This document shows positions 1 to 64,000 of a stretch of 64,000 bases of DNA, piece after piece. The position numbers and the translations under genes were made by a program. Under the pieces are notes generated by a model. The model saw nothing but the letters and a program-made list of their open reading frames with translations, did not search any database and had not been told where the DNA came from. This DNA is from Streptomyces halstedii (GTDB lineage Bacteria > Actinomycetota > Actinomycetes > Streptomycetales > Streptomycetaceae), in assembly GCA_000720535.1 (NCBI GenBank), contig JOAZ01000003.1, positions 248,001-312,000 of the forward strand. The letters run 5' to 3'. Positions within the stretch are counted from its first letter, which is position 1; each line of letters begins with the position of its first letter.

Positions 1-273
1 GCCGCCGCGCTCGGCGGGGCGCTGGGCGGCCTGTACTTCGGTTCGGTCGACCCGGGCCAGGGGACCTCGCTGCTGATCTTCGCGTTCGTGGTCGTGGTGA
101 CCGGTGGCATGGGCTCGGTGACGGGTGCCGCCGTGGCGTCCGTCGTCATCGGCCTCGTCCAGCAGTTCGCCAACTACTACACCACCGCCGGTCTCGGCGA
201 CCTCGCCGTCGTCGTGCTGCTCGCCGCCCTGCTGCTGGTGCGCCCGCGCGGTCTCACCGGGAGGCTCGCATGA
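1..273 (+). CDS. livH: Branched-chain amino acid-type ABC transporter permease, 3' end (LivH-like)
   Basis: Open at the left edge; only the last 90 codons are present. The visible part is hydrophobic, with a GGMGSVTGA segment followed by a transmembrane stretch and an ending in VRPRGLTGRLA. This is the usual end of LivH-type permeases of the hydrophobic amino acid uptake (HAAT) family. Its stop overlaps the start of the next permease by four bases (ATGA), so the two are translationally coupled. The substrate cannot be read from sequence; HAAT importers carry branched-chain amino acids, urea, amides or aromatic acids. The periplasmic-binding and ATPase partners are expected to the left, outside the window. 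Confidence 0.85.
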   Translation, partial: AAALGGALGGLYFGSVDPGQGTSLLIFAFVVVVTGGMGSVTGAAVASVVIGLVQQFANYYTTAGLGDLAVVVLLAALLLVRPRGLTGRLA

Positions 274-1463
274 GCACCGTCACCGACACCGCCACCCGCG
301 CCACCGCACCCGGCGCCGGGGGCTCCGCCGTACACCGCCTGCTGCGCCGGTGGCCCGTGGGGCTGTTCGTCCTGCTGTTCCTGCTGCCTTACTGCGCCCT
401 GGAGGTCCCGGTCCTGCTGGACGGGCCCGTCGGCAGCGCCGGCAGTCTGCAACTCCTGGCGACGTGCCTGCTGTTCGGGGCCCTGGCGACCGGATACGAC
501 CTGCTGCTCGGCCGCACCGGGCTGCTCTCCTTCGGCCACGCCCTGTACTTCGCGGCGGGCAGTTACGCCACCAACACGATGATGCAGGAGGCGGGTCTGC
601 CGTTCGGCCTGTCCGTGGTGCTCGGGCTGGTCTTCGGCGTCGTGCTCGCGGTGCTGCTCGGCTCGGTCAGCCTGCGGGTCACCGGCATCGGCTTCTCGAT
701 GGTGACGCTGGCGTTCGCGCAGGCCGGTTCGATCGTGGTGGCCCGCGACCCGGGCGGCTTCACGGGCGGCGAGGAGGGCCGGGCGGTCGCCGCCGGATTC
801 CTTCCCTCCTCGCTCGTCGGCATCGACAACACCGCCAACCTGTACTGGATCACGCTCGCCTTCCTCGGTCTGACCCTCGCCGTGGTGCACCTCACCACCC
901 ACTCGCCGACCGGCCGGGTCTGGGAGGGCATCAAGGAGAACGAGCGCCGCGTCGAGGTGCTGGGGCTGCGCCCGTACGCGTACAAGCTCGTGGCCTTCAC
1001 CGTGGCGGGCGGTCTGGCCGCGCTCGGCGGCATCGTGCACCTGCTGCTGACCGGCGGCTCGACCCCGCACACCACCAGCTCCGAGTTCACGCTGTCCCTG
1101 CTGGTCATGGTCGTCCTCGGCGGCTCCGGCACCCGGTGGGGCCCGATGCTCGGCGGTATCCTCTACACCTGGGCCGACCACCGCCTCGGCGACGTGGCGA
1201 ACTCGGCGGCCGTGGCCGACCTGCCCGCCGTGCTGCGGGTGCCGCTCAGCCAACCGCTGTTCCTGCTCGGCGCGTTGTTCGTGATCGTCGTCAACGTGCT
1301 GCCCGGCGGCCTCGCCGCCCTGCCCGGCCGGATCCGCGAGGCACGCGCCGCGCGCCGGGGTGCCGGGAAGGACGCCCGGGACGCCCCGGCCCCGGACGCC
1401 CCGGCCCCGCCCGATGCCGACACCGACACCGACACCGACACCAAGGAAAGGCACACGCCGTGA
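270..1463 (+). CDS. livM: Branched-chain amino acid-type ABC transporter permease (LivM-like)
   Basis: 397 aa, polytopic. It has a cytoplasmic N-tail, the LivM-type segment YDLLLGRTGLLSFGHA near residue 75, and a long loop with ENERRVEVLG before the last helices, as in the LivM/UrtC family. It is the second membrane subunit of the importer begun by the previous gene. The start overlaps that stop as ATGA. The C-terminus is unusual: after the last helix there is a duplicated DAPAP stretch and a run of Asp-Thr dipeptides encoded by four exact GACACC hexamers (1419-1442). The tail DNA also contains the ribosome-binding site AAGGAAAGG of the next gene. Substrate unknown. Confidence 0.88.
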   Translation: MSTVTDTATRATAPGAGGSAVHRLLRRWPVGLFVLLFLLPYCALEVPVLLDGPVGSAGSLQLLATCLLFGALATGYDLLLGRTGLLSFGHALYFAAGSYATNTMMQEAGLPFGLSVVLGLVFGVVLAVLLGSVSLRVTGIGFSMVTLAFAQAGSIVVARDPGGFTGGEEGRAVAAGFLPSSLVGIDNTANLYWITLAFLGLTLAVVHLTTHSPTGRVWEGIKENERRVEVLGLRPYAYKLVAFTVAGGLAALGGIVHLLLTGGSTPHTTSSEFTLSLLVMVVLGGSGTRWGPMLGGILYTWADHRLGDVANSAAVADLPAVLRVPLSQPLFLLGALFVIVVNVLPGGLAALPGRIREARAARRGAGKDARDAPAPDAPAPPDADTDTDTDTKERHTP

Positions 1464-2401
1464 CCCCCACCGGCACCACGCCCGCCGCCGCATCCGCCGG
1501 TCCCGAGCCGCTGCCCTTCGAGGAACTGCGCGTCCCGGTCCCCGGCGGCGACCTCGCCGTCCTGCGCTGGCCGGCGTCCGTCCCCCGGGCCCCCACGGTG
1601 CTCGCCCTGCACGGCATCACCGCCAACGGCCTGTCGTGGGGCGCGGTCGCCCGCCACCTCGCGGGCCGCGCCACGCTCCTCGCCCCCGATCTGCGGGGCC
1701 GGGCGGGCAGTTCGGACCTGCCCGGCCCGTACGGCATCGACGCGCACGCGGACGACGTCGCGGTGGTCGCCGAGGCGCTCGCGCCGGAGCGGCCGGTGCT
1801 GGCCGGTCACTCGATGGGCGCCTTCACGGCCGCGCTGGCCTCCGTACGCCACCCGGAACGGTTCGGCCCGCTGCTGCTCGTGGACGGCGGGGTCGGCTTC
1901 CCCGCCCCCACCCATCTGTCACCGGACGAGCTGATGACCGCGGTGATCGGTCCGGCCATGGACCGGCTGTCCATGGTCTTCCAGGACCGCACCGCCTACC
2001 GGGAGTTCTGGCAGGCGCACCCCTCGTTCGCGGACCGGTGGACGCCGGAGACCGAGGCGTACATCCAGCGCGACCTGGTGGGCACGGAGCCGGTGATGCG
2101 GTCCTCGTGCCGGCTGGAGGCCGTCCGCACGGACGGCATCGGCCTCTTCGACGAGGACGTGCTCGCCGCCGTCCGCTCCCTGCCCGTACCCGCCACCCTG
2201 CTGTGGGCGGAACGCGGGTTGATGGACGAGCCCCAGGGCCTCTACGACCCCCAGCGCCTGGCCGCCGCAGCCCTCGACGGCACCGGCGTCACCCCGCTGC
2301 GCGCCCCGGACACCAACCACTACACGGTGCTCACGGGCGAGGCGGGGGCGGCGCTCGTCGCGGACCTGCTGCTGAAGTCGGCGAGCGTGGAGTCTGCCTG
2401 A
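1460..2401 (+). CDS. Alpha/beta hydrolase
   Basis: 313 aa from a GTG start that overlaps the permease stop (GTGA), with AAGGAAAGG nine bases upstream. A shorter start would lose the first beta strand. The fold is clear: LALHGITANG oxyanion region (about 49-58), nucleophile elbow GHSMG with Ser118, and a C-terminal His in DTNHYTVL. The acid is probably in the LWAERG-LMDEPQG region. The family includes esterases, lactonases, dienelactone hydrolases and epoxide-type hydrolases, and the exact reaction cannot be assigned. Tight coupling to a HAAT importer suggests it hydrolyses the imported ester or amide, which is inference. No signal peptide is present, so it acts in the cytoplasm. Confidence 0.85.
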   Translation: MTPTGTTPAAASAGPEPLPFEELRVPVPGGDLAVLRWPASVPRAPTVLALHGITANGLSWGAVARHLAGRATLLAPDLRGRAGSSDLPGPYGIDAHADDVAVVAEALAPERPVLAGHSMGAFTAALASVRHPERFGPLLLVDGGVGFPAPTHLSPDELMTAVIGPAMDRLSMVFQDRTAYREFWQAHPSFADRWTPETEAYIQRDLVGTEPVMRSSCRLEAVRTDGIGLFDEDVLAAVRSLPVPATLLWAERGLMDEPQGLYDPQRLAAAALDGTGVTPLRAPDTNHYTVLTGEAGAALVADLLLKSASVESA

Positions 2402-2417
2402 CGGCCCCTCACACGTC

Positions 2418-2446
2418 GAGCACCCCGCCGGTCCGGTGGGGCGCTC
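2418..2446. terminator. Bidirectional hairpin between convergent genes
   Basis: GAGCACCCCGCC pairs with GGTGGGGCGCTC (one mismatch, one G-T pair) across a five-base loop. It lies exactly between the hydrolase stop and the stop of the convergent regulator. There is no T-run, as is normal for Streptomyces terminators. Confidence 0.5.
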
Positions 2447-2451
2447 GGCGC

Positions 2452-4644
2452 TCAGAGGTGCAACTGCTGCAAGCGCAGAGCGAGTTGTAGTTCCAGCGCC
2501 CGGTCGGGGTGGTTCCAGTCCGCGCCGAGCAGTGCCTCGATGCGGTCCAGGCGTTGCACCACCGTGTTGACGTGCACGTGCAGCGCGGTCTTGGCGCGGG
2601 TCAGGCTGCCGCCCGCGGCGAAGTAGGCGGCGAGTGTGCGGACGAGTTCGGTGCCGCGCCGGGCGTCGTACTCCAGGAGCGGGCCGAGGGTGCCGGACAC
2701 GAACCCGCCGACGTCCTTGGCGTCCCCCAGCACCACGCCGAGGAAGCCGAGCTGGCCCGCCGACGCCCCGTCGCCGTGCCGGCCCAGGACGTGCAGGGCG
2801 CGCAGACAGCGCACCGCCTCGGCGTGCGCGTCCGCGATCGCGGAGGGGCCCGAGGCCGGTCCGGCGGCGGCCACCGTGACCGGCGCCCCGGTGAGATGGC
2901 CGAGCTGCACGGCGGCGGCGCGGGCGGCCTGGTCGGGTGCCTGCGCCCCCTCGGCGCTCACCAGCAGCACGAACGCGCCCGCGTGTTCGGCGCTCGCGCT
3001 GCCTCCCGGCGACCCGAACAGATGGCGGACGACGGCCGAGCTGAGCCGGTCCCGGGCGTCGGCCGCGGTGTCGGCGACCAGCACCAGGTGGGGCCGGTCG
3101 AGGTCCACGCCCAGGCGGCGGCCGCGTTCGGCGAGCAGCGCCGGATTGCGGCCCGCGTCGGTCAGCAGGTCGGTGACGAGTTCGCCGCGCACCCGGTTCT
3201 CGGTCTCGGCCACGGTGCGCCGCAGCAGCATGAGCAGGCCGGTGACGACCCCGGCGCGTTCGAACATCCGCCGGTCGGCGTCCTCCAGCGGGTCACGCCG
3301 GTGCAGCACCATGATGGCCAGGAGTTCCTGCCCGGCCAGGACCGCGCAGATCCACCGCCCGGAGCGGGCCACCGCGCGGGCCGCCGCGCGGGATTCCTCG
3401 GCGGCCGAGACGAGCCAGCCCGCGTCCATCGAGTCGGCGGCGAACGGTCCCCCGTCGTGCCGTACGGCGGCCAGCGGGCGGCCTCCCGGATCGTGCACGG
3501 TGAGGGCCCCGTCGAGCAGTCCGGCCACCGCCGCGGCCACGTCCCGCACACCCCCTCCGCGCAGGACGAGGTCGGTGAGCCGGTCGTGCGCCTCCTCGGC
3601 GCGCTGCACGGCCGCCGCGTGGGCCCGAACCAGCGCGTTCACCTCGGCGAGTTCGGCGAGGGCGGCGCGGGTGTCGTGCAGCGCGCGGGCGGTGTCGATG
3701 GCGATGGCGGCGTGCGCGGCCAGGGAGGAGAGCAGGGCCACCTCGTCGGGGCTGAACGCGCGGGGGGTGCGGTCGGCGGCGAAGAGCACACCGATCACCT
3801 TGCGGTCGCCGCCGTGCACCGAGCCGAGCAGCAGCGGCACGCCGAGGATGGCGACCAGACCCTCCTCGAAGACGCCCGCGTTGATGTTGCGGGTGTGCCG
3901 GAAGCGGTCGTCGGTGCGGTAGTCGGGGGTGGCGTACGGGCGGGTGGTCTGGGCCACCAGTCCGCCGAGCCCTTCCCCGAGTTCGAGCCGGAGGTTCTGG
4001 AACACCGGCGACACGGATCCGTCCGTGACCCGCATGTAGGTGTCCCCCGCGTCCTCGTCGGGCAGCGTCAGGTAGGCGGTGTCGGTGCCCAGCAGCATCC
4101 GGGCCCGCCGGACGATGGCCTTCAGCACCTCGTCGAGGTCGCGGGAGGCGGCGAGGTCGCCCGCCGTGTCGAAGAGGGCGGCGAGTTCGAGCTCGCGGCG
4201 GCGGTGGGCCCGCAGCGAGCTGCGTACCCGCAGGGCCGTGGCGACGGCCCGTTCGGTCTCCGCCAGATCGGCGCCGCCGACGCCCGCCGCCCGGGCCTGC
4301 CCGGTGACCGCGCCGAGCGCCTCGGCGGGCGCGTCACCGGCGAGCAGGTCGAGCAGGCGGCGCAGATGCGGGGCGGCGGAGGCTCCGGAGGCGTCGGTCG
4401 TGGCCTCGGCGTCGTCGGCGGGGCCGGCGGCTCCGGCGGTTCCGGCGGGCGCGGCCTCGACGCTGCCCGAGGGGCCAACGGCTCCCGCCGTCGCGGCCCT
4501 GTCCGGGTCCGGGGCGTCGGCCGATCCGGTGTCCGCGGGGCCGGCCGGCCGGTGGTCGGCGGAGGCGTCCGGAGCGCCCTCAGGGGGGCGGGCCCGGTCC
4601 GTCGCGTGCTGCCCCTCGACGCCCGCCGCCGTGCTCGCGTCCAT
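2452..4644 (-). CDS. GAF-domain PucR/CdaR-type transcriptional regulator
   Basis: 730 aa. The start at 4644 is chosen because GGGGAGGCGGAG lies just upstream; an in-frame start at 4806 lacks a good site. Residues 1-92 are an Ala/Pro/Gly/Asp-rich tail of no recognisable fold. A GAF domain spans about 155-315 (from LFDTAGDLAASRDLDEVLKA to the HAAIAIDTARAL helix). A middle PucR-like region follows. The C-terminal about 60 residues form the PucR helix-turn-helix (FAAGGSLTRAKTALHVHVNT, then RLDRIEALLG). This architecture belongs to purine/amino-acid/sugar-acid responsive activators. It is convergent with the importer-hydrolase operon and may control it, but no operator was recognised. Confidence 0.85.
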   Translation of the reverse strand: MDASTAAGVEGQHATDRARPPEGAPDASADHRPAGPADTGSADAPDPDRAATAGAVGPSGSVEAAPAGTAGAAGPADDAEATTDASGASAAPHLRRLLDLLAGDAPAEALGAVTGQARAAGVGGADLAETERAVATALRVRSSLRAHRRRELELAALFDTAGDLAASRDLDEVLKAIVRRARMLLGTDTAYLTLPDEDAGDTYMRVTDGSVSPVFQNLRLELGEGLGGLVAQTTRPYATPDYRTDDRFRHTRNINAGVFEEGLVAILGVPLLLGSVHGGDRKVIGVLFAADRTPRAFSPDEVALLSSLAAHAAIAIDTARALHDTRAALAELAEVNALVRAHAAAVQRAEEAHDRLTDLVLRGGGVRDVAAAVAGLLDGALTVHDPGGRPLAAVRHDGGPFAADSMDAGWLVSAAEESRAAARAVARSGRWICAVLAGQELLAIMVLHRRDPLEDADRRMFERAGVVTGLLMLLRRTVAETENRVRGELVTDLLTDAGRNPALLAERGRRLGVDLDRPHLVLVADTAADARDRLSSAVVRHLFGSPGGSASAEHAGAFVLLVSAEGAQAPDQAARAAAVQLGHLTGAPVTVAAAGPASGPSAIADAHAEAVRCLRALHVLGRHGDGASAGQLGFLGVVLGDAKDVGGFVSGTLGPLLEYDARRGTELVRTLAAYFAAGGSLTRAKTALHVHVNTVVQRLDRIEALLGADWNHPDRALELQLALRLQQLHL

Positions 4645-4942
4645 CTCCGCCTCCCCTGTCCGTCCCGCCGCCCCCGCCGTTCCCGTCGCCGCACGGGACC
4701 GGCCGGTGCGGGCGCGCCGGGTGGACGTCGTGCGGGGAGGGGACGGCGTGGCCGTATCGCGGCTCGTGCCCGCCGATGCGCAACCCTGCCAGCCCCGCCT
4801 GTCCACGTCACCCCTGTGAGCTGGCCTTTTTTGTTCTCCCTTGACCGCCGGACCGGGGCGGCCCCCGCCCGCGGCCGGGCGACGGTCCCCGCCCGCGCGG
4901 CCTCCCTGAGGGGCCGAGGGGGCCGGGATGCGGTCCGCCGGG
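4645..4942. other. Gap between the regulator and the 3-hydroxybutyrate dehydrogenase
   Basis: 298 bases that should hold the promoter of the minus-strand regulator. The only notable feature is a short T-run (4827-4832), rare in this window. It has no convincing stem in front of it. No small gene was recognised. Confidence 0.4.
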
Positions 4943-5812
4943 TCAGCGGGACGTCCAGGCCCCGTCCATCGGCAGCGACGCCCCGCTGACCGATCCGGTG
5001 TGGGGTCCGCACAGCCACAGCACCGCCGCGCCGACCTCCTCCGGTTCGATCAGGCGCTTGACGGCGCTGCGCTCCAGCAGCACCTTCTCCAGCACCTCGT
5101 CCGGCGGGATGCCGTGCGCGCGGGCCTGGTCGGCGATCTGTCCCTCGACGAGCGGGGTGCGCACGTAACCGGGGTTCACACAGTTGCTCGTCACTCCGTG
5201 CGGGGCGCCTTCCAGGGCCACCACCTTGCTCAGCCCCTCCAGCCCGTGCTTCGCGGCGACGTACGCCGACTTGTAGGGGCTGGCCCGCACACCGTGCACC
5301 GAGGAGATGTTGACGACCCGTCCCCACCCACGCGCGTACATCCCCGGCAGGGTACGGCGCAGGATGCGGAAGGGGGCCTCCAGCATGACCCGCTGGATCA
5401 GCGTGAACCGGTCCGGAGGGAACTCGTGCACCGGCGCGACGTGCTGGAGACCGGCGTTGTTGACGACGATGTCCACTCCGTCGACCGCCAGGGCGTCCAC
5501 CTGTTCCGGGTCCGCCAGGTCCGCCCTCACGCCGGTGCCGCCGATCAGTGCGGCGACCTCCTCGGCCCCGTCCCCGGCGATGTCCACCACCAGCACATGT
5601 GCCCCCGCCGAGGCCAGCGCCACCGCGCAGGCCCGGCCGATGCCACTCGCGGCGCCCGTGACGAGCGCGGTCCTCCCGGCCAGGAAACGGCCGTCGGGCG
5701 CGGGCCCGGCCCCGCCCGGCCGGTGGGGCTCGTCCGGTCCGGCGAGGCGGACAGGGGGCGGGGCCGGGACGTTGGTCCGGCGGTCGGCGCCCGGACTCGA
5801 AGTGCTCTCCAT
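4943..5812 (-). CDS. bdhA: D-3-hydroxybutyrate dehydrogenase (SDR family)
   Basis: 289 aa from the ATG at 5812; a GTG just upstream is an alternative. About 40 residues precede the Rossmann motif TGAASGIG (near 50), making it a little longer than typical 255-260 aa BdhA proteins. NNAG and the Ser-Tyr-Lys triad in ISSVHG / SAYVAAKHG are present. The stretch VHGVRASPYKSAYVAAKHGL and the ending ASLPMDGAWTSR match bacterial 3-hydroxybutyrate dehydrogenases, which oxidise (R)-3-hydroxybutyrate to acetoacetate with NAD+. It is divergent from a PHB depolymerase that would release its substrate. The functional pair supports the name; another short-chain alcohol remains possible. Confidence 0.8.
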   Translation of the reverse strand: MESTSSPGADRRTNVPAPPPVRLAGPDEPHRPGGAGPAPDGRFLAGRTALVTGAASGIGRACAVALASAGAHVLVVDIAGDGAEEVAALIGGTGVRADLADPEQVDALAVDGVDIVVNNAGLQHVAPVHEFPPDRFTLIQRVMLEAPFRILRRTLPGMYARGWGRVVNISSVHGVRASPYKSAYVAAKHGLEGLSKVVALEGAPHGVTSNCVNPGYVRTPLVEGQIADQARAHGIPPDEVLEKVLLERSAVKRLIEPEEVGAAVLWLCGPHTGSVSGASLPMDGAWTSR

Positions 5813-6214
5813 GGGCGTCACCGTAGAAACCGGGAACGGCCGCTCACACGTGGCCGTCCCACACAGTTCCGCTCCCCGCCATGGTGCCCCGCCCCATGGG
5901 CGGGCACGGGCCCCCACCGCGTACGGCCGCGCCGGGTGCCGCCGCGCGTACGCCGGACGGCGGCTGCCCGGACAACGGTCCGTACGCACACATCCCCCGG
6001 CGCCGGATGGCGTACGTGCACATGTCGGCGCCCGTCGCCCCCCGCCTAGCGTCCCTGCTCGGCGGACGACCGGTGGCCCTCCCCCGGGCCGCCCCACCAC
6101 CGGCCCCGGGCGGGACCCCGGGAGCGGTGGACGCCCGCCGCACCGACCGTCCAGAGCCGCACCGACCGGTCACCCCCGAAGCCGGGCGGCTCGCGCATCC
6201 TCGGAGGTACCCCC
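5813..6214. promoter_or_regulatory. Divergent promoter region bdhA / PHB depolymerase
   Basis: About 400 bases without a supported gene, expected to carry both promoters of the divergent pair. It contains several GTAC-centred small palindromes (CGTACGCCGG and GTACGTGCAC near 5948-6020). GGTCACCCCCGAAG occurs about 40 bases before the depolymerase start. No operator could be assigned. Confidence 0.4.
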
Positions 6215-7696
6215 GTGCGCCCCACCTTCCTACGCCGCCTCGTGCGGCGGATCGGGACGTTCGCCGTGTCCGGTCTGCTCGCGGCAGCCGCCGGGACCGT
6301 AGCCCTCGCCCAACCGGCCGCCGCGGCGGGCGGGTTGACACCGGTCACCGGCTTCGGCTCCAATCCGGGCAACTTGTCCATGTACACCTACGTCCCGGCG
6401 GGGCTGCCGGCCGGCGCCCCCGTCGTCGTCGCGTTGCACGGCTGCGCGCAGAGCGCCGACGCCTACTACGCCAGCAGCGGCTGGCCGAAGTTCGCCGACG
6501 CGTACGGCTTCGCCGTGGTGTTCCCGCAGACCAGCTCGGCGAACAACGCGCTGTCCTGCTTCGGCTGGTTCGACCCGGCCGACTCCACGCGCGGCAAGGG
6601 CGAGGCCGCGTCCATCACCCAGATGGTCACCAAGGCCCAGGCGCTGTACGGCTCGGACGCGGACCGGGTGTACGTGACCGGCCTGTCGGCGGGCGGTGGC
6701 ATGGCCGCGAACCTGCTCGCCGCGTACCCGGACGTCTTCGCGGGCGGCTCCATCGCCTCGGGGCTTCCGGCCCAGTGCGCCACCAGCCAGGTCGGGGCGT
6801 CGAGCTGCCAGTACGGCAGTCTGAACCTCACCCCGGCCCAGTGGGGCGCCAAGGTCCGGGCCCAGTACCCCGGTTACACGGGCCCCTGGCCGCGTGTCGC
6901 CATCTGGCAGGGCACCTCGGACTACACGGTCCACCCGGTGAACGCCACCGAGCTGCGCGACCAGTGGACCGATGTCTGGGGCATCTCCCAGACCCCCTCC
7001 AGCACCGCGACGCTCCCCGGCAACACCACGATGACCAGCTACGACGACGCCTCCGGCAAGCCCGCCGTGCGGCTGTACCAGATCAGCGGCATGGGACACG
7101 GTCTCGCCGTGAACCCCGGTTCCGGCGCCCAGCAGTGCGGTTCGACCGCCGCGTACTTCCTGAACACCATCTGCTCCAGCTACTACACGGCGCAGTTCTG
7201 GGGCCTGGACCAGGACGGTGACGGCGGCGGCACCGACCCGGGCGAGGGCGGCGAGAAGCTGCCCGCGCCGGCCGGTCTCGCGGCGGGCACGACGACGGAC
7301 ACCTCGGTCGCGCTGAGCTGGTCCCCGGTCCAGGGAGCGGCCTCCTACCGCGTCCTCCGGGGCGGCACGCAGGTCGCCGCGCCCACCGGCACCGCGTTCA
7401 CCGACACGGGCCTGTCCCCGGCGACCGCGTACACGTACACGGTCGCGGCGGTCGCCGCCGACGGCACGGTCGGCACGGCCTCCGCCGCCGTCTCGGCCAC
7501 CACCACGGGCTACACCCCGACGTGCGCGACGGCCACCAACTACGCCCACGTGGTGGCGGGCCGGGCCCACACCAGCGGCGGATACACGTACGCCAACGGC
7601 TCCGAGCAGAACATGGGCCTGTACAACGTGTTCGTCACCCACACCCTGAAGCAGACGTCCCCGGGCCACTACGTCATCGCCGACTCCGGCTGCTGA
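6215..7696 (+). CDS. Secreted poly(3-hydroxybutyrate) depolymerase with FnIII linker
   Basis: 493 aa from a GTG start with GGAGG seven bases upstream. Residues 1-38 are a Sec signal peptide (RRLVRRIG, hydrophobic core, cleavage after QPAAAA). The esterase domain (about 40-340) has ALHGCAQ for the oxyanion hole, lipase box GLSAG with Ser158, Asp in GTSDYTVHPVNA and His in GMGHGLAVNPG. This order is typical of LpqC/PhaZ-type PHB depolymerases. Next come an acidic Gly-rich linker, a fibronectin type III domain (about 350-430) and a 60-residue Cys-containing C-terminal module that in this family binds polymer. It degrades extracellular PHB to oligomers and monomers, feeding the divergent 3-hydroxybutyrate dehydrogenase. 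Confidence 0.88.
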   Translation: MRPTFLRRLVRRIGTFAVSGLLAAAAGTVALAQPAAAAGGLTPVTGFGSNPGNLSMYTYVPAGLPAGAPVVVALHGCAQSADAYYASSGWPKFADAYGFAVVFPQTSSANNALSCFGWFDPADSTRGKGEAASITQMVTKAQALYGSDADRVYVTGLSAGGGMAANLLAAYPDVFAGGSIASGLPAQCATSQVGASSCQYGSLNLTPAQWGAKVRAQYPGYTGPWPRVAIWQGTSDYTVHPVNATELRDQWTDVWGISQTPSSTATLPGNTTMTSYDDASGKPAVRLYQISGMGHGLAVNPGSGAQQCGSTAAYFLNTICSSYYTAQFWGLDQDGDGGGTDPGEGGEKLPAPAGLAAGTTTDTSVALSWSPVQGAASYRVLRGGTQVAAPTGTAFTDTGLSPATAYTYTVAAVAADGTVGTASAAVSATTTGYTPTCATATNYAHVVAGRAHTSGGYTYANGSEQNMGLYNVFVTHTLKQTSPGHYVIADSGC

Positions 7697-7714
7697 CCCG
7701 GACGGGAAGCGGAC

Positions 7715-7752
7715 GCGGGGGCCGTGCCGGAAGGGACCGGGACGGCCCCCGC
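7715..7752. terminator. Strong hairpin after the PHB depolymerase
   Basis: A 16-bp stem (7715-7730 with 7737-7752, one mismatch) closes a six-base loop AAGGGA. It lies between the convergent depolymerase and MarR genes, so it can serve both directions. Confidence 0.7.
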
Positions 7753-7783
7753 CAGGGCTCCCGCCCGCGGCCGGACGGGGCGC

Positions 7784-8206
7784 TCAGCGTCCGGCCAGCC
7801 GCTCCATCAGCGCGGCGCCGCGGACCAGCGTCTCCCGCTCCTCGGCGGTGAGTTCGGCCTCGATGGCCTGGGCGAGCCAGCCCGCCCTGCGTCCGCGTTC
7901 GCCCTCCAGCGCGTCCCGGCCCGCGCCGGACAGCTCGACCAGGGACTTGCGGCCGTCCGTGGGGTGCGCCCGGCGGACGACCAGGCCCTGCTCCAGGAGG
8001 AGCCCGACCGCGCGGGCCATGGACTGGGGCCGCACGCGCTGATCGGCGGCCAGATCACTGGTGGTCATGGCTCCGTCCCGGTCCAGGGCACCCAGTACGG
8101 CGACCTGGCCGTGCGGGATGTGGTCCTCGTGCTTCACGCGCCTCGTGAGCTTCCCCATCGCGGTACGCAGTTCGGTGGCGACGGTGGCGGGTTCCGGGGT
8201 GGCCAT
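7784..8206 (-). CDS. MarR-family transcriptional regulator
   Basis: 140 aa from the ATG at 8206 (MATPEPATVATEL); an upstream in-frame extension lacks family similarity. Winged-helix core: HGQVAVLGALDRDG, recognition region LAADQRVRPQSMARAVGLLL, and the wing with the diagnostic TDGRKSLVEL motif. MarR proteins act as dimers and usually repress a divergent gene until a small ligand binds. Here the divergent gene is an enolase, and five evenly spaced CTGWACAG boxes fill the gap. MarR is the obvious candidate to bind them, though multiple phased boxes are not the usual single MarR palindrome. Confidence 0.85.
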   Translation of the reverse strand: MATPEPATVATELRTAMGKLTRRVKHEDHIPHGQVAVLGALDRDGAMTTSDLAADQRVRPQSMARAVGLLLEQGLVVRRAHPTDGRKSLVELSGAGRDALEGERGRRAGWLAQAIEAELTAEERETLVRGAALMERLAGR

Positions 8207-8298
8207 ACGGCACTTTAGCGCGCGTCGCCGAGGGCCCACGCGCCCCCATCCACCCAGCTGACCTGCACCGCTGCCCCGCACCGCCTCCGGCGGAGGTT

Positions 8299-8358
8299 CT
8301 GTACAGCCAAGCTGAACAGCCGAACTGAACAGTCAGACTGAACAGCATTGCTGTACAG
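8299..8358. promoter_or_regulatory. Five CTGWACAG iterons at exact 13-bp spacing
   Basis: CTGTACAG, CTGAACAG, CTGAACAG, CTGAACAG and CTGTACAG begin at 8299, 8312, 8325, 8338 and 8351. The period is exactly 13 bp. The outer copies are perfect palindromes; the inner three differ by one base. The spacer bases between boxes are not conserved, so selection on the boxes is likely. The array lies between marR (start 8206) and enolase (start 8431), ending 72 bases before the enolase ATG. Confidence 0.85.
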
Positions 8359-8430
8359 TTGGCCTCGCCGTGGCAGGCGCCGACGTCGTCGCAGCAGAGC
8401 CGCGGCACGCGTCAACGGGAAGGACATCCC

Positions 8431-9732
8431 ATGGCTTCCACAGCAGCCGAACCCACCGCCATCCGGTCCGTCACCGCCCGCCGGGTCCTCGACAGCCGGG
8501 GCAACCCCACCGTCGAGGCCGATGTCGTCCTCGCGGACGGCTCCCTCGGCCGCGCCGCCGTCCCGTCCGGCGCATCCACCGGCGCGCGGGAGGCCGTGGA
8601 GCTGCGCGACGGCGACCCCGGGGCCTGGCACGGCAAGGGCGTCGACCGGGCGATCGCCCATGTCAACGGCGAGATCGCGGCCGCGGTCGTGGGCCGCGAC
8701 GCCGACGACCAGGCGGGCCTGGACGCCGCGCTCATCGCGCTCGACGGCACGCCCGGCAAGTCCCGGCTCGGCGCCAACGCCGTCCTCGGCGTCTCCCTCG
8801 CCGCCGCCAAGGCCGCGGCGGCCGCGCGCCGCCTCCCGCTCTACCGCCACCTCGGCGGCGCCGACGCCCGCCTCCTGCCGCTGCCGATGATGAACATCGT
8901 CAACGGCGGCGCCCACGCCGACAATCCGCTGGACTTCCAGGAGTTCATGATCGCCCCCGTGGGCGCGGAGACCTTCGCGGAGGCGGTCCGCATGGGGTCC
9001 GAGATCTTCCACACCCTCCGCCGCGACCTGCTGGCCGCCGGGCACTCCACCGGCGTCGGCGACGAGGGCGGCTTCGCCCCCGCGCTGCGCACCGCCGAGG
9101 AGGCGCTCGACTTCGTCATGGCGGCGGTCGAACGCGCCGGATACCGCCCGGGTACGGACATCGGCCTGGTCATGGACCCGGCGTCCTCGGAGTTCTTCCG
9201 GGACGGTGTGTACGTGTACGCGGGCGAGGGGGTGCGCCGTACCTCCTCGGAGCACGCCGACCACCTGGCCGGGCTGATCGACGCGTACCCGATCGTGTCC
9301 GTCGAGGACCCGATGGCCGAGGACGACCTGGACGGCTGGCGGGAACTGACGGCCCGTGTCGGCGACCGCTGCCAGCTCACGGGCGACGACGTGTTCTGCA
9401 CCGACGAGAAGCTGCTCGCCGAGGGCATCCGCACCGGTGTCGGCAACTCGGTCCTGGTCAAGGTCAATCAGGTCGGCACCCTCACCGAGGCACTCGCCAC
9501 GGTCGCCACCGCGCACCGCGCGGGCTGGACCGCCGTCATGTCGCACCGGTCCGGTGAGACGGAGGACACCACGATCGCGGACCTGGCGGTGGCGACGGGC
9601 TGCGGGCAGATCAAGACCGGCTCACTGTCCCGCTCCGACCGCACCGCGAAGTACAACCAACTCATCCGGATCGAGGAGGAGTTGGGCGACACCGCGCGGT
9701 ACGCGGGCGGATCCGTGTTGCACCGGTCCTGA
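8431..9732 (+). CDS. eno: Enolase (phosphopyruvate hydratase), probable second copy
   Basis: 433 aa, full length for the family (about 425-435). The ATG at 8431 has GGGAAGGA upstream and gives the standard start before [16 protein letters not shown]-like sequence. Enolase landmarks are present: VPSGASTG loop, NGGAHADN, acid [10 protein letters not shown], metal ligands in VEDPMAEDD, catalytic Lys in LVKVNQVG, and [15 protein letters not shown]. It interconverts 2-phosphoglycerate and phosphoenolpyruvate in the cytoplasm. It is not in a glycolytic or ftsB-type neighbourhood, and has its own MarR and operator array. It may be an extra, conditionally expressed enolase like eno2 of S. coelicolor; that a housekeeping copy exists elsewhere is inference. 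Confidence 0.93.
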
Positions 9733-9737
9733 ACGCC

Positions 9738-9782
9738 GCACCGCCCCGGCCCGGCCCGCGGGGGCGGGCACCGCGGCGGTGC
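9738..9782. terminator. Possible two-tier hairpin after enolase
   Basis: Outer stem GCACCGCC (9738-9745) pairs with GGCGGTGC (9775-9782). An inner stem GCCCGC (9754-9759) pairs with GCGGGC (9764-9769). It starts five bases after the enolase stop. In DNA this GC-rich some pairing is expected by chance. Confidence 0.4.
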
Positions 9783-9891
9783 GCGCACGCTTCCGCGCCG
9801 AAGCGGTACGGCGCGGAACGCCCGCGCCGCCACCCCGCGCCCGCGCCGTGTCCTGCCACGGCCCCGCGGCCTCCTCGGCTACTTTCGGTGC

Positions 9892-10401
9892 ATGCCTCCG
9901 CTTTCGCCCGTCTTCCTTCTGCACAGGCTGCTGACCAACGAGCGTTGGCGGCGGCTGCACGTGAAGGCGTCCCTGTGGGCGGCCGTGGGTGTCGTGGTGG
10001 TGCTGCTGCTCGGCTCCTGGGCCGTCGTCCCGTGTGAGGCGTCGGCGCCCCGGGCGACCATCACCTCGTTCCCGCTGGCCCTGTGGTGGTCGGTCGAGAC
10101 CGCGACGACCGTCGGGTACGGGGATCTGTATCCGGTCACCGCGGCCGGCCGCGTCATCGCGGGCATCGAGATGCTCGTCGGGATCTCCGTGTTCAGCATC
10201 GTCACCGCGTCCCTGGCCACCTGGTTCGTCGGCAGCGCCGCGCGGCGCGCCCGCCAGGTGGCCCGGGCGGCCGAACGCGCCGAGGCACGGGGGAAGGCGG
10301 ACGCCGACCGGGAACTGCGGGCGCTGCACGCCCGGTTCGACCGGCTCGAAGAGCTGATCGGCCGGGAGGGCGCCGGTCCGGGGTCCGGGGCGGCTCGCTG
10401 A
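9892..10401 (+). CDS. Two-TM potassium channel
   Basis: 169 aa. Helix 1 is about 27-46, the pore region about 58-80 has the K+ selectivity filter TTVGYGD (73-79), and helix 2 is about 85-110. The rest is a charged, Ala/Arg/Glu-rich cytoplasmic helix likely to form a coiled coil (about 113-160). This is the minimal KcsA-like tetrameric K+ channel plan (KcsA is 160 aa). The ATG is preceded by little Shine-Dalgarno sequence but by TACTTT seven bases upstream, so a leaderless transcript is possible. No gating domain is recognisable. Confidence 0.88.
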   Translation: MPPLSPVFLLHRLLTNERWRRLHVKASLWAAVGVVVVLLLGSWAVVPCEASAPRATITSFPLALWWSVETATTVGYGDLYPVTAAGRVIAGIEMLVGISVFSIVTASLATWFVGSAARRARQVARAAERAEARGKADADRELRALHARFDRLEELIGREGAGPGSGAAR

Positions 10402-10440
10402 TCTCCGGTCACCGCGTCCGGCGGCGCGGCCTCACCGCCC

Positions 10441-10495
10441 GGCCGTCGCGAGAAGGCCAGGCCGTCGCGAGAAAGCCAGGCCGTCGCGAGAAGCC
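10441..10495. repeat. Three tandem 19-bp direct repeats
   Basis: GGCCGTCGCGAGAAGGCCA begins at 10441 and recurs with one change at 10460. It recurs again, truncated after 17 bases, at 10479. The array lies between the channel stop and the convergent amidase stop. Each unit contains TCGCGA; function unknown. Confidence 0.7.
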
Positions 10496-10523
10496 GGGGG
10501 CATGGCACAAAGGCCCGCGCCCG

Positions 10524-10620
10524 TCACACATCAGCGCTGTCACAGGTCCGCTCCCGTCACAGACCAGCGCTGTCACCGACCGGCGCTGTCACCGATCCGC
10601 GCCCTCACAGGCCGGGCGGG
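10524..10620. repeat. Six degenerate 16-17 bp repeats running into the amidase stop
   Basis: A unit resembling TCACAGACCAGCGCTG starts at 10524, 10540, 10557, 10573, 10589 and 10605. The last copy supplies the amidase stop codon (10605-10607). Copies differ by several bases, so this is an old or selected array rather than a fresh slippage product. Confidence 0.6.
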
Positions 10621-12005
10621 CTCCCCCAGGGTGCCGCCCGTTCCAGTTGCGCCGCCAGGGCGAGGAGCGTTCCCTCACCGCCGAGGGGGGCGGCGAACTG
10701 CACCCCCAGCGGCAGCCCCGCGCTGTCGTGGCCGAAGGGGACGGACATCGCCGGCATCCCGGTCACGTTGTGGACGCTGGTGAAGGCGGAGTAGACGGAG
10801 GCGTGCCGGTAGACCGACTCCGGGTCGGCCGTGTCGAGGACACCGAGCCGGGGGGTCGGCCGCGCCAGCGTCGGGGTCAGCAGGACGTCGTACGCCGCGA
10901 ACGCCGCGCCCACCCGCCAGCCGATCTCCTGTGCCCGGCGCAGCGCCCGGCTGACGTCGGCCGCGGGGAGGGCGCGGTAGGTGTCGTACAGGACGCGGGT
11001 GAAGGGTTCGATGTCGTCGTCGGCCAGGGGTCTGCCGAGCAGGGCGAGGCGGGCGTCGATCTGGGCCACGAGGTCGGCGCCCATCAGGACGCCCGAGGTG
11101 CGGGCGACGTCGTCCGGCCGGTAGGGGGCGGTGGTCTCGGCGACCACGTGGCCCAGCCGTTCGCACAGCAGGGCCGCGGCGCGTGCGGCCCCCGCGCACT
11201 CCGGGTGCGTCCCGGGGCCGTCCGGCAGCGCGGTGAGCAGGCCGATCCGCAAACGCCCCGGGTCGCGCCGGGCCAGTTCGGCGAAGGGGGCGGCCGGGCG
11301 CGGTGGCGCGTACGCGTCGCCGGGCAGGGGCCCCTCGGCGACGTCGAGGAGCAGGGCGCTGTCGCGTACGGACGTGGTGACGGCGTGGTGTCCGGAGACG
11401 AGTCCCGACAGGGTGGTCGGCCGGGGCGCCGGGGTGACCCGGCCCCGGCTGGGCTTGAGGCCGAACAATCCGCAGGCCGCCGCCGGGATGCGGATCGAGC
11501 CGCCGCCGTCGCTGGCGTGCGCGACCGGCACCAGGCCCGCCGCCACCGCGGCGGCGGACCCGCCGCTGGAGCCGCCCGGCGAGTGCGCGGTGTTCCACGG
11601 GTTGCGGGTGGGGCCGAAGAGGGCTGGTTCGGTGGAGGCGTTGAGGCCCAGTTCGGGGGTGTTGGTGGTGCCGAGGACGAGCGCGCCGGCCCGCCGGTAC
11701 CGGGCCACCAGTTCGCTGTCGCGCGGGGCCGTGCCCTCCGCGAAGAGCCGGCTGCCACCGGTCGCGGGCAAGCCCGCGACCTCGGTGCCGAGGTCCTTGA
11801 CGAGCATCGGCACCCCGTGCAGCGGACCGTCCGGCAGGCCCGCCGCCACCTCGTCGAGGGCGGCCTCGAACCGGGTGTGGACCACCGCGTTGAGCGCGGG
11901 GCCGAGTCGCTCGATACGGGCGACGGCCTCCGTGGCGAGGGTGTGTACGTCGGTCTCGCCGTTCCTGACGGCCTCGGCCGTGGCGACCGCGTCCCCGCCC
12001 CTCAC
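10605..12005 (-). CDS. Amidase (amidase signature family)
   Basis: 466 aa from a GTG that overlaps the upstream stop (GTGA). The amidase-signature triad is readable: Lys in GVPMLVKDLGTE (about 66-77), cis-Ser/Ser nucleophile in the Gly/Ser-rich SPGGSSGGSAAAVAAGLVP (about 141-159), and DGGGSIRIPA. The C-terminal VTGMPAMSVPFGHDSAGLPL segment is typical of AS-family hydrolases. It hydrolyses a C-N amide bond. It is the last gene of the peptide-type importer operon and so probably processes an imported amide or short peptide. The family is too broad to name a substrate; no signal peptide. Confidence 0.88.
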   Translation of the reverse strand: MRGGDAVATAEAVRNGETDVHTLATEAVARIERLGPALNAVVHTRFEAALDEVAAGLPDGPLHGVPMLVKDLGTEVAGLPATGGSRLFAEGTAPRDSELVARYRRAGALVLGTTNTPELGLNASTEPALFGPTRNPWNTAHSPGGSSGGSAAAVAAGLVPVAHASDGGGSIRIPAAACGLFGLKPSRGRVTPAPRPTTLSGLVSGHHAVTTSVRDSALLLDVAEGPLPGDAYAPPRPAAPFAELARRDPGRLRIGLLTALPDGPGTHPECAGAARAAALLCERLGHVVAETTAPYRPDDVARTSGVLMGADLVAQIDARLALLGRPLADDDIEPFTRVLYDTYRALPAADVSRALRRAQEIGWRVGAAFAAYDVLLTPTLARPTPRLGVLDTADPESVYRHASVYSAFTSVHNVTGMPAMSVPFGHDSAGLPLGVQFAAPLGGEGTLLALAAQLERAAPWGSPPGL

Positions 12006-13228
12006 GCCACGTACCCGGCGGGCTTGCCCCAGGTCTCGCGGCGTGTGGTGCCCCGGTCGACCAGGACGCAGCGGGTGCCGGTGAAGTTGGTCGGCATGCA
12101 CTTGTTGCAGTGGATGCACAGGGACGGCGTGGAGGCGTCGTCACGCAGGCGGTTGACGAGGTCGGGTTCGCGCAGCAGGGCCCTGGCCATCGCCACGAAC
12201 TCGAAGCCCTCGCGCATCGCGAGGTCCATGACCGGCTTGCCGGTGATCCCGCCGAGCAGGATCATCGGCATCCGCACGGCGGCCCGTACCTGCCGCGCGT
12301 CCTGGAGCAGATAGGCGTCCTGGTAGGGGTAGCTGCGCAGGAAGTGCTTGCCGACGGCCCGCACGCCGAGCTTCATGGGCTGCGGCATGACGTCGGCGAA
12401 CTCCTTGAGCGGGGCGTCACCCTTGAAGAGGTACATCGGGTTGAGCAGGGAGCTGCCTGCGGTCATCTCCAGGGCGTCGACGGTGCCGTCCTGTTCGAGC
12501 CACTGGACGACCGGGATGGCCTCGTCGAGCCAGAAGCCGCCCGGTACGCCGTCGTCCATGTTCATCTTGGCGACGACGGCGATCCGGCCGCCGGCCGCGC
12601 CGTGGACGGCGCGCATGATCTCCCGGGCGAAGCGGGCCCGGTTCTCCAGGCTCCCGCCGTACGCGTCGGTGCGGTGGTTGATCCGGGGGCTGAGGAAGGA
12701 GCTGGCCAGGTAGTTGTGGCCGAGGTGGACCTCGACGGCGTCGAAGCCCGCCTCGACGGCGCGGCGCGTGGCCTCGGCGTGTGCCTCGGTGACGCGCCGG
12801 ATGTCGTGGACGGACGCCTCCCGGGCCCAGCTCAGGGTGGTGGCGTGGAAGTGCTTCGTCGGCGAGAGGGCCGGGGCGCCGTTGCCCTTGGGGTTGGCGA
12901 CGGGCCCGCCGTGGCCGATCTGCGCACAGACGGCGGCCCCTTCGGCGTGGACGGCGTCGGTGAGGACGCGCAGACCGGGCATCGCCTCGTCGGTCCAGTG
13001 GATCTGGTGCCGGTCGGTGCGGCCTTCCCTGGCGACCGCGCAGTAGGCGACGGTCGTCATGCCGACCCCGCCGCGGGCGTAGGCGACGTGGAAGTCGACG
13101 AGGTCCCTGGTCACCAGGGACTTGTGGCTGAGCCCCTCGTAGGTCGCGGCCTTGATGACGCGGTTGCGGAGCTTGACGGGGCCCAGCACGGCCGGGGCCA
13201 GCACATCGGGGGTCTCGGGGGTGGTCAC
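12002..13228 (-). CDS. NADH:flavin oxidoreductase, old yellow enzyme family
   Basis: 408 aa from GTG 13228, with GGAGGAACC five bases upstream and a GTGA overlap with the ATPase stop. It has the OYE TIM-barrel signatures: LGPVKLRNRVIKAATYEG at the start, QIGHGG, AGFDAVEVHLGHNYLASSFLSP, and RTDAYGGSLENRARFA. The C-terminus has a Cys cluster CIHCNKCMPTNFTGTRC, as in the iron-sulfur branch near 2,4-dienoyl-CoA reductases and bile-acid BaiCD/BaiH. It stops there, lacking the FAD/NAD domains of those larger enzymes. Likely reduces an activated C=C bond of an imported compound; substrate unknown. Confidence 0.85.
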   Translation of the reverse strand: MTTPETPDVLAPAVLGPVKLRNRVIKAATYEGLSHKSLVTRDLVDFHVAYARGGVGMTTVAYCAVAREGRTDRHQIHWTDEAMPGLRVLTDAVHAEGAAVCAQIGHGGPVANPKGNGAPALSPTKHFHATTLSWAREASVHDIRRVTEAHAEATRRAVEAGFDAVEVHLGHNYLASSFLSPRINHRTDAYGGSLENRARFAREIMRAVHGAAGGRIAVVAKMNMDDGVPGGFWLDEAIPVVQWLEQDGTVDALEMTAGSSLLNPMYLFKGDAPLKEFADVMPQPMKLGVRAVGKHFLRSYPYQDAYLLQDARQVRAAVRMPMILLGGITGKPVMDLAMREGFEFVAMARALLREPDLVNRLRDDASTPSLCIHCNKCMPTNFTGTRCVLVDRGTTRRETWGKPAGYVA

Positions 13229-14253
13229 GGGCGGTTCCTCCTCGGTTCGGCGTGGTGGCAGGCGACCCGGTGACCGGGCCGTATCTCCCGCGGTACGGGT
13301 TCCTCGTCCGCGCACCGTCCGGTGGCCAGGGGGCACCGGGTACGGAAGCGGCAGCCCGACGGCGGGTCCAGGGGCGAGGGCGGTTCGGCGGTGTGGACGG
13401 GCGCGTCGTCGGGGGCGTCCGTGGTGCCGGGGGGTCCGGTGGTGCCGAGCTGGACCTCGGGAAGGGAGGCGAGCAGCAGCCGGGTGTAGGGGTGCGCGGC
13501 TTCGTGCGGCAACCCGTCGGAGGGCAGTACCTCGCAGACCTTGCCGAGGTACATCACCATGACGCGGTCGCTGACGTTCTTCACCACGGACACGTCGTGG
13601 GCGATGAACACCATGCTCAGTCCGCGACGGCGGACCGTGGTCTCCAGGAGGTTGAGGATCTGGGCCTGCACGGACACGTCCAGGCTGGAGACGGGTTCGT
13701 CGCAGATCAGCACCTCGGGTTCGAGCAGCAGGGCGCGGGCGACGCACACGCGCTGGCACTGGCCGCCGGACAGCTCGTGCGGTCTGCGGTCCCGTACGGT
13801 CTGGGGGTCGAGGCCGACGTCGCGCAGGGCCGTGTCGATCCGGGTGTCCCTGTCGCGGGTGTCGCCGCCGTTCCCCCAGATCGAAGGGCCCTCCCACACC
13901 AGGTCCTTGACCTTGCGGCGGGGGTTCAGGGCGGAGACGGGGTCCTGCGTGATGAGCTGGATCCGGGCACGGGCCCGGCGCAGTTCCTCGGGGGCGAGGC
14001 CGGTGAGGGTCGTGGTGCCGAGGCGGACGGTGCCGGAGCCGGGGGGCGGCAGCTGGATCAGGGAGCGGCCGACGCTGGACTTGCCGCAGCCGGACTCGCC
14101 GAGGATGCCGAGGGTCTCACCGGCCGCGACCTCCAGTCCGACGCCGGAGACGGCGTGCACCGTGCGGCCGTGCCCGGCCGGGTACTCGACGACGAGGTCT
14201 TCGGCCACCAGCGCGGGGCGCGGGTCCGGTCCGGTGTCGTGGGTGGTCGTCAT
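13225..14253 (-). CDS. Peptide-type ABC transporter ATP-binding protein (DppF/OppF class)
   Basis: 342 aa. Walker A GESGCGKSS (about 53), Q-loop LITQDP, signature LSGGQ, Walker B VLICDEPVSSLD and switch His in IAHDVS are all intact. The C-terminal Cys pattern GCRFRTRCPLATGRC belongs to the oligopeptide/dipeptide ATPase extension (oligo_HPY). It couples ATP hydrolysis to the two permeases of the operon. The start ATG overlaps the previous stop (ATGA). Confidence 0.92.
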   Translation of the reverse strand: MTTTHDTGPDPRPALVAEDLVVEYPAGHGRTVHAVSGVGLEVAAGETLGILGESGCGKSSVGRSLIQLPPPGSGTVRLGTTTLTGLAPEELRRARARIQLITQDPVSALNPRRKVKDLVWEGPSIWGNGGDTRDRDTRIDTALRDVGLDPQTVRDRRPHELSGGQCQRVCVARALLLEPEVLICDEPVSSLDVSVQAQILNLLETTVRRRGLSMVFIAHDVSVVKNVSDRVMVMYLGKVCEVLPSDGLPHEAAHPYTRLLLASLPEVQLGTTGPPGTTDAPDDAPVHTAEPPSPLDPPSGCRFRTRCPLATGRCADEEPVPREIRPGHRVACHHAEPRRNRP

Positions 14254-15278
14254 ACGGTGGCCTCCTCGGCGGCGCCCAGGGGGTGGTGACAGGCGACGAC
14301 GCCGCCGGCGTCACGGTCACCGGCGTATGCGGCCAGCTCGGGCGCCTCGGTGGCGCAGCGGTCCGTCGCGGCGGGGCAGCGCGGCGCGAACCGGCATCCG
14401 GCGGGCGGGTGCAGCAGGTCGGGCGGCCTGCCCTCGATGGTGGGCAGCAGGGTGTGCGGGGGCTGGTCGAGGCGCGGGATCGAGGCGATCAGGGCACTGC
14501 TGTACGGGTGCCGGGGGCGGTCGAAGACGGCGGCGGTGTCCGCGTACTCCACGAGGCGTCCGGCGTACATCACGGCGACGCGGTCCGTGCGGCCGGCGAC
14601 CGTGGCGAGGTCGTGGCTGATGAGGATCGTCGCCATCCGCAGGTCCTCGGTCAGCGAGCGCAGCAGGTCCAGGATCTGCTTCTGCACGGTGACGTCGAGC
14701 GCGGTGGTCGGTTCGTCGGCGATGAGCAGCCGGGGGCCGCAGGCCAGGGCCATGGCGATGACGACGCGCTGCCGCATCCCGCCGGAGAGTTCGTGCGGAT
14801 ACTGGGTGGCGCGCCGGGCCGGTTCGGGGATGCCGACCTTCCGGAGCAGGTCCACGGCGCGTTCGCGGGCGTCGGCGCGGCTCAGCCCGAGGTGCCGGCG
14901 GACGCTCTCGGAGAGATGGGCGCCGACCTTCTTCACGGGGTTCAGGGAGGTCATGGGGTCCTGGAAGACCATGGCGACCTCGGTGCCCCACAGGGCACGC
15001 CGTCCGGCGGGGGTGAGCCGGTGGACGTCCTTGCCGCCGAGCAGCACCGAGCCGGACACGGTGGTGCCGGGGCCGTCGGTGATCAGGCCCATCAGGGTGC
15101 GGCCCAGCACCGACTTGCCCGAGCCGGACTCCCCCACGACGCCGAGCGTCTCGCCCTCGGTCAGCGACAGCGAGACGCCGTCGACGGCCCGCACCGGTCC
15201 TCGCGGGGTACGGAAGGCGGTCCGTACCCCGGTGGCGGTGAGCAGAGGGGTGCCGGTGGCGGCGGGCGGGGTGGTCAC
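14250..15278 (-). CDS. Peptide-type ABC transporter ATP-binding protein (DppD/OppD class)
   Basis: 342 aa from GTG 15278, which forms a GTGA overlap with the permease stop and has GGAG upstream; an ATG 24 bases earlier is less likely. Walker A GESGSGKS, Q-loop MVFQDPMTSLNP, signature LSGGMRQR, Walker B LLIADEPTTALD and ISHDL are intact. The C-terminal oligo_HPY Cys motif GCRFAPRCPAATDRC is present. It pairs with the DppF-type subunit to form the heterodimeric ATPase of the importer. Confidence 0.92.
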   Translation of the reverse strand: MTTPPAATGTPLLTATGVRTAFRTPRGPVRAVDGVSLSLTEGETLGVVGESGSGKSVLGRTLMGLITDGPGTTVSGSVLLGGKDVHRLTPAGRRALWGTEVAMVFQDPMTSLNPVKKVGAHLSESVRRHLGLSRADARERAVDLLRKVGIPEPARRATQYPHELSGGMRQRVVIAMALACGPRLLIADEPTTALDVTVQKQILDLLRSLTEDLRMATILISHDLATVAGRTDRVAVMYAGRLVEYADTAAVFDRPRHPYSSALIASIPRLDQPPHTLLPTIEGRPPDLLHPPAGCRFAPRCPAATDRCATEAPELAAYAGDRDAGGVVACHHPLGAAEEATV

Positions 15279-16309
15279 AGTTTCACGCTCCGGGAGTCCC
15301 AACGCCCGCGAGCCTTCTCGCCGACGATGTTGACGGCGAACACGGTGAGGAAGAGGAAGGCCCCGGGGACGAGCACGATGTGCGGGTGTTCCTCGAAGAC
15401 CTGGCCCTCCCCCTCGGCGATCATGTTTCCCCAGGTGGGTTCCGGCGGTTGGATGCCCAGTCCGAGGAAGCTGAGGGAGGCTTCGGCGACGATCAGGACG
15501 GAGATCATCACGACGGCTAGGGACAGGACGGGCAGCAGGACGTTGGGGAGCAGTTCGCGTACCAGGACGCGGGAGCGCCTGGCGCCCATGGCGCGGGCGG
15601 CGACGACGAAGTCCCGGTTGGAGTGGGCCATGGTGGTGGCGCGGGCCAGGCGCACCATGCCGGGGATCGTCAGCAGCGACAGGGACAGGGCGACGTTGCG
15701 CGGGTGCGGCTGGAGCACCGTGGCGAGCGCGATGAGCAGGATGAGCGGGGGCACGGCGAGCAGCGAGTTGGTGGCGATGCCGACCGCCCGGTCGACGGTC
15801 TTGCGGACGTAGCCGGCCACCATGCCGATCGCGCCGCCGGCCAGGGTGCCGACGGCGACCGCGGACAGGGAGATGAGCAGGGAGGAGCGGGCCCCGTAGA
15901 GGGATCGGGCCAGCAGGTCGAGGCCGAAGCCGTTGGTGCCGAGCGGGTGGGCGCCGGTGAAGGTGGGGGCGGCGAAGACCGGTTCGGTGACGGTGGTGGC
16001 GACGTCACGGTCCTCGGCGAGCGGCAGCCACGGGACGAACACGATGGCGAGTCCGAGCAGCAGGAGCCAGCCCGCGCCGAACCAGAACACCACGTCGAAG
16101 CCGGGCCCGGCCCACCGTTTGCCGAGCCGGGAGGCGCCGGCCAGGAGCAGGCCGAGTCCGAGGAGGGCGACGGCCGTCTTGGCGGGTGTGACCAGCAGGG
16201 GGGTGGTCGCGCCGAACACCAGCAGGACGAGGCCGGCGACGGTGAGGGACACGGCGGTGGGCAGGGGCGGGAGGCTCCGCGCGCGCGGGGCGAGGTCAGA
16301 CATGGACAC
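15275..16309 (-). CDS. Peptide-type ABC transporter permease (DppC class)
   Basis: 344 aa. The BPD_transp_1 core spans about 125-335, with EAA loop ARAMGARRSRVLVRELLPN. It has two to three extra N-terminal hydrophobic helices before the family-typical HPLGTNGFGLDLLARSLYGA segment. The start overlaps the DppB stop by 14 bases; a second Met six bases in is an alternative. Ends with GEKARGRWDSR, normal for DppC/OppC. Confidence 0.9.
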   Translation of the reverse strand: MSMSDLAPRARSLPPLPTAVSLTVAGLVLLVFGATTPLLVTPAKTAVALLGLGLLLAGASRLGKRWAGPGFDVVFWFGAGWLLLLGLAIVFVPWLPLAEDRDVATTVTEPVFAAPTFTGAHPLGTNGFGLDLLARSLYGARSSLLISLSAVAVGTLAGGAIGMVAGYVRKTVDRAVGIATNSLLAVPPLILLIALATVLQPHPRNVALSLSLLTIPGMVRLARATTMAHSNRDFVVAARAMGARRSRVLVRELLPNVLLPVLSLAVVMISVLIVAEASLSFLGLGIQPPEPTWGNMIAEGEGQVFEEHPHIVLVPGAFLFLTVFAVNIVGEKARGRWDSRSVKL

Positions 16310-17264
16310 GTCGCGTCCTGGGGTCGAGGTAACCGTAGGAGAGGTCGATGCCGGCGTTGAGGATCACGTAGATCACGGCGATCGTGAGCACGGCGCCCTG
16401 GACCATCGGGTAGTCGCCCTGTCCGGCGGCGTTGACGACGAGGGTCCCCATGCCGGGCAGCGAGAAGAGGTACTCCACGACGACGGTGCTGCCGATCAGC
16501 CGGCCGAGGCTCAGGCCGAGCAGGGTGACCAGGGAGAAGGAGGAGGGGCGCAGGGCGTCGCTGAACAGGATGCGCAGGGGGCTCATGCCCTTGGCGCGGG
16601 CGGCGAGGATGTAGTCCTCGCGCAGGGTGACGATCAGGTCGCTGCGCAACACCCGGGTGAACATGGCGAGTTCGGCGAGGGCGACGGTGAGCGCCGGCAG
16701 GAACGCGTGGTGCAGATTGCCCAGCAGGTCGCCGTCGCCGAGCCGTACCCATTCCGCACGGGGGAACCAGCCGGCCGAGTTGACGAGGACGAGGATCAGC
16801 AGCAGCCCGGCCAGGAAGCTGGGCACGGACAGGATGCCGAAGGTGCCGGCGCCCAGGATCCGGTCGGCCGCCGAACCCTCCCGGTAGGCCGACCACATGG
16901 CCGTCGGCACCGCGATCAGCAGGGCCAGCAGCAGTCCGAGCGCCGCGATCTCGAAGCTGACGGGCAGCGCGGACAGCACCCGGTCGGTGACCTCGCTCTG
17001 CGGGGGTACGACGGAGTGTCCGAGGTCTCCGGTCAGGGCGCCGCCCAGCCAGTCGAGGTAGCGGGTGACCAGCGGTTGGTCGAGTCCGAGGCCGTGGCGG
17101 AGTTCGGCGTACTCGGCCGGGTCGCGGCCCGCGCCGAGGATGTCCACGGCGGGGTCGCCGGGCAGCAGGACGGCCAGGGAGAACACCCCGACGCTGGCGA
17201 GGAGGAGCACGGCCGCCAGCTCCAGGGCCTTCTGGGCCAGTCGGCGCAGCACGGCGGTGCTCAT
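16296..17264 (-). CDS. Peptide-type ABC transporter permease (DppB class)
   Basis: 322 aa, six predicted transmembrane helices. The family-typical opening is a first helix followed by LPGDPAVDILG, then LGLDQPLVTRYLDWLGGALTGDLG. The EAA loop is ARAKGMSPLRILFSDALRPS, and GSTVVVEYLFSLPGMGTLVVNA comes near the end. It forms the transmembrane channel with the DppC-class subunit. It is separated from the binding protein by 103 bases, with no terminator seen, so the whole set is probably one operon. Confidence 0.92.
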   Translation of the reverse strand: MSTAVLRRLAQKALELAAVLLLASVGVFSLAVLLPGDPAVDILGAGRDPAEYAELRHGLGLDQPLVTRYLDWLGGALTGDLGHSVVPPQSEVTDRVLSALPVSFEIAALGLLLALLIAVPTAMWSAYREGSAADRILGAGTFGILSVPSFLAGLLLILVLVNSAGWFPRAEWVRLGDGDLLGNLHHAFLPALTVALAELAMFTRVLRSDLIVTLREDYILAARAKGMSPLRILFSDALRPSSFSLVTLLGLSLGRLIGSTVVVEYLFSLPGMGTLVVNAAGQGDYPMVQGAVLTIAVIYVILNAGIDLSYGYLDPRTRRVHV

Positions 17265-17367
17265 GGTTCCTCCAGGTCTGCCTGGTGTCGGCGTACGGGT
17301 CCGCGGGGCATCAGGGGGCGGGCGCCGGCCACGGACGGGCCGGGCCGGTGGACGGGGCGGGCGGCTG

Positions 17368-18984
17368 TCATGTGCCGATCCATGCCTCTCCGAGGAGCAC
17401 CATGTACTCGTCGGTCGGCACGACGCCGTGCACGTTCTCGTCCCAGGCGGTGAATCCGGCGCTGGCGCCGAGGTTGATGACGGGGACGTCCTCGTTGAAG
17501 AGCCTCTGGATGTCGTCGAGGACCTTCTGGGTCCCGGCCTCGTCCTTCGCGCCCTGGAGCCGGACGAGCAGCCGGTCCATCTCCGGGTCGGCGTAACCGC
17601 CGGGGTTGCCGTAGCTCTCGGAGTTCAGGACGCTCTGGAGCCGGTGGTAGGGGTCGCCCTCGGAGACGCTCGCCGCGCCCCGGCTGATGTCGAAGTCGTG
17701 GTCCACGTAGGTCTTCGACACCCGGTCGGCGATGGAGGAGACGAGGTCCAGCTCGACCGTGAACCCGACGCGTTCGAGCATCGCCTTGACGACGACCGCC
17801 TTGGACCGGGAGACGGGGTCGGTGCCGTCCATGTAGGTGACGGTGCCGTCGTACCCGTCCTTCCTGGCCTCGGCGAGGAGTTCCCGCGCCTTGTCCAGGT
17901 CGATGCCGAGGGGTTCGACGCCGGAGTGCCAGCGCGATTCGGGCGGGAAGATCTCCTGACCGGGCAGGCCCTTGCCCGCGTAGGCGCGCTCGGTGTCGAG
18001 TTCGGGGTCCAGGGCCAGGGCCATCGCCTTGCGGATCCGGACGTCCTCGCCGGGGCGGCCCTCACGGGTGTTGACGGTGACCATGTTGCCGAGACCGGTC
18101 AGGGTCAGCTCCCCGGGGTGCCCCTCCTTCACGGCGTCGTCCACGACGTCGGGGCTGCGCATGTACGTCACGTCGGCCGTGCCGTCGTTCAGCGCGTCGA
18201 GTTTGGCCCGGTCGGCCTGCGGCCAGACGAAACGCACCGCGTCCAGGTGCGGTGCGCCCTTCCAGTACTTCTTGTTCGCCTTGAGGATCATCTCCTCCTG
18301 GGGGGCGTGCTTCTGGAGGGTGAAGGGGCCGGCGCCGATCGGGCGGAAGGTGTCTCCGGCGTACGCGGCGGGGGCGACGATCATGCCGGGGGCCTGGGCG
18401 AGCATCGCGGGGAAGGTCGCCCAGGAGGTGCGGAGCGTGAAGACGACGGTGGAGTCGTCGACGGCCTCCGTCTTCGCGAGGTCGGGGGCGAGCAGCGCGG
18501 TGTCGGCGCCCTTGCTCTCCTGGTACCACGCCAGGCTGGCGACGACCGCCTTCGCGTCCAGGGGCGTGCCGTCGGAGAACTCGACGCCGTCGCGGAGCTT
18601 GAGCGTCCAGACCGTGGCGTCGTCGTTGCTCGTCAGCGACTCGGCCAGCCAGGGTTCGTACGTCCGGGCGGCCGTGTCATAACGCATCAGGACGTCGTAG
18701 ACGGCGGCGAGCGCGGAGCCGCCGGAGGCGCCGGTGGCGTAGGTGGCCGCCGGGCTGAGGCTGCGGGCCTCGGCGTAGTCCGCGAAGCGCAGGGTGCCGC
18801 CGCGCACCGGCTCGCCCGCGTCGGGCTGGTCACCGACGCTCCCGAACGTGTAGCGGCCGCGTTCGGCCTTCCGCTGCTTTCCTCCGTCGCCGCCACCGTC
18901 CGGGGAGGCACACGCGGAGGTGAGGAGCGCCGCGGCGGCCAGGACGGCGGCGAGGCGGGCTCGTACCCGTGGTGCTCGCTTCAT
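17368..18984 (-). CDS. Family 5 extracellular solute-binding lipoprotein
   Basis: 538 aa from ATG 18984 with GGAGGAAAC upstream. Residues 1-25 are a lipoprotein signal ending LLTSAC; Cys25 would be lipidated. The mature protein has the SBP_bac_5 signature around VWTLKLRDGVEFSDGTPLDA (about 130-150) and the usual WKGAPHLDAVRF and EIFPPESRWHSGV regions. It captures a peptide or other small solute outside the membrane for the downstream importer. First gene of the operon; the promoter should lie in 18985-19283, which contains two copies of the TCCCGGTGA-type motif shared with steroid promoters. Confidence 0.92.
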   Translation of the reverse strand: MKRAPRVRARLAAVLAAAALLTSACASPDGGGDGGKQRKAERGRYTFGSVGDQPDAGEPVRGGTLRFADYAEARSLSPAATYATGASGGSALAAVYDVLMRYDTAARTYEPWLAESLTSNDDATVWTLKLRDGVEFSDGTPLDAKAVVASLAWYQESKGADTALLAPDLAKTEAVDDSTVVFTLRTSWATFPAMLAQAPGMIVAPAAYAGDTFRPIGAGPFTLQKHAPQEEMILKANKKYWKGAPHLDAVRFVWPQADRAKLDALNDGTADVTYMRSPDVVDDAVKEGHPGELTLTGLGNMVTVNTREGRPGEDVRIRKAMALALDPELDTERAYAGKGLPGQEIFPPESRWHSGVEPLGIDLDKARELLAEARKDGYDGTVTYMDGTDPVSRSKAVVVKAMLERVGFTVELDLVSSIADRVSKTYVDHDFDISRGAASVSEGDPYHRLQSVLNSESYGNPGGYADPEMDRLLVRLQGAKDEAGTQKVLDDIQRLFNEDVPVINLGASAGFTAWDENVHGVVPTDEYMVLLGEAWIGT

Positions 18985-19099
18985 TGTTTCCTCCAGAGGT
19001 CCGGTGGCGGGAGCGGAGAAGGAGCGGGGGCCGGATCGGAGCGGGGCCGGATCAGGTGGGGGGACGCTACGGTCAGCGAAATCCGGCCGACGTGAGGCA

Positions 19100-19114
19100 T
19101 CCCACTCACCGGGA
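19100..19114. promoter_or_regulatory. Candidate operator, copy 1 (TCCCGnTGAsyGG motif)
   Basis: TCCCACTCACCGGGA on the plus strand; the reverse strand reads TCCCGGTGAGTGGGA. It is an imperfect inverted repeat in the gap between the binding protein and the AMP-dependent ligase. It matches elements at 19182, 22575, 54660 and 56461. Confidence 0.5.
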
Positions 19115-19181
19115 ACCCGGCGCGGCGCGGACCGTGCCCGAGGTGTGGCCGTTCCCTCCCGGGTGGGTGAGTGGCGCGGTG

Positions 19182-19196
19182 TCCCGGTGACCGGAA
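19182..19196. promoter_or_regulatory. Candidate operator, copy 2 (TCCCGnTGAsyGG motif)
   Basis: TCCCGGTGACCGGAA, 82 bp from copy 1 and 88 bases before the ligase start codon. Shares nine bases (TCCCGGTGA) with the reverse strand of copy 1. Confidence 0.5.
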
Positions 19197-19283
19197 CCCA
19201 TCGATGAGCGAAGTCTCGCCCTCGGCCGACACTGAGCCCGAACAAGCGATCTGTCTGGAGTTCCCGACGCACCAGGAGTCCCG

Positions 19284-20927
19284 ATGCCCAGCGAAACGGA
19301 CCACCGCTCCCCCGCTCTCGCCGCAGTCGCGGGGCTCACCGGCCCGGGTGGCCGGTTCGAGCTCTCCGACGACGACGTCCTGGGCACCCGGCTGCCGGTC
19401 TTCACCCACCGCCGGCGGGCCTTGCACGAGGTGCTGCACGCGTCCGCCGCGCACGGCGACCGCGATCACATCGTCACCGCGGACCGCCGCGTCACCTTCG
19501 CCGAGCACGCGGCACAGGTCGCCTCACTGGCCCGGGTGCTGCGGGAGGAGTACGGCATCGGCAAGGGCGACCGGGTGGCCGTCGCCGCCGCCAACAGCGT
19601 CGAGTGGATCGAGGCGTTCTGGGCCACGGTGTCCATCGGCGCGGTCGCGGTCGGGTTCAACGCCTGGTGGTCGGCGCGCGAGATGGCCTACGGGGTGGAG
19701 AACGCGGAGCCCGCCCTCGTGCTGGCCGACGCCCGGCAGTCGGCGAAACTGGACGGCTGTCCCGTCCCGGTGCTGTCCCTGGAGGACGACGTCCGACGCT
19801 TCGTCACGGCGCACCCGGACGCGCCGCTGCCGTCCGCCGACGTCGCCGAGGACGACCCGGCCGTCATCCTCTACACCTCGGGGACCTCGGGCCGCCCCAA
19901 GGGGGCCGTGCACACCCACCGCAATCTGCTGGCCGTCGTGGAGTACCACCGGCTGAACGACGCCCTGCTGGCCGAGTTCGGCGACCCGGTGGCCTCCGAG
20001 GACCGCGTCTACCTGCTGGCGCTTCCCCTGTTCCACATCGCGAGCCTGCACAACCTGGTCGCGCCCCGGCTGGCCACGGGCAGCCGGATCGCCCTGCACC
20101 AGGGGGCGTTCGACGTGGACGCGGTGCTGGGCATGGTGGAGCGGGAACGCGTGACGAACTGGGGCGCGGTGCCGACGATGGCCCACCGGCTGCTCGAACA
20201 CGGCGGGGTCGACCGCTACGACACGTCCTCGCTGACCGCGTTCGCCCTGGCCTCGGCGCCCTCGACGACGGAGTTCAAGGAGCGGCTGCGCCGGGAGGTG
20301 CCGTTCGCGAAGGACTCACTGGTGGACAGCTACGGCCTGACCGAGTCCTGTACGGCGATCGCGGCGGCGAACCCGCAGGATCTGGCGGCGGCGCCGGGCA
20401 GCCTCGGCCGGCCCGTCGTCGGGGTCCGGCTGGAGATCCGCGACCCGGTCGGCCAGGCCCTCCCGGAGGGCGAGGAGGGCGAGGTCTGTGTCCGCAGCAT
20501 GTTCAACATGCTGGGCTACTGGCGCGATCCGGAGGCGACCGAGGCGGCCATCGACCCGGACCGCTGGCTGCGCACCGGGGACCTGGGGCAGTTGCGGGAG
20601 GGCCGGCTGTATCTCCGCAGCCGCCGCTCGGACCTGATCATCCGCGGGGGTGAGAACGTCTACCCGGCGGAGATCGAGACGGTGCTCGCCCAGCACCCGG
20701 ACGTCGTGGAGTGCCTGGTCCTGGGGGTGCCGCACCCCGATCTGGGCCAGGAGGTGGCGGCCGTGGTGGTGCTCAGGCCGGGATCGACGGCCACCGAGGA
20801 GTCCCTGCGGGAGCACACGGCGGACGCGCTGGCCTACTTCAAGGTCCCCAAACGCTGGCGGCTCACCACCGACCAGCTGCCGCGCAACGCGACCGGGAAG
20901 GTGATCCGGCACGCGGTACGGGTCTGA
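19284..20927 (+). CDS. AMP-dependent acyl-CoA synthetase/ligase
   Basis: 547 aa, ATG preceded by CAGGAG. Class I adenylate-forming motifs are intact: P-loop [13 protein letters not shown] (about 197-209), A4/A5 region DSYGLTESC, hinge [19 protein letters not shown] with [13 protein letters not shown], and catalytic Lys in [11 protein letters not shown] near the C-terminus. It would activate a carboxylic acid as its CoA thioester via an acyl-adenylate. The chain length or steroid nature of the acid cannot be read. Neighbouring 3-alpha-HSD-like and F420-type genes, and the shared promoter motif, suggest a role in steroid or bile-acid side-chain activation; that is inference. Confidence 0.88.
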
Positions 20928-21020
20928 GTCCCGGCCCGGGGCGGGACGGTCCGGCCCCCGCGGCGAGCCGTGGGGGCCGTCCGGCGCGGAGCCCCGGATC
21001 ATGTCCGTAAGGACGGCGGC

Positions 21021-21092
21021 CTCGCGCTCCGGGGGGAGGCTCGCGCTCCGGGGGGGGAGGCTCGCGCTCCGGACGGCGGCCTCGCGCTCCGG
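21021..21092. repeat. Four tandem ~20-bp repeats (CTCGCGCTCCGG)
   Basis: CTCGCGCTCCGG starts at 21021, 21040, 21061 and 21081, i.e. steps of 19, 21 and 20. G-run or GGCGG spacers lie between. The last copy forms one arm of the terminator hairpin at 21076-21120, so the array may be a duplicated terminator arm. Confidence 0.7.
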
Positions 21093-21120
21093 ACGGCGGC
21101 CGCCGGGAGCGCGAGGCCGC
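21076..21120. terminator. Perfect 15-bp hairpin between convergent genes
   Basis: GCGGCCTCGCGCTCC (21076-21090) pairs exactly with 21106-21120 across a 15-base loop that is itself GC-rich. It ends 10 bases from the stop of the secreted protein gene and can terminate both genes. Confidence 0.7.
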
Positions 21121-21130
21121 GCCTCCCGGT

Positions 21131-21490
21131 TCAGCAGATGTTGAGGGAACCGCCTTCGTAGCTGACGTTGTCGGCGGAGATCCATCCCTTGGTCTGCGTG
21201 CCCTCGACACGCCCGTAGACCCACGCATTGCCGTAATAGTTGTAGATGTAACACCATATGTAGAGTTTCGTGCCGGCACTGAACTTCTTGACGTTGGAAC
21301 ACTCCGCCGCCGGGCGGGTCTTCAGGTTGTACGAGCCGAAGAAGTAGCCGTAGGCACTGGAGTTGTTCTGGTACGCGCGGGCGTCGCAGGGGCTGGCCGC
21401 CGACGCCGGGCCGGCACCGATGGTGGTGAGGCCACCGAAGAGCAGGGCTGTCGCGGCCACGGTCGTTCCGAGCCTCTTGGCCAGGTTCAT
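21131..21490 (-). CDS. Small secreted SH3-like protein
   Basis: 119 aa from ATG 21490 with AGGGAG eight bases upstream. Residues 1-32 are a Sec signal peptide ending PASAA. The mature part (about 87 aa) is Tyr/Asn-rich with four Cys and motifs TKLYIWCYIYNYYGNAWVYG and KGWISADNV. These resemble bacterial SH3-type domains found in secreted Streptomyces proteins. The gene is noticeably less GC-rich than its neighbours, with codons such as ATA, GTA and TTG around 21225-21275, a possible sign of transfer or weak selection. Role unknown; cell-wall or peptide binding is a guess. Confidence 0.75.
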   Translation of the reverse strand: MNLAKRLGTTVAATALLFGGLTTIGAGPASAASPCDARAYQNNSSAYGYFFGSYNLKTRPAAECSNVKKFSAGTKLYIWCYIYNYYGNAWVYGRVEGTQTKGWISADNVSYEGGSLNIC

Positions 21491-21591
21491 GGAGTGTCTC
21501 CCTGTGGGTGCCGTGTGAGTCCTCGGAGATTCTGTGGTCCGGGAGCACCTGTGGGACAGGCCTGATTCGGACAAGCGTGCCGTCTCGGGCC

Positions 21592-21630
21592 GGACCGCCC
21601 TGCCGGACCGCCCTGCCGGATCACCCTGGG
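21592..21630. repeat. Three 13-bp tandem repeats
   Basis: GGACCGCCCTGCC occurs at 21592 and 21605, with a degraded third copy at 21618. Lies in the gap upstream of the secreted protein gene and downstream of the SDR. Confidence 0.55.
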
Positions 21631-21697
21631 GTTCGGTCCGGACGGCTCATCAGGTGAGGGGGCGTGCGGGGCCGATGGATGGGCCCCCGGTGCCGGT

Positions 21698-22474
21698 TCA
21701 GAAGATGCCGGGGCCGCGGAGGGTGGCCTCGGCGCCCCCGTCCACGTACAGCACCTGCCCGGTGACGTGACTGTTCTCGTCCGAGGCCAGGAACAGCACC
21801 GCCCGTGCGACGTCCTCGGGCCGCAGGTAGCCGTTGAGCGGCATGGGGACCGCCTCGTCCATGACCTTCTTCGTCTCCGGGTCGTCGAAGAGGCCCGCGC
21901 TCATCGGTGTCAGCACGATGCCGGGCGCCAGGACGTTCAACGCGATTCCGGCGTCCGCCCAGCCCTCGGCGAGCGCGGTGCGCCGCGTCCACCGGGCGAG
22001 CGCCGCCTTGCTGGAGGGGTACAACTGCCGGGCGCGGCCGTCGGCGACGGCGGCTTCCGCGTGGCGCAGCGCCGCGGCCTCGTCGTCGGCCAGACAGGCG
22101 GCGACGACGTCCGGGTCGGTGGGCCGCGTACCGGAGATGGAACCGATGACCACGGCCCGGGGCCGCTCGGCGGCGGCCAGGGCCGGCCGCAGGACGGTCA
22201 GGAACGCTGTGGTGCCGAAGTAGTTGACCGTCACCATCGCGGTGCCCGGTACGGAGGTCCCGGCACAGGTGACGACCGCGTCCACCACCCCGCCGGCCGC
22301 CTCGGCCGCCTCGGCGGCCGCCGAGGCGCGGCCCGGGGCCGTGGAGAGGTCGGCGTCGATCTCACCGCCGCGCAGGTCCACCCCGATCACCCGGTCCCCG
22401 CGCTCGCGCAGCAGTGCGGTGACGGCGGCCCCGATCCCGGAACCGGATCCGGTGACGACGACGGTGCGTGGCAT
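21698..22474 (-). CDS. SDR resembling 3-alpha-hydroxysteroid dehydrogenase/carbonyl reductase
   Basis: 258 aa, ATG 22474 with CAGGAG upstream. Rossmann motif TGSGSGIG is followed by GVDLRGGEIDADLSTAPGR. VNYFGTTAFLTVLRPAL and the late insertion before the Tyr-x-x-x-Lys (YPSSK) match the layout I recall for Comamonas testosteroni 3-alpha-HSD (HsdA, about 257 aa). The ending is VTGQVLYVDGGAEATLRGPGIF. That enzyme oxidises 3-alpha-hydroxysteroids to 3-ketosteroids with NAD(P). In this steroid-rich window the role fits, as entry of bile acids or 3-hydroxysteroids, but a different hydroxysteroid position is possible. Probably expressed alone, divergent from the LLM gene. Confidence 0.75.
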   Translation of the reverse strand: MPRTVVVTGSGSGIGAAVTALLRERGDRVIGVDLRGGEIDADLSTAPGRASAAAEAAEAAGGVVDAVVTCAGTSVPGTAMVTVNYFGTTAFLTVLRPALAAAERPRAVVIGSISGTRPTDPDVVAACLADDEAAALRHAEAAVADGRARQLYPSSKAALARWTRRTALAEGWADAGIALNVLAPGIVLTPMSAGLFDDPETKKVMDEAVPMPLNGYLRPEDVARAVLFLASDENSHVTGQVLYVDGGAEATLRGPGIF

Positions 22475-22574
22475 GGGTGCTCCTGGGGTGAGAGGTGACG
22501 GCGACGGCCGCGGGCCCTTGGAGTGGGCGCCTCCCCAGGACGCTAGGCCTCCGTGCCCGCTGCGACGGGCCCGC

Positions 22575-22589
22575 TCCCGCTGACCGGAC
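22575..22589. promoter_or_regulatory. Candidate operator, copy 3 (TCCCGnTGAsyGG motif)
   Basis: TCCCGCTGACCGGAC, identical over the first 13 bases to the copy in the kstD/TetR intergenic region at 54660. It lies 101 bases upstream of the SDR start. Confidence 0.55.
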
Positions 22590-22630
22590 GGGACGGGACG
22601 GGGTACGCCACCGCGCCGGGGCCGGGCGGG

Positions 22631-22698
22631 GACGGTCGCCCGTTCAGGAGTGGGCCGGGGCGGGGACGGTCGCCCGTTCAGGAGTGGGCCGGGGCGGA
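22631..22698. repeat. 34-bp tandem duplication
   Basis: The 34 bases beginning GACGGTCGCCCGTTCAGGAG at 22631 are repeated immediately at 22665 with a single final-base difference. The sharpness suggests a recent duplication. Confidence 0.85.
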
Positions 22699-22800
22699 AC
22701 CGGCGGGCCGGGCCGTCCGGTGCCGGTGCGGCCGACGCCGTGCGGCCTCCCGCCCACCGGGACGCGGCCTGCGCACGCGGGAGGCGGTGACTTGGATGGG

Positions 22801-22875
22801 CCCTCCTGCTTTCCCCTCCTGCTTTCCCCTCCTCCTATCTCTTCTCTTATCTCTCCTCCTTTCTCCTCCTCCCGT
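22801..22875. other. Polypyrimidine tract in the LLM gene leader
   Basis: About 75 bases almost entirely C and T on the plus strand, with TCCTCC-type units repeated. It ends 50 bases before the LLM start codon. The opposite strand is a GGAGG-rich purine run. Such tracts can form triplex (H-DNA) structures; no regulatory role is demonstrated. Confidence 0.7.
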
Positions 22876-22924
22876 CGTGTCCTCCCTGAGTCTCCTTCCT
22901 GTCCCGCCCGAGAGAGGTGCCCTC

Positions 22925-23800
22925 ATGCGGCTCGGTATCAACAGTCCCGTCGTCACAGCGGTCCCCGGTGTCCACTCCCCCTGGGAGCGCGGTGCCGGCA
23001 TCGAGGAGCTGGGGGCGGTCGCCGAGGCGGCCGACCGGCTCGGCTTCGACCATCTGACCTGCTCGGAACATGTCGCGGTGCCCGCGGACCTCGCCCAGGT
23101 GCGTGGCGGCACCTACTGGGACCCGCTGGCCACCTTCGGGTATCTGGCCGCTCGGACCCGCCGGATCAGGTTCGCCACCCAGGTGCTGGTGCTCGGCTAC
23201 CACCACCCGCTGGCCCTCGCGAAGCGCTACGGCACGCTGGACCGCGTCTCGGGCGGGCGGCTCGTCCTGGGGCTCGGCGTCGGCAGTCTGGAGGAGGAGT
23301 TCCGGCTGCTCGGCGCGCCCTTCGAGGGCCGTGGCGCGATCGCCGACGACGCCGTGGCCGCACTGCGCGCCTCCCTCTCCCGGCGTGAACCGGCCTACCA
23401 CGGTGAGCACTTCGACTACGAGGGCCTGGTGGTGGAGCCGCACGCGGTGCAGGACCGGGTGCCGCTGTGGATCGGTGGCCGTACGCCCCGTTCGCTGCGC
23501 CGGGCCGTGACGCACGGGGACGGCTGGGTGCCGTTCGGACTGCCTCTGGAGCGGCTGGGCGAGATGGTCGGCGCGGCGCCGCTGCCGGAGGGCTTCGAGG
23601 TGGTGCTGAGCGCGGGCCGGCCGCTGGACCCCTCCGGTGACGCGGAGGGGACCGGGGAGGCGCTGCGGAAGGTGGTCCGGGCGGGCGCGACGCTGGTGAG
23701 CGTGTCGCTGACGGCACGTTCCGCGGGTCATTACGTCGAGCAGCTGGAGGCGCTCGCCGCGCTCGTGGGCACGGCGGCGGACTCGGAGGGACGGGCGTGA
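22925..23800 (+). CDS. LLM-class F420-dependent oxidoreductase
   Basis: 291 aa from ATG 22925 with GAGAGAGG upstream. Luciferase-like monooxygenase barrel: GFDHLTCSEHV, LGYHHPLALAKRYGTLDRVSGGRLVLGLGVG (about 90-120) and VPLWIGGRTPRSLRRA. The GRLVLGLGVG and WIGG motifs are typical of actinobacterial members, most of which use F420 rather than FMN. Reaction unknown: hydride transfer to or from a ketone, alcohol or C=C. It shares a four-base GTGA overlap with the SnoaL-like gene, so the two probably act together. Steroid-cluster location suggests a steroid substrate. Confidence 0.85.
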   Translation: MRLGINSPVVTAVPGVHSPWERGAGIEELGAVAEAADRLGFDHLTCSEHVAVPADLAQVRGGTYWDPLATFGYLAARTRRIRFATQVLVLGYHHPLALAKRYGTLDRVSGGRLVLGLGVGSLEEEFRLLGAPFEGRGAIADDAVAALRASLSRREPAYHGEHFDYEGLVVEPHAVQDRVPLWIGGRTPRSLRRAVTHGDGWVPFGLPLERLGEMVGAAPLPEGFEVVLSAGRPLDPSGDAEGTGEALRKVVRAGATLVSVSLTARSAGHYVEQLEALAALVGTAADSEGRA

Positions 23801-24291
23801 GCGAGGACCGGATCGCCGCGCTGGAGGCCCGGATCGGGCTGCTGGAGGACGAACGCGCCGTCGCCAGGGCGATGGCCTCCTACGGGCCGCTGGTGGACGG
23901 CGGGGACGCGGAGGCGGTCGCGGCGCTGTGGGCACCTGACGGGGTGTACGACATCGACGAGATCTTCCTCGCGGGCCGGGAGCGCATCCACGAGATGGTC
24001 GCCTCCCCCGCGCACCAGGGCTGGATCCGGCAGGGGTGCGCGCACGTGGTGGGGCCGCCGCACATCACGGTCGACGGCGACGAGGCGGTGGCGGTGTGCC
24101 ACTCGCTGATGGTCGTGCACGAGGAGGGCCGGTACGTGGTCCGCCGGGCCACCGCCAACCACTGGCGGCTGCGCCGCACACCCTCGGGGTGGCAGGTGGT
24201 CACCCGGACCAACCGCATCCTGGACGGCCGCGCGGAGTCGCCCGCGTTGCTGCTCGCCGGAGTACGGGGCGAGGTGGCCGAGGCCAACTGA
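23797..24291 (+). CDS. SnoaL/NTF2-like protein
   Basis: 164 aa from GTG overlapping the LLM stop. N-terminal helix EDRIAALEARIGLLEDERAVAR, then the SnoaL-like fold: YGPLVDGGDAEAVAALWAPDGVYDID, the cone-shaped beta sheet with VEGDEAVAVCHSLMV-like strands (VDGDEAVAVCHSLMVV), and HWRLRRTPSGWQVVTRTNR. The fold is shared by ketosteroid isomerase, scytalone dehydratase and ring-hydroxylating dioxygenase small subunits. A delta5-delta4 ketosteroid isomerase would be attractive here, but the needed Tyr/Asp active-site set cannot be confirmed by eye. Left as a probable isomerase, dehydratase or accessory protein. Confidence 0.75.
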   Translation: MSEDRIAALEARIGLLEDERAVARAMASYGPLVDGGDAEAVAALWAPDGVYDIDEIFLAGRERIHEMVASPAHQGWIRQGCAHVVGPPHITVDGDEAVAVCHSLMVVHEEGRYVVRRATANHWRLRRTPSGWQVVTRTNRILDGRAESPALLLAGVRGEVAEAN

Positions 24292-24328
24292 GCCGGGCCG
24301 GCTCGGTCGGCGGCGAGCGGGCGACGGG

Positions 24329-24370
24329 CGAGCGGCGAGCAGCGAGCAGCGAGCGGCGAGCGGCGACGGG
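24329..24370. repeat. Six 7-bp tandem repeats (CGAGCRG)
   Basis: CGAGCGG, CGAGCAG, CGAGCAG, CGAGCGG, CGAGCGG and CGACGGG follow without gap in the spacer between two convergent genes. Simple-sequence slippage is the likely origin. Confidence 0.65.
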
Positions 24371-24442
24371 CCAGCGGAAGCTGACGCTACGTCAACGCCC
24401 GCCCTAACCCGCCCCGGCCCGCCCCGGCCCCGCCGCGTGCCG

Positions 24443-25372
24443 TCAGCGCGCCCCGTACACCGGGTGGGGCGGTTCGGCCGCGGCGAGCAGTCCGGTCGCC
24501 GCGGCCCCGGCCTCGGCGGGGGTCCAGCGGGCGCCCTTGTCCACGCCGGGGCCGGGCCGCCAGCCCTCCATCACGGTGATCCGCCCGGCCTCGGCCTCGA
24601 AGACCCGGCCGGTCACCCCGGTGGACGCGGCGGAGCCCAGCCATACGACGAGCGGCGAGACGTTCTCCGGCGCCATCGCGTCGAAGGCCCCCTCCTCCCC
24701 CGGAGCCGCCATGGTCGCGGCGAAGGTGTCCTCGGTCATCCGGGTACGGGCGGCCGGGGCGATCGCGTTGACCTGGATCCCGTAGCGGCCCATCTCGGCG
24801 GCCGCCACCAGGGTCAGTCCGACGATCCCCGCCTTGGCGGCGGCGTAGTTGCCCTGGCCCACGCTGCCCAGCAGACCGGCCCCTGAGCTGGTGTTGACGA
24901 CGCGTGCCTCGGGCGTCCGGCCCGCCTTCGCCTCGGCCCGCCAGTGCGCCGCCGCGTGCTTGAGCGGAAGGAAGTGGCCCTTGAGGTGGACGCGCGTCAC
25001 GGCGTCCCAGTCGTCCTCGTCCAGGTTGACCAGCATCCGGTCGCGGAGGAACCCGGCGTTGTTGACGAGGGTGTCGAACCGGCCGAAGACGTCGAGCGCG
25101 GTGGCGACGAGAGAGCCGGCGCCCTCGGTGGTGGCGATGTCCCCGTGGTGGGCGACCGCCTCGCCGCCCGCCGCGCGGATCTCCTCCACGACCCGCTTGG
25201 CCGGTCCGGTGGCCGGGCCGGAACCGTCGGGGCCCACGCCCAGGTCATTGACGACGACCCGCGCGCCCTCGGCGGCGAAGGCCAGGGCGTGGGCGCGGCC
25301 GAGTCCGCGGCCGGCTCCGGTGACGGCGACGACGCGTCCGGCGCACAGCGGGGCGGCGGTCGGTGAGGTCAT
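24443..25372 (-). CDS. SDR of the 17-beta-HSD4/FabG-like type, KstR2-regulon SDR (Rv3548c-like)
   Basis: 309 aa from ATG 25372. Rossmann motif VTGAGRGLGRAHALAFAAEGARVVVND, then NNAGFLRDRML and a Tyr/Lys pair in GQGNYAAAKAGIVGL. PAARTRMT and a C-terminal extension of about 60 residues follow the SDR core. This shape matches the peroxisomal-MFE-type dehydrogenases of steroid clusters, and in M. tuberculosis an SDR of this kind (Rv3548c) is also divergent from echA20. Probable role: oxidation of a 3-hydroxyacyl-CoA intermediate with NAD+. It shares the KstR2-like operator region with echA20. Confidence 0.8.
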   Translation of the reverse strand: MTSPTAAPLCAGRVVAVTGAGRGLGRAHALAFAAEGARVVVNDLGVGPDGSGPATGPAKRVVEEIRAAGGEAVAHHGDIATTEGAGSLVATALDVFGRFDTLVNNAGFLRDRMLVNLDEDDWDAVTRVHLKGHFLPLKHAAAHWRAEAKAGRTPEARVVNTSSGAGLLGSVGQGNYAAAKAGIVGLTLVAAAEMGRYGIQVNAIAPAARTRMTEDTFAATMAAPGEEGAFDAMAPENVSPLVVWLGSAASTGVTGRVFEAEAGRITVMEGWRPGPGVDKGARWTPAEAGAAATGLLAAAEPPHPVYGAR

Positions 25373-25455
25373 GGCGGCAAGTCCTTTCGGTGGGGCTTCG
25401 GTGGGGCGGGAGACAGCGGGGACGGGCGGTGGCCGGGCGGGACGGGAGTCGGCCG

Positions 25456-25470
25456 TACCGCTCAGTGGCA
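25456..25470. promoter_or_regulatory. Weak candidate operator (degenerate copy of the TCCCG motif)
   Basis: TACCGCTCAGTGGCA keeps the spacing and the outer GG/CC pairs of the motif but differs at several bases. It lies between the SDR start and the KstR2-like box. Listed for completeness; weakest member of the set together with 52987. Confidence 0.3.
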
Positions 25471-25499
25471 TCGCACCCTCCCGCGACGTCCGCGACGCT

Positions 25500-25539
25500 G
25501 CTACCTTCGGGCCTAACAAACGTTTGGTGGAAAGGTAGC
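25500..25539. promoter_or_regulatory. KstR2-like operator with flanking inverted repeat
   Basis: CCTAACAAACGTTTGGTG (25512-25529) fits AnCAAnnnnTTGnT, the mycobacterial KstR2 box pattern (AnCAAGnnCTTGnT) relaxed at the inner bases. It is almost identical to the reverse strand of the box at 43910. It is flanked by a perfect 8-bp inverted repeat, GCTACCTT (25500-25507) and AAGGTAGC (25532-25539). The box ends only 20 bases before the echA20 start codon, so bound repressor should block that promoter. Confidence 0.8.
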
Positions 25540-25549
25540 TGATCTGCTC

Positions 25550-26347
25550 ATGGGTGTCTCCACCTCGGTCCCGGAAGAAGGCGTCGCCTTCGTCACCGTG
25601 GACTTTCCCCCGGTCAACGCCCTGCCCGTGCGGGGCTGGTACGAGCTGGCCGCCGCCGTACGCGCCGCCGGCGCCGATCCGTCCGTCCGGTGCGTGGTGC
25701 TCACCGCCGAGGGGCGCGGCTTCAACGCGGGCGTGGACATCAAGGAGATGCAGCGCGCGGACGGGCCCGAGGCGCTGATCGGCGCCAACCGGGGCTGCTA
25801 CGAGGCGTTCGCGGCGGTCTACGAGTGCGAGGTCCCGGTGGTCGCCGCCGTGCACGGCTTCTGCCTGGGCGGCGGCATCGGCCTGGCCGGCAACGCGGAC
25901 GCGATCGTGGCCGCCGACGACGCGACCTTCGGCCTGCCGGAGCTGGACCGGGGCGCCCTCGGCGCGGCCACGCATCTGGCCCGTCTCGTCCCGCAACACC
26001 TGATGCGGGCCCTGTACTACACCTCGCGCACGGTGACGGCGCACGAGTTGCACCGGCACGGCTCGGTGTGGAGCGTCGTCCCCCGCGACCGGCTGACCGG
26101 GGCCGCCCTCGCGCTGGCCCGGGAGATCGCCGCCAAGGACGGATACCTGATCCGGCTGGCCAAGGCCGCCATCAACGGCATCGACCCCGTCGACGTACGC
26201 CGCAGCTACCGCTTCGAGCAGGGCTTCACCTTCGAGGCCAATCTCAGCGGGGTCGCCGGCCGTGTACGCGACACCTTCGGCACGGACTCGACTTCGCACT
26301 CGCACTCGCACTCGCACTCCGACTCGGACAAGGAGCGGCAGACGTGA
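25550..26347 (+). CDS. echA20: Ring D-opening enoyl-CoA hydratase-family hydrolase (EchA20-like)
   Basis: 265 aa. Crotonase fold: RGFNAGVDIKEMQ (about 60-72) gives the first oxyanion strand, and HGFCLGGGIGLAGNADAIVA the second. FGLPELDRGALGA holds the acidic position. In mycobacteria EchA20 hydrolytically opens steroid ring D of a bicyclic CoA intermediate (HIEC-CoA), just before IpdAB. The direct coupling to ipdA supports this identity. The C-terminus carries an unusual Ser-His tail encoded by TCGCAC hexamers, whose DNA merges into the AAGGAGCGG ribosome site of ipdA. Start ATG 25550 has only a weak AAAGG site; the promoter overlaps a KstR2-like box. Confidence 0.85.
   Translation: MGVSTSVPEEGVAFVTVDFPPVNALPVRGWYELAAAVRAAGADPSVRCVVLTAEGRGFNAGVDIKEMQRADGPEALIGANRGCYEAFAAVYECEVPVVAAVHGFCLGGGIGLAGNADAIVAADDATFGLPELDRGALGAATHLARLVPQHLMRALYYTSRTVTAHELHRHGSVWSVVPRDRLTGAALALAREIAAKDGYLIRLAKAAINGIDPVDVRRSYRFEQGFTFEANLSGVAGRVRDTFGTDSTSHSHSHSHSDSDKERQT
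26294..26329. repeat. Hexanucleotide repeat in the 3' end of echA20
   Basis: TCGCAC occurs four times exactly (26294-26317), followed by two variants (TCCGAC, TCGGAC). It is in frame and encodes Ser-His repeats then Ser-Asp. Length is likely to vary between strains. Confidence 0.85.
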
Positions 26348-27210
26348 CTCAGGACAAAACAATGACGGCCGAGGACGTCGTCGGCCGCCTGGAGAGCGGC
26401 ATGACGATCGGCATCGGCGGCTGGGGCTCGCGCCGCAAGCCGATGGCCCTGGTACGGGCCGTCCTGCGCTCGGATCTCACCGACCTGACGGTGGTGTCGT
26501 ACGGCGGCCCGGACGTGGGACTGCTCGCGGCGGCGGGGAAGATCCGCAAGCTCGTCGCGGCGTTCGGGACGCTCGACTCGATACCGCTGGAGCCGCACTT
26601 CACGGCGGCCCGGCAGCGCGGCGCGTTCGAGATGGCCGAGCTCGACGAGGCGATGATGATGTGGGGGCTGACGGCCGGGGCCCAGCGGCTCCCCTTCATG
26701 CCGGTACGGGCGGGTCTCGGCTCGGACCTGATGGTGGTCAACCCGGCCCTGCGGACGGTCACGTCGCCGTACGAGGACGGGGAGGAACTGGTCGCCGCCC
26801 CGGCTCTGCGGCTGGACGCGGCCCTGGTCCACCTCAACCGGGCCGACGCACAGGGCAACGGCCAGTATCTGGGCCCCGACCCGTACTTCGACGACCTGTT
26901 CTGCGAGGCCGCCGACCAGGCGTACGTCTCGTGCGAGCGGATCGTGGAGACGGCGGACCTGCTCAAGGGGCACGGGCCGCAGACCCTCCTGGTGAAGCGC
27001 CTGTTCGTGGACGGGGTCGTCGAGACGCCGAACGGCGCCCACTTCACCTCCTGCGTGCCCGACCACGACCGGGACGAGTCCTTCCAGCGGGCCTACGTCC
27101 GTGCGGCCCGCGACCCGGAAGCGTGGCCGGCCTTCGCCGCACGGTTCCTGTCCGGCGACGAAGCCGCCTACCAGGCCGCCGTCACCGCGTTCCACCTGGA
27201 GGAAGCATGA
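26344..27210 (+). CDS. ipdA: Steroid ring C hydrolase alpha subunit, CoA-transferase family (IpdA)
   Basis: 288 aa from GTG 26344, overlapping the echA20 stop; M. tuberculosis IpdA is about 292 aa. CoA-transferase alpha fold: ESGMTIGIGGWGSRRKPMALVRA at the start, then SYGGPDVGLLAAAGKIRKLVAAF. An acidic MAELDEAMM region follows, where I expect the catalytic Glu of IpdAB. IpdAB resembles a class I CoA-transferase but is a hydrolase that opens ring C of the COCHEA-CoA intermediate. Operon order echA20-ipdA-ipdB-ipdC is the same as in mycobacteria and rhodococci. Stop overlaps the ipdB start (ATGA). Confidence 0.88.
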   Translation: MTQDKTMTAEDVVGRLESGMTIGIGGWGSRRKPMALVRAVLRSDLTDLTVVSYGGPDVGLLAAAGKIRKLVAAFGTLDSIPLEPHFTAARQRGAFEMAELDEAMMMWGLTAGAQRLPFMPVRAGLGSDLMVVNPALRTVTSPYEDGEELVAAPALRLDAALVHLNRADAQGNGQYLGPDPYFDDLFCEAADQAYVSCERIVETADLLKGHGPQTLLVKRLFVDGVVETPNGAHFTSCVPDHDRDESFQRAYVRAARDPEAWPAFAARFLSGDEAAYQAAVTAFHLEEA

Positions 27211-27986
27211 GCGCCACCGGGACCACCGGCCTGCCGGCGGTCAGCCGCGCCGAGTACTGCGTGGTGGCCTGCGCCGAAGCCTGGCGGGACGCGGGCGAGG
27301 TCCTCGCGAGCCCGATGGGCACCGTCCCGGCGATCGGGGCGCGCCTGGCCAAGCTCACCTTCTCGCCGGACCTGCTGCTCACCGACGGGGAGGCGCTGCT
27401 GATGGCCGACACCCCCGCCGTCGGGGAGCGGCCGGGGAGCGTCGAGGGCTGGCTGCCGTTCCGCCGGCACCTCACGCTGACCGCCACCGGCCGCCGGCAC
27501 GTGATGATGGGCGCCGCCCAGCTCGACCGGCACGGCAACCAGAACATCTCCTGCGTCGGTGACTGGTCCCGGCCCACCCGCCAGCTTCTCGGTGTGCGCG
27601 GTGCGCCCGTGAACACACTGAACAACCCCACGAGTTACTGGGTGCCGAAGCACTCGACCCGGGTGTTCGTGGAACACGTGGACATGGTGAGCGGGGTCGG
27701 ACACGACCGGGCGGCGGCGGCCGGGCCCTCCGCGACCCGCTACCACCGTCTCCCGGGCGTGATCACCAATTTGGGGGTCTTCGACTTCGAGACCCCCGAC
27801 CGCGTGATGCGGCTGCGTTCGCTGCACCCCGGAGTGAGCCTCGAACAGGTCACCGCGGCCACCGGGTTCGGATTGTCCGTCCCCGACGAGGTGCCCTTCA
27901 CCCGGGAGCCCACGGAGCCCGAACTGCGCCTGATCCGCGAGGTGATCGACCCGAAGGGGCTGCGTGAGCACGAGGTCCCGGCATGA
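27207..27986 (+). CDS. ipdB: Steroid ring C hydrolase beta subunit, CoA-transferase family (IpdB)
   Basis: 259 aa (about 250 in M. tuberculosis). CoA-transferase beta fold with FSPDLLLTDGEALLM, HVMMGAAQLDRHGNQNISCVGDW and GVRGAPVNTLNNPTSYWVPKHS. It pairs with IpdA to make the alpha2beta2 ring C hydrolase. ATGA overlaps at both ends show strict translational coupling. In ordinary CoA-transferases the catalytic Glu sits in the beta subunit. The SCVGDW segment at the corresponding place in this protein lacks an obvious SENG-type Glu, consistent with a hydrolase rather than a transferase. Confidence 0.88.
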   Translation: MSATGTTGLPAVSRAEYCVVACAEAWRDAGEVLASPMGTVPAIGARLAKLTFSPDLLLTDGEALLMADTPAVGERPGSVEGWLPFRRHLTLTATGRRHVMMGAAQLDRHGNQNISCVGDWSRPTRQLLGVRGAPVNTLNNPTSYWVPKHSTRVFVEHVDMVSGVGHDRAAAAGPSATRYHRLPGVITNLGVFDFETPDRVMRLRSLHPGVSLEQVTAATGFGLSVPDEVPFTREPTEPELRLIREVIDPKGLREHEVPA

Positions 27987-29044
27987 GCGAACCCTTCCGT
28001 ACGGCGCTCACCGACCTCACCGGGGTCCGTTACCCGGTCGTGCAGACCGGCATGGGCTGGGTGGCCGGGCCGCGTCTCGTCTCGGCCTCGGCGAACGCGG
28101 GCGCGCTCGGCATACTCGCCTCCGCCACGATGAGCGTGGAGCGGCTGCGGGCCGCGGTCCGCGAGGTCAGGTCCCGTACGGACGCGCCGTTCGGCGTCAA
28201 TCTGCGGGCCGACGCCGGGGACGCGGGCGAGCGGGTGCGAATCATCGTCGAGGAGGGGGTGCGGGTGGCGTCCTTCGCCCTCGCCCCCTCCAGGGACCTC
28301 ATCGCCCGCCTCAAGGACGCCGGCGTGGTCGTCATCCCCTCCATCGGTGCCCGTCGGCACGCCGAGAAGGTCGCGGCCTGGGGTGCCGACGCGGTGATGG
28401 TCCAGGGCGGTGAGGGCGGCGGCCACACGGGGAACGTGGCCACCACCGTGCTGCTCCCCCAGGTCGTGGACGCGGTGGACATCCCGGTGATCGCGGCGGG
28501 CGGCTTCCACGACGGCCGCGGCCTGGCCGCCGCGCTCGCCTACGGGGCGGCCGGGATCGGGATGGGGACGCGCTTCCTGCTCACCTCCGACAGCACCGTC
28601 CCCGAGGCGGTGAAGGCGAAGTACCTGGCCGCGACCGTCAAGGACGTCACCGTCACCACCCAGGTGGACGGGCTGCCGCACCGCATGCTGCGGACCCCCA
28701 TGGTCGACGCGCTGGAGCGTTCCGGCCGCCTCTCGTCCCTGTGGCGGGCACTGCGGCACGCCTCGGCCTTCCGGAAGGAGACCGGTGCGGGCTGGCCCCA
28801 ACTCGTGAGGGAAGGACTGGCGTTGAAGCACGGCAAGGACCTGACATGGAGTCAGGTACTGCTGGCGGCCAACACACCGATGCTGTTGAAGGCCTCGATG
28901 GTCGAGGGCCGTACGGACATCGGGGTGATGGCCTCGGGACAGGTGGCCGGGCTGATCGGGGACCTGCCGTCCTGCTCGGAACTGGTCGAGCGGATCATGG
29001 ACGAGGCCCGGACGGCCCTGAGGTCCCTCCCGGACGCCGGCTGA
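27983..29044 (+). CDS. ipdC: FMN-dependent nitronate monooxygenase-like oxidoreductase (IpdC)
   Basis: 353 aa, ATG overlapping the ipdB stop. TIM barrel of the NMO/2-nitropropane dioxygenase family: YPVVQTGMGWVAGPRLVSAS, MVQGGEGGGHTGN (phosphate/FMN region, about 138-150), PVIAAGGFHDGRGLAAALAYGAAGIGMGTRFL. In steroid degraders IpdC oxidises the 5-hydroxylated bicyclic CoA ester before EchA20 opens ring D. The shape agrees with Rv3553-type IpdC (about 355 aa). Last gene of the echA20-ipdABC operon, followed by repeats and a hairpin. Confidence 0.87.
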   Translation: MSEPFRTALTDLTGVRYPVVQTGMGWVAGPRLVSASANAGALGILASATMSVERLRAAVREVRSRTDAPFGVNLRADAGDAGERVRIIVEEGVRVASFALAPSRDLIARLKDAGVVVIPSIGARRHAEKVAAWGADAVMVQGGEGGGHTGNVATTVLLPQVVDAVDIPVIAAGGFHDGRGLAAALAYGAAGIGMGTRFLLTSDSTVPEAVKAKYLAATVKDVTVTTQVDGLPHRMLRTPMVDALERSGRLSSLWRALRHASAFRKETGAGWPQLVREGLALKHGKDLTWSQVLLAANTPMLLKASMVEGRTDIGVMASGQVAGLIGDLPSCSELVERIMDEARTALRSLPDAG

Positions 29045-29070
29045 GGTCGCGGCCCTCGTCCCTTGGGCGG

Positions 29071-29160
29071 GCGGGCGGTCAGGGCCGCACGCCGGGGAGA
29101 GCGGGCGGTCCGCGCCGCACGCCGGGAAGAGCGGGCGGTCCGGGCTCCGGCCGGGCCGCC
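29071..29160. repeat. Three 30-bp direct repeats after ipdC
   Basis: GCGGGCGGTC starts at 29071, 29101 and 29131, exactly 30 bp apart. The first two units are nearly identical over their full length (with CCGCACGCCGGG inside); the third diverges after 12 bases. Confidence 0.75.
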
Positions 29161-29161
29161 C
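29133..29161. terminator. Hairpin between ipdC and the XRE regulator
   Basis: GGGCGGTCCGG pairs with CCGGGCCGCCC (one G-T pair) across a seven-base loop. It lies between two convergent genes, within the last unit of the 30-bp repeat. Confidence 0.5.
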
Positions 29162-29201
29162 CCGCCCGAGCCATCCCACGGATACGGCACGGTCCGCGCC
29201 G

Positions 29202-30647
29202 TCAGGCCCAGGGGCCGAACGGCGGCCGGGCGGGAGCGGGACCGAGTGTGGTGGTGCCCGGCTCGGCGCGGTGCCCGAGCCCGGTGCGGTAGGCGTTCAG
29301 CGCCGCCTCCGTCCGGCCCTCGCGGCGCATCAGGTCTCCGAGCAGTCGGCAGATGTCGGCGAGGTCCCCGGCCGCTCCCGTCTGTTCGAGCAGGGAGAGC
29401 GCGGTGGCGTAATGCCGCTCGGCCGCCTCGGTGTCCCCCGCCTCCTCGGCGATCAGCCCGAGCAGCCGGTGGGCGCCGCCCGCGTGCAACGCGCCGCGCC
29501 CGGACTGGAGTCCCACCAGCAGGCTCTCCAGCAGCTCCGCCGCCTGGACCGGCTTCCCCCTTCTGCGCAGGACGTCGGCGAGCTCGACCTCCACCTGTGA
29601 GACGTACAGGGCCGCCCGTTTGGACACCAGCATCGAGTGCGCGGTGCGCAGTTCCGCCTCCGCGCGCTCCAGTTCGTCGTGCTGGGCGTGGACGTACCCA
29701 CGCATCCAGTGACAGTGAGCGAGCTCGGTACGGATCTGTAGCTGCTCGTAGAGCTCGGTGGCTCGCGCCAACGACGCCTGGGCGGCCTCGGCCCTGCCTT
29801 CGGCGATCAGCGTACGGGCCACCGTGCGGTGCATGCCGGCGACCAGGGCCGGGTCGGACACCTGGGGCACCAGGGCCAGCGCGAGTTCCGCGGCCTGCGC
29901 GGCGCGGGCATGGGCGCCCATGTCCATGTACGGGGCGATCGACGCCGTGTAGAACTGGAGCAGCGCGCCCGGATCGTGCAGCCCTGACGTGTTGAGCTCG
30001 TCGATCGCGCTCTCCAGCAGGTAGCAGGCGTAGCGCAGTTGGCCCGCGAGGTAGTGGGCGACCGCTCTGCCCCGGACCGCCCGCGCACGCGCGGGCAGCG
30101 GTTCGTCGGCCAGTGCGTGTTCGGCCGCCTCGAACCGGGCCAGGGCGTCGGCGAGTTCGCCCGTCTCCAGCGCGCATTCGCCCAGGCCCGTCAGCGCGGC
30201 CGCCCGTTCCCGTGTGAGTCCGTACTCCTCGGCCTGCCGGAGGATCCGCTCGTACGCCGTCCGCGCGTCGGTGGCGTCCTCGACGGCCAGCACGCGCTGG
30301 GCGTCGGCCAGCCGCATCCGCAGGGCCGTGACGAGGTGTGTGGGCTTGCCCGTGGCGAGTTCCTCGTAGGCGACACCGAGACGTTCCGCGATGTGCCGGA
30401 GGGCGGCTTCGGAGGGCCGCACCTTGCCCGCTTCCAGGGTGGAGACATAGGCGGCGGTGTACACCGGCTCGGCTAGCTGACGCTGCGTCAGCTCGCGTTG
30501 CGTACGCAGTCGCCTCACCCGGCGGCCGATCGCCGACGGCGTTTCCCGCCCGTCCCCCGGTTCCTGGTCCGGCGCGCCGGAAGCCTCGCCCCCGGCCGTC
30601 CGCCCCGGTCCGTCGCACGCCGCCGTCGCCCTGCTGGTGCCTGCCAT
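29202..30647 (-). CDS. XRE-family regulator with TPR-like C-terminal domain
   Basis: 481 aa from ATG 30647, chosen because GAGGGG sits six bases upstream. After a 40-residue disordered N-tail, a helix-turn-helix of the XRE/SinR type covers about 43-100 (IGRRVRRLRTQRELTQRQLA, then VSTLEAGKVRPSEAALRHIAERLGV). The rest is a series of about nine helical TPR-like repeats rich in Ala, Leu and Glu (for example AYERILRQAEEYGLTRERAAALTGLGECALE). Such proteins in actinobacteria often sense peptides or protein partners. It is divergent from the M64 peptidase gene, a plausible target; no operator was identified. Confidence 0.83.
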   Translation of the reverse strand: MAGTSRATAACDGPGRTAGGEASGAPDQEPGDGRETPSAIGRRVRRLRTQRELTQRQLAEPVYTAAYVSTLEAGKVRPSEAALRHIAERLGVAYEELATGKPTHLVTALRMRLADAQRVLAVEDATDARTAYERILRQAEEYGLTRERAAALTGLGECALETGELADALARFEAAEHALADEPLPARARAVRGRAVAHYLAGQLRYACYLLESAIDELNTSGLHDPGALLQFYTASIAPYMDMGAHARAAQAAELALALVPQVSDPALVAGMHRTVARTLIAEGRAEAAQASLARATELYEQLQIRTELAHCHWMRGYVHAQHDELERAEAELRTAHSMLVSKRAALYVSQVEVELADVLRRRGKPVQAAELLESLLVGLQSGRGALHAGGAHRLLGLIAEEAGDTEAAERHYATALSLLEQTGAAGDLADICRLLGDLMRREGRTEAALNAYRTGLGHRAEPGTTTLGPAPARPPFGPWA

Positions 30648-31045
30648 GGCCATCCCCTCGCTCTGTCGCCCGCCGGTGGCCACCGGCCGCGTCACGCCTC
30701 CGCGAGCACTGAACCCGAGGGGCCGCCGGCCGCCGCCGTGGCCGTCACCGGGGAGCGGGGTGGAGCCGACGGCCCGGCCCTCAACCCGTGTGCCGGCCTC
30801 CCGGCCGGGACCTGGCGCGGCCGTTCGGCGCATCGGGTTCGCCGGCTCCCGCATGCTCCCATACGCCCCCGACGCCCTGGTCGGCACCGGACGAGCCTGG
30901 CCGCCAGGGGGCCCGGCGCGGCCCGGCGGATCCCGCGTAACCATTGCCAACCCCCCTGCGCACAACCTAAGTTAATCACCACTTAAGTCTACTTACATCA
31001 CCGCTTTACTTCACCTCCGAGCTGGACACCAGAGTGAGGATTGAC
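30648..31045. promoter_or_regulatory. Divergent promoter region XRE / M64 peptidase
   Basis: About 400 bases with no supported gene. Most is GC-rich, but 30965-31015 is strikingly AT-rich (AAGTTAATC, CACTTAAGTCTACTTACATC), the usual look of a strong Streptomyces promoter. It lies immediately upstream of the peptidase and probably drives it. Confidence 0.55.
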
Positions 31046-32413
31046 ATGCGCACGAGCAGAAATGCCGCCATATCCGTGAGCGTCGGACTCATGGCGATGA
31101 TGGGCGCGGCCCTCGCCACGCCCGCGTCCGCCGTGGATCCGCAACCCGCGCGGGGGCCGCGCGTCACCGTCGAGTACTTCCCCGAGCCCGGGGGCGAGGG
31201 CCGGCGCACCGAGGTTCCGGTCAACACGGAACGGGCGGCCGGGCGGTCCACGGCCCGGAGCGCGGACCCCACGGCGGGGACGACGGACGGCGAGGTCAAC
31301 GAGCTGTCGGTGACCGGCCCTTCGGCCGACCGCCTCGACGTGGTGATCATCGGCGACGGATACACCGCCGGCCAGCAGGACGCCTTCCACGCCGCCGCGG
31401 CCGCCAAGTGGGCGGACATCACCCGGGTCGAGCCGTACGCGAGCTACCAGGGCCTGATGAACGTGTGGACCGTCGACGCGGTCTCCGCCGAATCCGGCGT
31501 CTCCGGTGACCCCTCCGCCGACGTCACCAAGGACACGGCGCTCGGCAGCTACTTCTGGTGCGCGGACACCGAGCGGCTGGTCTGCGCCGACATCGACAAG
31601 GTCGCCTCCTACGCGGCCAAGGCCCCCGAGGCCGACCTCGTCGTCGTCCTCTCCCACTCCGCCAAGTACGGCGGCGCGGGCTACTCCGGACTGGAGGCCG
31701 AGGGATATCCGTTCGACGGCGTCTCGACCCTCTCCTCGGACAACGAGCAGTCCAGCATGATCGCCGTCCACGAGATCGCCCACTCGGTGGGCCTGCTGGC
31801 CGACGAGTACGCCTACGACGGCTACGGCACCTGGCCGTCCGGTGAGCCCGCCGACATCAACTCCAGCACCTACACCACGCGGCAGATGGCCGCCAAGCGG
31901 GCCAAGTGGTACCGCTGGCTCGGCGAGACCGATCCCACGGGCGGCACCGTCGGCACGTACGAGGGCAGCAGCTACTACCCCTACGGGATCTACCGCCCGA
32001 CGTCCAACTCCCTCATGCGGGCCCTGAACGTCAGCGAGTTCAACCTCCCCGGCCGTGAGGCCATGATCGCGGGCTTCTACCGCGAGGCCAACGCGCTGAG
32101 CAGCGAGGTCGGTACCGGCAAGGCTGTCCTGCGGACCACGCGCATCAAGGTCTCCCAGGCCGAACTCACCGGCCTGGCCGCGCCGGAGCTGCGCTGGTAC
32201 GTCGACGGGGTCCAGGTGAAGCGGGCGAACGGGCTCACCGGCGTCGTCCCCGCCGCGCTGGGGGTGGCCGCGGACGGCAGGACGCACACGGTCACGGTCA
32301 GGTCCGACGACCGGAGCGCGTCGATCCGCGACCCCCAGGTCCGCGCCGAGACCACCGAGACCCTGACCTGGACGGTCAAGGCATCCGGGCACAAGCCCCG
32401 CACGCACCGCTGA
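31046..32413 (+). CDS. Secreted M64-family (IgA peptidase-like) zinc metalloprotease
   Basis: 455 aa from ATG 31046, with GTGAGGA seven bases upstream; a GTG 12 bases earlier is possible. Signal peptide about 1-29 ending PASA. The M64 domain starts at DRLDVVIIGDGYTAGQ, which is a hallmark of the family, and has the zinc motif HEIAHSVG (His242, Glu243, His246) with a downstream LADEY acid. A C-terminal beta-rich region (about 350-450, RWYVDGVQVKRANG) resembles an accessory domain. It is an extracellular endopeptidase of unknown natural target in soil bacteria. A strong terminator follows. Confidence 0.9.
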   Translation: MRTSRNAAISVSVGLMAMMGAALATPASAVDPQPARGPRVTVEYFPEPGGEGRRTEVPVNTERAAGRSTARSADPTAGTTDGEVNELSVTGPSADRLDVVIIGDGYTAGQQDAFHAAAAAKWADITRVEPYASYQGLMNVWTVDAVSAESGVSGDPSADVTKDTALGSYFWCADTERLVCADIDKVASYAAKAPEADLVVVLSHSAKYGGAGYSGLEAEGYPFDGVSTLSSDNEQSSMIAVHEIAHSVGLLADEYAYDGYGTWPSGEPADINSSTYTTRQMAAKRAKWYRWLGETDPTGGTVGTYEGSSYYPYGIYRPTSNSLMRALNVSEFNLPGREAMIAGFYREANALSSEVGTGKAVLRTTRIKVSQAELTGLAAPELRWYVDGVQVKRANGLTGVVPAALGVAADGRTHTVTVRSDDRSASIRDPQVRAETTETLTWTVKASGHKPRTHR

Positions 32414-32447
32414 CGGCCGGGCAGTACCTCAGCACGCGACACGGGAC

Positions 32448-32488
32448 ACCCCGCCGGACCGGGACCCACGCTCCCGGTCCGGCGGGGT
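32448..32488 (+). terminator. Perfect 17-bp terminator hairpin after the M64 gene
   Basis: 17 bases at 32448-32464 (from ACCCCGCC) pair exactly with 32472-32488 across a seven-base loop. It is the strongest stem seen in the window. Confidence 0.85.
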
Positions 32489-32528
32489 CGGCCGTGTCAG
32501 CCGGCGTTCGGGTCCCTCGCGCGGCGCC

Positions 32529-32696
32529 TGCTTGCGGAGGCGCGACCACGTCGTCATCGGCGAGGGCGACGCCGACCGGCACACCCTGGCCCATGCGCTG
32601 ACCCACGTCATCCAGCAGTCGCAGGACCCGGCGGCCGGCACGGACAACGGGTCGGCCCGGCAGCTTCTCCAGGCCGGCCTCAAGCCGATCCCGTGA
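32529..32696 (+). pseudogene. Relic of a DUF4157 (eCIS core) protein gene
   Basis: A 55-codon open stretch with no start codon reads DHVVIGEGDADRHTLAHALT, then HVIQQSQDP and AGTDNG, ending at a TGA. This is the conserved end of DUF4157 domains, where the family has NHVVIG, DKHTLAHELTHVIQQ and AGTDNG. The zinc motif HExTH has become HALTH, so the catalytic-site Glu is lost. Only the last part of the domain remains, just behind the terminator of another gene. DUF4157 proteins are often toxin or cargo carriers linked to extracellular contractile injection systems. No other part of such a system is in the window. Confidence 0.6.
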
Positions 32697-32710
32697 GTTC
32701 GTCCGCCCTC

Positions 32711-33271
32711 TCAGAGCCCGCCCAGGGCGTTGTCGACGAGTTCACGGGCGTACGCCGCGTCCAGCAGACTGGGACGGAACAGGATCCGGTACATCATGGG
32801 AGCCACCACACGGTCCATCACCAGTTCCGTGCCCGGGACGGTCTCACCGCGTTCCGTTGCCCGGGCGAGCACCATGCCGATCTGGTCGGCGGCGTACTCC
32901 GAGCACTGGCCGGCGTTGCTGCCGTCCGGGTCGCCGAGAAGCGCGTCGCGGATGTAGGCGCGCCCCGGCGGGGAAGCCATCTCCTCCAGGAACTGCTCCG
33001 CCCATACGCCGAGGTCCTCGCGCAGGCTGCCGAGGTCGGCCGGAAGCGCCTCGGGCCGCAGGTGTTCCACGGCGACATCGGAGAGCAGCTCCTGGAGATC
33101 GCCCCATCGGCGGTAGATGGTCGACGGCGTCACCCCGGCTCGTGCCGCCACCTGCGGGACTGTCAAGGCCTCGCGCCCCAGTTCAGCCACGAGTTCACGG
33201 ACTGCCGCGTGTACGGACTCCTGCACGCGTGCGCTGCGCCCTCCGGGGCGAGCCATGGGCTTGGGGCTCAT
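32711..33271 (-). CDS. TetR-family repressor of the amidase/MFS locus
   Basis: 186 aa from ATG 33271 (MSPKPMARPGG), preferred because AAGGTGG lies five bases upstream; a GTG nine bases earlier is too close to it. HTH region: AVRELVAELGREALTVPQVAARAGVTPSTIYRRWGDLQELLSDVAVEHL (about 20-68). The ligand domain is of the common TetR_C type. It is downstream of, and on the same strand as, the amidase pair. Its own promoter holds GCAATTCCATTGC, closely matching a box upstream of the MFS gene, so autoregulation plus control of the transporter is likely. Confidence 0.83.
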   Translation of the reverse strand: MSPKPMARPGGRSARVQESVHAAVRELVAELGREALTVPQVAARAGVTPSTIYRRWGDLQELLSDVAVEHLRPEALPADLGSLREDLGVWAEQFLEEMASPPGRAYIRDALLGDPDGSNAGQCSEYAADQIGMVLARATERGETVPGTELVMDRVVAPMMYRILFRPSLLDAAYARELVDNALGGL

Positions 33272-33286
33272 GACATCCACCTTAAC

Positions 33287-33299
33287 GCAATTCCATTGC
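33287..33299. promoter_or_regulatory. Candidate TetR operator upstream of the repressor
   Basis: GCAATTCCATTGC, an inverted repeat GCAAT-N3-ATTGC, 16 bases before the TetR start codon. A near copy (GCAAATTCATTGC) lies in the MFS promoter at 35096. Confidence 0.6.
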
Positions 33300-33377
33300 T
33301 TCTAGTCGGGCCCTTTGCCTGACCCGGCGGCCGGCCCGGCCGGCCTGCTCGTCGGCCGGGCAGCGCGCCTCACACGC

Positions 33378-34787
33378 TCAGGCCGCGATCGGGGCGAGCC
33401 TTCCCGCGTCGTCGCCGGCCAGTTCGTAGGCGCGGCCCACACGCAGCACAGCCGCTTCGTACAGGGGGCGGCCCATCAGCTGCATTCCGATCGGCATGCC
33501 CGCGTAATCATGACCGACAGGCAGGGTGAGCGCCGGAACCCCGGTGATGTTGGCCGGCGCGGAGAGACGGACATAGCTGTCGGAGACGGCTTCCACCGTT
33601 CCGTCGGCCCATTCGACGGCCTCCTGACCCGACTTGGTGGCGGTCATCGGCACCGCGGGAGCGGCGATGACGTCGACCTGGCGGAACATCCGGGTCCAGG
33701 CGTCGCGCATCATGGTCCGCGCGCGCTGGGCACGGAGATAGTCGCCGGCCAGGACGAGTTCCCCGGCTTCCAGCAGGAGGCGTACGTCCGGCGCGTACAG
33801 CTCGGGTACCGAGCGCAGCGTCTGTTCGTGGTAGGCCGTCGCCTCCGGGACCATCAGCCCCCAGTGGATCGCCTGCACGTAGCGCGTCAGCGGGATCTCG
33901 ACCTCGACGATCTCGGCCCCCAGCCGCTGGAGCGTCCCGATGGCCCGGCGTACCGCCGTGTCGACCTCGGGGGAGATCCGCTCGAAGTAGTAGTTGCGCG
34001 GGACTCCGACGCGCAGTCCCGTCAGATCCGAGTCGTCGCGGGACAGCTCGCTCCCCAGCCGGCCCTTCGCCTCGAAGGGACTGCTCGCGGGATCGCGCGG
34101 GTCGTGCCCCACCAGTGCGTCGAGCACGAGCGCCGCGTCCTCGACGGTGCGGGTGACAGGGCCGACATGGTCCAGGGACCAGGACAGCGAGGTCACGCCG
34201 TGCCGGGGGACCAGGCCGTACGTGGGCTTGAGTCCGACGACGCCGTTCAGCGCGGCGGGGACGCGGATCGAGCCCCCGGTGTCCGTGCCCAACGCGAAGG
34301 TGGCCTCTCCCGCGGCCACGGCCACGGCGGAGCCGCCGCTCGATCCCCCGGCGATACGGCTGTGGTCCCACGCGTTGTTGGTCTGGGGAGTCGTCAGCCC
34401 GTAGGCGAATTCATGGGTGTGGGTCTTGCCGAGCAGGACCGCGCCGGCCTCGGACAGTCGCGCGGCCACGGCGCTGTCGCCGTCGGCCAGGTGGTCCGCC
34501 CGGACGCGGGAACTGGCCGTGGTCGGCATGCCCTGGGCGTCGATCAAATCCTTCAGCGCCATGGGGATGCCGTGCAGCGGACCGCGTGACCGTCCGGCGG
34601 CGATCTCCCGCTCGGCCAGGGCCGCCGTGCGACGGGCGGCGGCCGAGGCCACGGTGACGTAGGCCTGGAGTCGTTCCTCCACCGCGCCGATGCGGTCCAG
34701 GACGGATTCGGTCAGCTCGACGGGCGACAGCTCCTTCGCCCGCACGGCACGGGCCGCTTCGGTCAGTGACATCTCAAACGGCTGCAT
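33378..34787 (-). CDS. Amidase signature hydrolase, AtzE/GatA-like
   Basis: 469 aa from ATG 34787 with AGGAG upstream. Triad: Lys in GIPMALKDLIDAQG (about 73-86), Ser pair in AGGSSGGSAVAVAAGEATFALG, and GTDTGGSIRVPAALNGVVGLKPTYG, all full strength. The length and TYGLVPRHGVTSLSWSLDHVGPV segment resemble GatA and AtzE. It overlaps by 14 bases a 69-aa protein of the GatC/AtzG type, which strongly suggests a heteromeric amidase of the AtzEG class. Biuret-like or other small amides are possible substrates, but none can be chosen from sequence. Confidence 0.85.
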   Translation of the reverse strand: MQPFEMSLTEAARAVRAKELSPVELTESVLDRIGAVEERLQAYVTVASAAARRTAALAEREIAAGRSRGPLHGIPMALKDLIDAQGMPTTASSRVRADHLADGDSAVAARLSEAGAVLLGKTHTHEFAYGLTTPQTNNAWDHSRIAGGSSGGSAVAVAAGEATFALGTDTGGSIRVPAALNGVVGLKPTYGLVPRHGVTSLSWSLDHVGPVTRTVEDAALVLDALVGHDPRDPASSPFEAKGRLGSELSRDDSDLTGLRVGVPRNYYFERISPEVDTAVRRAIGTLQRLGAEIVEVEIPLTRYVQAIHWGLMVPEATAYHEQTLRSVPELYAPDVRLLLEAGELVLAGDYLRAQRARTMMRDAWTRMFRQVDVIAAPAVPMTATKSGQEAVEWADGTVEAVSDSYVRLSAPANITGVPALTLPVGHDYAGMPIGMQLMGRPLYEAAVLRVGRAYELAGDDAGRLAPIAA

Positions 34788-34983
34788 TGACGTGCTCCTG
34801 TCCGGTGGCGTAGACGGCCGCCGGCGCGGTGTCCCCGAAGTCGAGTTCCCGCAGGGTGGCGATGACGGACTGGATGTGTTCGGCGGTGCCCGCCACCACC
34901 TCATGGCGGTCGTCGCTCAGCGGAAGCCCTGCCCGAAGCGCCCATCGGGCTGCTTCCTGGGGGGTGAGTCGGCCGGTGTTCAT
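34774..34983 (-). CDS. Small AtzG/GatC-like subunit (DUF4089 type)
   Basis: 69 aa from ATG 34983. Starts MNTGRLTPQEAARWALRAGL and contains EHIQSVIATLRELDFGD, then TAPAAVYATGQEH. This is an N-terminal helix pair followed by an extended tail, as in AtzG (68 aa in the cyanuric-acid pathway) and the GatC-like subunits that wrap around AS-family amidases. It is the first gene of the amidase operon and overlaps the amidase start, so equal synthesis is expected. Small size and compositional bias lower certainty. Confidence 0.7.
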   Translation of the reverse strand: MNTGRLTPQEAARWALRAGLPLSDDRHEVVAGTAEHIQSVIATLRELDFGDTAPAAVYATGQEHVNAAV

Positions 34984-35044
34984 GAGTGCCCTTTCGGCTC
35001 TGTACGTCATGCCGCGCCGGGCCGTGGTCCGACCTCGCGACAAC

Positions 35045-35061
35045 CAAACGCTAACCGTTTG
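35045..35061. promoter_or_regulatory. Palindrome in the amidase/MFS divergent promoter
   Basis: CAAACG-CTAAC-CGTTTG, a perfect six-base inverted repeat with a five-base spacer, 62 bases upstream of the small amidase subunit. A second regulatory protein or the same TetR could use it. Confidence 0.5.
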
Positions 35062-35095
35062 CTTTAGTGGACGCTAGAACCTACGGTAGCCAAAA

Positions 35096-35108
35096 GCAAA
35101 TTCATTGC
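35096..35108. promoter_or_regulatory. Candidate TetR operator upstream of the MFS gene
   Basis: GCAAATTCATTGC lies 22 bases before the MFS start codon. It is inside a wider imperfect repeat (CAAAAGCAA and TTGCCTTTAG). It shares 11 of 13 bases with the box upstream of the TetR gene. Confidence 0.55.
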
Positions 35109-35130
35109 CTTTAGCTCGGAAGGGAAGCTC

Positions 35131-36438
35131 ATGCAGAGCGCCTCCGCAGGTCCGGCCCCGCGACGCACTCCTCTTTCAAGGCGCTTGCCCTTCACGTTGA
35201 ACGCCTCCGTCCTGATCGCGCTCCTCGCCGCGTCCAGCGCGCCGACCCCGCTCTACGCCCTCTACCAGGACCAGTGGCAGCTCTCCGCACTGACGGTGAC
35301 CGTAGTCTTCAGCGCGTACGCGCTGGCACTGCTGGTCGCCCTCCTGACCACCGGCGCGCTCTCCGACCACGTCGGACGACGCCCGGTCCTCATGGGCGCG
35401 CTGACCTTGCAGATCGTCTCCATGGGCGTCTTCGTGACGGCCCACGGCGTGGGAACGCTGATCACCGCCCGTGTCCTGCAGGGGCTCGCGACCGGCACGG
35501 CCACCAGTGCCGCGGGCGCCGCCCTGCTCGACCTGGAGAACCCGGCCCGTCCCGGCCGCTCGGCGCTGGCCAACAGCGTCTCACCGGTCGCCGGGATGGC
35601 CGCCGGAGTCATGGGCGCCACCCTGCTCGTGCACTTCGCGCCCGGCCCGACGGTCACCGTGTACGTACTGCTGATGGTCCTCTTCGCCGTCCAGATCTTC
35701 GCTCTCGCCTTCACGGACGAGACCGCCCACCCTCATGCCGGCGCACTGCGGTCGATGCGGCCTCACCTGGCGCTGCCCGGGGCGGCGCGGCGCGCGCTCG
35801 TACTCACCGGCGCGGGCGTCGTGGCCGTCTGGGCCCTGGGCGGTTTCTACTCCTCGCTGGGCCCGGCCTTCACCCGGCTCATCTCCCCCGCCGCCCCCCA
35901 GGCGGCCGGCGGCCTGGTGTTCTTCACGCTGACCCTCTGCGCGGCCCTGACCGTGTGGGCGACGCGGTCGTTGCGCGCCCTCACCGCCGCCACTCTCGGT
36001 TGCTGTGCGGTGATCCCGGCCGTACTGCTGTCGGTGGGTGCCATGCACGTCACCAGCCTGGCTCCGCTCTTCGCCGGCGCCGCGCTGGCCGGGTTCGGCT
36101 TCGGGGCCGTGTCCCAGGGCGCCCTGCGCATGGTCCTCGCCCCGGTCCGCGAGAACGAAAGAAGCGGCACCCTCGCCTCCTACTACGTCCTCAGTTACCT
36201 CGCGATGAGCCTGCCGGCCATCGGCGCCGGGGTCCTCACCGTGCGCTACGGGCTGGGGACGGCGGCACATCTGTACGCGGCTGCCGTGATCCTGCTGGCC
36301 CTCGCGGCCGTGGGGGCACTCGCCAGGACCCTGCGCGACCGCTCAGGGAAAACAACACCTGCACCGCTTCCACCGACCCGATCGAGCGGCCGCACAGCCC
36401 CGGCGATCGCACGTCGGCCCCTCACTCACCACAAGTAA
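35131..36438 (+). CDS. Major facilitator superfamily transporter
   Basis: 435 aa, 12 predicted membrane helices, ATG with GGAAGGGAAG upstream. MFS loop 2-3 motif GALSDHVGRRPVLMG (about 79-93) is clear, and the second-half counterpart is degenerate. The N-terminal PTPLYALYQ is common in actinobacterial drug/sugar-type efflux MFS proteins. It is divergent from the amidase pair and followed 10 bases later by a metallo-hydrolase, so it could import a substrate or expel a product of that locus. Polar C-tail of about 30 residues. Confidence 0.88.
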   Translation: MQSASAGPAPRRTPLSRRLPFTLNASVLIALLAASSAPTPLYALYQDQWQLSALTVTVVFSAYALALLVALLTTGALSDHVGRRPVLMGALTLQIVSMGVFVTAHGVGTLITARVLQGLATGTATSAAGAALLDLENPARPGRSALANSVSPVAGMAAGVMGATLLVHFAPGPTVTVYVLLMVLFAVQIFALAFTDETAHPHAGALRSMRPHLALPGAARRALVLTGAGVVAVWALGGFYSSLGPAFTRLISPAAPQAAGGLVFFTLTLCAALTVWATRSLRALTAATLGCCAVIPAVLLSVGAMHVTSLAPLFAGAALAGFGFGAVSQGALRMVLAPVRENERSGTLASYYVLSYLAMSLPAIGAGVLTVRYGLGTAAHLYAAAVILLALAAVGALARTLRDRSGKTTPAPLPPTRSSGRTAPAIARRPLTHHK

Positions 36439-36448
36439 AGGAACACCC

Positions 36449-37390
36449 ATGCCCACGGCACCCCTTCCCCGTACGGCCGACACCACCACCACCACCGGCA
36501 CCGGCATCCCGGCGTGGACCGTAGGAGACCTCGCGATCCACCGCGTCGACGAGGTACACCTTCCCCCGCAGACCGGTCCCTGGCTGCTGCCCGGAGCCAC
36601 CCCGGAGATCGTCGGCCGAGTTCCCTGGCTGCGGCCTGACTTCGCGGACGAACAGAGCGTCCTGCGCCTGGCGAGCCACAGTTTCGCGGTCGAGGCGAAC
36701 GGTCGTCGCGTGCTCGTCGACACCGGGATCGGCAACGGCAAGCAGCGCGCCAATCCGGCCTGGGACAACCTGGACAGCGACTATCTGAAGCGGCTCACGG
36801 AGGCCGGCTTCGCCCCGGAGACAGTGGACTTCGTCGTTCTCACCCACCTCCACACCGATCACGTCGGCTGGAACACCCAGGCGCGGGGCGCCGACTGGGT
36901 ACCGACCTTCCCGAACGCGCGCTACCTCACCACCCGCACGGAGTGGGACTACTGGGCGGGGGTCGACATGGAGGAGGCCCGGCGTCAGATGTTCCGGGAC
37001 TCCGTACACCCCATCAGGGACGCGGGCCTGCTCGACCTCGTCGATGTCCCGGAAGAGGGTACGGAGATCACGCCGGGTGTCCGTCTGCTGCCCACCCCGG
37101 GCCATACGCCGGGCCAGGTGGCGGTTGAGCTGCGCAGCCGGGGTGAGACCGCGCTCATCACCGGCGACTGCATCCACCACCCCGTCCAGTTGGTCCACCC
37201 CGATCTGGGCAGCTGCGTGGACATCGACCCGGCGGCCGCCGCCCGGACCAGGCAGCGCATCCTCGGTTCGCTCTCCGGCACCGCGACCCTGCTCCTCGGC
37301 AGCCACTTCCCGCCGCCCACCGCGGGCCGTGTCGTCCCGCGGGGCGACACCTACGAGCTGGTCCCCTCCGCACCGGACAGCCGTGTGTGA
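36449..37390 (+). CDS. Metallo-beta-lactamase-fold hydrolase
   Basis: 313 aa, ATG with AAAGGAA upstream, 10 bases after the MFS stop. Binuclear zinc motif THLHTDHVG (His133, His135, Asp137, His138), third His in PTPGHTPGQ, bridging Asp in ITGDCIHHP and last His in LGSHFPPP. The pattern and the long insert after DTGIGNGK resemble N-acyl homoserine lactonase/MBL-type quorum quenchers and other lactone or ester hydrolases of this length. Acts in the cytoplasm (no signal). Presumed to work with the co-transcribed MFS and divergent amidase. Confidence 0.87.
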   Translation: MPTAPLPRTADTTTTTGTGIPAWTVGDLAIHRVDEVHLPPQTGPWLLPGATPEIVGRVPWLRPDFADEQSVLRLASHSFAVEANGRRVLVDTGIGNGKQRANPAWDNLDSDYLKRLTEAGFAPETVDFVVLTHLHTDHVGWNTQARGADWVPTFPNARYLTTRTEWDYWAGVDMEEARRQMFRDSVHPIRDAGLLDLVDVPEEGTEITPGVRLLPTPGHTPGQVAVELRSRGETALITGDCIHHPVQLVHPDLGSCVDIDPAAAARTRQRILGSLSGTATLLLGSHFPPPTAGRVVPRGDTYELVPSAPDSRV

Positions 37391-37688
37391 AGCACGGCCA
37401 GGTCCGTGCCCTGCTCGCGCGGCAGCCGCGTGATCGCCTTCTTCGCTCAGGACAGGACGAGGCAGACACCGCGGCACGGTGTCACTCCGTCGCTGAGGAG
37501 AAGGCGTCCGAGGGTAATCCCGCAGGTCACAGCGTTGCGTCTCTGCGCCGCGTACGGGGAGCGCCAGGCTCCGCCCACGGAGATCGGGCGGCGTCCGCGT
37601 TCGGCGTACGGCCCACGCGCCCTGAGGGGGGCGGGAGTGCCGCGGCTCAGGCTCGCCGAGGGTCCGTCGGGCGGAATACTCTGTCGGC
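37391..37688. other. Spacer before the PadR gene
   Basis: 298 bases. An open frame through it has poor codon pattern and no convincing start, so I do not call a gene. The right end has AATACT (37675-37680) eight bases before the PadR ATG, a -10-like element that would give a leaderless mRNA. Confidence 0.45.
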
Positions 37689-38024
37689 ATGAGCGAACGA
37701 GGAATGCAGGAGCTGGCTCTGCTGCTGCTGACGGCGCTGGCGAATGCCCCTCGGCACGGGTACGCCATCGCCCAGGAGGTCAAGACCATCACCGACGGCC
37801 GGGTGACGCCGCGCACCGGGGCGCTCTACGGGGCGCTGGACAGGCTGCTGGCGGAGGGCTTGATCCAGGTGGAGCGCGAGGAGGTGGTGGGCGGCCGGGC
37901 TCGCCGGGTCTTCGCTCTCGCTCCCGCCGGGCGGGAGAGGCTGGAGGCGGAGGCGGAGCGGCTGGCCGCGACCGCCCGGGAGGTCAGGCGGCGTCTGGCC
38001 GCCGGCGCGGCCGCGCCGGCGTGA
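37689..38024 (+). CDS. PadR-family transcriptional regulator
   Basis: 111 aa. Winged helix of PadR: ELALLLLTALANAPRHGYAIAQEV (about 8-31), TPRTGALYGALDRLLAEGLIQ recognition part, then the wing RARRVFALAPAGRERL. It is short, lacking the long C-terminal dimerisation arm, as in the PadR-s2 group. It overlaps the following membrane-protein gene by GTGA. In many actinobacteria such a PadR controls its own two-gene operon encoding a membrane partner. There is no Shine-Dalgarno sequence, so leaderless translation is likely. Confidence 0.87.
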   Translation: MSERGMQELALLLLTALANAPRHGYAIAQEVKTITDGRVTPRTGALYGALDRLLAEGLIQVEREEVVGGRARRVFALAPAGRERLEAEAERLAATAREVRRRLAAGAAAPA

Positions 38025-38908
38025 GTGATCCCCTCGTCCGTCTGTATCCCGCCGCGTACCGGGCCGCTCACGGGCAGGAAATCATCGACGTGCACCGGGA
38101 GATGACGGCGGACATGGGGCGTCCGGCCCGGCTGCGCGCGGACGCCGATCTGGTCGCGCACGCCCTGCGGGTCCGGCTGGGGCTCGACTCGGCGTCGCCC
38201 GCGGGGCGCTTCTTCGCCCTGGCCGCCCCGTTCGCCCTGGCGGCCTGTGCGGTGGGCAGCGGGCTGCGTCTCACGCGCTGGTACACCGGGCTCGCACTCT
38301 CGCCGGCCCCGGTGCGGGTACAGCTCCACGCCACGGACGGCGCGTGGATCCTGTACATGCTGCTCTCGCTGCTGGTGTGCGTCGGCGCGGTCGTCGCCCT
38401 GACCGGCCGGTGGGGGCCGGGTGCGGGGCTGGCCGGGTGTGGGCTGCTGGGGACGGCCGTGCAGTGGGCCGCCGGCGCACGCGTGTACGAGGACGGGGCC
38501 GTCGCTCCGGTCGCGGCGTTGCTGACCGTCGCCGTCGTCCTCGCCTGCCCTCCGGACCGGCGCGGCGACAGGGGGCTGTCGGCGGCGGCCGGAGCCATGG
38601 CCGCCGCGGGGTGGTTCCCCGTCGTCGTCGTGAATGCCGGGGCGTACACAGGGGCCTTCGGTGTGACCACGGACTACGGCGCCTGGCCGATGCTGGTCCT
38701 CGCCTTCACGGGGGCCGTCCTCGCCCTCCGCGCGCGTTCCTCAGGGCTGCGTGAGATGGGCGCGATGGCCGTGTCCGCTCCGCCGCTGGTCGCCTACTCC
38801 AGCGCGACCGTCTGGGGCGATCTCCGGCCTGTCCTCGGCACCCTTCTCCTGCTGTCGGCCGTGGCCGCGCTCACGGCGTTCGTCCAGATGGTGCGCCGCC
38901 GGAGCTGA
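38021..38908 (+). CDS. Integral membrane protein coupled to PadR
   Basis: 295 aa from GTG 38021 overlapping the PadR stop. The N-terminal about 55 residues are cytoplasmic and begin with DPLVRLYPAAYRAAHGQEII, the common opening of PadR-partner membrane proteins in Streptomyces. Seven to eight hydrophobic helices follow, without enzyme motifs. Function unknown; a membrane-stress or permease role is suggested only by the PadR pairing. A strong terminator follows, making this a two-gene unit. Confidence 0.75.
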   Translation: MSDPLVRLYPAAYRAAHGQEIIDVHREMTADMGRPARLRADADLVAHALRVRLGLDSASPAGRFFALAAPFALAACAVGSGLRLTRWYTGLALSPAPVRVQLHATDGAWILYMLLSLLVCVGAVVALTGRWGPGAGLAGCGLLGTAVQWAAGARVYEDGAVAPVAALLTVAVVLACPPDRRGDRGLSAAAGAMAAAGWFPVVVVNAGAYTGAFGVTTDYGAWPMLVLAFTGAVLALRARSSGLREMGAMAVSAPPLVAYSSATVWGDLRPVLGTLLLLSAVAALTAFVQMVRRRS

Positions 38909-38927
38909 CAACCGCTTCTTCCTTCCG

Positions 38928-38955
38928 GCCGGCCGCCCGCGAACGGGCGGCCGGC
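38928..38955 (+). terminator. Perfect 12-bp hairpin with CGAA tetraloop
   Basis: GCCGGCCGCCCG pairs with CGGGCGGCCGGC around the loop CGAA, 20 bases after the membrane-protein stop. The preceding CTTCTTCCTT is pyrimidine-rich. Confidence 0.8.
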
Positions 38956-39197
38956 TCTGCCGTGTCGGCCGTACGGCGTGCCTGGCGGCTTCCTCGCGTC
39001 GGCACCCCCTCCTCACCAGCACCCCCGCGCGTGCCCGCGTTGCAATAGTCCGTTGAGATGAATACTCTCTCCGGTGTTCTATCCGTGCGTGTGCTGCCTG
39101 AGCCGGACGGTCGTGAACGCCCCCAGCGAAAGGGCGATCGCGGAGCGACGTGCCGTGACCCCCGCCCGGTCCCTTCCGAACAGAGAAGATCACCGAG

Positions 39198-40124
39198 TTG
39201 CCGTTCACCTTGTCCCACCCCGCCGCAGTGCTGCCACTGATGCGTCGGCCCTTCGTACCGGCGGCCCTGGTCGCAGGTGCCTTGGCGCCGGACGCCCCGT
39301 ACTTCCTGAACGCCCTCGGCGTGTCCGAGACCAGCCCCGAGGACTGGTACGGGCCGTTCCTCAACGCCACGGAGACCCATTCGCTCACGGTCGGCCTGGC
39401 GGTCGACCTGCCTCTTGCCGTCGCCCTGGTCGCCGCCTACCGGATGCTGCGCGCGCCGATCACGGCACTGCTCCCGTCCGGCCTCCGTCTTCCGGAACCC
39501 GAGCGGACAACCGGCCTGCCGGCCAAGGCCCACCACACCATGTGGCTGCTGCTCTCCGCCCTGATCGGCATCGCCTCCCACCTCGTGTGGGACTCCTTCA
39601 CCCACGGCGACGGCTTCCTGGTCTCCCACGTGCAGGCGCTGCGCGCACCGGCCCTGGGGGGCCTGACGGCCGCCCGACTGCTGCAGTACGCGAGCACCGC
39701 CTTCGGCCTGGTGGCCGTCGGTCTGCGTCTCTGGCGGCGCCGGGACCGGCTGCGCTCCCACGGCGGCGCCGGCACGGTTGCCCGTCCGGGTCCCGTCGTG
39801 CGGTGGAGCGTGGTGACTCTGCTGGTCGCGGCACCCGTGCTGGGCGGCGTCGTCAACATCCGTGACGACTTCAACGCGTACCGCTGGGCGACCGAGGTGG
39901 ACTACAGCCGACCGACCACCGTCCTGGGCGACGGCACGATAGAGACGACCTATCCCTCCAGGACGGTCCAAGCCCGATGGGGGCCCCTCGCCGAAGGTGT
40001 GTTGACCGGGGCCGCCAAGAGGGCGGGCGCTGCGTCCGCGTCCGCGCTGCTGCTGTACTCCGTCACCTGGCAGATCGGCGCCGTCTCGCGCCGGCCGCGA
40101 CGGCGGACGGTTTCCGGGCCCTGA
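39198..40124 (+). CDS. DUF4184 membrane protein
   Basis: 308 aa. The start is TTG 39198, chosen because the product then begins PFTLSHPAAVLPLMRRPFVPAALVAG, the invariant opening of DUF4184 proteins; there is no good ATG or GTG. Conserved His/Asp residues (SHPAA, LAPDAPYFL, TETHSL, SHLVWDSFTHGDGF) recall the YdjM-type membrane metal-dependent hydrolase family. Five or six helices. Biochemical role unknown. It stands alone, convergent with fadA6 with only 27 bases between stops. Confidence 0.82.
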   Translation: MPFTLSHPAAVLPLMRRPFVPAALVAGALAPDAPYFLNALGVSETSPEDWYGPFLNATETHSLTVGLAVDLPLAVALVAAYRMLRAPITALLPSGLRLPEPERTTGLPAKAHHTMWLLLSALIGIASHLVWDSFTHGDGFLVSHVQALRAPALGGLTAARLLQYASTAFGLVAVGLRLWRRRDRLRSHGGAGTVARPGPVVRWSVVTLLVAAPVLGGVVNIRDDFNAYRWATEVDYSRPTTVLGDGTIETTYPSRTVQARWGPLAEGVLTGAAKRAGAASASALLLYSVTWQIGAVSRRPRRRTVSGP

Positions 40125-40151
40125 CCGCCGCGGCGTACGGGAACCGGGCCT

Positions 40152-41309
<1,158 letters not shown>

Positions 41310-41343
41310 GGCTGCTCCTTCGTCAAGGGGTGGTGGTGCGGGG

Positions 41344-41937
41344 TCAGTTCGGGGTGGTGATGCCTTCGAGGACCATGGACAGGTACTGGCGGGCGATCTC
41401 CTCCGGGCTGTGGGTGCCGCCGGGGCGGTACCAGGAGGCGGCCACCCAGACGGTGTCGCGGACGAACCGGTAGACGAGGCGGACGTCGAGGTCGGCGCGG
41501 AAGACCCCTTCGGCGACGCCGCGTTCCAGGGTGCGCAGCCAGGCGTTCTCGAACTTCACCTGGGAGTCGGCCAGATAGGCGAAGCGCGGCTGGGCGGACA
41601 GGTGCCGGGCTTCCTTCTGGTAGATGGCGACCGCGGGTCCGTGGCGGTCGATCTGCCGGAAGGACTCGGTGACGAGGGCCTCGATGGTCTCCCGGGGGCC
41701 GAGCCCGGCGGCGAGCACGGTGTCGTAGCCCGCCCACAGCTCGTCCAGGAAGGAGGAGAGGATCTCGTCGAGCATCGACTCCTTCGAATCGAAGTGGTAG
41801 TACAGGCTGCCCGCGAGCAGTCCGGCGGCGTCCGCGACGCGGCGGACGGTGGTGGCGTTGTACCCCTGGTCGGCGAAGACCTGGGCCGCGGTGGCCAGGA
41901 GTTCGGCGCGGCGCTCGACGTTGGAGTTCGTGGTCAT
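41344..41937 (-). CDS. kstR2: TetR-family repressor KstR2
   Basis: 197 aa from ATG 41937; a GTG nine bases earlier overlaps the ipdF stop and is possible. HTH: RRAELLATAAQVFADQGYNATTVRRVADAAGLLAGSLYYHFDSKESMLDE (about 9-58). The ligand domain retains AIYQKEARHLSAQPRFAYLAD and VYRFVRDTVWVAASWYRPGG, which I recall as nearly identical blocks in mycobacterial KstR2. KstR2 is released from DNA by HIP-CoA, the product of FadD3, and represses the C/D-ring genes. Two matching boxes at 25512 and 43910 are its likely targets. kstR2 lies within the fadE30 operon, giving autoregulation. Confidence 0.9.
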   Translation of the reverse strand: MTTNSNVERRAELLATAAQVFADQGYNATTVRRVADAAGLLAGSLYYHFDSKESMLDEILSSFLDELWAGYDTVLAAGLGPRETIEALVTESFRQIDRHGPAVAIYQKEARHLSAQPRFAYLADSQVKFENAWLRTLERGVAEGVFRADLDVRLVYRFVRDTVWVAASWYRPGGTHSPEEIARQYLSMVLEGITTPN

Positions 41938-41942
41938 CGCGT

Positions 41943-42728
41943 TCACGCCCTCTGGCTGCTGACGGAGACGGTCTCCCCGGTCATGTACGAGGAGTAGCCG
42001 CTGGCCAGGAAGACGATGACGTTGGCGATCTCCCAGGGTTCGGCGTACCGGCCGAAGGCCTCGCGCTCGGTGAGGTCGGCCAGGATCTCGGGGGTGGTGA
42101 CCTTCACCAGGTGCGGGTGCATGGCGAGGCTCGGGGCGACGGCGTTGACGCGTACGCCGAAGTCGGCGGCTTCCAGGGCGGCGCACCGGGTCAGGGCCAT
42201 GACTCCGGCCTTCGCGGCGGCGTAGTGGGCCTGGCCGCGCTGGGCCCGCCAGCCGATGACGGAGGCGTTGTTGACGACGACGCCGCCGGTCTCCTGCTCC
42301 TTGAGGTGGCGCAGGGCGGCGCGGGTGCAGCGGAAGGTGCCGTTCAGGGTGACGTCGAGGACCGTGGACCACTGCGCGTCGGTCATGTCAACGAGGTCGG
42401 CCGTGCCGCCGAGTCCGGCGTTGTTGACGACGACGTCGAGTCCGCCGTGGCGTTCGGCGGCGTGGGCGAAGAGGGCGTCGACCTGCCGCTGGTCGGTGAC
42501 GTCGCAGGGCAGGGCGGCGACGTTGTCCGCGCCGAACTCCTCGGCGAGGGCGGCGGCGCTCTCCTTCAGGCGGCGCTCGTGGGCGTCGCCGACGACGATC
42601 CGGGCGCCCTCCTGGAGGAACTTACGGGCGGTCGCTCCTCCGATCCCGGCGCCCGCGGCGGCGGTGATCACCGCGGTGCGTCCTTCCAGGAGTGAATGCC
42701 CCGGTACGTAGGGCGGTTGGCGGGTCAC
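41943..42728 (-). CDS. ipdF: SDR of HIP-CoA degradation (IpdF)
   Basis: 261 aa from GTG 42728 overlapping the fadE30 stop (M. tuberculosis Rv3559c is 262 aa). Unusual Rossmann motif ITAAAGAGIGGATARKF, NNAGLGGTADL, Ser in NNASVIGWRAQRGQ, Tyr/Lys in AHYAAAKAGV. The GAGIG loop and the GWRAQ-GQAHYA context are features of IpdF/Rv3559c rather than FabG. It is assigned to oxidation of the ring hydroxyl of the HIP-CoA-derived intermediate. Lies between fadE30 and kstR2 as in mycobacteria. Confidence 0.87.
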   Translation of the reverse strand: MTRQPPYVPGHSLLEGRTAVITAAAGAGIGGATARKFLQEGARIVVGDAHERRLKESAAALAEEFGADNVAALPCDVTDQRQVDALFAHAAERHGGLDVVVNNAGLGGTADLVDMTDAQWSTVLDVTLNGTFRCTRAALRHLKEQETGGVVVNNASVIGWRAQRGQAHYAAAKAGVMALTRCAALEAADFGVRVNAVAPSLAMHPHLVKVTTPEILADLTEREAFGRYAEPWEIANVIVFLASGYSSYMTGETVSVSSQRA

Positions 42729-43894
42729 GGGCGGCTCTCCTTGGGCAGGCCGAGGACGCGCTCGGCGATGATGTCGCGCTGGATCTCGTTCGATCCGGCG
42801 TAGATGGTGTCGGAGCGGGAGAAGAGGTACAACCGCTGCCGGTCGTCGAGATCGTACGGCTCCCCCGCGGCGAGCATGCCTGCGGCGCCGCTGACGTCCA
42901 TGGCGAGTTCGCCCAGCTCTCGGTGCCAGGTGGCCCAGAAGATCTTCCCGATGGACGCCTCGGGGCCCGGCGCCCCCGAGGCGGCGCCGTCGAGGATGCG
43001 CAGCGCGTTGCAGCGGATGGTCTCCAGTCCCGTCCAGGCGCGGGCGAGGCGGTCGCGGATCAGCGGGTCGTTCGCGGCGCCGTTGTGTTTCGCCCATGCG
43101 ATGACGGCCTCCAGCTCGCGCCGGAAGCCCACCTGCTGGCCGAGGGTGGAGACGCCCCGTTCGAAGCCGAGGGTGGCCATGGCGACCCGCCAGCCCTCGC
43201 CCGGGGCGCCCACGATGTGGTCGGCGCGAGTGCGGGCGCCGTCGAAGAAGACCTCGTTGAACTCGGAGGTGCCGGTCAGCTGGGTGATCGGCCGGATCTC
43301 GACACCGGGCTGGTCGAGCGGCACCAGGAGGTAGGAGAGTCCGTGGTGGCGGGACGAGCCGGGTGCGGTGCGGGCCACCACGAAGCACCACTGCGACGCG
43401 TGGGCGAGTGACGTCCAGGTCTTCTGTCCGGTGACCACCCACGCGCCCGTGTCGTCCCGCTCGGCCCTGGTGCGTACGTTCGCCAGGTCGGAACCGGCGT
43501 CGGGTTCGCTGTACCCCTGGCACCACAGCTCCTCGGCCGCGACGATCGGCGGCAGGAAGCGGGCGCGCTGCTCGGCCGTGCCGAAGGCCACCAGGGTGGG
43601 GCCGAGCAGTTGCTCACCGATGTGGTTGACACGGGCGGGGGCGTCGGCGAGGGCGTACTCCTCGTGGAAGGCGACCTGCTGTTCGAGGCTCGCGCCCCGG
43701 CCTCCGTACTCCTCGGGCCAGCCCACACAGGTCCAGCCCTCGGCCGCCATGTGGCGTTCCCAGGCGAGGCGTTCGGCGAAGACCTCGTGCTCCCGGCCCG
43801 GCCCGCCTCGACCGCGCAGGCCCGCGAACTCTCCCGTGAGGTGGGCGGCCAGCCAGCCGCGGATCTCGGCGCGGAACTCCTCGACGCTGCTCAT
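42725..43894 (-). CDS. fadE30: Acyl-CoA dehydrogenase of HIP-CoA degradation (FadE30)
   Basis: 389 aa (about 385 in M. tuberculosis). Acyl-CoA dehydrogenase with N-terminal helical domain, CQGYSEPDAGSDLANVRTRA flavin-loop region and VVTGQKTWTSLAHAS. The C-terminal domain ends SDTIYAGSNEIQRDIIAERVLGLPKE, where IYAGSNEIQ is the FAD contact loop. FadE30 introduces the first double bond into the propionyl-CoA side chain of the C/D-ring intermediate. First gene of the fadE30-ipdF-kstR2-fadA6 operon, with a KstR2-like box 16 bases upstream. Confidence 0.88.
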   Translation of the reverse strand: MSSVEEFRAEIRGWLAAHLTGEFAGLRGRGGPGREHEVFAERLAWERHMAAEGWTCVGWPEEYGGRGASLEQQVAFHEEYALADAPARVNHIGEQLLGPTLVAFGTAEQRARFLPPIVAAEELWCQGYSEPDAGSDLANVRTRAERDDTGAWVVTGQKTWTSLAHASQWCFVVARTAPGSSRHHGLSYLLVPLDQPGVEIRPITQLTGTSEFNEVFFDGARTRADHIVGAPGEGWRVAMATLGFERGVSTLGQQVGFRRELEAVIAWAKHNGAANDPLIRDRLARAWTGLETIRCNALRILDGAASGAPGPEASIGKIFWATWHRELGELAMDVSGAAGMLAAGEPYDLDDRQRLYLFSRSDTIYAGSNEIQRDIIAERVLGLPKESRP

Positions 43895-43909
43895 GGCGGT
43901 ACGTTAATC

Positions 43910-43927
43910 TACCAAACACTTGTTAGG
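43910..43927. promoter_or_regulatory. KstR2-like operator between fadE30 and the hydratase gene
   Basis: TACCAAACACTTGTTAGG fits AnCAAnnnnTTGnT exactly and keeps the mycobacterial half-site CTTGTT. Its reverse strand differs from the 25512 box only at the two centre bases and the last base. It fills most of the 46-base gap between the two divergent start codons, so one bound dimer should shut both operons. Confidence 0.82.
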
Positions 43928-43940
43928 GAAGGAGGGGCCG

Positions 43941-44834
43941 ATGTCCGCTGCCCACGAGGAACCGGAACGCGGGGTACCCGCGGCCGACGAACCGGTACGC
44001 GACGAACCGGTGCTCTACGAGAAGCGGGGCCCGGTCGCGACGGTGACCATGAACCGGCCCGACTACCGCAACGCGCAGAACTCCGCGATGACCTACGCCC
44101 TGGACCGGGCCTTCTACCGCGCGGCCGGGGACGGCGAGGTCAAGACCGTCGTCCTGGCCGGCGCGGGGAAGCACTTCTCCGCGGGGCACGACATCGGCAC
44201 CCCGGAGCGGGACGCCCACCTGCCGTTCGACCGCAGGGCGGGACTGTGGTGGGACCACTCGGACAAGGCGGGCGCGGAGAGCCGCTTCGCCCGTGAGTCC
44301 GAGGTCTACCTGGGCATGTGCCGCCGCTGGCGGGAACTGCCCAAACCGGTCATCGCGTCCGTGCAGGGCGCGTGTGTGGCGGGCGGGCTGATGCTCGCCT
44401 GGGTGTGCGACCTGATCGTGGCCTCCGAGGACGCGTTCTTCGCCGACCCGGTCGTGCGGATGGGTATCCCCGGTGTGGAGTACTTCGCGCACCCCTGGGT
44501 GATGCCGCCGCGCGTGGCGAAGGAGTTCCTCTACACCGGCGACCGCATGGACGCCCGCCGCGCCTACGAGGTCGGCATGGTCAACCGGGTCGTCCCCCGG
44601 GAGGAGCTGGCCGACCGCACCCGCGAACTGGCCCTGCGCATCGCCGAGATGCCGCGCCTGGGCCTCGCCCTGACCAAACGCGCCGTCAACCAGGCCGAGG
44701 ACCTCCAAGGGCTGCACACCGGGCTGGACTCGGTGTTCGGCCTGCACCACCTGGCGCACGCGCACAACGCCGAGACCGCGCCGGACGCGCTCGGCGGCAT
44801 GGACATCCGGGCGATGAAGAAGGCGGGCAGCTGA
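43941..44834 (+). CDS. Enoyl-CoA hydratase/crotonase of the KstR2 regulon
   Basis: 297 aa from ATG 43941 with GGGAAGGAGG upstream; an earlier Met lies inside the operator. Crotonase core: AGKHFSAGHDIG (about 80-91), GACVAGGLMLAWVCDLIVASEDAFFAD, and GIPGVEYFAHPWVMPPRVAKEFLYTGD. It has about 30 extra N-terminal residues and a larger middle insertion than FadB-type hydratases. Its likely job is to hydrate the FadE30 product, the step assigned to an EchA in mycobacteria. It occupies the place where fadD3 sits in M. tuberculosis. TGATG overlap with the next gene. Confidence 0.8.
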   Translation: MSAAHEEPERGVPAADEPVRDEPVLYEKRGPVATVTMNRPDYRNAQNSAMTYALDRAFYRAAGDGEVKTVVLAGAGKHFSAGHDIGTPERDAHLPFDRRAGLWWDHSDKAGAESRFARESEVYLGMCRRWRELPKPVIASVQGACVAGGLMLAWVCDLIVASEDAFFADPVVRMGIPGVEYFAHPWVMPPRVAKEFLYTGDRMDARRAYEVGMVNRVVPREELADRTRELALRIAEMPRLGLALTKRAVNQAEDLQGLHTGLDSVFGLHHLAHAHNAETAPDALGGMDIRAMKKAGS

Positions 44835-46009
44835 TGGACCTGGCGTTCGACGCGGCGGACGAGGCGTTCCGTACCGAGGCGCGCGACTGGCTGGCCGCTC
44901 ACGTCCCCTCCGTCCCGCTGCCGTCCCTGGAGACGGCCGAGGGCTTCGCCGCCCACCGGGAGTGGGAGGCCGCGCTGGCGGCCGACCGCTGGTCGGTGGT
45001 GTCCTGGCCCGAGGAGTACGGCGGGCGGGGCGGCTCGGTCCTGCGCTGGCTGGTCTTCGAGGAGGAGTACTTCGCCGCCGGGGCACCCGGCCGGGTCAGC
45101 CAGAACGGCATCAACCTGCTCGCCCCCACGCTCTTCGAGCACGGCACCGCCGAGCAGCGCGCCCGTGTCCTGCCCGCCATGGCGCGCGGTGAGGTCGTCT
45201 GGGCGCAGGCCTGGTCCGAGCCGGAGTCCGGTTCCGACCTCGCCTCGCTGCGCTCGACGGCGGTCCGTACCGACGGCGGCTGGCTGCTGCGCGGGCAGAA
45301 GGCCTGGTCGTCGCGGGCGGCCTTCGCGGACCGGGCCTTCGGCCTGTTCCGCAGCGACCCGGACGCGGACCGGCCGCACCGGGGGCTCACGTACCTGATG
45401 TTCCCGCTGGACGCCGAGGGGGTCACCGTGCGGCCCGTCGGACGCCTCGACGGCAAGCCCGCGTTCGCCGAACTCTTCCTGGACGACGTGTTCGTACCGG
45501 ACCGGGACGTCATCGGCGGGCCGGGCCAGGGCTGGCGGGTGGCGATGAGCACCACCGGCGACGAGCGCGGGCTCACCCTGCGCAGTCCGGGCCGCTTCAC
45601 CGCCGCCGCCGACCGGCTGACCGCCCTGTGGCGCGAGCGGGCGGACCCCACCGACACCGCGCTGCGCGACCGGGTCGCCGACGCGGTGATCGGCGCCCGC
45701 GCCTACCGGCTGTTCTCCTACGCGGCCGCCTCCCGCATGCTGCGCGACGAGGGCGGACCGGCCCCGGCCGCCTCCAGCCTCAACAAGGTCTACTGGTCCG
45801 AGCTGGACATCGCGCTGCACGAGACGGCGCTCGACCTGCTGGGTCCGCTCGGTGAACTCGCCGACCACGCACCGGAGTCGCCCGCCCGGGGCGGCTGGGC
45901 CGAGGGCTACACCTTCTCCCTGGCCGGGCCCGTCTACGCCGGCACCAACGAGATCCAGCGCGACATCATCGCCGAGCGGCTGCTCGGCCTGCCGAAGGGA
46001 CGCCGCTGA
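44834..46009 (+). CDS. fadE31: Acyl-CoA dehydrogenase (FadE31-like)
   Basis: 391 aa. N-terminal SWPEEYGGRGGSVLRWLVFEEEY, AQAWSEPESGSDLASLRSTA, LLRGQKAWSSRAAFADRAFGLF, and the closing PVYAGTNEIQRDIIAERLLGLP. Full ACAD fold. Position directly before two half-strength ACADs mirrors fadE31-fadE32-fadE33, which act in the late C/D-ring steps; FadE31 and FadE32 are believed to act together. The symbol is by position and size rather than a demonstrated orthology. Overlaps by one base at each end with neighbours (TGATG). Confidence 0.75.
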   Translation: MDLAFDAADEAFRTEARDWLAAHVPSVPLPSLETAEGFAAHREWEAALAADRWSVVSWPEEYGGRGGSVLRWLVFEEEYFAAGAPGRVSQNGINLLAPTLFEHGTAEQRARVLPAMARGEVVWAQAWSEPESGSDLASLRSTAVRTDGGWLLRGQKAWSSRAAFADRAFGLFRSDPDADRPHRGLTYLMFPLDAEGVTVRPVGRLDGKPAFAELFLDDVFVPDRDVIGGPGQGWRVAMSTTGDERGLTLRSPGRFTAAADRLTALWRERADPTDTALRDRVADAVIGARAYRLFSYAAASRMLRDEGGPAPAASSLNKVYWSELDIALHETALDLLGPLGELADHAPESPARGGWAEGYTFSLAGPVYAGTNEIQRDIIAERLLGLPKGRR

Positions 46010-46989
46010 TGCGCTTCCTCCTCGACGCCGAACAGCGGGAGTTCGCCCGCTCCCTGGACGGTCTGCTCTCCTCCGCCGGCACCCCGGCCGCCGTCCGGGC
46101 CTGGGCGTCCGGCGACCGGGCCCCGGGACGGGCCCTGTGGACGCGGCTGGGCGAGGCGGGGGTCTTCGCGCTGGCCGTGCCCGAGCAGTACGGCGGATTC
46201 GGCCTGATGCCGGTCGAACTGACCGTGGCGTTCACCGAGTTGGGGAAGTGTGCGGCCCCGGGCCCACTGGCCGAGACGGTCGCCGCCGCGGCCCTCCTGG
46301 ACCGGGTCGGCGGTGCGGCGGCCGGCCGGCTGCCCGGCATCGCCGCCGGCACGACCGTCGCCTCGCTCCAGGTGACGTCCTTCGGCCCGTACGCCCTGGA
46401 CGCCGACGCGGCCGACGCGGTGTTCGCCGTGGACGGCGACACCCTGCGGGTGGCCCGCGGGGCCGGTTCCGTACAGCACTCGGCCGATCCGGCGCGGCGG
46501 CTGGCACGGCCGTCCGGCGGGGAGGTCCTGGCCCGGGGCCCGGCGGTGGCGGCGGCCGCAGCGTACGCCACGGACGTGGCCGCGCTCGTCACCGCGGCCC
46601 AGGCGCTCGGTCTCGGCCGCACCCTGCTGGCCCGTACCGTCGCCTACGTCAACGGGCGCACCCAGTTCGGTGTGCCCGTGGGCTCGTTCCAGGCCGTGAA
46701 GCACCGGCTGGCGGACACGCTGGTCGCCCTGGAGTTCGCCGAACCGCTGGTGCGCGGCGCCGCGCTCGCGCTCGCGGCCGGGGACGACGCGGCGGGCCGG
46801 GAGATCGCGGCGGCCAAGGTCACGGCCGGCGAGGCCGCCTACCGGGCGGCGCGCACGGCACTCCAGCTGCACGGTGCCGTGGGCTACACCGACGAACTGG
46901 ACCTGTCCCTGTGGATCCGCAAGGCCCGGCCGCTGCGCGACGCCTGGGGCACCCCGGCCGCGTGCCGGGCCCGCGTACTGGCCGCCTGA
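46009..46989 (+). CDS. fadE32: Short acyl-CoA dehydrogenase subunit (FadE32-like)
   Basis: 326 aa, shorter than a standard ACAD (about 380) because the middle beta domain is reduced. Motifs AVPEQYGGFGLMPVEL, RTQFGVPVGSFQAVKHRLADT (FAD/helix region) and ALQLHGAVGYTDELDLSLWIRKA are intact. Short ACADs of steroid degraders form alpha2beta2 heterotetramers with a partner in which only one subunit supplies the catalytic base. This one lacks the usual IYAGTNEIQ C-terminal loop, consistent with such a partner role. M. tuberculosis FadE32 is about 322 aa. Confidence 0.72.
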   Translation: MRFLLDAEQREFARSLDGLLSSAGTPAAVRAWASGDRAPGRALWTRLGEAGVFALAVPEQYGGFGLMPVELTVAFTELGKCAAPGPLAETVAAAALLDRVGGAAAGRLPGIAAGTTVASLQVTSFGPYALDADAADAVFAVDGDTLRVARGAGSVQHSADPARRLARPSGGEVLARGPAVAAAAAYATDVAALVTAAQALGLGRTLLARTVAYVNGRTQFGVPVGSFQAVKHRLADTLVALEFAEPLVRGAALALAAGDDAAGREIAAAKVTAGEAAYRAARTALQLHGAVGYTDELDLSLWIRKARPLRDAWGTPAACRARVLAA

Positions 46990-47026
46990 CGCGTGACCGG
47001 GCGCACCCCACCGAGAGGAGCAGCCG

Positions 47027-48103
47027 ATGAGGCTGACGGAGGAGCAGGAAGAACTGCGGTCGGCCGTGCGGTCGGCGCTGACACGGCATCAGGGGCCGGA
47101 AGCCTGGGCGGTGTTGTCGGGTCGGATGGGGCTCGCCGGCCTGGCCGTACCCGAGGGGTACGGCGGGGCCGGGGGCGGCGCGCGGGACGTCCATGTGCTG
47201 ATGGAGGAGCTGGGGCGGAGCCTGAGCCCGCTGCCGTACCTCGGCTCGGCGGTGCTCACGGCCGGGGCGTTGCTCGCCTCGGGCGACGAGGATGCCTGCG
47301 GGCGGCTGCTGCCGGGGCTCGCCGGAGGCACCTCGGTGGGCACCCTGGCCTGGGCCGAGGCGGGTTCCTGGGATCCGGCCGCGCTGCGCGCCGAGGCGGT
47401 GCCCGGCCCGGACGGCGGCTGGCTGGTCGACGGGGTCAAGGAACACGTACTGGACTGGCCCGGCACCGATGTGCTGCTCGTCGCCGCCCGGACGGCGGCC
47501 GGGGTGTCGCTCTTCGAGGTGGCGGCGGACGGCGCCGGGGCGCGCCGGACCCCTCTGGTCACCATGGACGGGACCAGGGGCCAGGCCCGGTGGGTGCTGG
47601 ATGGTGCCGAGGGGCGGCTGCTCGGTGTGGACGGCGACGGGGCGCGGTGCCTGGAGCGGGTGCGGGACCTGGCCTGTACGGCGCTGGCCGCCGAACAGGT
47701 GGGCGCCGCCGGGCGCGCTCTGGAACTCACCGTCGCCTACGCGCGCGACCGGGTCCAGTTCGGCCGCCCCATCGGCTCGTTCCAGGCCGTCAGGCACCGG
47801 CTCGCGGACGCCTACGTCCAGGTGGAGTCGGCGCGTTCGGCGGCCCTGGGAGCCGCGTTCGCCGCCGATCTGGATCCCGCCGCGCTGCCGAGGGCCGCCG
47901 CCGTCGCGAAGTCGGTCTGCTCCGAGGCGTTCTCGGCGGTGGCCGGCGAGATGATCCAGCTGCACGGCGGGATCGGTATCACCTGGGAGCACGACGCGCA
48001 CCGCTACTTCAAGCGGGCCCACGGGGCGGGCGAGCTGTTCGGTCCGCCCGCACGGCACCGGGCACGGCTCGCCGCCGGCCTCGGGCTGCCGTCCGCGTGC
48101 TGA
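47027..48103 (+). CDS. fadE33: Short acyl-CoA dehydrogenase subunit (FadE33-like)
   Basis: 358 aa, ATG 47027 with GAGAGGAGC upstream, 37 bases after the previous stop. Starts MRLTEEQEELRSAVRSALTRHQ and keeps AVPEGYGGAGGGARDVHVLMEELG, RDRVQFGRPIGSFQAVRHRLAD and MIQLHGGIGITWEHDAHRYFKRA. The HGGIG(I/V)TWEHD segment is common in heteromeric steroid ACADs. Probably the third ACAD of the fadE31-32-33 set. The middle domain is again small; a heteromer with FadE32-like or FadE31-like protein is expected. Confidence 0.72.
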   Translation: MRLTEEQEELRSAVRSALTRHQGPEAWAVLSGRMGLAGLAVPEGYGGAGGGARDVHVLMEELGRSLSPLPYLGSAVLTAGALLASGDEDACGRLLPGLAGGTSVGTLAWAEAGSWDPAALRAEAVPGPDGGWLVDGVKEHVLDWPGTDVLLVAARTAAGVSLFEVAADGAGARRTPLVTMDGTRGQARWVLDGAEGRLLGVDGDGARCLERVRDLACTALAAEQVGAAGRALELTVAYARDRVQFGRPIGSFQAVRHRLADAYVQVESARSAALGAAFAADLDPAALPRAAAVAKSVCSEAFSAVAGEMIQLHGGIGITWEHDAHRYFKRAHGAGELFGPPARHRARLAAGLGLPSAC

Positions 48104-48160
48104 GGTCCCCACCGACGCCCGTACGCCGCACCCTTCCGACCGGCAGAGAGGCCGCGCACC

Positions 48161-48949
48161 ATGGACATCGGCAATCCCCTGGACTTCACGGGCCGCGTGG
48201 TCCTCGTCACCGGCGGCACCAAGGGCATCGGGGCCGCCGTCGCCGAGGCGTTCCTCGGGGCGGGGGCGGAGGTGGCCGTCTGCGGACGCCACGCACCGGA
48301 CGCCGGGCCGGCGGCGGGGGGCCGGGAGGCGTTCTTCGTCCCCGCCGACGTACGCGATCCCGTGGCGGCGGCCGGACTGGTCGATTCCACGGTGGAGCGC
48401 TTCGGCCGCCTCGACGTCCTCGTCAACAACGCGGGCGGCTCCCCCGACGCCGACGCCGCCACCGTCTCGCCCCGCTTCGTGGAGAGGATCGTCGCGCTGA
48501 ACCTGCTCGCGCCGTTCTACGTGGCGCAGGCGGCCCACCGCGTCATGCGGGCCCAGGAGGAGGGCGGGTCGGTCGTCAACATCGGCAGCGTCTCCGCCCA
48601 CGACCCGCAGCCCGGTACGGCCGCCTACACGGCGGCCAAGGCCGGGCTGCTGGGCCTCACCAAGGCCCTGGCCCTCGAATGGGCGCCGCGGGTGCGGGTC
48701 AACCACATCACCACCGGGCTGATCCGCACCGAGAGCGCGGCGTCCGTGTACGGCGCCGACGGCGGGGCGTCGGTGACCCGGACCCTCCCGATGGCCCGCA
48801 TGGCCGTCCCCGGTGACGTCGCCCGCGCCTGCCTCTTCCTCGCGGGCCCGCTGGCCGGATACGTCAACGGCGCGGACCTGGCGGTGCACGGCGGCGGGGA
48901 GTTCCCGGCGCGCTACCTCGCCGCGCGGGCGGCGGACCCGGCGCGGTAG
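48161..48949 (+). CDS. SDR of the KstR2 regulon (Rv3549c-like)
   Basis: 262 aa, ATG 48161 with GAGAGGC upstream. Rossmann VLVTGGTKGIGAAVAEAF, NNAGGSPDADAATVSP, Ser in NIGSVSAHDPQPG, Tyr/Lys in AAYTAAKAGLLGL and an ending YVNGADLAVHGGGEFPARYL. The NAGGSP motif is found in SDRs such as Rv3549c, which in M. tuberculosis is next to echA20. Here it closes the fadE operon, so the gene has moved. Probable hydroxyacyl-CoA or hydroxyl oxidation step in HIP breakdown. Confidence 0.78.
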   Translation: MDIGNPLDFTGRVVLVTGGTKGIGAAVAEAFLGAGAEVAVCGRHAPDAGPAAGGREAFFVPADVRDPVAAAGLVDSTVERFGRLDVLVNNAGGSPDADAATVSPRFVERIVALNLLAPFYVAQAAHRVMRAQEEGGSVVNIGSVSAHDPQPGTAAYTAAKAGLLGLTKALALEWAPRVRVNHITTGLIRTESAASVYGADGGASVTRTLPMARMAVPGDVARACLFLAGPLAGYVNGADLAVHGGGEFPARYLAARAADPAR

Positions 48950-48968
48950 GAACGGCGTACGCGACACC

Positions 48969-48996
48969 GGCCCGGACCCTCGTGGGGGTCCGGGCC
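48969..48996. terminator. Perfect 11-bp hairpin after the fadE operon
   Basis: GGCCCGGACCC (48969-48979) pairs with GGGTCCGGGCC (48986-48996) over a six-base loop, 20 bases after the SDR stop. It separates the operon from the convergent hsaA. Confidence 0.75.
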
Positions 48997-49079
48997 GTGG
49001 CGTCCGGGACCGGCTGGGAGCCGGGCCGTCGCGGGCGGGGCCGGGCCGGGTGTGCCGGGGCCGTGGCGGGGGCCGGGTC

Positions 49080-50246
49080 TCAGACCAGGTTGTCCTCGAC
49101 CGTCAGCCCGAAGGCCCCCCGCCCGTACATCGCCAGGGCCCGTTCCACGTCGTTGGCCACATGGACGCTTCCGGCGTGGGCGTCCCGCCAGGCGCGCTCG
49201 ACGGGGTTGCCGCGCCGCAGCGAGGTGCCGCCGGCGGTCTTGAAGAGCAGGTCGATCGCGGCGACGGCCCGTTCGGTGCCCCGGACCTGGTCCCGCCGTG
49301 CGCGCAGCCGCAGTTCCACGGGGATGTCCTTCCCGGCCTCGGCCAGTTCGTACAGCTCGCGCAGGTTGCGGTCCATCTGGAGGACGGTCGCGTCGACGTC
49401 GGAGGCGGCGCGGGCGATGGCCACCTGGGCGAACGGGTCCTCGGCGAACCTTCCGCCGCCCAGGCTGAGCCGCACCCGCTCCTTCATCAGGGAGACGTAG
49501 GAGGCGTAGCCGCCGGACACGGCGCCGATCACCGGGGCGGTGATGGCGCTCGTGAAGACCGTCCCGAACGGCAGCCGGTACAGCGGCCCCTGGTTGACCT
49601 GCTGTCCTGGCCCCCTCAACTGGGCCTGCTCGTAGTTGCGCAGGACCCGGTGGGCGGGGACGAACACCGCGTCCACGAGGATGTCGTTGCTGGCGGTGCC
49701 GCGCAGCCCGACGACGTCCCACACGTCCTCGATGCGGTAGTCGCGGCGGGGCGCCAGGACGGTGAGGAAGTCCACCGGACGGCCCTCAGCCCCGACGACG
49801 AGGGCGCCGAGCAGGGCCCATCCGGCGTGCTCGCAGCCCGAGGAGAAGCTCCACCGGCCGGTGAGTTCGTAGCCCCCGTCGACGGGTGTGAGCCGCCCCA
49901 CCGGCGCGTAGGAGGAGGAGATCCGGGTGTCCGGGTCCTCGCCCCAGACGTCGTCCTGCGCCCGCCGGGGGAAGAGGCCCAACTGCCAGGGGTGGACGCC
50001 CAGGACGGACGCCACCCAGCCGGTGGAGCAGCACACCGCGGAGATCTCCCGCACCACCCGGTAGAAGTCGGCCGGGTGGGCTTCCAGGCCGCCGTAGCGG
50101 GCGGGCTGGAGCATCCGGAAGACTCCGGCCCCGGCCAGTTCGCCGATCGTGCCCTCCGGTATCCGCCGGTTCTCGTCCGCGGCGACGGCCCGTTCGCCGA
50201 TGGCCGGCAGCAGGGCGCGTACCGCGTCCAGGACCTCGTTGCCCAT
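49080..50246 (-). CDS. hsaA: 3-HSA hydroxylase, oxygenase component (HsaA)
   Basis: 388 aa from ATG 50246 with GGAGGACGG upstream. Flavin monooxygenase of the acyl-CoA dehydrogenase-like group D. STGWVASVLGVHPWQLGLFP, DPDTRISSSYAPVG, FSSGCEHAGWALLG, VVGLRGTASNDI and AWRDAHAGSVHVANDVERA align in memory with M. tuberculosis HsaA (about 394 aa). HsaA hydroxylates 3-HSA to the catechol 3,4-DHSA using reduced flavin from HsaB. No hsaB, hsaC or hsaD lies nearby, so the reductase and ring-A meta-cleavage genes must be elsewhere. Grouped with fadD3-like and kstD genes. Confidence 0.88.
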   Translation of the reverse strand: MGNEVLDAVRALLPAIGERAVAADENRRIPEGTIGELAGAGVFRMLQPARYGGLEAHPADFYRVVREISAVCCSTGWVASVLGVHPWQLGLFPRRAQDDVWGEDPDTRISSSYAPVGRLTPVDGGYELTGRWSFSSGCEHAGWALLGALVVGAEGRPVDFLTVLAPRRDYRIEDVWDVVGLRGTASNDILVDAVFVPAHRVLRNYEQAQLRGPGQQVNQGPLYRLPFGTVFTSAITAPVIGAVSGGYASYVSLMKERVRLSLGGGRFAEDPFAQVAIARAASDVDATVLQMDRNLRELYELAEAGKDIPVELRLRARRDQVRGTERAVAAIDLLFKTAGGTSLRRGNPVERAWRDAHAGSVHVANDVERALAMYGRGAFGLTVEDNLV

Positions 50247-50257
50247 CGTCCGTCCTC

Positions 50258-50305
50258 CATGCCCGTGTGGATCGTGACCGTCATGCCCGTGTGGATCGTG
50301 ACCGT
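50258..50305. repeat. Exact 24-bp tandem duplication in the hsaA leader
   Basis: The 24 bases starting CATGCCCGTGTGGATCGTGA at 50258 are repeated without change at 50282-50305. They lie immediately upstream of the hsaA ribosome-binding site. Confidence 0.9.
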
Positions 50306-50325
50306 TCGGCTGCGGGACGCGTCCG

Positions 50326-51909
50326 TCAAGTGGTCCGCAGGGCGGATTTGTCGACCTTGCCGGAGGCGTTGCGCGGCAAGGCCGCCAGGACGACGACCTC
50401 GCGGGGGACCTTGAAGTTGGCGAGCCGTTCGCGGCAGTGGCCGACCAGGTCGTCCGGGCCGGTCGCGGCCCCGGGGCGGACCGTCACGTACGCGCGTCCG
50501 ACCTCGCCGAGACGCGCGTCCGGGACACCGACCACGGCGGCCTCGGCCACGGCGCCGTGGCCGGTGAGCACCTGCTCGACCTCGGCCGGGTACACGTTGA
50601 ACCCGCCGACCACGAACATGTCCTTGGAGCGGCCGGTCACGACCAGGTTGCCGTGTGCGTCGAGGTGGCCGACGTCCCCGGTCGCCAGCCAGCCGTCGGC
50701 GTCGACGGCCTCGGCGCTCGCCTCCGGGTCGTCGAGGTAGCCCAGCATCACGTTGTAGCCGCGTACCAGGATCTCGCCGTCGTGCCCGGCCGGCAGCGGG
50801 ACCCGGTCGGGGCCGGCCACCCGCACCTCGACACCGTCGATGGGGCGGCCCGCGGTCAGCGCGACGGTCTCGGCGTCGTCCTCGGCGGAGCAGACGGAGA
50901 CCGTGCCGCAGCTCTCGGTCAGGCCGTAGGCGGTGAGCACCTCGGGGAAGAGTTCGGCCCGCAACCGGCGGACGAGGGCGACCGGGACGACGGCCGCGCC
51001 GGTCACCGCGAGCCGCAGCGACGACAGGTCGAAGCGGTCCCGGCCGGGCGCGTCCAGCAGTTCGGTGTAGATCGTGGGCGGGCCGGGCAGCACGGTGATC
51101 CGCTCGGACTCGACCGCGCGCAGCGCGCGCCGGACGTCGAAGACCGGCTGGAGGACCATGGTGGCACCCCGCAGCAGGCAGGCGAGGACTCCGGCCTTGT
51201 AGCCGAAGCAGTGGAACAGCGGGTTGATCACCAGGTAGCGGTCCTCGCCGGTGAGCCCGGCGCGCGCGGACCAGGCCCGGTAGGTGAGGAGGTTCTGCCG
51301 GTGCGTGGTCAGGGCGCCCTTGGGCCGGCCGGTGGTACCGGAGGTGAAGAGCAGGTCGCAGGGGTCGTCGGGGCGCACCGCCGCGGCGCGGGCGGTGGCG
51401 TCCTCGTCGGGCAGAGCGGCGCCGCGCCGCAGGAAGTCGTCCCAGGACAGGACACCGGGCCGCGTGGCGGCGTCCAGCGTCACCACGTCCGCCAGGGCGG
51501 CCGGCCGGGACACCGCCCGGCCCTCGGCGCTCGTGTCCAGCATCGCGAGGTAGTCCTTGCCGAGGAAGCCGTTCTCGACGAACAGCAGCCGGGCTGCGGC
51601 GCGTTCGAGCAGCAGGCGGGCCTCGGCGCCCTTGTAGCGGGTGTTGACGGGGACCAGCACCGCGCCGGCCGATGCCGTGGCGAGCGCGGCCACCACCCAG
51701 CGGTGGCTGTTGGGGGCCCAGACCGCGACCCGGTCGCCGCGCCGTACCCCGAGCGCGATCAGCGACTTCACGAGGGCCCTCACCTGCTCGCGCAACCGCG
51801 CCCAGGTCAGCCGTACGTCACCGTCCACGACCGCTTCCCGGCCGGGTTCGCGGAGCGCGGCGAGGTCGAGGGCGCCGGGAAACGTCAGGGGGTGCTCGCT
51901 CTCGCTCAT
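50326..51909 (-). CDS. fadD3: HIP-CoA ligase (FadD3-like AMP-dependent synthetase)
   Basis: 527 aa from ATG 51909 with GGAGAGC upstream; an in-frame start at 51990 would add a Lys/Arg/Pro-rich tail coded by DNA repeats. P-loop FTSGTTGRPKGALTTH, AYGLTESCGTVSV, ATGDVGHLDAHGNLVVTGRSKDM, GGFNVYPAEVE and catalytic Lys in LPRNASGKVDKSALR. The N-terminal LGVRRGDRVAVWAPNSHRWVVAALA is characteristic of FadD3, which activates HIP and so produces the KstR2 ligand HIP-CoA. It is not next to the fadE genes as in mycobacteria but downstream of kstD. Another acid remains possible. Confidence 0.78.
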   Translation of the reverse strand: MSESEHPLTFPGALDLAALREPGREAVVDGDVRLTWARLREQVRALVKSLIALGVRRGDRVAVWAPNSHRWVVAALATASAGAVLVPVNTRYKGAEARLLLERAAARLLFVENGFLGKDYLAMLDTSAEGRAVSRPAALADVVTLDAATRPGVLSWDDFLRRGAALPDEDATARAAAVRPDDPCDLLFTSGTTGRPKGALTTHRQNLLTYRAWSARAGLTGEDRYLVINPLFHCFGYKAGVLACLLRGATMVLQPVFDVRRALRAVESERITVLPGPPTIYTELLDAPGRDRFDLSSLRLAVTGAAVVPVALVRRLRAELFPEVLTAYGLTESCGTVSVCSAEDDAETVALTAGRPIDGVEVRVAGPDRVPLPAGHDGEILVRGYNVMLGYLDDPEASAEAVDADGWLATGDVGHLDAHGNLVVTGRSKDMFVVGGFNVYPAEVEQVLTGHGAVAEAAVVGVPDARLGEVGRAYVTVRPGAATGPDDLVGHCRERLANFKVPREVVVLAALPRNASGKVDKSALRTT

Positions 51910-51917
51910 CTGCTCTC

Positions 51918-52040
51918 CGGAACGGGGCTTCCTGGACGGGGACTTACTGCGACGGGGCTTACGGGGAGGGGGCTTGCTGCGACGGGGCACACGGGGACGG
52001 GACTTACGGCAAGCGGGCTTACGGGGACGGGGCTTCCCGG
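51918..52040. repeat. Degenerate ~15-bp repeats upstream of the fadD3-like gene
   Basis: Variants of ACGGGGCTTAC and ACGGGGCTTGCTGCG recur about eight times. On the minus strand the frame of the ligase runs open through them (Lys-Pro-Arg-Arg-Ser-Lys repeats). Either an untranslated leader or a variable basic N-terminal extension. Confidence 0.65.
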
Positions 52041-52080
52041 ACCGGAGTGGCGGCCGTCGCGCGCCCTGGCCGACGACACG

Positions 52081-52875
52081 TCAGGAGGACGCGGGCAGCA
52101 GCCGCTCGGACGCCTCGTGGGCGCCGAGGACGAGATCGGCGCGCGGGAAGCCGCTGCGGCGCTCGGCCGTACCGGCGTTCCCGCCGGCGACCAGCACGGG
52201 CCCCTCGGCGAGGTGGCTCAGCCCTTCGCGGGCGACGTCCTCGGGTTCGGCGACCCGCAGGCCGGGCAGGTCCATGCGCAGCCCGGCGCGTTCCATGGCG
52301 GGGGTCCGGGTGACCCCGAGGACCAGTTCCAGTACGTGCACGTCGTAGGGGCGCAGTTCCAGCCAGAGTCCCTCGGCGAAGACACGGCTGAAGGCCTTGG
52401 CCGCCGAGTAGACGCTGATCCGCGCCTGGCCCAGGTAGCCGGAGAGCGAGCCGACCAGCATGATGCCGCCGCGCCGCCGTTCCCTCATCAGGGCCCCGAA
52501 GTGGTGGGTGAGGGCCAGTTGCGCGGTGATGTTCAGGTCCAGGACGCCCCGGACGCGGTCGAGGTCGCCGGTGACGAAGTCGTGGCCGTAGCTGTTGGCC
52601 CCCGCGTTGAAGATCAGCAGGCCGACCTCCAGACCGTCGGTGACGGCACGGACCGAGGCCGGGGCCGCCGGGTCGAGCAGGTCGAGTTCGAGGGTGCGGA
52701 CCTCGACGCCCCGGGCGCGCGCCCGCTCGGCGGTCTCGTGCAGCGGGCCGGGCTTGCGGGCGATCAGGACCAGGTTGATCCCCGCGTCCGCGAGCTGGTG
52801 CGCGAACGCGGCGCCGACTCCCTCGGAGCCTCCCGCGACGACCGCCCACGGCCCGTACACGCTCTTGTCGATCAT
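52081..52875 (-). CDS. Short-chain dehydrogenase/reductase
   Basis: 264 aa from ATG 52875 with GAGAGAGGG upstream. Rossmann GGSEGVGAAFAHQLADAGINLVLIARKP, NAGANSYGHDF, Ser in VGSLSGYLGQARISVYSAAKAF with the Tyr/Lys. Unlike the FabG-type SDRs here it belongs to the DHRS/17-beta-HSD12-like group (YGPWAVVAGGSEGVG opening, LWLELRPYDVHVLELVLG). It probably acts on a hydroxyl or keto group of the steroid nucleus or a lipophilic alcohol. It sits between kstD and fadD3 on the same strand, 146 bases from kstD, with a candidate operator in that gap. Confidence 0.75.
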   Translation of the reverse strand: MIDKSVYGPWAVVAGGSEGVGAAFAHQLADAGINLVLIARKPGPLHETAERARARGVEVRTLELDLLDPAAPASVRAVTDGLEVGLLIFNAGANSYGHDFVTGDLDRVRGVLDLNITAQLALTHHFGALMRERRRGGIMLVGSLSGYLGQARISVYSAAKAFSRVFAEGLWLELRPYDVHVLELVLGVTRTPAMERAGLRMDLPGLRVAEPEDVAREGLSHLAEGPVLVAGGNAGTAERRSGFPRADLVLGAHEASERLLPASS

Positions 52876-52986
52876 GAAATCCCTCTCTCGTCGTGCCCGG
52901 CGGCCCGGCCGGCTCCACGCCGGGGGCGGGGCGGCGGTGCGGTGCGGTGACCGTAGAACGGGCCCGCGCGGTGCCGCCGCCGGACA

Positions 52987-53001
52987 TCCCACTGGGCGGG
53001 A
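52987..53001. promoter_or_regulatory. Weak candidate operator (TCCCACTGGGCGGGA)
   Basis: An inverted repeat TCCC...GGGA of the same length as the TCCCG motif, but with GGG in place of the conserved TGA/TCA core. It is 111 bases upstream of the SDR start and just behind the kstD stop. Confidence 0.35.
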
Positions 53002-53021
53002 CGCCCGGCCCGCCGCCCGGA

Positions 53022-54590
53022 TCAGGCGGTGCGCTCCGGCTCTTCGGCCATGTGCCGCACGGCCAGCGAGGCGAAGACCATCGCGGTGCCCAGGGGGACG
53101 CCGGGGCCGGGATAGACGCGGCCCGTGAAGGAGGCGCTGGTGTTCCCCGCGGCGTACAGGCCGGGGAGCGGGCGGCCCCCGGCGTCCAGGACCCGGGCGT
53201 CGGCGTCGGTACGGAGGCCGCCCTTGGTGCCGAGGTCGGCGAGGACCAGCCGGGCCGCGTAGTACGGAGGCCGGTCGAGCGGGACCAGACACGGGTTGGG
53301 ACCCGGGGCGTTCCGCGTGTCGGCGAAGAACAGGTCGTAGGGGTCCTCCCCTCGGTGGTGGTCCTCGTCGGTGCCGGTGGTGGCGAAGCCGTTGAACCGG
53401 GAGACGGTAGCGGCCAGGGCGCCGGCCGGGACCCCGATGAGGCCGGCCAGCTCCGGCAGCGAGTCCGCCCGCACCCAGGTGCCGGCCGCCAGATGGGCCT
53501 CGGGCGCGGTGGACGGCACGGTGACGGCGGGCAGCGCGCCACCCTCGCGGGAGTCGAAGACGAGGTGGACACACGGCCCGTCCCGCCGCGCGGCGGCGAG
53601 GGCACGGCCCATCCGGTCGTACGGCAGCGACTCGTTGGCGAAGCGCCGCCCGGTGGCGTCCACCATGAGCCCGCCGCGCAGGCCGAGCGTGAACGCGGCG
53701 GTCCCGTCCGGGAGTTCGGTGCCCGGACACCACCAGGCCTCGTCCATCAGCGCGGTGGCGGCTCCGGCGGCGACGGCGGCGCGCAGTACCTCACCGGTGT
53801 TCGTCCCCCGGGGGGCCATGCTCCAGGCCGCGCGGCCCGGCACCTCGTGTGCGGCGCGCCCCTCGTCGTCGCGCTCGAAGCCGCCGGCGGCCAGCAGGAC
53901 ACCGCGCCGGGCCCGCACACGGACCGTGCCGTGCGGGGTCCACGCCTCCACGCCGGTGACCCGGCCGTCCTCGGTGACCAGCCCGGTGACCCGGTGTTCC
54001 GCGCGGATGTGCGCGCGGCCGGTACGGGTGGCGGCCAGCAGCAGGCGCCCGATCAGTGCGCGGCCCGCGCTCAGCGGCCCGTCGGGGTGTCCCAGGCCCG
54101 CGCGGTCCCGGTCGACGGCGGGGCGGACCAGGGGCAGCAGGTCGCCCAGCTCGTCCGGTGCCAGGTCGAGCGGGACGAAGGAGCGGCCCGCGTCCATCCG
54201 GCCGGGGGCGGCGACGTAGTCGGGGAAGGCACGCCACTCGAACACGAGGGCCGCGTCGCGTTCGAGCCGGGCGACCAGTGCGGGGGCGTGCCGCAGGAAG
54301 GCCTCACGGCGTTCGGCCTCGGCGTCGCCGGTGAGGGCGCGCAGATAGGCGCGGGCCGCCTCGGTGGAGTCACCGAGGCCCGCCCGTTCCTGGACCTGGG
54401 TGCCGGGCAGCCAGCAGGCGGCCCCTGAGTAGGCGGAGGTGCCGCCGAGCAGCGCCGTCCGTTCGAGTACGACGGTGTCGAGGCCCTGCGACGCGGCCTC
54501 CAGGGCCCCGGTCATCGCTCCCGCCCCGGACCCGACGACGACCACGTCGTGGGTGGCGTCCCATTCCTGTTCCTGCCGGCGGCCTCGCAT
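53022..54590 (-). CDS. kstD: 3-ketosteroid delta1-dehydrogenase-family flavoprotein (KstD)
   Basis: 522 aa from ATG 54590 with GGGAGGG upstream. FAD motif VVVGSGAGAMTGALEAASQG (about 17-36), ERTALLGGTSAYSGAACWLPG, a FAD_binding_2 body, and the KstD-type end DLGTKGGLRTDADARVL, GLYAAGNTSASFTGRVYPGPGVPLGTAM. The Tyr in VYPGPG and the adjacent Gly fit the catalytic Tyr/Gly pair of KstD; the Tyr in SAYSG is conserved too. KstD removes hydrogens from C1 and C2 of a 3-keto-4-ene steroid, starting ring B opening. A sister enzyme (delta4-5-alpha dehydrogenase) is possible. Divergent from a KstR-like TetR. Confidence 0.85.
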   Translation of the reverse strand: MRGRRQEQEWDATHDVVVVGSGAGAMTGALEAASQGLDTVVLERTALLGGTSAYSGAACWLPGTQVQERAGLGDSTEAARAYLRALTGDAEAERREAFLRHAPALVARLERDAALVFEWRAFPDYVAAPGRMDAGRSFVPLDLAPDELGDLLPLVRPAVDRDRAGLGHPDGPLSAGRALIGRLLLAATRTGRAHIRAEHRVTGLVTEDGRVTGVEAWTPHGTVRVRARRGVLLAAGGFERDDEGRAAHEVPGRAAWSMAPRGTNTGEVLRAAVAAGAATALMDEAWWCPGTELPDGTAAFTLGLRGGLMVDATGRRFANESLPYDRMGRALAAARRDGPCVHLVFDSREGGALPAVTVPSTAPEAHLAAGTWVRADSLPELAGLIGVPAGALAATVSRFNGFATTGTDEDHHRGEDPYDLFFADTRNAPGPNPCLVPLDRPPYYAARLVLADLGTKGGLRTDADARVLDAGGRPLPGLYAAGNTSASFTGRVYPGPGVPLGTAMVFASLAVRHMAEEPERTA

Positions 54591-54659
54591 GTGCCCTCCC
54601 GTGCCTCGGTGGTGTGAGGCCTCAGCAGACCGCGCGGGCGGCGGACTGGGCGGGGGCGG

Positions 54660-54674
54660 TCCCGCTGACCGGTA
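54660..54674. promoter_or_regulatory. Candidate operator in the kstD/TetR intergenic region (TCCCGnTGAsyGG motif)
   Basis: TCCCGCTGACCGGTA lies midway between the divergent start codons of kstD and the TetR gene. It shares 13 straight bases with the copy at 22575. Best placed of the set to be an autoregulatory site. Confidence 0.6.
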
Positions 54675-54750
54675 CGGCGGCGCCTGACGCGCGGCCGGGC
54701 TCGGCGTATTGTCGGTGGCCGTCGACACCACCGATCTCCGGGAGGGGAGC

Positions 54751-55362
54751 GTGCCCAGAATCGCCGAGGCCAGGGCGGGGGCCGAGCCCAGTTCGCCCCG
54801 GCAGCGCGCCCGCCGTCAGAGCATCCTGGAGGTGGCGGCGGACCTCGCCGCCGAGTCCGGGCTCGAACGGGTGCAGATGCACGAGGTGGCCAGGTCGGCG
54901 GGGGTGGCGATCGGCACCCTGTACCGGTACTTCCCGTCGAAGACCCACCTGTTCACGGCGCTCATGGCCGACCAGATCGAGGGGTTCGGGGCACGTCTGC
55001 CCGAGCGGGCGGAGGGTACCTCGCCCGAGGACGCCGTCTTCGAGACGCTGGGCAGCGCCACCCGCAAGCTGCTGCGCCGCCCGGCCCTGGCCACCGCGAT
55101 GATCCAGTCGGCGAACGCCGCCCGCGCCTCGACCGTCCCGGACCTGGCGCGGATCGACTCGGGCTTCCTCGACCTGCTGCTGCGGGCCTGGGGCGTCGAA
55201 CGGCCCACGGACCACCACATCGCCCGGCTGCGGCTGCTGATCCTGCTCTGGTACGGGGTGCTCCAGTCCCGGCTCAACGAGCGGCTGTCACCGGAGAAGG
55301 CCGACGCCGACCTGCGGATGGCGTGCCGTCTGCTGCTCGCGCCGGGGCCGGAGGCGGGCTGA
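54751..55362 (+). CDS. kstR: KstR-like TetR-family repressor
   Basis: 203 aa from GTG 54751, preferred because GGGAGGGGA is directly upstream; a TTG at 54709 would add 14 residues. HTH: RARRQSILEVAADLAAESGLERVQMHEVARSAGVAIGTLYRYFPSKTHLFTALMADQ. The run VQM-EVA-AGVAIGTLYRYFPSK-HL is close to mycobacterial KstR, which represses upper steroid catabolism and responds to 3-oxocholestenoyl-type CoA esters. It is divergent from kstD, as expected for a KstR-class protein. Orthology to KstR itself is not certain, as it could be a cluster-specific paralogue. A terminator follows at once. Confidence 0.78.
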   Translation: MPRIAEARAGAEPSSPRQRARRQSILEVAADLAAESGLERVQMHEVARSAGVAIGTLYRYFPSKTHLFTALMADQIEGFGARLPERAEGTSPEDAVFETLGSATRKLLRRPALATAMIQSANAARASTVPDLARIDSGFLDLLLRAWGVERPTDHHIARLRLLILLWYGVLQSRLNERLSPEKADADLRMACRLLLAPGPEAG

Positions 55363-55391
55363 TCCGGCCGGTGTCGGGGACACCGGCCGGA
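55363..55391. terminator. Perfect 13-bp hairpin between kstR-like gene and convergent SDR
   Basis: TCCGGCCGGTGTC (55363-55375) pairs exactly with GACACCGGCCGGA (55379-55391) over a GGG loop. It begins on the base after the TetR stop codon. Confidence 0.8.
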
Positions 55392-55413
55392 CGGACCCAC
55401 CGGGCCACGGGCC

Positions 55414-56340
55414 TCACGGGGTCTTCTGCGTGCCCGTCGTGTCGAGTCCGGCGACGCTGTAGGCCGCGTAACCGCGGTACGGGTCGCGGCCGTCGAAGTA
55501 CGGAGTCAGCTGCCGCTCCAGTTCCTCCGGGGTGAAGGCCCCGTCGGCGGCGGTGAACTTGTGCTCCACGGTGGGCGGGGCGAGCAGGGCGACCATGTCG
55601 CCGTAGACGACGAAGACCTGTCCGTTGATCTCGTCGGCGGCGGGCGAGGCCAGGTGCGCGACGAGGGCGGCGACCCGCTCCGGGGCCATGATGTCCAGGC
55701 CGCCCGGCGCGCTCACGCCCTCCCCGAAGGCCTCGGCGGTCATCGCGGTGCGGGCGCGCGGGCAGATCGCGTTGGCACGCACCCCGTACCGGGCCAGGCC
55801 CTGGGCCGTGGACAGGGTCAGCGCGGTGATGCCGGCCTTGGCGGCGGAGTAGTTGGGCTGGCCGGGGGAGCCGAACAGGAAGGCCTCGGACGAGGTGTTG
55901 ACCACCCGGCCGTAGACCGGGGCGCCGGACGCCTTGCTCGCCGCCCGCCAGTGCGCGGCGGCCGCGCGGGAGACCCCGGCGTGGCCCTTGAGGTGGATCC
56001 GGATCACGTCGTCCCAGTCGGACTCGGTGAGGTTGAACAGCATCTTGTCCCGCAGCACGCCCGCGTTGTTGACGACGACGTCCAGGCCGCCGAACGACTC
56101 CACGGCCGTCCGCACCAGGCGGTCGCCCATGGACCACTCCCCCACGTCACCCGTGACCGCGACGGCCCGGGACCCGCGCTCCTCGATCTCGGCGACCACA
56201 TCGTGGGCGGACGGGCCGACGTCGTTCACCACCACGGCCGCGCCGAGCTCCGCGAGCGCCAGCGCCTCGGCGCGGCCGAGCCCCGCTCCCGCTCCGGTGA
56301 CGACGGCGGTACGCCCCTCCAGGGTCTTCGTCGGGCTCAT
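55414..56340 (-). CDS. chsB1: Side-chain 3-hydroxyacyl-CoA dehydrogenase, SDR (ChsB1-like)
   Basis: 308 aa from ATG 56340 with AAAGAGG upstream. VTGAGAGLGRAEALALAELGAAVVVNDVG, VNNAGVLRDKMLFNLTESDWDDVIRIHLKGH, Tyr/Lys in GQPNYSAAKAGITAL, PRARTAMT, and a 60-residue C-terminal extension. This is the 17-beta-HSD4-type SDR layout of ChsB1 (Rv3502c, about 317 aa), which oxidises the 22-hydroxy intermediate of steroid side-chain beta-oxidation. It is paralogous to the SDR at 24443. Downstream of hsaE and the igr-like operon but separated by 87 bases. Confidence 0.78.
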   Translation of the reverse strand: MSPTKTLEGRTAVVTGAGAGLGRAEALALAELGAAVVVNDVGPSAHDVVAEIEERGSRAVAVTGDVGEWSMGDRLVRTAVESFGGLDVVVNNAGVLRDKMLFNLTESDWDDVIRIHLKGHAGVSRAAAAHWRAASKASGAPVYGRVVNTSSEAFLFGSPGQPNYSAAKAGITALTLSTAQGLARYGVRANAICPRARTAMTAEAFGEGVSAPGGLDIMAPERVAALVAHLASPAADEINGQVFVVYGDMVALLAPPTVEHKFTAADGAFTPEELERQLTPYFDGRDPYRGYAAYSVAGLDTTGTQKTP

Positions 56341-56427
56341 GCTGCCTCTTTCCGTGTTCCGTCGAGCCGATGGGTACGCCGGGGCCCCCTCCTCCAACTG
56401 CCGAGGGGAGCGCCCCGCGCCGCGAAA

Positions 56428-57255
56428 CTAGTGCCGATGTCCGTTCTCCGGCCGCCGGTGTCCCGTTGAGTGGACGAACGCGACCGACACCGGGCCCAGC
56501 CCCTCGAACTCGGCCCGGAACGTGTCACCCGGCGCCACGTCCACCGCCCGGGTGCACGAGCCCGGCAGGATCACGTGCCCGGCCTCCAGGCGCACCCCGT
56601 AGGACGCCACCGTGCGGGCCAGCCAGGCCACGGCCTCGGTCGGGTTCCCGAGCACCGCGCCGGTGTCGCCCCGGGCGATCTCCTCGCCGTCGCGGTACAG
56701 CACGGCGGCGATGCCGGCGAGGTCGATGTCACCGGGGCGCGTCCGGGCCGAGCCGAGGACGACACCCGCTGACGAGGCGTTGTCCGCGATCGTGTCGGCG
56801 AGCCCGATCCTCCAGTCCTTGATCCGGCTGTCGATGAGTTCGATGCTCGGGACGACGTACTCGGTGGCCGCGAGGACGTCCGCGGTGGTGCATCCCTCCC
56901 CCGGCAGGCTCCGGCCCAGGACGTACCCGATCTCGACCTCGATCCGGGGGTGGCAGTAGCGGTCGGCCTCGACGGGGGTGCCCTCGGGCAGCACCATGTC
57001 CGAGAGCAGATGGCCGTAGTCGGGCTCGTCCACGCCCATCATCCGCTGCATGACCTCCGAGGAGAGGCCGACCTTGTGTCCGTGGACGGTGCGGCCTTCG
57101 GCCAGTCGCCTGCGGACGTTGATCAGCTGGATCTCGTAGGCGTCGGCCACGTCGATGGCCGGGAACCCGGCGGTGAGCGGCTCCACCGGGGTGCGGTCGC
57201 GCTGGGCGGCCCACAGCACCCGGGCCGCCTCGGTGCGCTGTGCGGCCTCAAGCAT
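56428..57255 (-). CDS. hsaE: 2-hydroxypenta-2,4-dienoate hydratase (HsaE)
   Basis: 275 aa. Family hallmarks of the BphH/TesE/HsaE hydratases: AYEIQLINVRRRLAEGRTVHGHKVGLSS, MMGVDEPDYGHLLSDM, RIEVEIGYVLGR with metal-binding acids, and IELIDSRIKDWRIGLADTIADNAS. It hydrates the dienoate released by HsaD from ring A to 4-hydroxy-2-oxo acid. Normally hsaE is followed by hsaG and hsaF; here it sits at the end of the igr-like operon and overlaps a MaoC gene by eight bases. The aldolase and dehydrogenase partners are not in the window. Confidence 0.88.
   Translation of the reverse strand: MLEAAQRTEAARVLWAAQRDRTPVEPLTAGFPAIDVADAYEIQLINVRRRLAEGRTVHGHKVGLSSEVMQRMMGVDEPDYGHLLSDMVLPEGTPVEADRYCHPRIEVEIGYVLGRSLPGEGCTTADVLAATEYVVPSIELIDSRIKDWRIGLADTIADNASSAGVVLGSARTRPGDIDLAGIAAVLYRDGEEIARGDTGAVLGNPTEAVAWLARTVASYGVRLEAGHVILPGSCTRAVDVAPGDTFRAEFEGLGPVSVAFVHSTGHRRPENGHRH
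56461..56475. promoter_or_regulatory. Candidate operator inside the 3' end of hsaE (TCCCGnTGAsyGG motif)
   Basis: TCCCGTTGAGTGGAC lies in the last codons of hsaE, 121 bases upstream of the chsB1-like start. Because it also encodes protein, chance is harder to exclude than for the intergenic copies. Confidence 0.35.
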
Positions 57256-58201
57256 CGTGCTGCTCCTTCTGATCGGGGAGGTCGGAGAGGTCAGGAAGGT
57301 CAGGAAGGTCGGAGAGGTGAGGGAGGTCGGGGGCGAAGCGGGCGCGCGCGCCGGAGAGCACGGTGCGGCCGTCGTCGGCGGACGCCTCGAAACGCACGGC
57401 GGTGCCGCCCCGGGCGGTCGGGGCGGTGCGGTCCCGGCCGCTGCCGTCGCCGGTCCGGGCCTGGTCGGCGCGGTCCTCGTCGGCGGTCCAGCCCCGCAGG
57501 GTGAGCCGGTCTCCGGGGAAGACCGGGGCGGCGAACCTGGCGTCCAGTTCCACCAGTGCGGCGGGGTGGGCGCCGAGCGCGTCGGCCAGGGGCAGCAGGC
57601 TCGCGGCCAGCGTGCACAGTCCGTGCAGGAAGGGCCGGGGCATCCCCGCCGCCCGCGCCGCCCCGGGGTCGATGTGCATCGCGTGCCGGTCGCCGAGCAA
57701 GCGGTAGAGCGCCGCCTGCCGCGCGTGCGTGGCCACGGTCAGGGTGTGCCCGGCCGGACCGTCCGGGCGGCGCGGGGCGGACGGTCCGCGGTCGCCGCCG
57801 AAGCCGCCACCGCCCGGGGCGAAGACCGACCAGGTCGCCGTGAAGGACGCGCAGGTCACCTCCACGTCGAAGACGGCGGCCGCGCCCTTGTCCAGGACGC
57901 GGGCGACGCGCGCCGTGGTCGTCAGTTCCCCTTCCGGCTCCAACGGCCGCCGTACGAGGAGGCGTTGGCTGCCGTGGACGGCGGTGGTGACGTCGAAGGC
58001 GCCGAGCGTCCCGAGCGCGTCGGGCGCCCACTGGGCGAGCGTCAGCGCGAAGGTGGGAAGCACCCGCAGACGCTCCTCGTACACCAGGTCGAGCCGGTCC
58101 GCCGGGGCGCCGACCGCGAGCGCGTAGAGGATCGCGTCCCGGGCGGTCCAGGAGACCGTACGGGTGCCCAGGGCGCGGCCCTGCCACGGGGAGGGGGTCA
58201 T
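57248..58201 (-). CDS. chsH3: Double-hotdog MaoC-type enoyl-CoA hydratase (ChsH3-like)
   Basis: 317 aa, ATG overlapping the ltp2 stop. Two hotdog domains: a degenerate first one (about 1-130, with LPTFALTLAQWAPDALG) and a second with the hydratase-2 motif RHAMHIDPGAARAAGMPRPFLHGLCTLAASL (about 165-200). The layout matches ChsH3/Hsd4B-type R-specific hydratases (Rv3538, about 286 aa), which hydrate side-chain enoyl-CoA steroids. The C-terminus has Asp-Leu-Pro/Ser repeats coded by six 9-bp units. In an operon with the igr-type genes. Confidence 0.78.
   Translation of the reverse strand: MTPSPWQGRALGTRTVSWTARDAILYALAVGAPADRLDLVYEERLRVLPTFALTLAQWAPDALGTLGAFDVTTAVHGSQRLLVRRPLEPEGELTTTARVARVLDKGAAAVFDVEVTCASFTATWSVFAPGGGGFGGDRGPSAPRRPDGPAGHTLTVATHARQAALYRLLGDRHAMHIDPGAARAAGMPRPFLHGLCTLAASLLPLADALGAHPAALVELDARFAAPVFPGDRLTLRGWTADEDRADQARTGDGSGRDRTAPTARGGTAVRFEASADDGRTVLSGARARFAPDLPHLSDLPDLPDLSDLPDQKEQHDA
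57279..57332. repeat. Six 9-bp tandem repeats in the ChsH3-like gene
   Basis: Units such as AGGTCGGAG and AGGTCAGGA follow without gap; on the coding strand they give Asp-Leu-Pro or Asp-Leu-Ser. Located just before the stop codon. Confidence 0.8.
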
Positions 58202-59376
58202 CGGTCCGCTCCCAGGATCAGCCCGCTGGTGGGGACCCCGGTACCGGCGGTGACCAGGACGTGGTCGGCGGTGTCCGGCTGGTTCACCGAGGTGCCGCGC
58301 ACCAGCCTGACTGCCTCCGCGATGCCGTTCATGCCGTGCAGATAGGCCTCGCCGAGCTGTCCTCCGTGGGTGTTGAAGGGCAGCCGGCCGCCGAGCTCCA
58401 GATGGCCGTCGGCGATGAAGTCCTTGGCCTCGCCGGGGGCGCAGAAGCCCAGTTCCTCCAGTTGCGGCAGGACCAGCGGGGTGAAGTGGTCGTAGAGGAC
58501 GGCCGCGTCGATGTCGTCCGGCCCCAGCCCGCTCTGGCCGTACAACTGGCGTCCCACCAGGCCCATTTCCGGGATTCCGGTGATCGTGGGCCGGTAGTAG
58601 CTGGTCATCATGTGCTGGTCGGCTCCCAGCCCTTGGGCGGCCGAGCGGATCACGGCGGGCGGGTGCGGGAGGTCGCGGGCGCGTTCGGCGGAGACGATCA
58701 CCAACGCCTGGCCGCCGTCCGTCTCCTGGCAGCAGTCCAGCAGCCGCAGCGGTTCCGCGATCCACCGGGAGTCGCGGTGGTCCTGGAGGGTGATGGGGCG
58801 GCCGTGGAACCAGGCCGCCGGATTGTTCGCCGCGTGCTTGCGGTCGACGACGGCGACCCGGCCGAAGTCGTCGGTGGTGGCGCCGTACTCGTGCAGATAG
58901 CGGCGGGCGAACATGGCCACCCACTGGGCGGGGGTGCTCAGCCCGAACGGGGTCGTCCAGGCGTAGGCGGCCCGGTCCGCGGTGGTGTCCATGGGGCGGG
59001 CCGCCTGGCCGAGCCCGTACCGCTCGCCGGAGCGCTCGTTGAACGCCCGGTAGCACACCACCACGTCGGCGACGCCGGTGGCGACGGCCATGGCCGCCTG
59101 CTGCACGGTGCCGCAGCCGGCCCCGCCGCCGTACCCGACGCGGGAGAAGAACGTCAGCTCGCCCATCCCGGTGTTGCGGGCCACGTGGATCTCCGAGTTG
59201 GTCTCCGCGGTGAAGGTGACCAGCCCGTCCACGTCGGCCGGGGTGAGTCCCGCGTCGGCGAGCGCGGCCAGCACGGCCTCACAGGCGAGCCGGAGTTCGC
59301 TGCGCCCGGAGTCCTTGGAGAACTCGGTGGCGCCGATCCCGGCCACGGCCGCGGTGCCCGCGAACGTCCCCCTCAT
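58198..59376 (-). CDS. ltp2: Steroid side-chain thiolase-like retro-aldolase (Ltp2)
   Basis: 392 aa (about 386 in M. tuberculosis). Thiolase fold without the usual nucleophilic Cys context: GYGGGAGCGTVQQAAMAVATG takes that place. The lyase-type YDHFTP motif (Tyr295) and FNTHGGQLGEAYLHGMNG (His) are present. Ltp2 cleaves the 17-hydroxy-20-carboxyl-CoA intermediate to androstene-dione and propionyl-CoA in complex with the DUF35 part of ChsH2. Both partners are three genes apart in this operon. ATGA overlaps at both ends. Confidence 0.88.
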   Translation of the reverse strand: MRGTFAGTAAVAGIGATEFSKDSGRSELRLACEAVLAALADAGLTPADVDGLVTFTAETNSEIHVARNTGMGELTFFSRVGYGGGAGCGTVQQAAMAVATGVADVVVCYRAFNERSGERYGLGQAARPMDTTADRAAYAWTTPFGLSTPAQWVAMFARRYLHEYGATTDDFGRVAVVDRKHAANNPAAWFHGRPITLQDHRDSRWIAEPLRLLDCCQETDGGQALVIVSAERARDLPHPPAVIRSAAQGLGADQHMMTSYYRPTITGIPEMGLVGRQLYGQSGLGPDDIDAAVLYDHFTPLVLPQLEELGFCAPGEAKDFIADGHLELGGRLPFNTHGGQLGEAYLHGMNGIAEAVRLVRGTSVNQPDTADHVLVTAGTGVPTSGLILGADR

Positions 59377-59870
59377 CGCTCCCCCTCGGGCAGCCGCACG
59401 GACACGGTTCCGGTGACGTGGTCACCCAGGCCGGTGGTGCCCCGGACGGCGATCTCCACCTGGCGGTCCGCGTCGGAGGTCCCCGTCACCGTGCCGGTGA
59501 ACACCAGGGTGTCGCCGGGGTGTCCGGGGACACCGAGCCGGATCCGGATCGCCGTGACGACGCAGGCGGGGCCCGCCCAGCCGGTGACGTACCGGTCCAC
59601 CAGGCCGTTGCTGGTCAGGATGTTCAGGAAGACGTCCTTCGCGCCGCGCTCCCGGGCGAGGTCCGGGTCGTGGTGCACGTCCTGGTAGTCGCGGCTCGCG
59701 AGCGCGGTGGCGACGATCAGGGTGCGGGTGAGCGGGACGGACAGCTCGGGGAGCACGTCCCCCGGGGCCACCTCGGCGTACGCGCGTGTCCTCGGAAGGG
59801 CGCACGCCGAGGTGGTGGCGGGTGCCGCCCCGGTGGCCGTGATGGCCGGGTCCCGCGGCGGCCGGGTCAT
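59373..59870 (-). CDS. chsH1: MaoC-type hydratase subunit (ChsH1)
   Basis: 165 aa; about 30 residues longer at the N-terminus than mycobacterial ChsH1. Single hotdog domain with catalytic pair in SRDYQDVHHDPDLARERGAKDVFLNIL (Asp five residues before His), then VVTAIRIRLGVPGHPGDTLVFTGTV. ChsH1 is the catalytic half of the ChsH1-ChsH2 hydratase that adds water to the 17,20-ene CoA ester. Overlaps by four bases with both neighbours. Confidence 0.85.
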   Translation of the reverse strand: MTRPPRDPAITATGAAPATTSACALPRTRAYAEVAPGDVLPELSVPLTRTLIVATALASRDYQDVHHDPDLARERGAKDVFLNILTSNGLVDRYVTGWAGPACVVTAIRIRLGVPGHPGDTLVFTGTVTGTSDADRQVEIAVRGTTGLGDHVTGTVSVRLPEGER

Positions 59871-60985
59871 GCCGTCACCGCCTCTCCGGTCACCAGCGCG
59901 CCGAGACGTTCGAGGTCGGCCCCGGCGCCGCCCAGGGTGGTGGAGATCTGCTTGCCCCACAGGAAGTGCCGGTGCACCGGGTAGTCGGTGTCCACGCCGA
60001 TGCCGCCGTGCACGTGCTGGATCCGGTGGACGGTGTTCAGGCCGCCTTCGGTGGCCCACCACTTGGCGACGAGGGCGGCCCGGTCGGCCGCCCGGGCGTC
60101 GAAGGGGTCGGCCAGGGCGTCCACCGCGTGCCAGAGCGTGACCCGCATCGCCTCGATGTCGATGTAGCAGTCGGCGAGTTGGTGCCGCACCGCCTGGAAG
60201 GTGGCGAGCGGGCGCCCGAACTGCTCGCGCTGCGCCAGATGACCGGTGGCGTACCCCAGGGCGCCTTCCGCCACCCCTGTCTGGACGGCGGCGAGAGCGA
60301 CGAAGGCGCTCCTGACGAGGTGGGCGACGGCTCCGTCCCCCGGAGCGCCGACCGCCTCGGCCCGTACACCGTCCAGGGCGAGGTGGGCGCTCATGTCGTG
60401 GCTGGTGGTCTCCGCGTCCCGCCAGGTCACCCCGGGGTCGTCGGACGCCACCAGGAAGAGGCCGGGGCCCAAATCGGTGGTGGCGGTCACCAGGACGTGC
60501 CGGGCACCGGCGGGCGAGGGGACCACGGCCTTGAGGCCGTCGAGCCGCCAGTGCGGACCGTCCGCCACTGCCTCGGTACCCGGCAGCAGCGGGTCGGCGG
60601 GGCCGAACTCCTCCAGGGCGAGGGCCGGACGGCCGGTGCCGTCCGCGAGGGGCGGCAGCAGCGAGGCCCGCTGCGCCGCGCTGCCGTACGCGGCGACCGC
60701 GAGCGCCCCGGTCAGCGCGGGCCACAGCGGTACGGGGGCCACCCGCCGGCCCTGCTCCTGGAGGAGGACGCAGAGGCCGGCCGTGCCGAGCCCGGCGCCG
60801 CCGTCCTGTTCGGGCAGCACGGCCGCGAGCAGCCCGGCCGAGGCGAGGTCGTCCCAAAGGTGTTCGTCGACGCGGGACGGGGAAGTCTCCACCTCGCGCA
60901 GCCGCTCGGGGGTGGCGCGGTCGGTGAAGATCTCGCGCGCCAGGTCGCGGACCGCTTCGAGCTCCTCTCCCAGGGAGAAGTCCAT
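59867..60985 (-). CDS. fadE28: Side-chain acyl-CoA dehydrogenase subunit (FadE28/ChsE1-like)
   Basis: 372 aa. Short ACAD-type chain: AVLPEQDGGAGLGTAGLCVLLQEQGRRVAPVPLW, REQFGRPLATFQAVRHQLADCYIDIEAMRVTLW, and HGGIGVDTDYPVHRHFLWGKQI. This last segment is typical of heteromeric steroid ACADs. In mycobacteria FadE28-FadE29 (ChsE1-ChsE2) form an alpha2beta2 enzyme that desaturates the three-carbon side chain. Assigned FadE28 because its partner gene, two positions upstream, looks like FadE29. TGATG overlap with chsH2. Confidence 0.8.
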   Translation of the reverse strand: MDFSLGEELEAVRDLAREIFTDRATPERLREVETSPSRVDEHLWDDLASAGLLAAVLPEQDGGAGLGTAGLCVLLQEQGRRVAPVPLWPALTGALAVAAYGSAAQRASLLPPLADGTGRPALALEEFGPADPLLPGTEAVADGPHWRLDGLKAVVPSPAGARHVLVTATTDLGPGLFLVASDDPGVTWRDAETTSHDMSAHLALDGVRAEAVGAPGDGAVAHLVRSAFVALAAVQTGVAEGALGYATGHLAQREQFGRPLATFQAVRHQLADCYIDIEAMRVTLWHAVDALADPFDARAADRAALVAKWWATEGGLNTVHRIQHVHGGIGVDTDYPVHRHFLWGKQISTTLGGAGADLERLGALVTGEAVTA

Positions 60986-61962
60986 CAGGGGGCCTCCGTC
61001 GGTGCGGGCCGGAACACCGGCAGGGTCGGATCGGGGTCGGCGGTCAGCCAGTCGAGGACGACGGGCATACCGATGGTGACGTCGTCGGGGGCGACACCGG
61101 TCAGGTTGGTGACGAGCCGCGTCCCCTCGGCGAGTTCGACGACGGCGACGAGGTACGGCGACGTGAAGGCGGGGTGCCGTGGGTGGTGGCTCACCACGAA
61201 GCTGTACACCCGCCCCTCGCCGGAGGCTTCGACGGTGTCCCACTCCAGGGAGTTGCACCCGGGGCAGCAGGGGCCGGGGGGATGGCGAAGGGTCTGGCAG
61301 CCGGTGCAGCGCTGGATGAGCAGGCGGCGTCGCTCGGCCCCCTCGAAGAAGAAGGCGTTGTCCCGGTTGACGGCGGGACGGGGGCGGGGGGCGGGTGCGG
61401 CGTCCGGCGGGGCGGCGGGGGCCGGGCGGAAGCGGAGGGTGCGCCAGCGCTGGGTGGCGACGGTGGCGCCGTGCCGGTCGGTGTAGGTCTTCAGGGTGGT
61501 GACGAACCGTCCGGTGCCCAGCGCGGTCCGCTTCTCGGCCGAGACCGACTCGACGGTCTCGCGTACGGCGACGTGGTCGCCGGTCTCCAGCTCCCGCAGG
61601 AAGGTGAACGCGGAGTCGGTCGCGACCACGGAGGTGTAGCCGCCCTCGTCGAGCAGGGCGACCAGGGCGTCGAAACCGCCGGGGGCGGACGGCGACGGCG
61701 GTGCGACGGTGGCCGCGTAGCCGCGCATCGTCCAGGCCTGGACCATCGAGGCGGGCGCCACCACGCCCGTACGCCCGGTGGCGCGGGCCGCCGCCGCGTC
61801 CGTGTAGACGGGATTGGTGTCGCCCATGGCCTCCGTCCAGTGCCGGATCATCGGCTGGTTGACGGGGTCCTGGGCCCGTGTGAGCGGGCGCAGTTCGCGT
61901 CCGGTGAAGCCCTGGAGCCGCTCCTCGTACCCCGGCCGGGGCCGCTCGTCGTGCCCGCTCAC
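60985..61962 (-). CDS. chsH2: MaoC-DUF35 fusion protein (ChsH2)
   Basis: 325 aa from GTG 61962 (about 311 in M. tuberculosis). The N-terminal half is a hotdog domain (about 15-185; GRTGVVAPASMVQAWTMRGY, FLRELETGDHVAVRETVESVS) without the Asp/His pair, so it is the non-catalytic hydratase half. Then a Pro/Ala linker and a DUF35 domain with zinc-ribbon cysteines CTGCQTLRHPPGPCCPGC and OB-fold VYSFVVSHHPRHPAF. The DUF35 part recruits Ltp2. This exact fusion is diagnostic for igr-type steroid side-chain operons. Confidence 0.9.
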   Translation of the reverse strand: MSGHDERPRPGYEERLQGFTGRELRPLTRAQDPVNQPMIRHWTEAMGDTNPVYTDAAAARATGRTGVVAPASMVQAWTMRGYAATVAPPSPSAPGGFDALVALLDEGGYTSVVATDSAFTFLRELETGDHVAVRETVESVSAEKRTALGTGRFVTTLKTYTDRHGATVATQRWRTLRFRPAPAAPPDAAPAPRPRPAVNRDNAFFFEGAERRRLLIQRCTGCQTLRHPPGPCCPGCNSLEWDTVEASGEGRVYSFVVSHHPRHPAFTSPYLVAVVELAEGTRLVTNLTGVAPDDVTIGMPVVLDWLTADPDPTLPVFRPAPTEAP

Positions 61963-63125
61963 GCGCCACGCCCCTCGCGCGGCAGGCCGAGGCCCTGGGT
62001 GGCGACCATGTCGCGGAGCACCTCGTTGACGCCGCCGCCGAAGGTGTTGACGATGCCCTGCCGGGAGAGCTGTTCGACCTGTCCGGCGAGGACCGCGCCC
62101 GGCGACTCGGGCCGGACGCGTCCGGCGGCGCCGAGGATCTGGGTCAGCCCGCGCTGGACGCCGATGTGGGTCTCGGTGCCGTAGACCTTGGCGGCGCCCG
62201 CGTCGGCGCCGGTCAGGGTGTCGCGGGCGACGGCGGCGGTCATCTTCCAGTTCATCAGCCGCATCGCCTCCAGCCGGGCGTGCGTACGGGCGAACTCCTG
62301 GCGCACCCAGGGGATGTCGGCGGTGCCGTTCTCCCGGGCCCAGTCCAGGACCCGTTCCCACAGCTGGATCATGCGGCCGCCGAGGGCGGCGAGGCCGATG
62401 CGCTCGTGGTTCAGCTGGGCCGTGATCAGCCGCCAGCCGCCGTTCACCTCACCGACCACGTCGGTGGCGGGGACGCGTACCCCGCTGTAGTACGTCGCGG
62501 TGACGACCATGCCGCCGACGGTACGGATGGGACTCCAGGAGAAGCCGTCGCCCGAGGTCGGCACGATCAGGATGGAGATGCCCCGGTGCCTGGGGGCGTC
62601 GGGGTCGGTGCGGGCGGCGAGCCATATGTGGTCGGCGGTGTTGGCGCCGCTGGTGAAGATCTTGCTCCCGTCCACGACGTAGCTGTCGCCGTCCCGGACC
62701 GCCCGGGTGGTCAGCGAGGCGAGGTCGGTGCCGGCGGCGGGTTCGGTGTAGCCGACGGCGAACACGACGTCCCCGGAGAGGATGCCGGGCAGGTACCGCT
62801 TCCGCTGCTCCTCGGAGCCGTACGCCATGAGGGTCGGGCCGACCGTGTTGACCGTGACGAACGGGAAGGGCAGGCCCGCGCGTTGCACCTCGTCGAAGAA
62901 GACGTACTGGTCCTCGGCCGGACGGCCCTGGCCGCCGTACTCGGTGGGCCAGCCGATGCCCAGCCAGCCGTCCGAACCGAGCCGTTTGACGACCTCGCGG
63001 AAGCGGTCCCCGCCCACGCCCTCCTCACCGACGCGGCGCCGTTCGTCCTCGGGCATCAGACCCGAGAAGTACGCCCGCAGTTCCCGCCGCAGCTCGTGGT
63101 GCGCGGCGCTCTCGCGCAGTTGCAT
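61959..63125 (-). CDS. fadE29: Side-chain acyl-CoA dehydrogenase subunit (FadE29/ChsE2-like)
   Basis: 388 aa from ATG 63125 with AAGGAGAACC upstream (about 387 in M. tuberculosis). GIGWPTEYGGQGRPAEDQYVFFDEVQRAGLP, VGYTEPAAGTDLASLTTRAV, DGSKIFTSGANTADHIWLAARTDP, and GGGVNEVLRDMVATQGLGLPRE at the end. Full ACAD fold with the substrate-side features of FadE29. Forms the heterotetramer with the FadE28-like subunit. GTGA overlap with chsH2; separated by 44 bases from the upstream ligase. Confidence 0.83.
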   Translation of the reverse strand: MQLRESAAHHELRRELRAYFSGLMPEDERRRVGEEGVGGDRFREVVKRLGSDGWLGIGWPTEYGGQGRPAEDQYVFFDEVQRAGLPFPFVTVNTVGPTLMAYGSEEQRKRYLPGILSGDVVFAVGYTEPAAGTDLASLTTRAVRDGDSYVVDGSKIFTSGANTADHIWLAARTDPDAPRHRGISILIVPTSGDGFSWSPIRTVGGMVVTATYYSGVRVPATDVVGEVNGGWRLITAQLNHERIGLAALGGRMIQLWERVLDWARENGTADIPWVRQEFARTHARLEAMRLMNWKMTAAVARDTLTGADAGAAKVYGTETHIGVQRGLTQILGAAGRVRPESPGAVLAGQVEQLSRQGIVNTFGGGVNEVLRDMVATQGLGLPREGRGA

Positions 63126-63169
63126 GTGGTTCTCCTTGGTTGTCCGCCGCCTGACGGGCCGGGGCCCGG

Positions 63170-64000
63170 TCAGGGCAGGAAGCGCCCGCGCCCGTTGGCG
63201 AGGAACTCGCCGCGCAGCGCGGCCTTGTCGTCGTCGGTCATCGGCGTGTAGACGGGCCGGCCCCGGCCCGCCCACCGGTACACCGGGTCCCCGGTGCGCC
63301 ATCCCTCCAGCTGCATCTCCTTCTTGCGCAGCTTGTTGGACCCGGTGGTGGGCAGGGCGTGCGAGACCCGTACGAAGCGGGGCGCGCCCTTGGTGCCCAG
63401 GTCCTCCTGCCCCTCCAGGAAGCCGGGCAGGTCCAGGTCCTCGAAGCGGGTGCCCTCGGCGACCTCCACGGCGGCCATGACCTGGTCGCCGGAGCGCGGG
63501 TCGGGTACGCCGAAGGCCCCGGCGGCGACGACTCCGGGGTGCCGGCGCAGGACGCGTTCGGTGAGCAGGGCGGAGATGTTCTCGCCGTCGACGCGGATCC
63601 AGTCGCCGGAGCGGCCCGCGAAGTAGAAGTAGCCCGCCTCGTCGACGTATCCGAGGTCGCCGGTCCAGTACCAGCCGTGGCGGACGCGTTCGGCGTTCGC
63701 CGCCTCGTTCTTGTAGTAGCCCTCGAAGCGCGCGGCGCCCTCGGTGTCCACGATCTCGCCGACGGCCTCCTCCGGGTTGAGCACCCGGCCATGGGCGTCG
63801 AGGACTGCGGGCGGGCACGTCTCCCGGGTCGCGGGGTGCACGATCCGGACGCCCTCCCGGGCGGGTCTGCCGAGGGCGCCCGCGGGGGCGTCGGAGACCC
63901 GCTTGAGCATCCCGGCGCCCTCGCTGGAGCCGTAGCCCTCGACGAGCCGGCAGCCGAAGCGCTCCAGGAACCGCGTCGCGTCCTCGGGCGACGCCTCGGT
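63170..64000 (-). CDS. fadD17: AMP-dependent acyl-CoA synthetase, C-terminal part (FadD17-like)
   Basis: Runs off the right edge; 276 codons present, open to the last base. Contains FGCRLVEGYGSSEGAGML (A5 motif), GWYWTGDLGYVDEAGYFYFAGRSGDWIRVDGENISA (hinge, A8) and the catalytic Lys in TGSNKLRKKEMQ. The SSEGA and SGDWIRVDGENI forms belong to the FadD17/FadD19/FATP branch used for steroid side-chain acids, rather than FadD3. Expected role: CoA activation of a C24 or shorter side-chain acid. Probably first known gene of the igr-like operon in this window; its promoter is outside. Confidence 0.8.
   Translation of the reverse strand, partial: TEASPEDATRFLERFGCRLVEGYGSSEGAGMLKRVSDAPAGALGRPAREGVRIVHPATRETCPPAVLDAHGRVLNPEEAVGEIVDTEGAARFEGYYKNEAANAERVRHGWYWTGDLGYVDEAGYFYFAGRSGDWIRVDGENISALLTERVLRRHPGVVAAGAFGVPDPRSGDQVMAAVEVAEGTRFEDLDLPGFLEGQEDLGTKGAPRFVRVSHALPTTGSNKLRKKEMQLEGWRTGDPVYRWAGRGRPVYTPMTDDDKAALRGEFLANGRGRFLP

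Follow-up and report, generated by a model that had tools for sequence, protein, structure and literature searches.

What reads a row of five near-identical palindromic boxes in the divergent promoter of a marR gene and an enolase gene, in which register, and to what effect on the two genes? The boxes (CTGWACAG) occupy positions 8299–8358 of the window, the whole 64,000-nucleotide stretch of Streptomyces halstedii DNA analyzed here, and start exactly 13 bp apart. Boxes 1 (8299–8306) and 5 (8351–8358) read CTGTACAG and are perfect palindromes, and boxes 2 (8312–8319), 3 (8325–8332), and 4 (8338–8345) read CTGAACAG, with one change. An earlier note on this DNA had described the five boxes, their phase, and the perfect outer and singly changed inner copies, and the sequence confirmed each point. 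At 10.5 bp per turn, a 13-bp step is 1.24 turns, giving by arithmetic a rotation of about 86°, near the roughly 80° claimed in that note.

The array in its genome

The window contains six CTGWACAG sites, five of them within the 13-bp run; counted as CAG-N5-CTG, there are four perfect sites and one imperfect site. Not one of 300 first-order Markov windows of equal length had as many as two boxes spaced at any single period from 8 to 40 bp. Within the 7.74-Mb genome to which the window belongs, the array is the sole location of both CTGWACAGN5CTGWACAG and the looser pattern CAGN5CTGNNCAGN5CTG, and no CTGNNCAG was present in 400 bases, nearly all upstream, at the start of the housekeeping enolase gene of the same genome.

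Other repeats were observed in the window. Tandem repeats (three copies of 19 bp, two copies of 33 bp, and a 16-bp unit) cluster at 10437–10610, just downstream of a small gene that by eye appears ion channel-like. A 15/30-bp tandem array, in which the 30-bp unit is repeated about 3.8 times, lies at 51922–52035, and a perfect duplication of 24 bp at 50258–50305.

The flanking genes

The gene on the minus strand (marR, 7784–8206) encodes a 140-residue MarR-family regulator and is divergent from eno2 (Pfam MarR_2, 6.7e-11; MarR, 4.2e-08). Its winged helix-turn-helix domain exceeds the Pfam gathering scores of PF12802 (42.6; cut-off 27) and PF01047 (33.4; cut-off 24.6). The Pfam search matched MarR and winged-helix models only, with no MerR-like helix-turn-helix, and the 140-residue sequence lacks cysteine. 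An AlphaFold2 model has the MarR fold (mean pLDDT 83.9, pTM 0.67); its best Foldseek match is Rv0880 (4yif), and the matches listed are mostly MarR proteins with TM-scores of 0.5 to 0.7. The spreading centromere protein AspA (5k5q) is also among the MarR-family fold matches, which we record as a lead only.

The plus-strand gene (eno2, 8431–9732) encodes a 433-residue enolase (TIGR01060, 4e-188) that passes the equivalog threshold of this family with 625.4 bits (cut-off 300). It shares 59% identity with the genome's own housekeeping enolase, and alignment with 4yws, judged by eye, indicates that the main enolase motifs, including KTG, are kept.

Conservation of the marR–eno2 pair and its array

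Orthologous loci were taken from a 121-genome Streptomyces sample (33 loci) and from the best 80 of 213 named candidates, two sets that overlap. Orthologs of the two proteins (at least 72% identity for MarR and at least 85% for eno2) co-occur in the identical 33/121 Streptomyces genomes, and marR faces eno2 divergently in all 113/113 marR-ortholog loci. The pair was found in six genera (Streptomyces, Actinacidiphila, Streptacidiphilus, Micromonospora, Promicromonospora, and Yinghuangia). The plasmid SNP1 of S. nigrescens also bears the pair with its array, and this copy, together with the occurrence in Micromonospora and Promicromonospora, suggests transfer of the pair between genera.

Removal of 12 duplicates from the 113 loci left 101 distinct intergenic regions; these sequences are related, and counts across them are not independent. 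The regions contain 396 CTGNNCAG boxes, compared with a shuffle mean of 15.6, and 248 box pairs exactly 13 bp apart, compared with a mean of 0.01 and a maximum of 1 in 200 shuffles. Among other spacings, there is one pair at 12 bp and none at 11 bp. All 101 regions have at least two perfect in-phase CAG-N5-CTG sites, which do not always adjoin; the number of such sites is 2 in six regions, 3 in 27, 4 in 25, 5 in 24, 6 in 12, 7 in five, and 8 in two, and ranges from 2 to 11 when imperfect sites are included. A quick tree of the 101 regions, with the mismatch-tolerant count as state, requires at least 57 changes in site number. The earlier note had tied the array to this gene pair and named its absence from relatives that share the pair as the observation that would overturn the idea; no such case appeared, the array being present in all 113/113 loci. 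The array is thus a real, conserved feature, and it is very probably regulatory.

Conservation is uneven along the unit. Box letters are conserved at 86 to 100% in the three boxes immediately before the last (upstream of it), whereas spacers and box centers drift; the centers include AA, CA, TA, AG, CG, and TG, and interior boxes are mostly CTGAACAG or CTGCACAG. The spacers are nevertheless not unconserved, as had been claimed: the eno2-side spacer is CATTG in 66/101 orthologous regions, and the first base is C in 87 to 91% of the four spacers nearest eno2. Arrays were anchored by a CTGTA element at the eno2 end, and its presence in 101/101 regions is by construction; this element is completed to CTGTACAG in only 7% of the orthologous regions. 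The whole-unit register relative to the marR side is partly kept, with 42/101 regions in one class modulo 13, counted with shared ancestry included.

The array follows the regulator

Relatives of eno2 (70–80% identity) without this MarR occur in 5/121 genomes, and in none of the five (0/5) was a CTGNNCAG found in the 700 bp upstream. The array follows MarR, not the enolase. In one of these loci (L067), the eno2 relative diverges from an HxlR regulator bearing an AhpC/TSA peroxiredoxin-like domain, and L064–L066 look alike by eye; one enolase type would thus stand under different regulators, possibly with a redox link.

MarR homologs of about 35 to 58% identity adjoin genes other than eno2, among them isochorismatase and FAD monooxygenase domains in two cases and, by eye, metallo-beta-lactamase-like genes in several. 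A three-box operator of the form CAR-Nn-YTGNNCAR-Nn-YTG was found in 25/49 of these homolog loci at no more than one mismatch in 12 positions. By spacer length, n = 5 accounts for 17/49 hits and n = 6 for 9/49, compared with 0 to 3 for other values of n (2–11) and 0.15 to 0.45 in shuffles (40 per spacing); the 17 and 9 hits correspond to 25 loci, since L076 was counted at both spacings and its n = 6 match is weak. At the control spacing n = 2 (period 10), counts also lay above the shuffles, with 3/49 at no more than one mismatch and 16/49 versus 3.3 at no more than two. The 14-bp (N6) version occurs at L081, L083, L088, L183, L186, L191, and L197, and the operator of L197 is a near-perfect 34-bp palindrome. 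The other 24/49 loci lack a three-box operator within one mismatch at either period (13 or 14 bp). Separately, other palindromes were seen by eye at L184 and L190.

The smallest eno2 arrays resemble the three-box MarR operator; that of Micromonospora musae (L097), for example, reads TCTACAG-N5-CTGAACAG-N5-CTGTAGA. Since the homologous MarR proteins so often carry this version, which appears common in this branch of the family, the eno2 arrays seem to have expanded from it. The view that the arrangement is not a normal one for MarR thus holds in comparison with a single palindrome and fails in comparison with these homologs. We consider it highly likely that the adjacent MarR uses the array as its operator.

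Probable register of the dimer on the array

A MarR dimer could be centered either on a box or on the 5-bp spacer between two boxes. The sequence features favor the latter, and we judge it likely that a dimer site is centered on the spacer (TACAG-N5-CTGTA), with the geometry of the OhrR box. Each box would then probably consist of two half-sites common to neighboring dimers. In the window, this register predicts four putative dimer sites: TACAG-N5-CTGAA at 8302–8316, AACAG-N5-CTGAA at 8315–8329 and again at 8328–8342, and, nearest eno2, AACAG-CATTG-CTGTA at 8341–8355, whose spacer is the one conserved in the 66 regions mentioned above. The right half-sites are imperfect, and the outer letters of interior half-sites are often not TA.

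If the dimer site were box-sized, arrays should end in a whole box. The ends were therefore scored again without the CTGTA anchor, in the 90/101 regions with a run of at least two whole boxes (11 were dropped, and one more lacked downstream sequence); by construction, the element beyond the run cannot be a whole box. On the downstream side, this element had only the near half, CTG, in 72/89 regions, only the far half, CAG, in 11, and neither in 6. On the upstream side, the corresponding numbers were 39/90, 27, and 24. The downstream result is confounded because the −10 hexamer constrains the same letters, and the upstream excess (39 versus 27) is small. Boxes with a CAG kept their far CTG in 301/339 cases if a partner CAG stood across the spacer and in 69/132 cases if none did, and CAG/CTG correlation was greater across the spacer than within the box at 6/7 positions. 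The spacers show a slight symmetry at ±1 (112/332 versus 85 expected, a value reached in none of 1000 shuffles) and no excess over shuffles at ±2. The evidence for the spacer register is good at the eno2 end and weaker upstream.

One MarR dimer per CTGnnCAG box, five in the window, which is how the earlier note had read each CTGWACAG, is in our view improbable. The boxes are indeed palindromes, they stay at 8 bp as the homolog operators shift in period from 13 to 14 bp (spacer 5 or 6), as a box-centered dimer would predict, and upstream elements with only the far half (27/90) are not rare. Against this stand the elements at the array ends, which keep the array-facing half, most clearly at the eno2 end, and the correlation across the spacer. 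In addition, full outer halves occur at only 9/52 ends of the 26 MarR-homolog operator hits, and the box center is asymmetric (23% complementary). Half-sites 5 bp apart would also misfit a pair of recognition helices that enter consecutive major grooves, the arrangement described for SCO3205 (PMC3737563).

Putative promoters and the proposed switch

A putative −10 element of marR, TAAAGT, lies on the minus strand at 8212–8217, 5 nt before the marR ATG, and the marR mRNA is possibly leaderless. The pattern ANNNTA lies no more than 16 nt upstream of marR in 100/101 regions and at the same place in 96. On the other side, a putative eno2 −10 element, TACAGT, lies on the plus strand at 8354–8359, beginning inside box 5. 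The eno2-nearest element reads TANNNT in 99/101 regions, where the TA is fixed by the anchoring rule and the final T is not, at a median distance of 71 nt from the aligned eno2 start. By eye, no hexamer 16 to 18 bp upstream of this element resembles a −35 (TTGACA). With mismatched sites counted, no more than 24 nt separate the upstream edge of the array from the start of marR in 48/101 regions. Box 1 of the window lies about 80 bp from the putative marR −10, which makes autoregulation doubtful in the window itself.

We infer binding, dimer register, cooperativity, repression, autoregulation, and ligand release from these sequence features, and the best explanation, which we hold with slightly better than even confidence, is a cooperative multi-dimer MarR array that represses eno2. 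One MarR dimer would read TACAG-N5-CTGTA with its recognition helices about one helical turn apart. Dimer sites would be tiled at 13 bp, the right half of one and the left half of the next overlapping in a CTGnnCAG box, and, since neighboring sites are 13 bp apart and have a box in common, contacts between dimers and hence cooperativity seem likely. The four intact sites of the window (8302–8355), the last one extending into the putative eno2 −10, would be loaded cooperatively as a spiral with about 86° per step. Because the array begins on this −10, bound dimers should block RNA polymerase at eno2, and probably also at marR in the roughly half of the species in which the array nears the marR promoter. 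A ligand would free all dimers together, giving steep switching of enolase 2 and its regulator. Accordingly worded in evolutionary terms, a two-dimer MarR operator may have grown into an overlapping array that silences eno2 and often marR.

The earlier note had proposed a cooperative filament or a titration device. A cooperative assembly of several proteins would explain the array best and is predicted here as well; titration is unneeded for an array that sits on the putative eno2 promoter and has no second copy in the genome. We regard as less likely than not the stronger form in which MarR makes a true helical filament whose occupancy spreads from a nucleation site at the eno2 −10 toward marR via the common boxes, with array length, a frequently changing trait among species, setting the steepness of the switch. 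A role of the array in RNA was set aside, since the array lies upstream of both the putative eno2 −10 end and the putative marR start and would thus be in neither mRNA.

Alternative explanations

The same operator and cooperative MarR array could instead activate eno2, with dimers up to the −10 recruiting RNA polymerase to a promoter that lacks a −35. The missing TTGACA-like hexamer fits this idea, as does the report section on S. lividans in which SCO7639 and SCO7638, by annotation and arrangement the S. coelicolor pair, both reach higher abundance in phosphate proficiency and whose authors suggest that SCO7639 activates sco7638 (PMC9739823); MntR provides an example of activation from a four-dimer array, according to the passages considered (PMC11275975). 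Co-variation is, however, expected equally under co-repression, and one operator repressing both genes would explain the co-abundance just as well. The last half-site falls within the putative eno2 −10, where a bound dimer should obstruct the polymerase, and MarR regulators mostly repress, as stated in one discussion section (PMC13002591). Activation therefore seems unlikely to us. A Pho box consists of direct repeats with a GTTCA core and a period of 11 bp, and the minus strand of the inner boxes, CTGTTCAG, includes GTTCA; it is thus conceivable that the boxes serve another regulator such as PhoP, and Pho boxes have been proposed in the sco7638 promoter in the part of the source considered, where the rise is called not significant by its authors (PMC7244524). 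The period of 13 bp with 248 pairs, against none at 11 bp, speaks against PhoP, as do the variable box centers, which leave the GTTCA core not conserved, and the distribution of the boxes, which are absent where this MarR is absent and present beside other MarR homologs. We rate this reading as very improbable.

The frequent shifts in copy number would fit a neutral tandem repeat that plays no part in regulation. Such a repeat would hardly account for box letters conserved in the three boxes before the last while spacers and centers drift, or for a register and a start on the putative −10 that are kept in six genera, and we give this reading almost no weight. Plasmid replication iterons were rejected as a candidate: no initiator gene adjoins the array, and its immediate neighbors are marR and eno2 in 113/113 loci.

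Comparison with known systems

One of the closest likenesses to the proposed MarR operator is the OhrR box, TACAATTNAATTGTA (TACAA-N5-TTGTA), which the available text describes as often lying in a divergent promoter, in Bacillus and Agrobacterium (PMC6034001). Compared with TACAG-N5-CTGTA, the distance between the half-sites is the same and the half-sites are nearly the same. All 101 regions have the OhrR-type geometry (five bases between TACAR and YTGTA) in the form CAG-N5-CTG, which is a likeness of geometry only and not of membership. Unlike the array, the OhrR operator is described in that text as a single site, and OhrR senses peroxide via a cysteine, a residue that this MarR does not have; OhrR membership was rejected for lack of the reactive cysteine.

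A precedent for dense packing is Rv2887, a MarR-family protein of Mycobacterium tuberculosis, of which two dimers bind next to each other within 30 bp; each covers 15 bp, and they occupy nearly opposite faces of the DNA (PMC5526998). In contrast to the proposed array, these dimers sit independently, there is no repeated array, and G+C-rich DNA is recognized by indirect readout. Rv0880 is the best match of our MarR both in Foldseek (4yif) and, by E-value, in NCBIfam, but the protein falls outside the Rv0880 family (NF052438), with 94.7 bits against a cut-off of 220; the literature passages on Rv0880 considered here mention no operator.

MntR, a second precedent for closely packed dimers, belongs to the DtxR family. 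At mneP of Bacillus subtilis, four MntR dimers cooperatively fill an array of low-affinity sites over 84 bp and activate, as far as the excerpts describe it (PMC11275975); the protein family is thus a different one, and the four 18-bp sites over 84 bp differ from the 13-bp tiling seen here. The Streptomyces protein BldC, which also has a winged helix-turn-helix, binds cooperatively to repeats of varying number; in the sections considered, it does so as MerR-like protomers placed head to tail on 9-bp repeats, as opposed to the symmetric dimers proposed here (PMC5859096). In the titles and abstract beginnings of the openly licensed literature searched, no description of this array or of any 13-bp MarR array was found.

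Significance of the array

In the usual description of MarR proteins, a single dimer occupies a single palindrome. Overlapping dimer sites seem to be a frequent arrangement in one branch of the family, and one lineage seems to have multiplied such sites. With copy number varying and both putative promoters and the protein largely constant, the loci offer a natural series for relating operator number to the sharpness of a switch. Where the literature suggests that SCO7639 activates its neighbor, the repression proposed here is an alternative. The system also gives an opening to ask why many actinomycetes retain a second, distant enolase. If the helical filament were true, it would be the first MarR filament as far as the literature searched shows, and the loci would form a natural series in which a single promoter carries from 2 to 8 perfect sites.

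The 13-bp motif at other loci

CTGWACAGN5CTGWACAG was found in 34/295 genomes, compared with 3 genomes for the backward control pattern. In 23 of the 34, the motif is at marR–eno2 (the genome of the window, 19 of the 29 other genomes with a fetched locus, and G015, G042, and G066 by position), and in 11 it is elsewhere (10 fetched loci and G031). The 13-bp motif is thus not exclusive to marR–eno2. One of the 10 fetched loci away from the pair (L018) adjoins a MarR homolog of 40% identity; for the remaining nine, the 1.5 kb on each side contained no detected MarR. At L008 (G155:C89, about 111148–111259), nine CTGNNCAG stand in a row with a 13-bp period just past an apparent terminator hairpin, and L008, L022, and L025 carry 13-bp repeats of boxes like CTGTTCAG or CTGAACAG, with neither MarR nor enolase detected within 1.5 kb.
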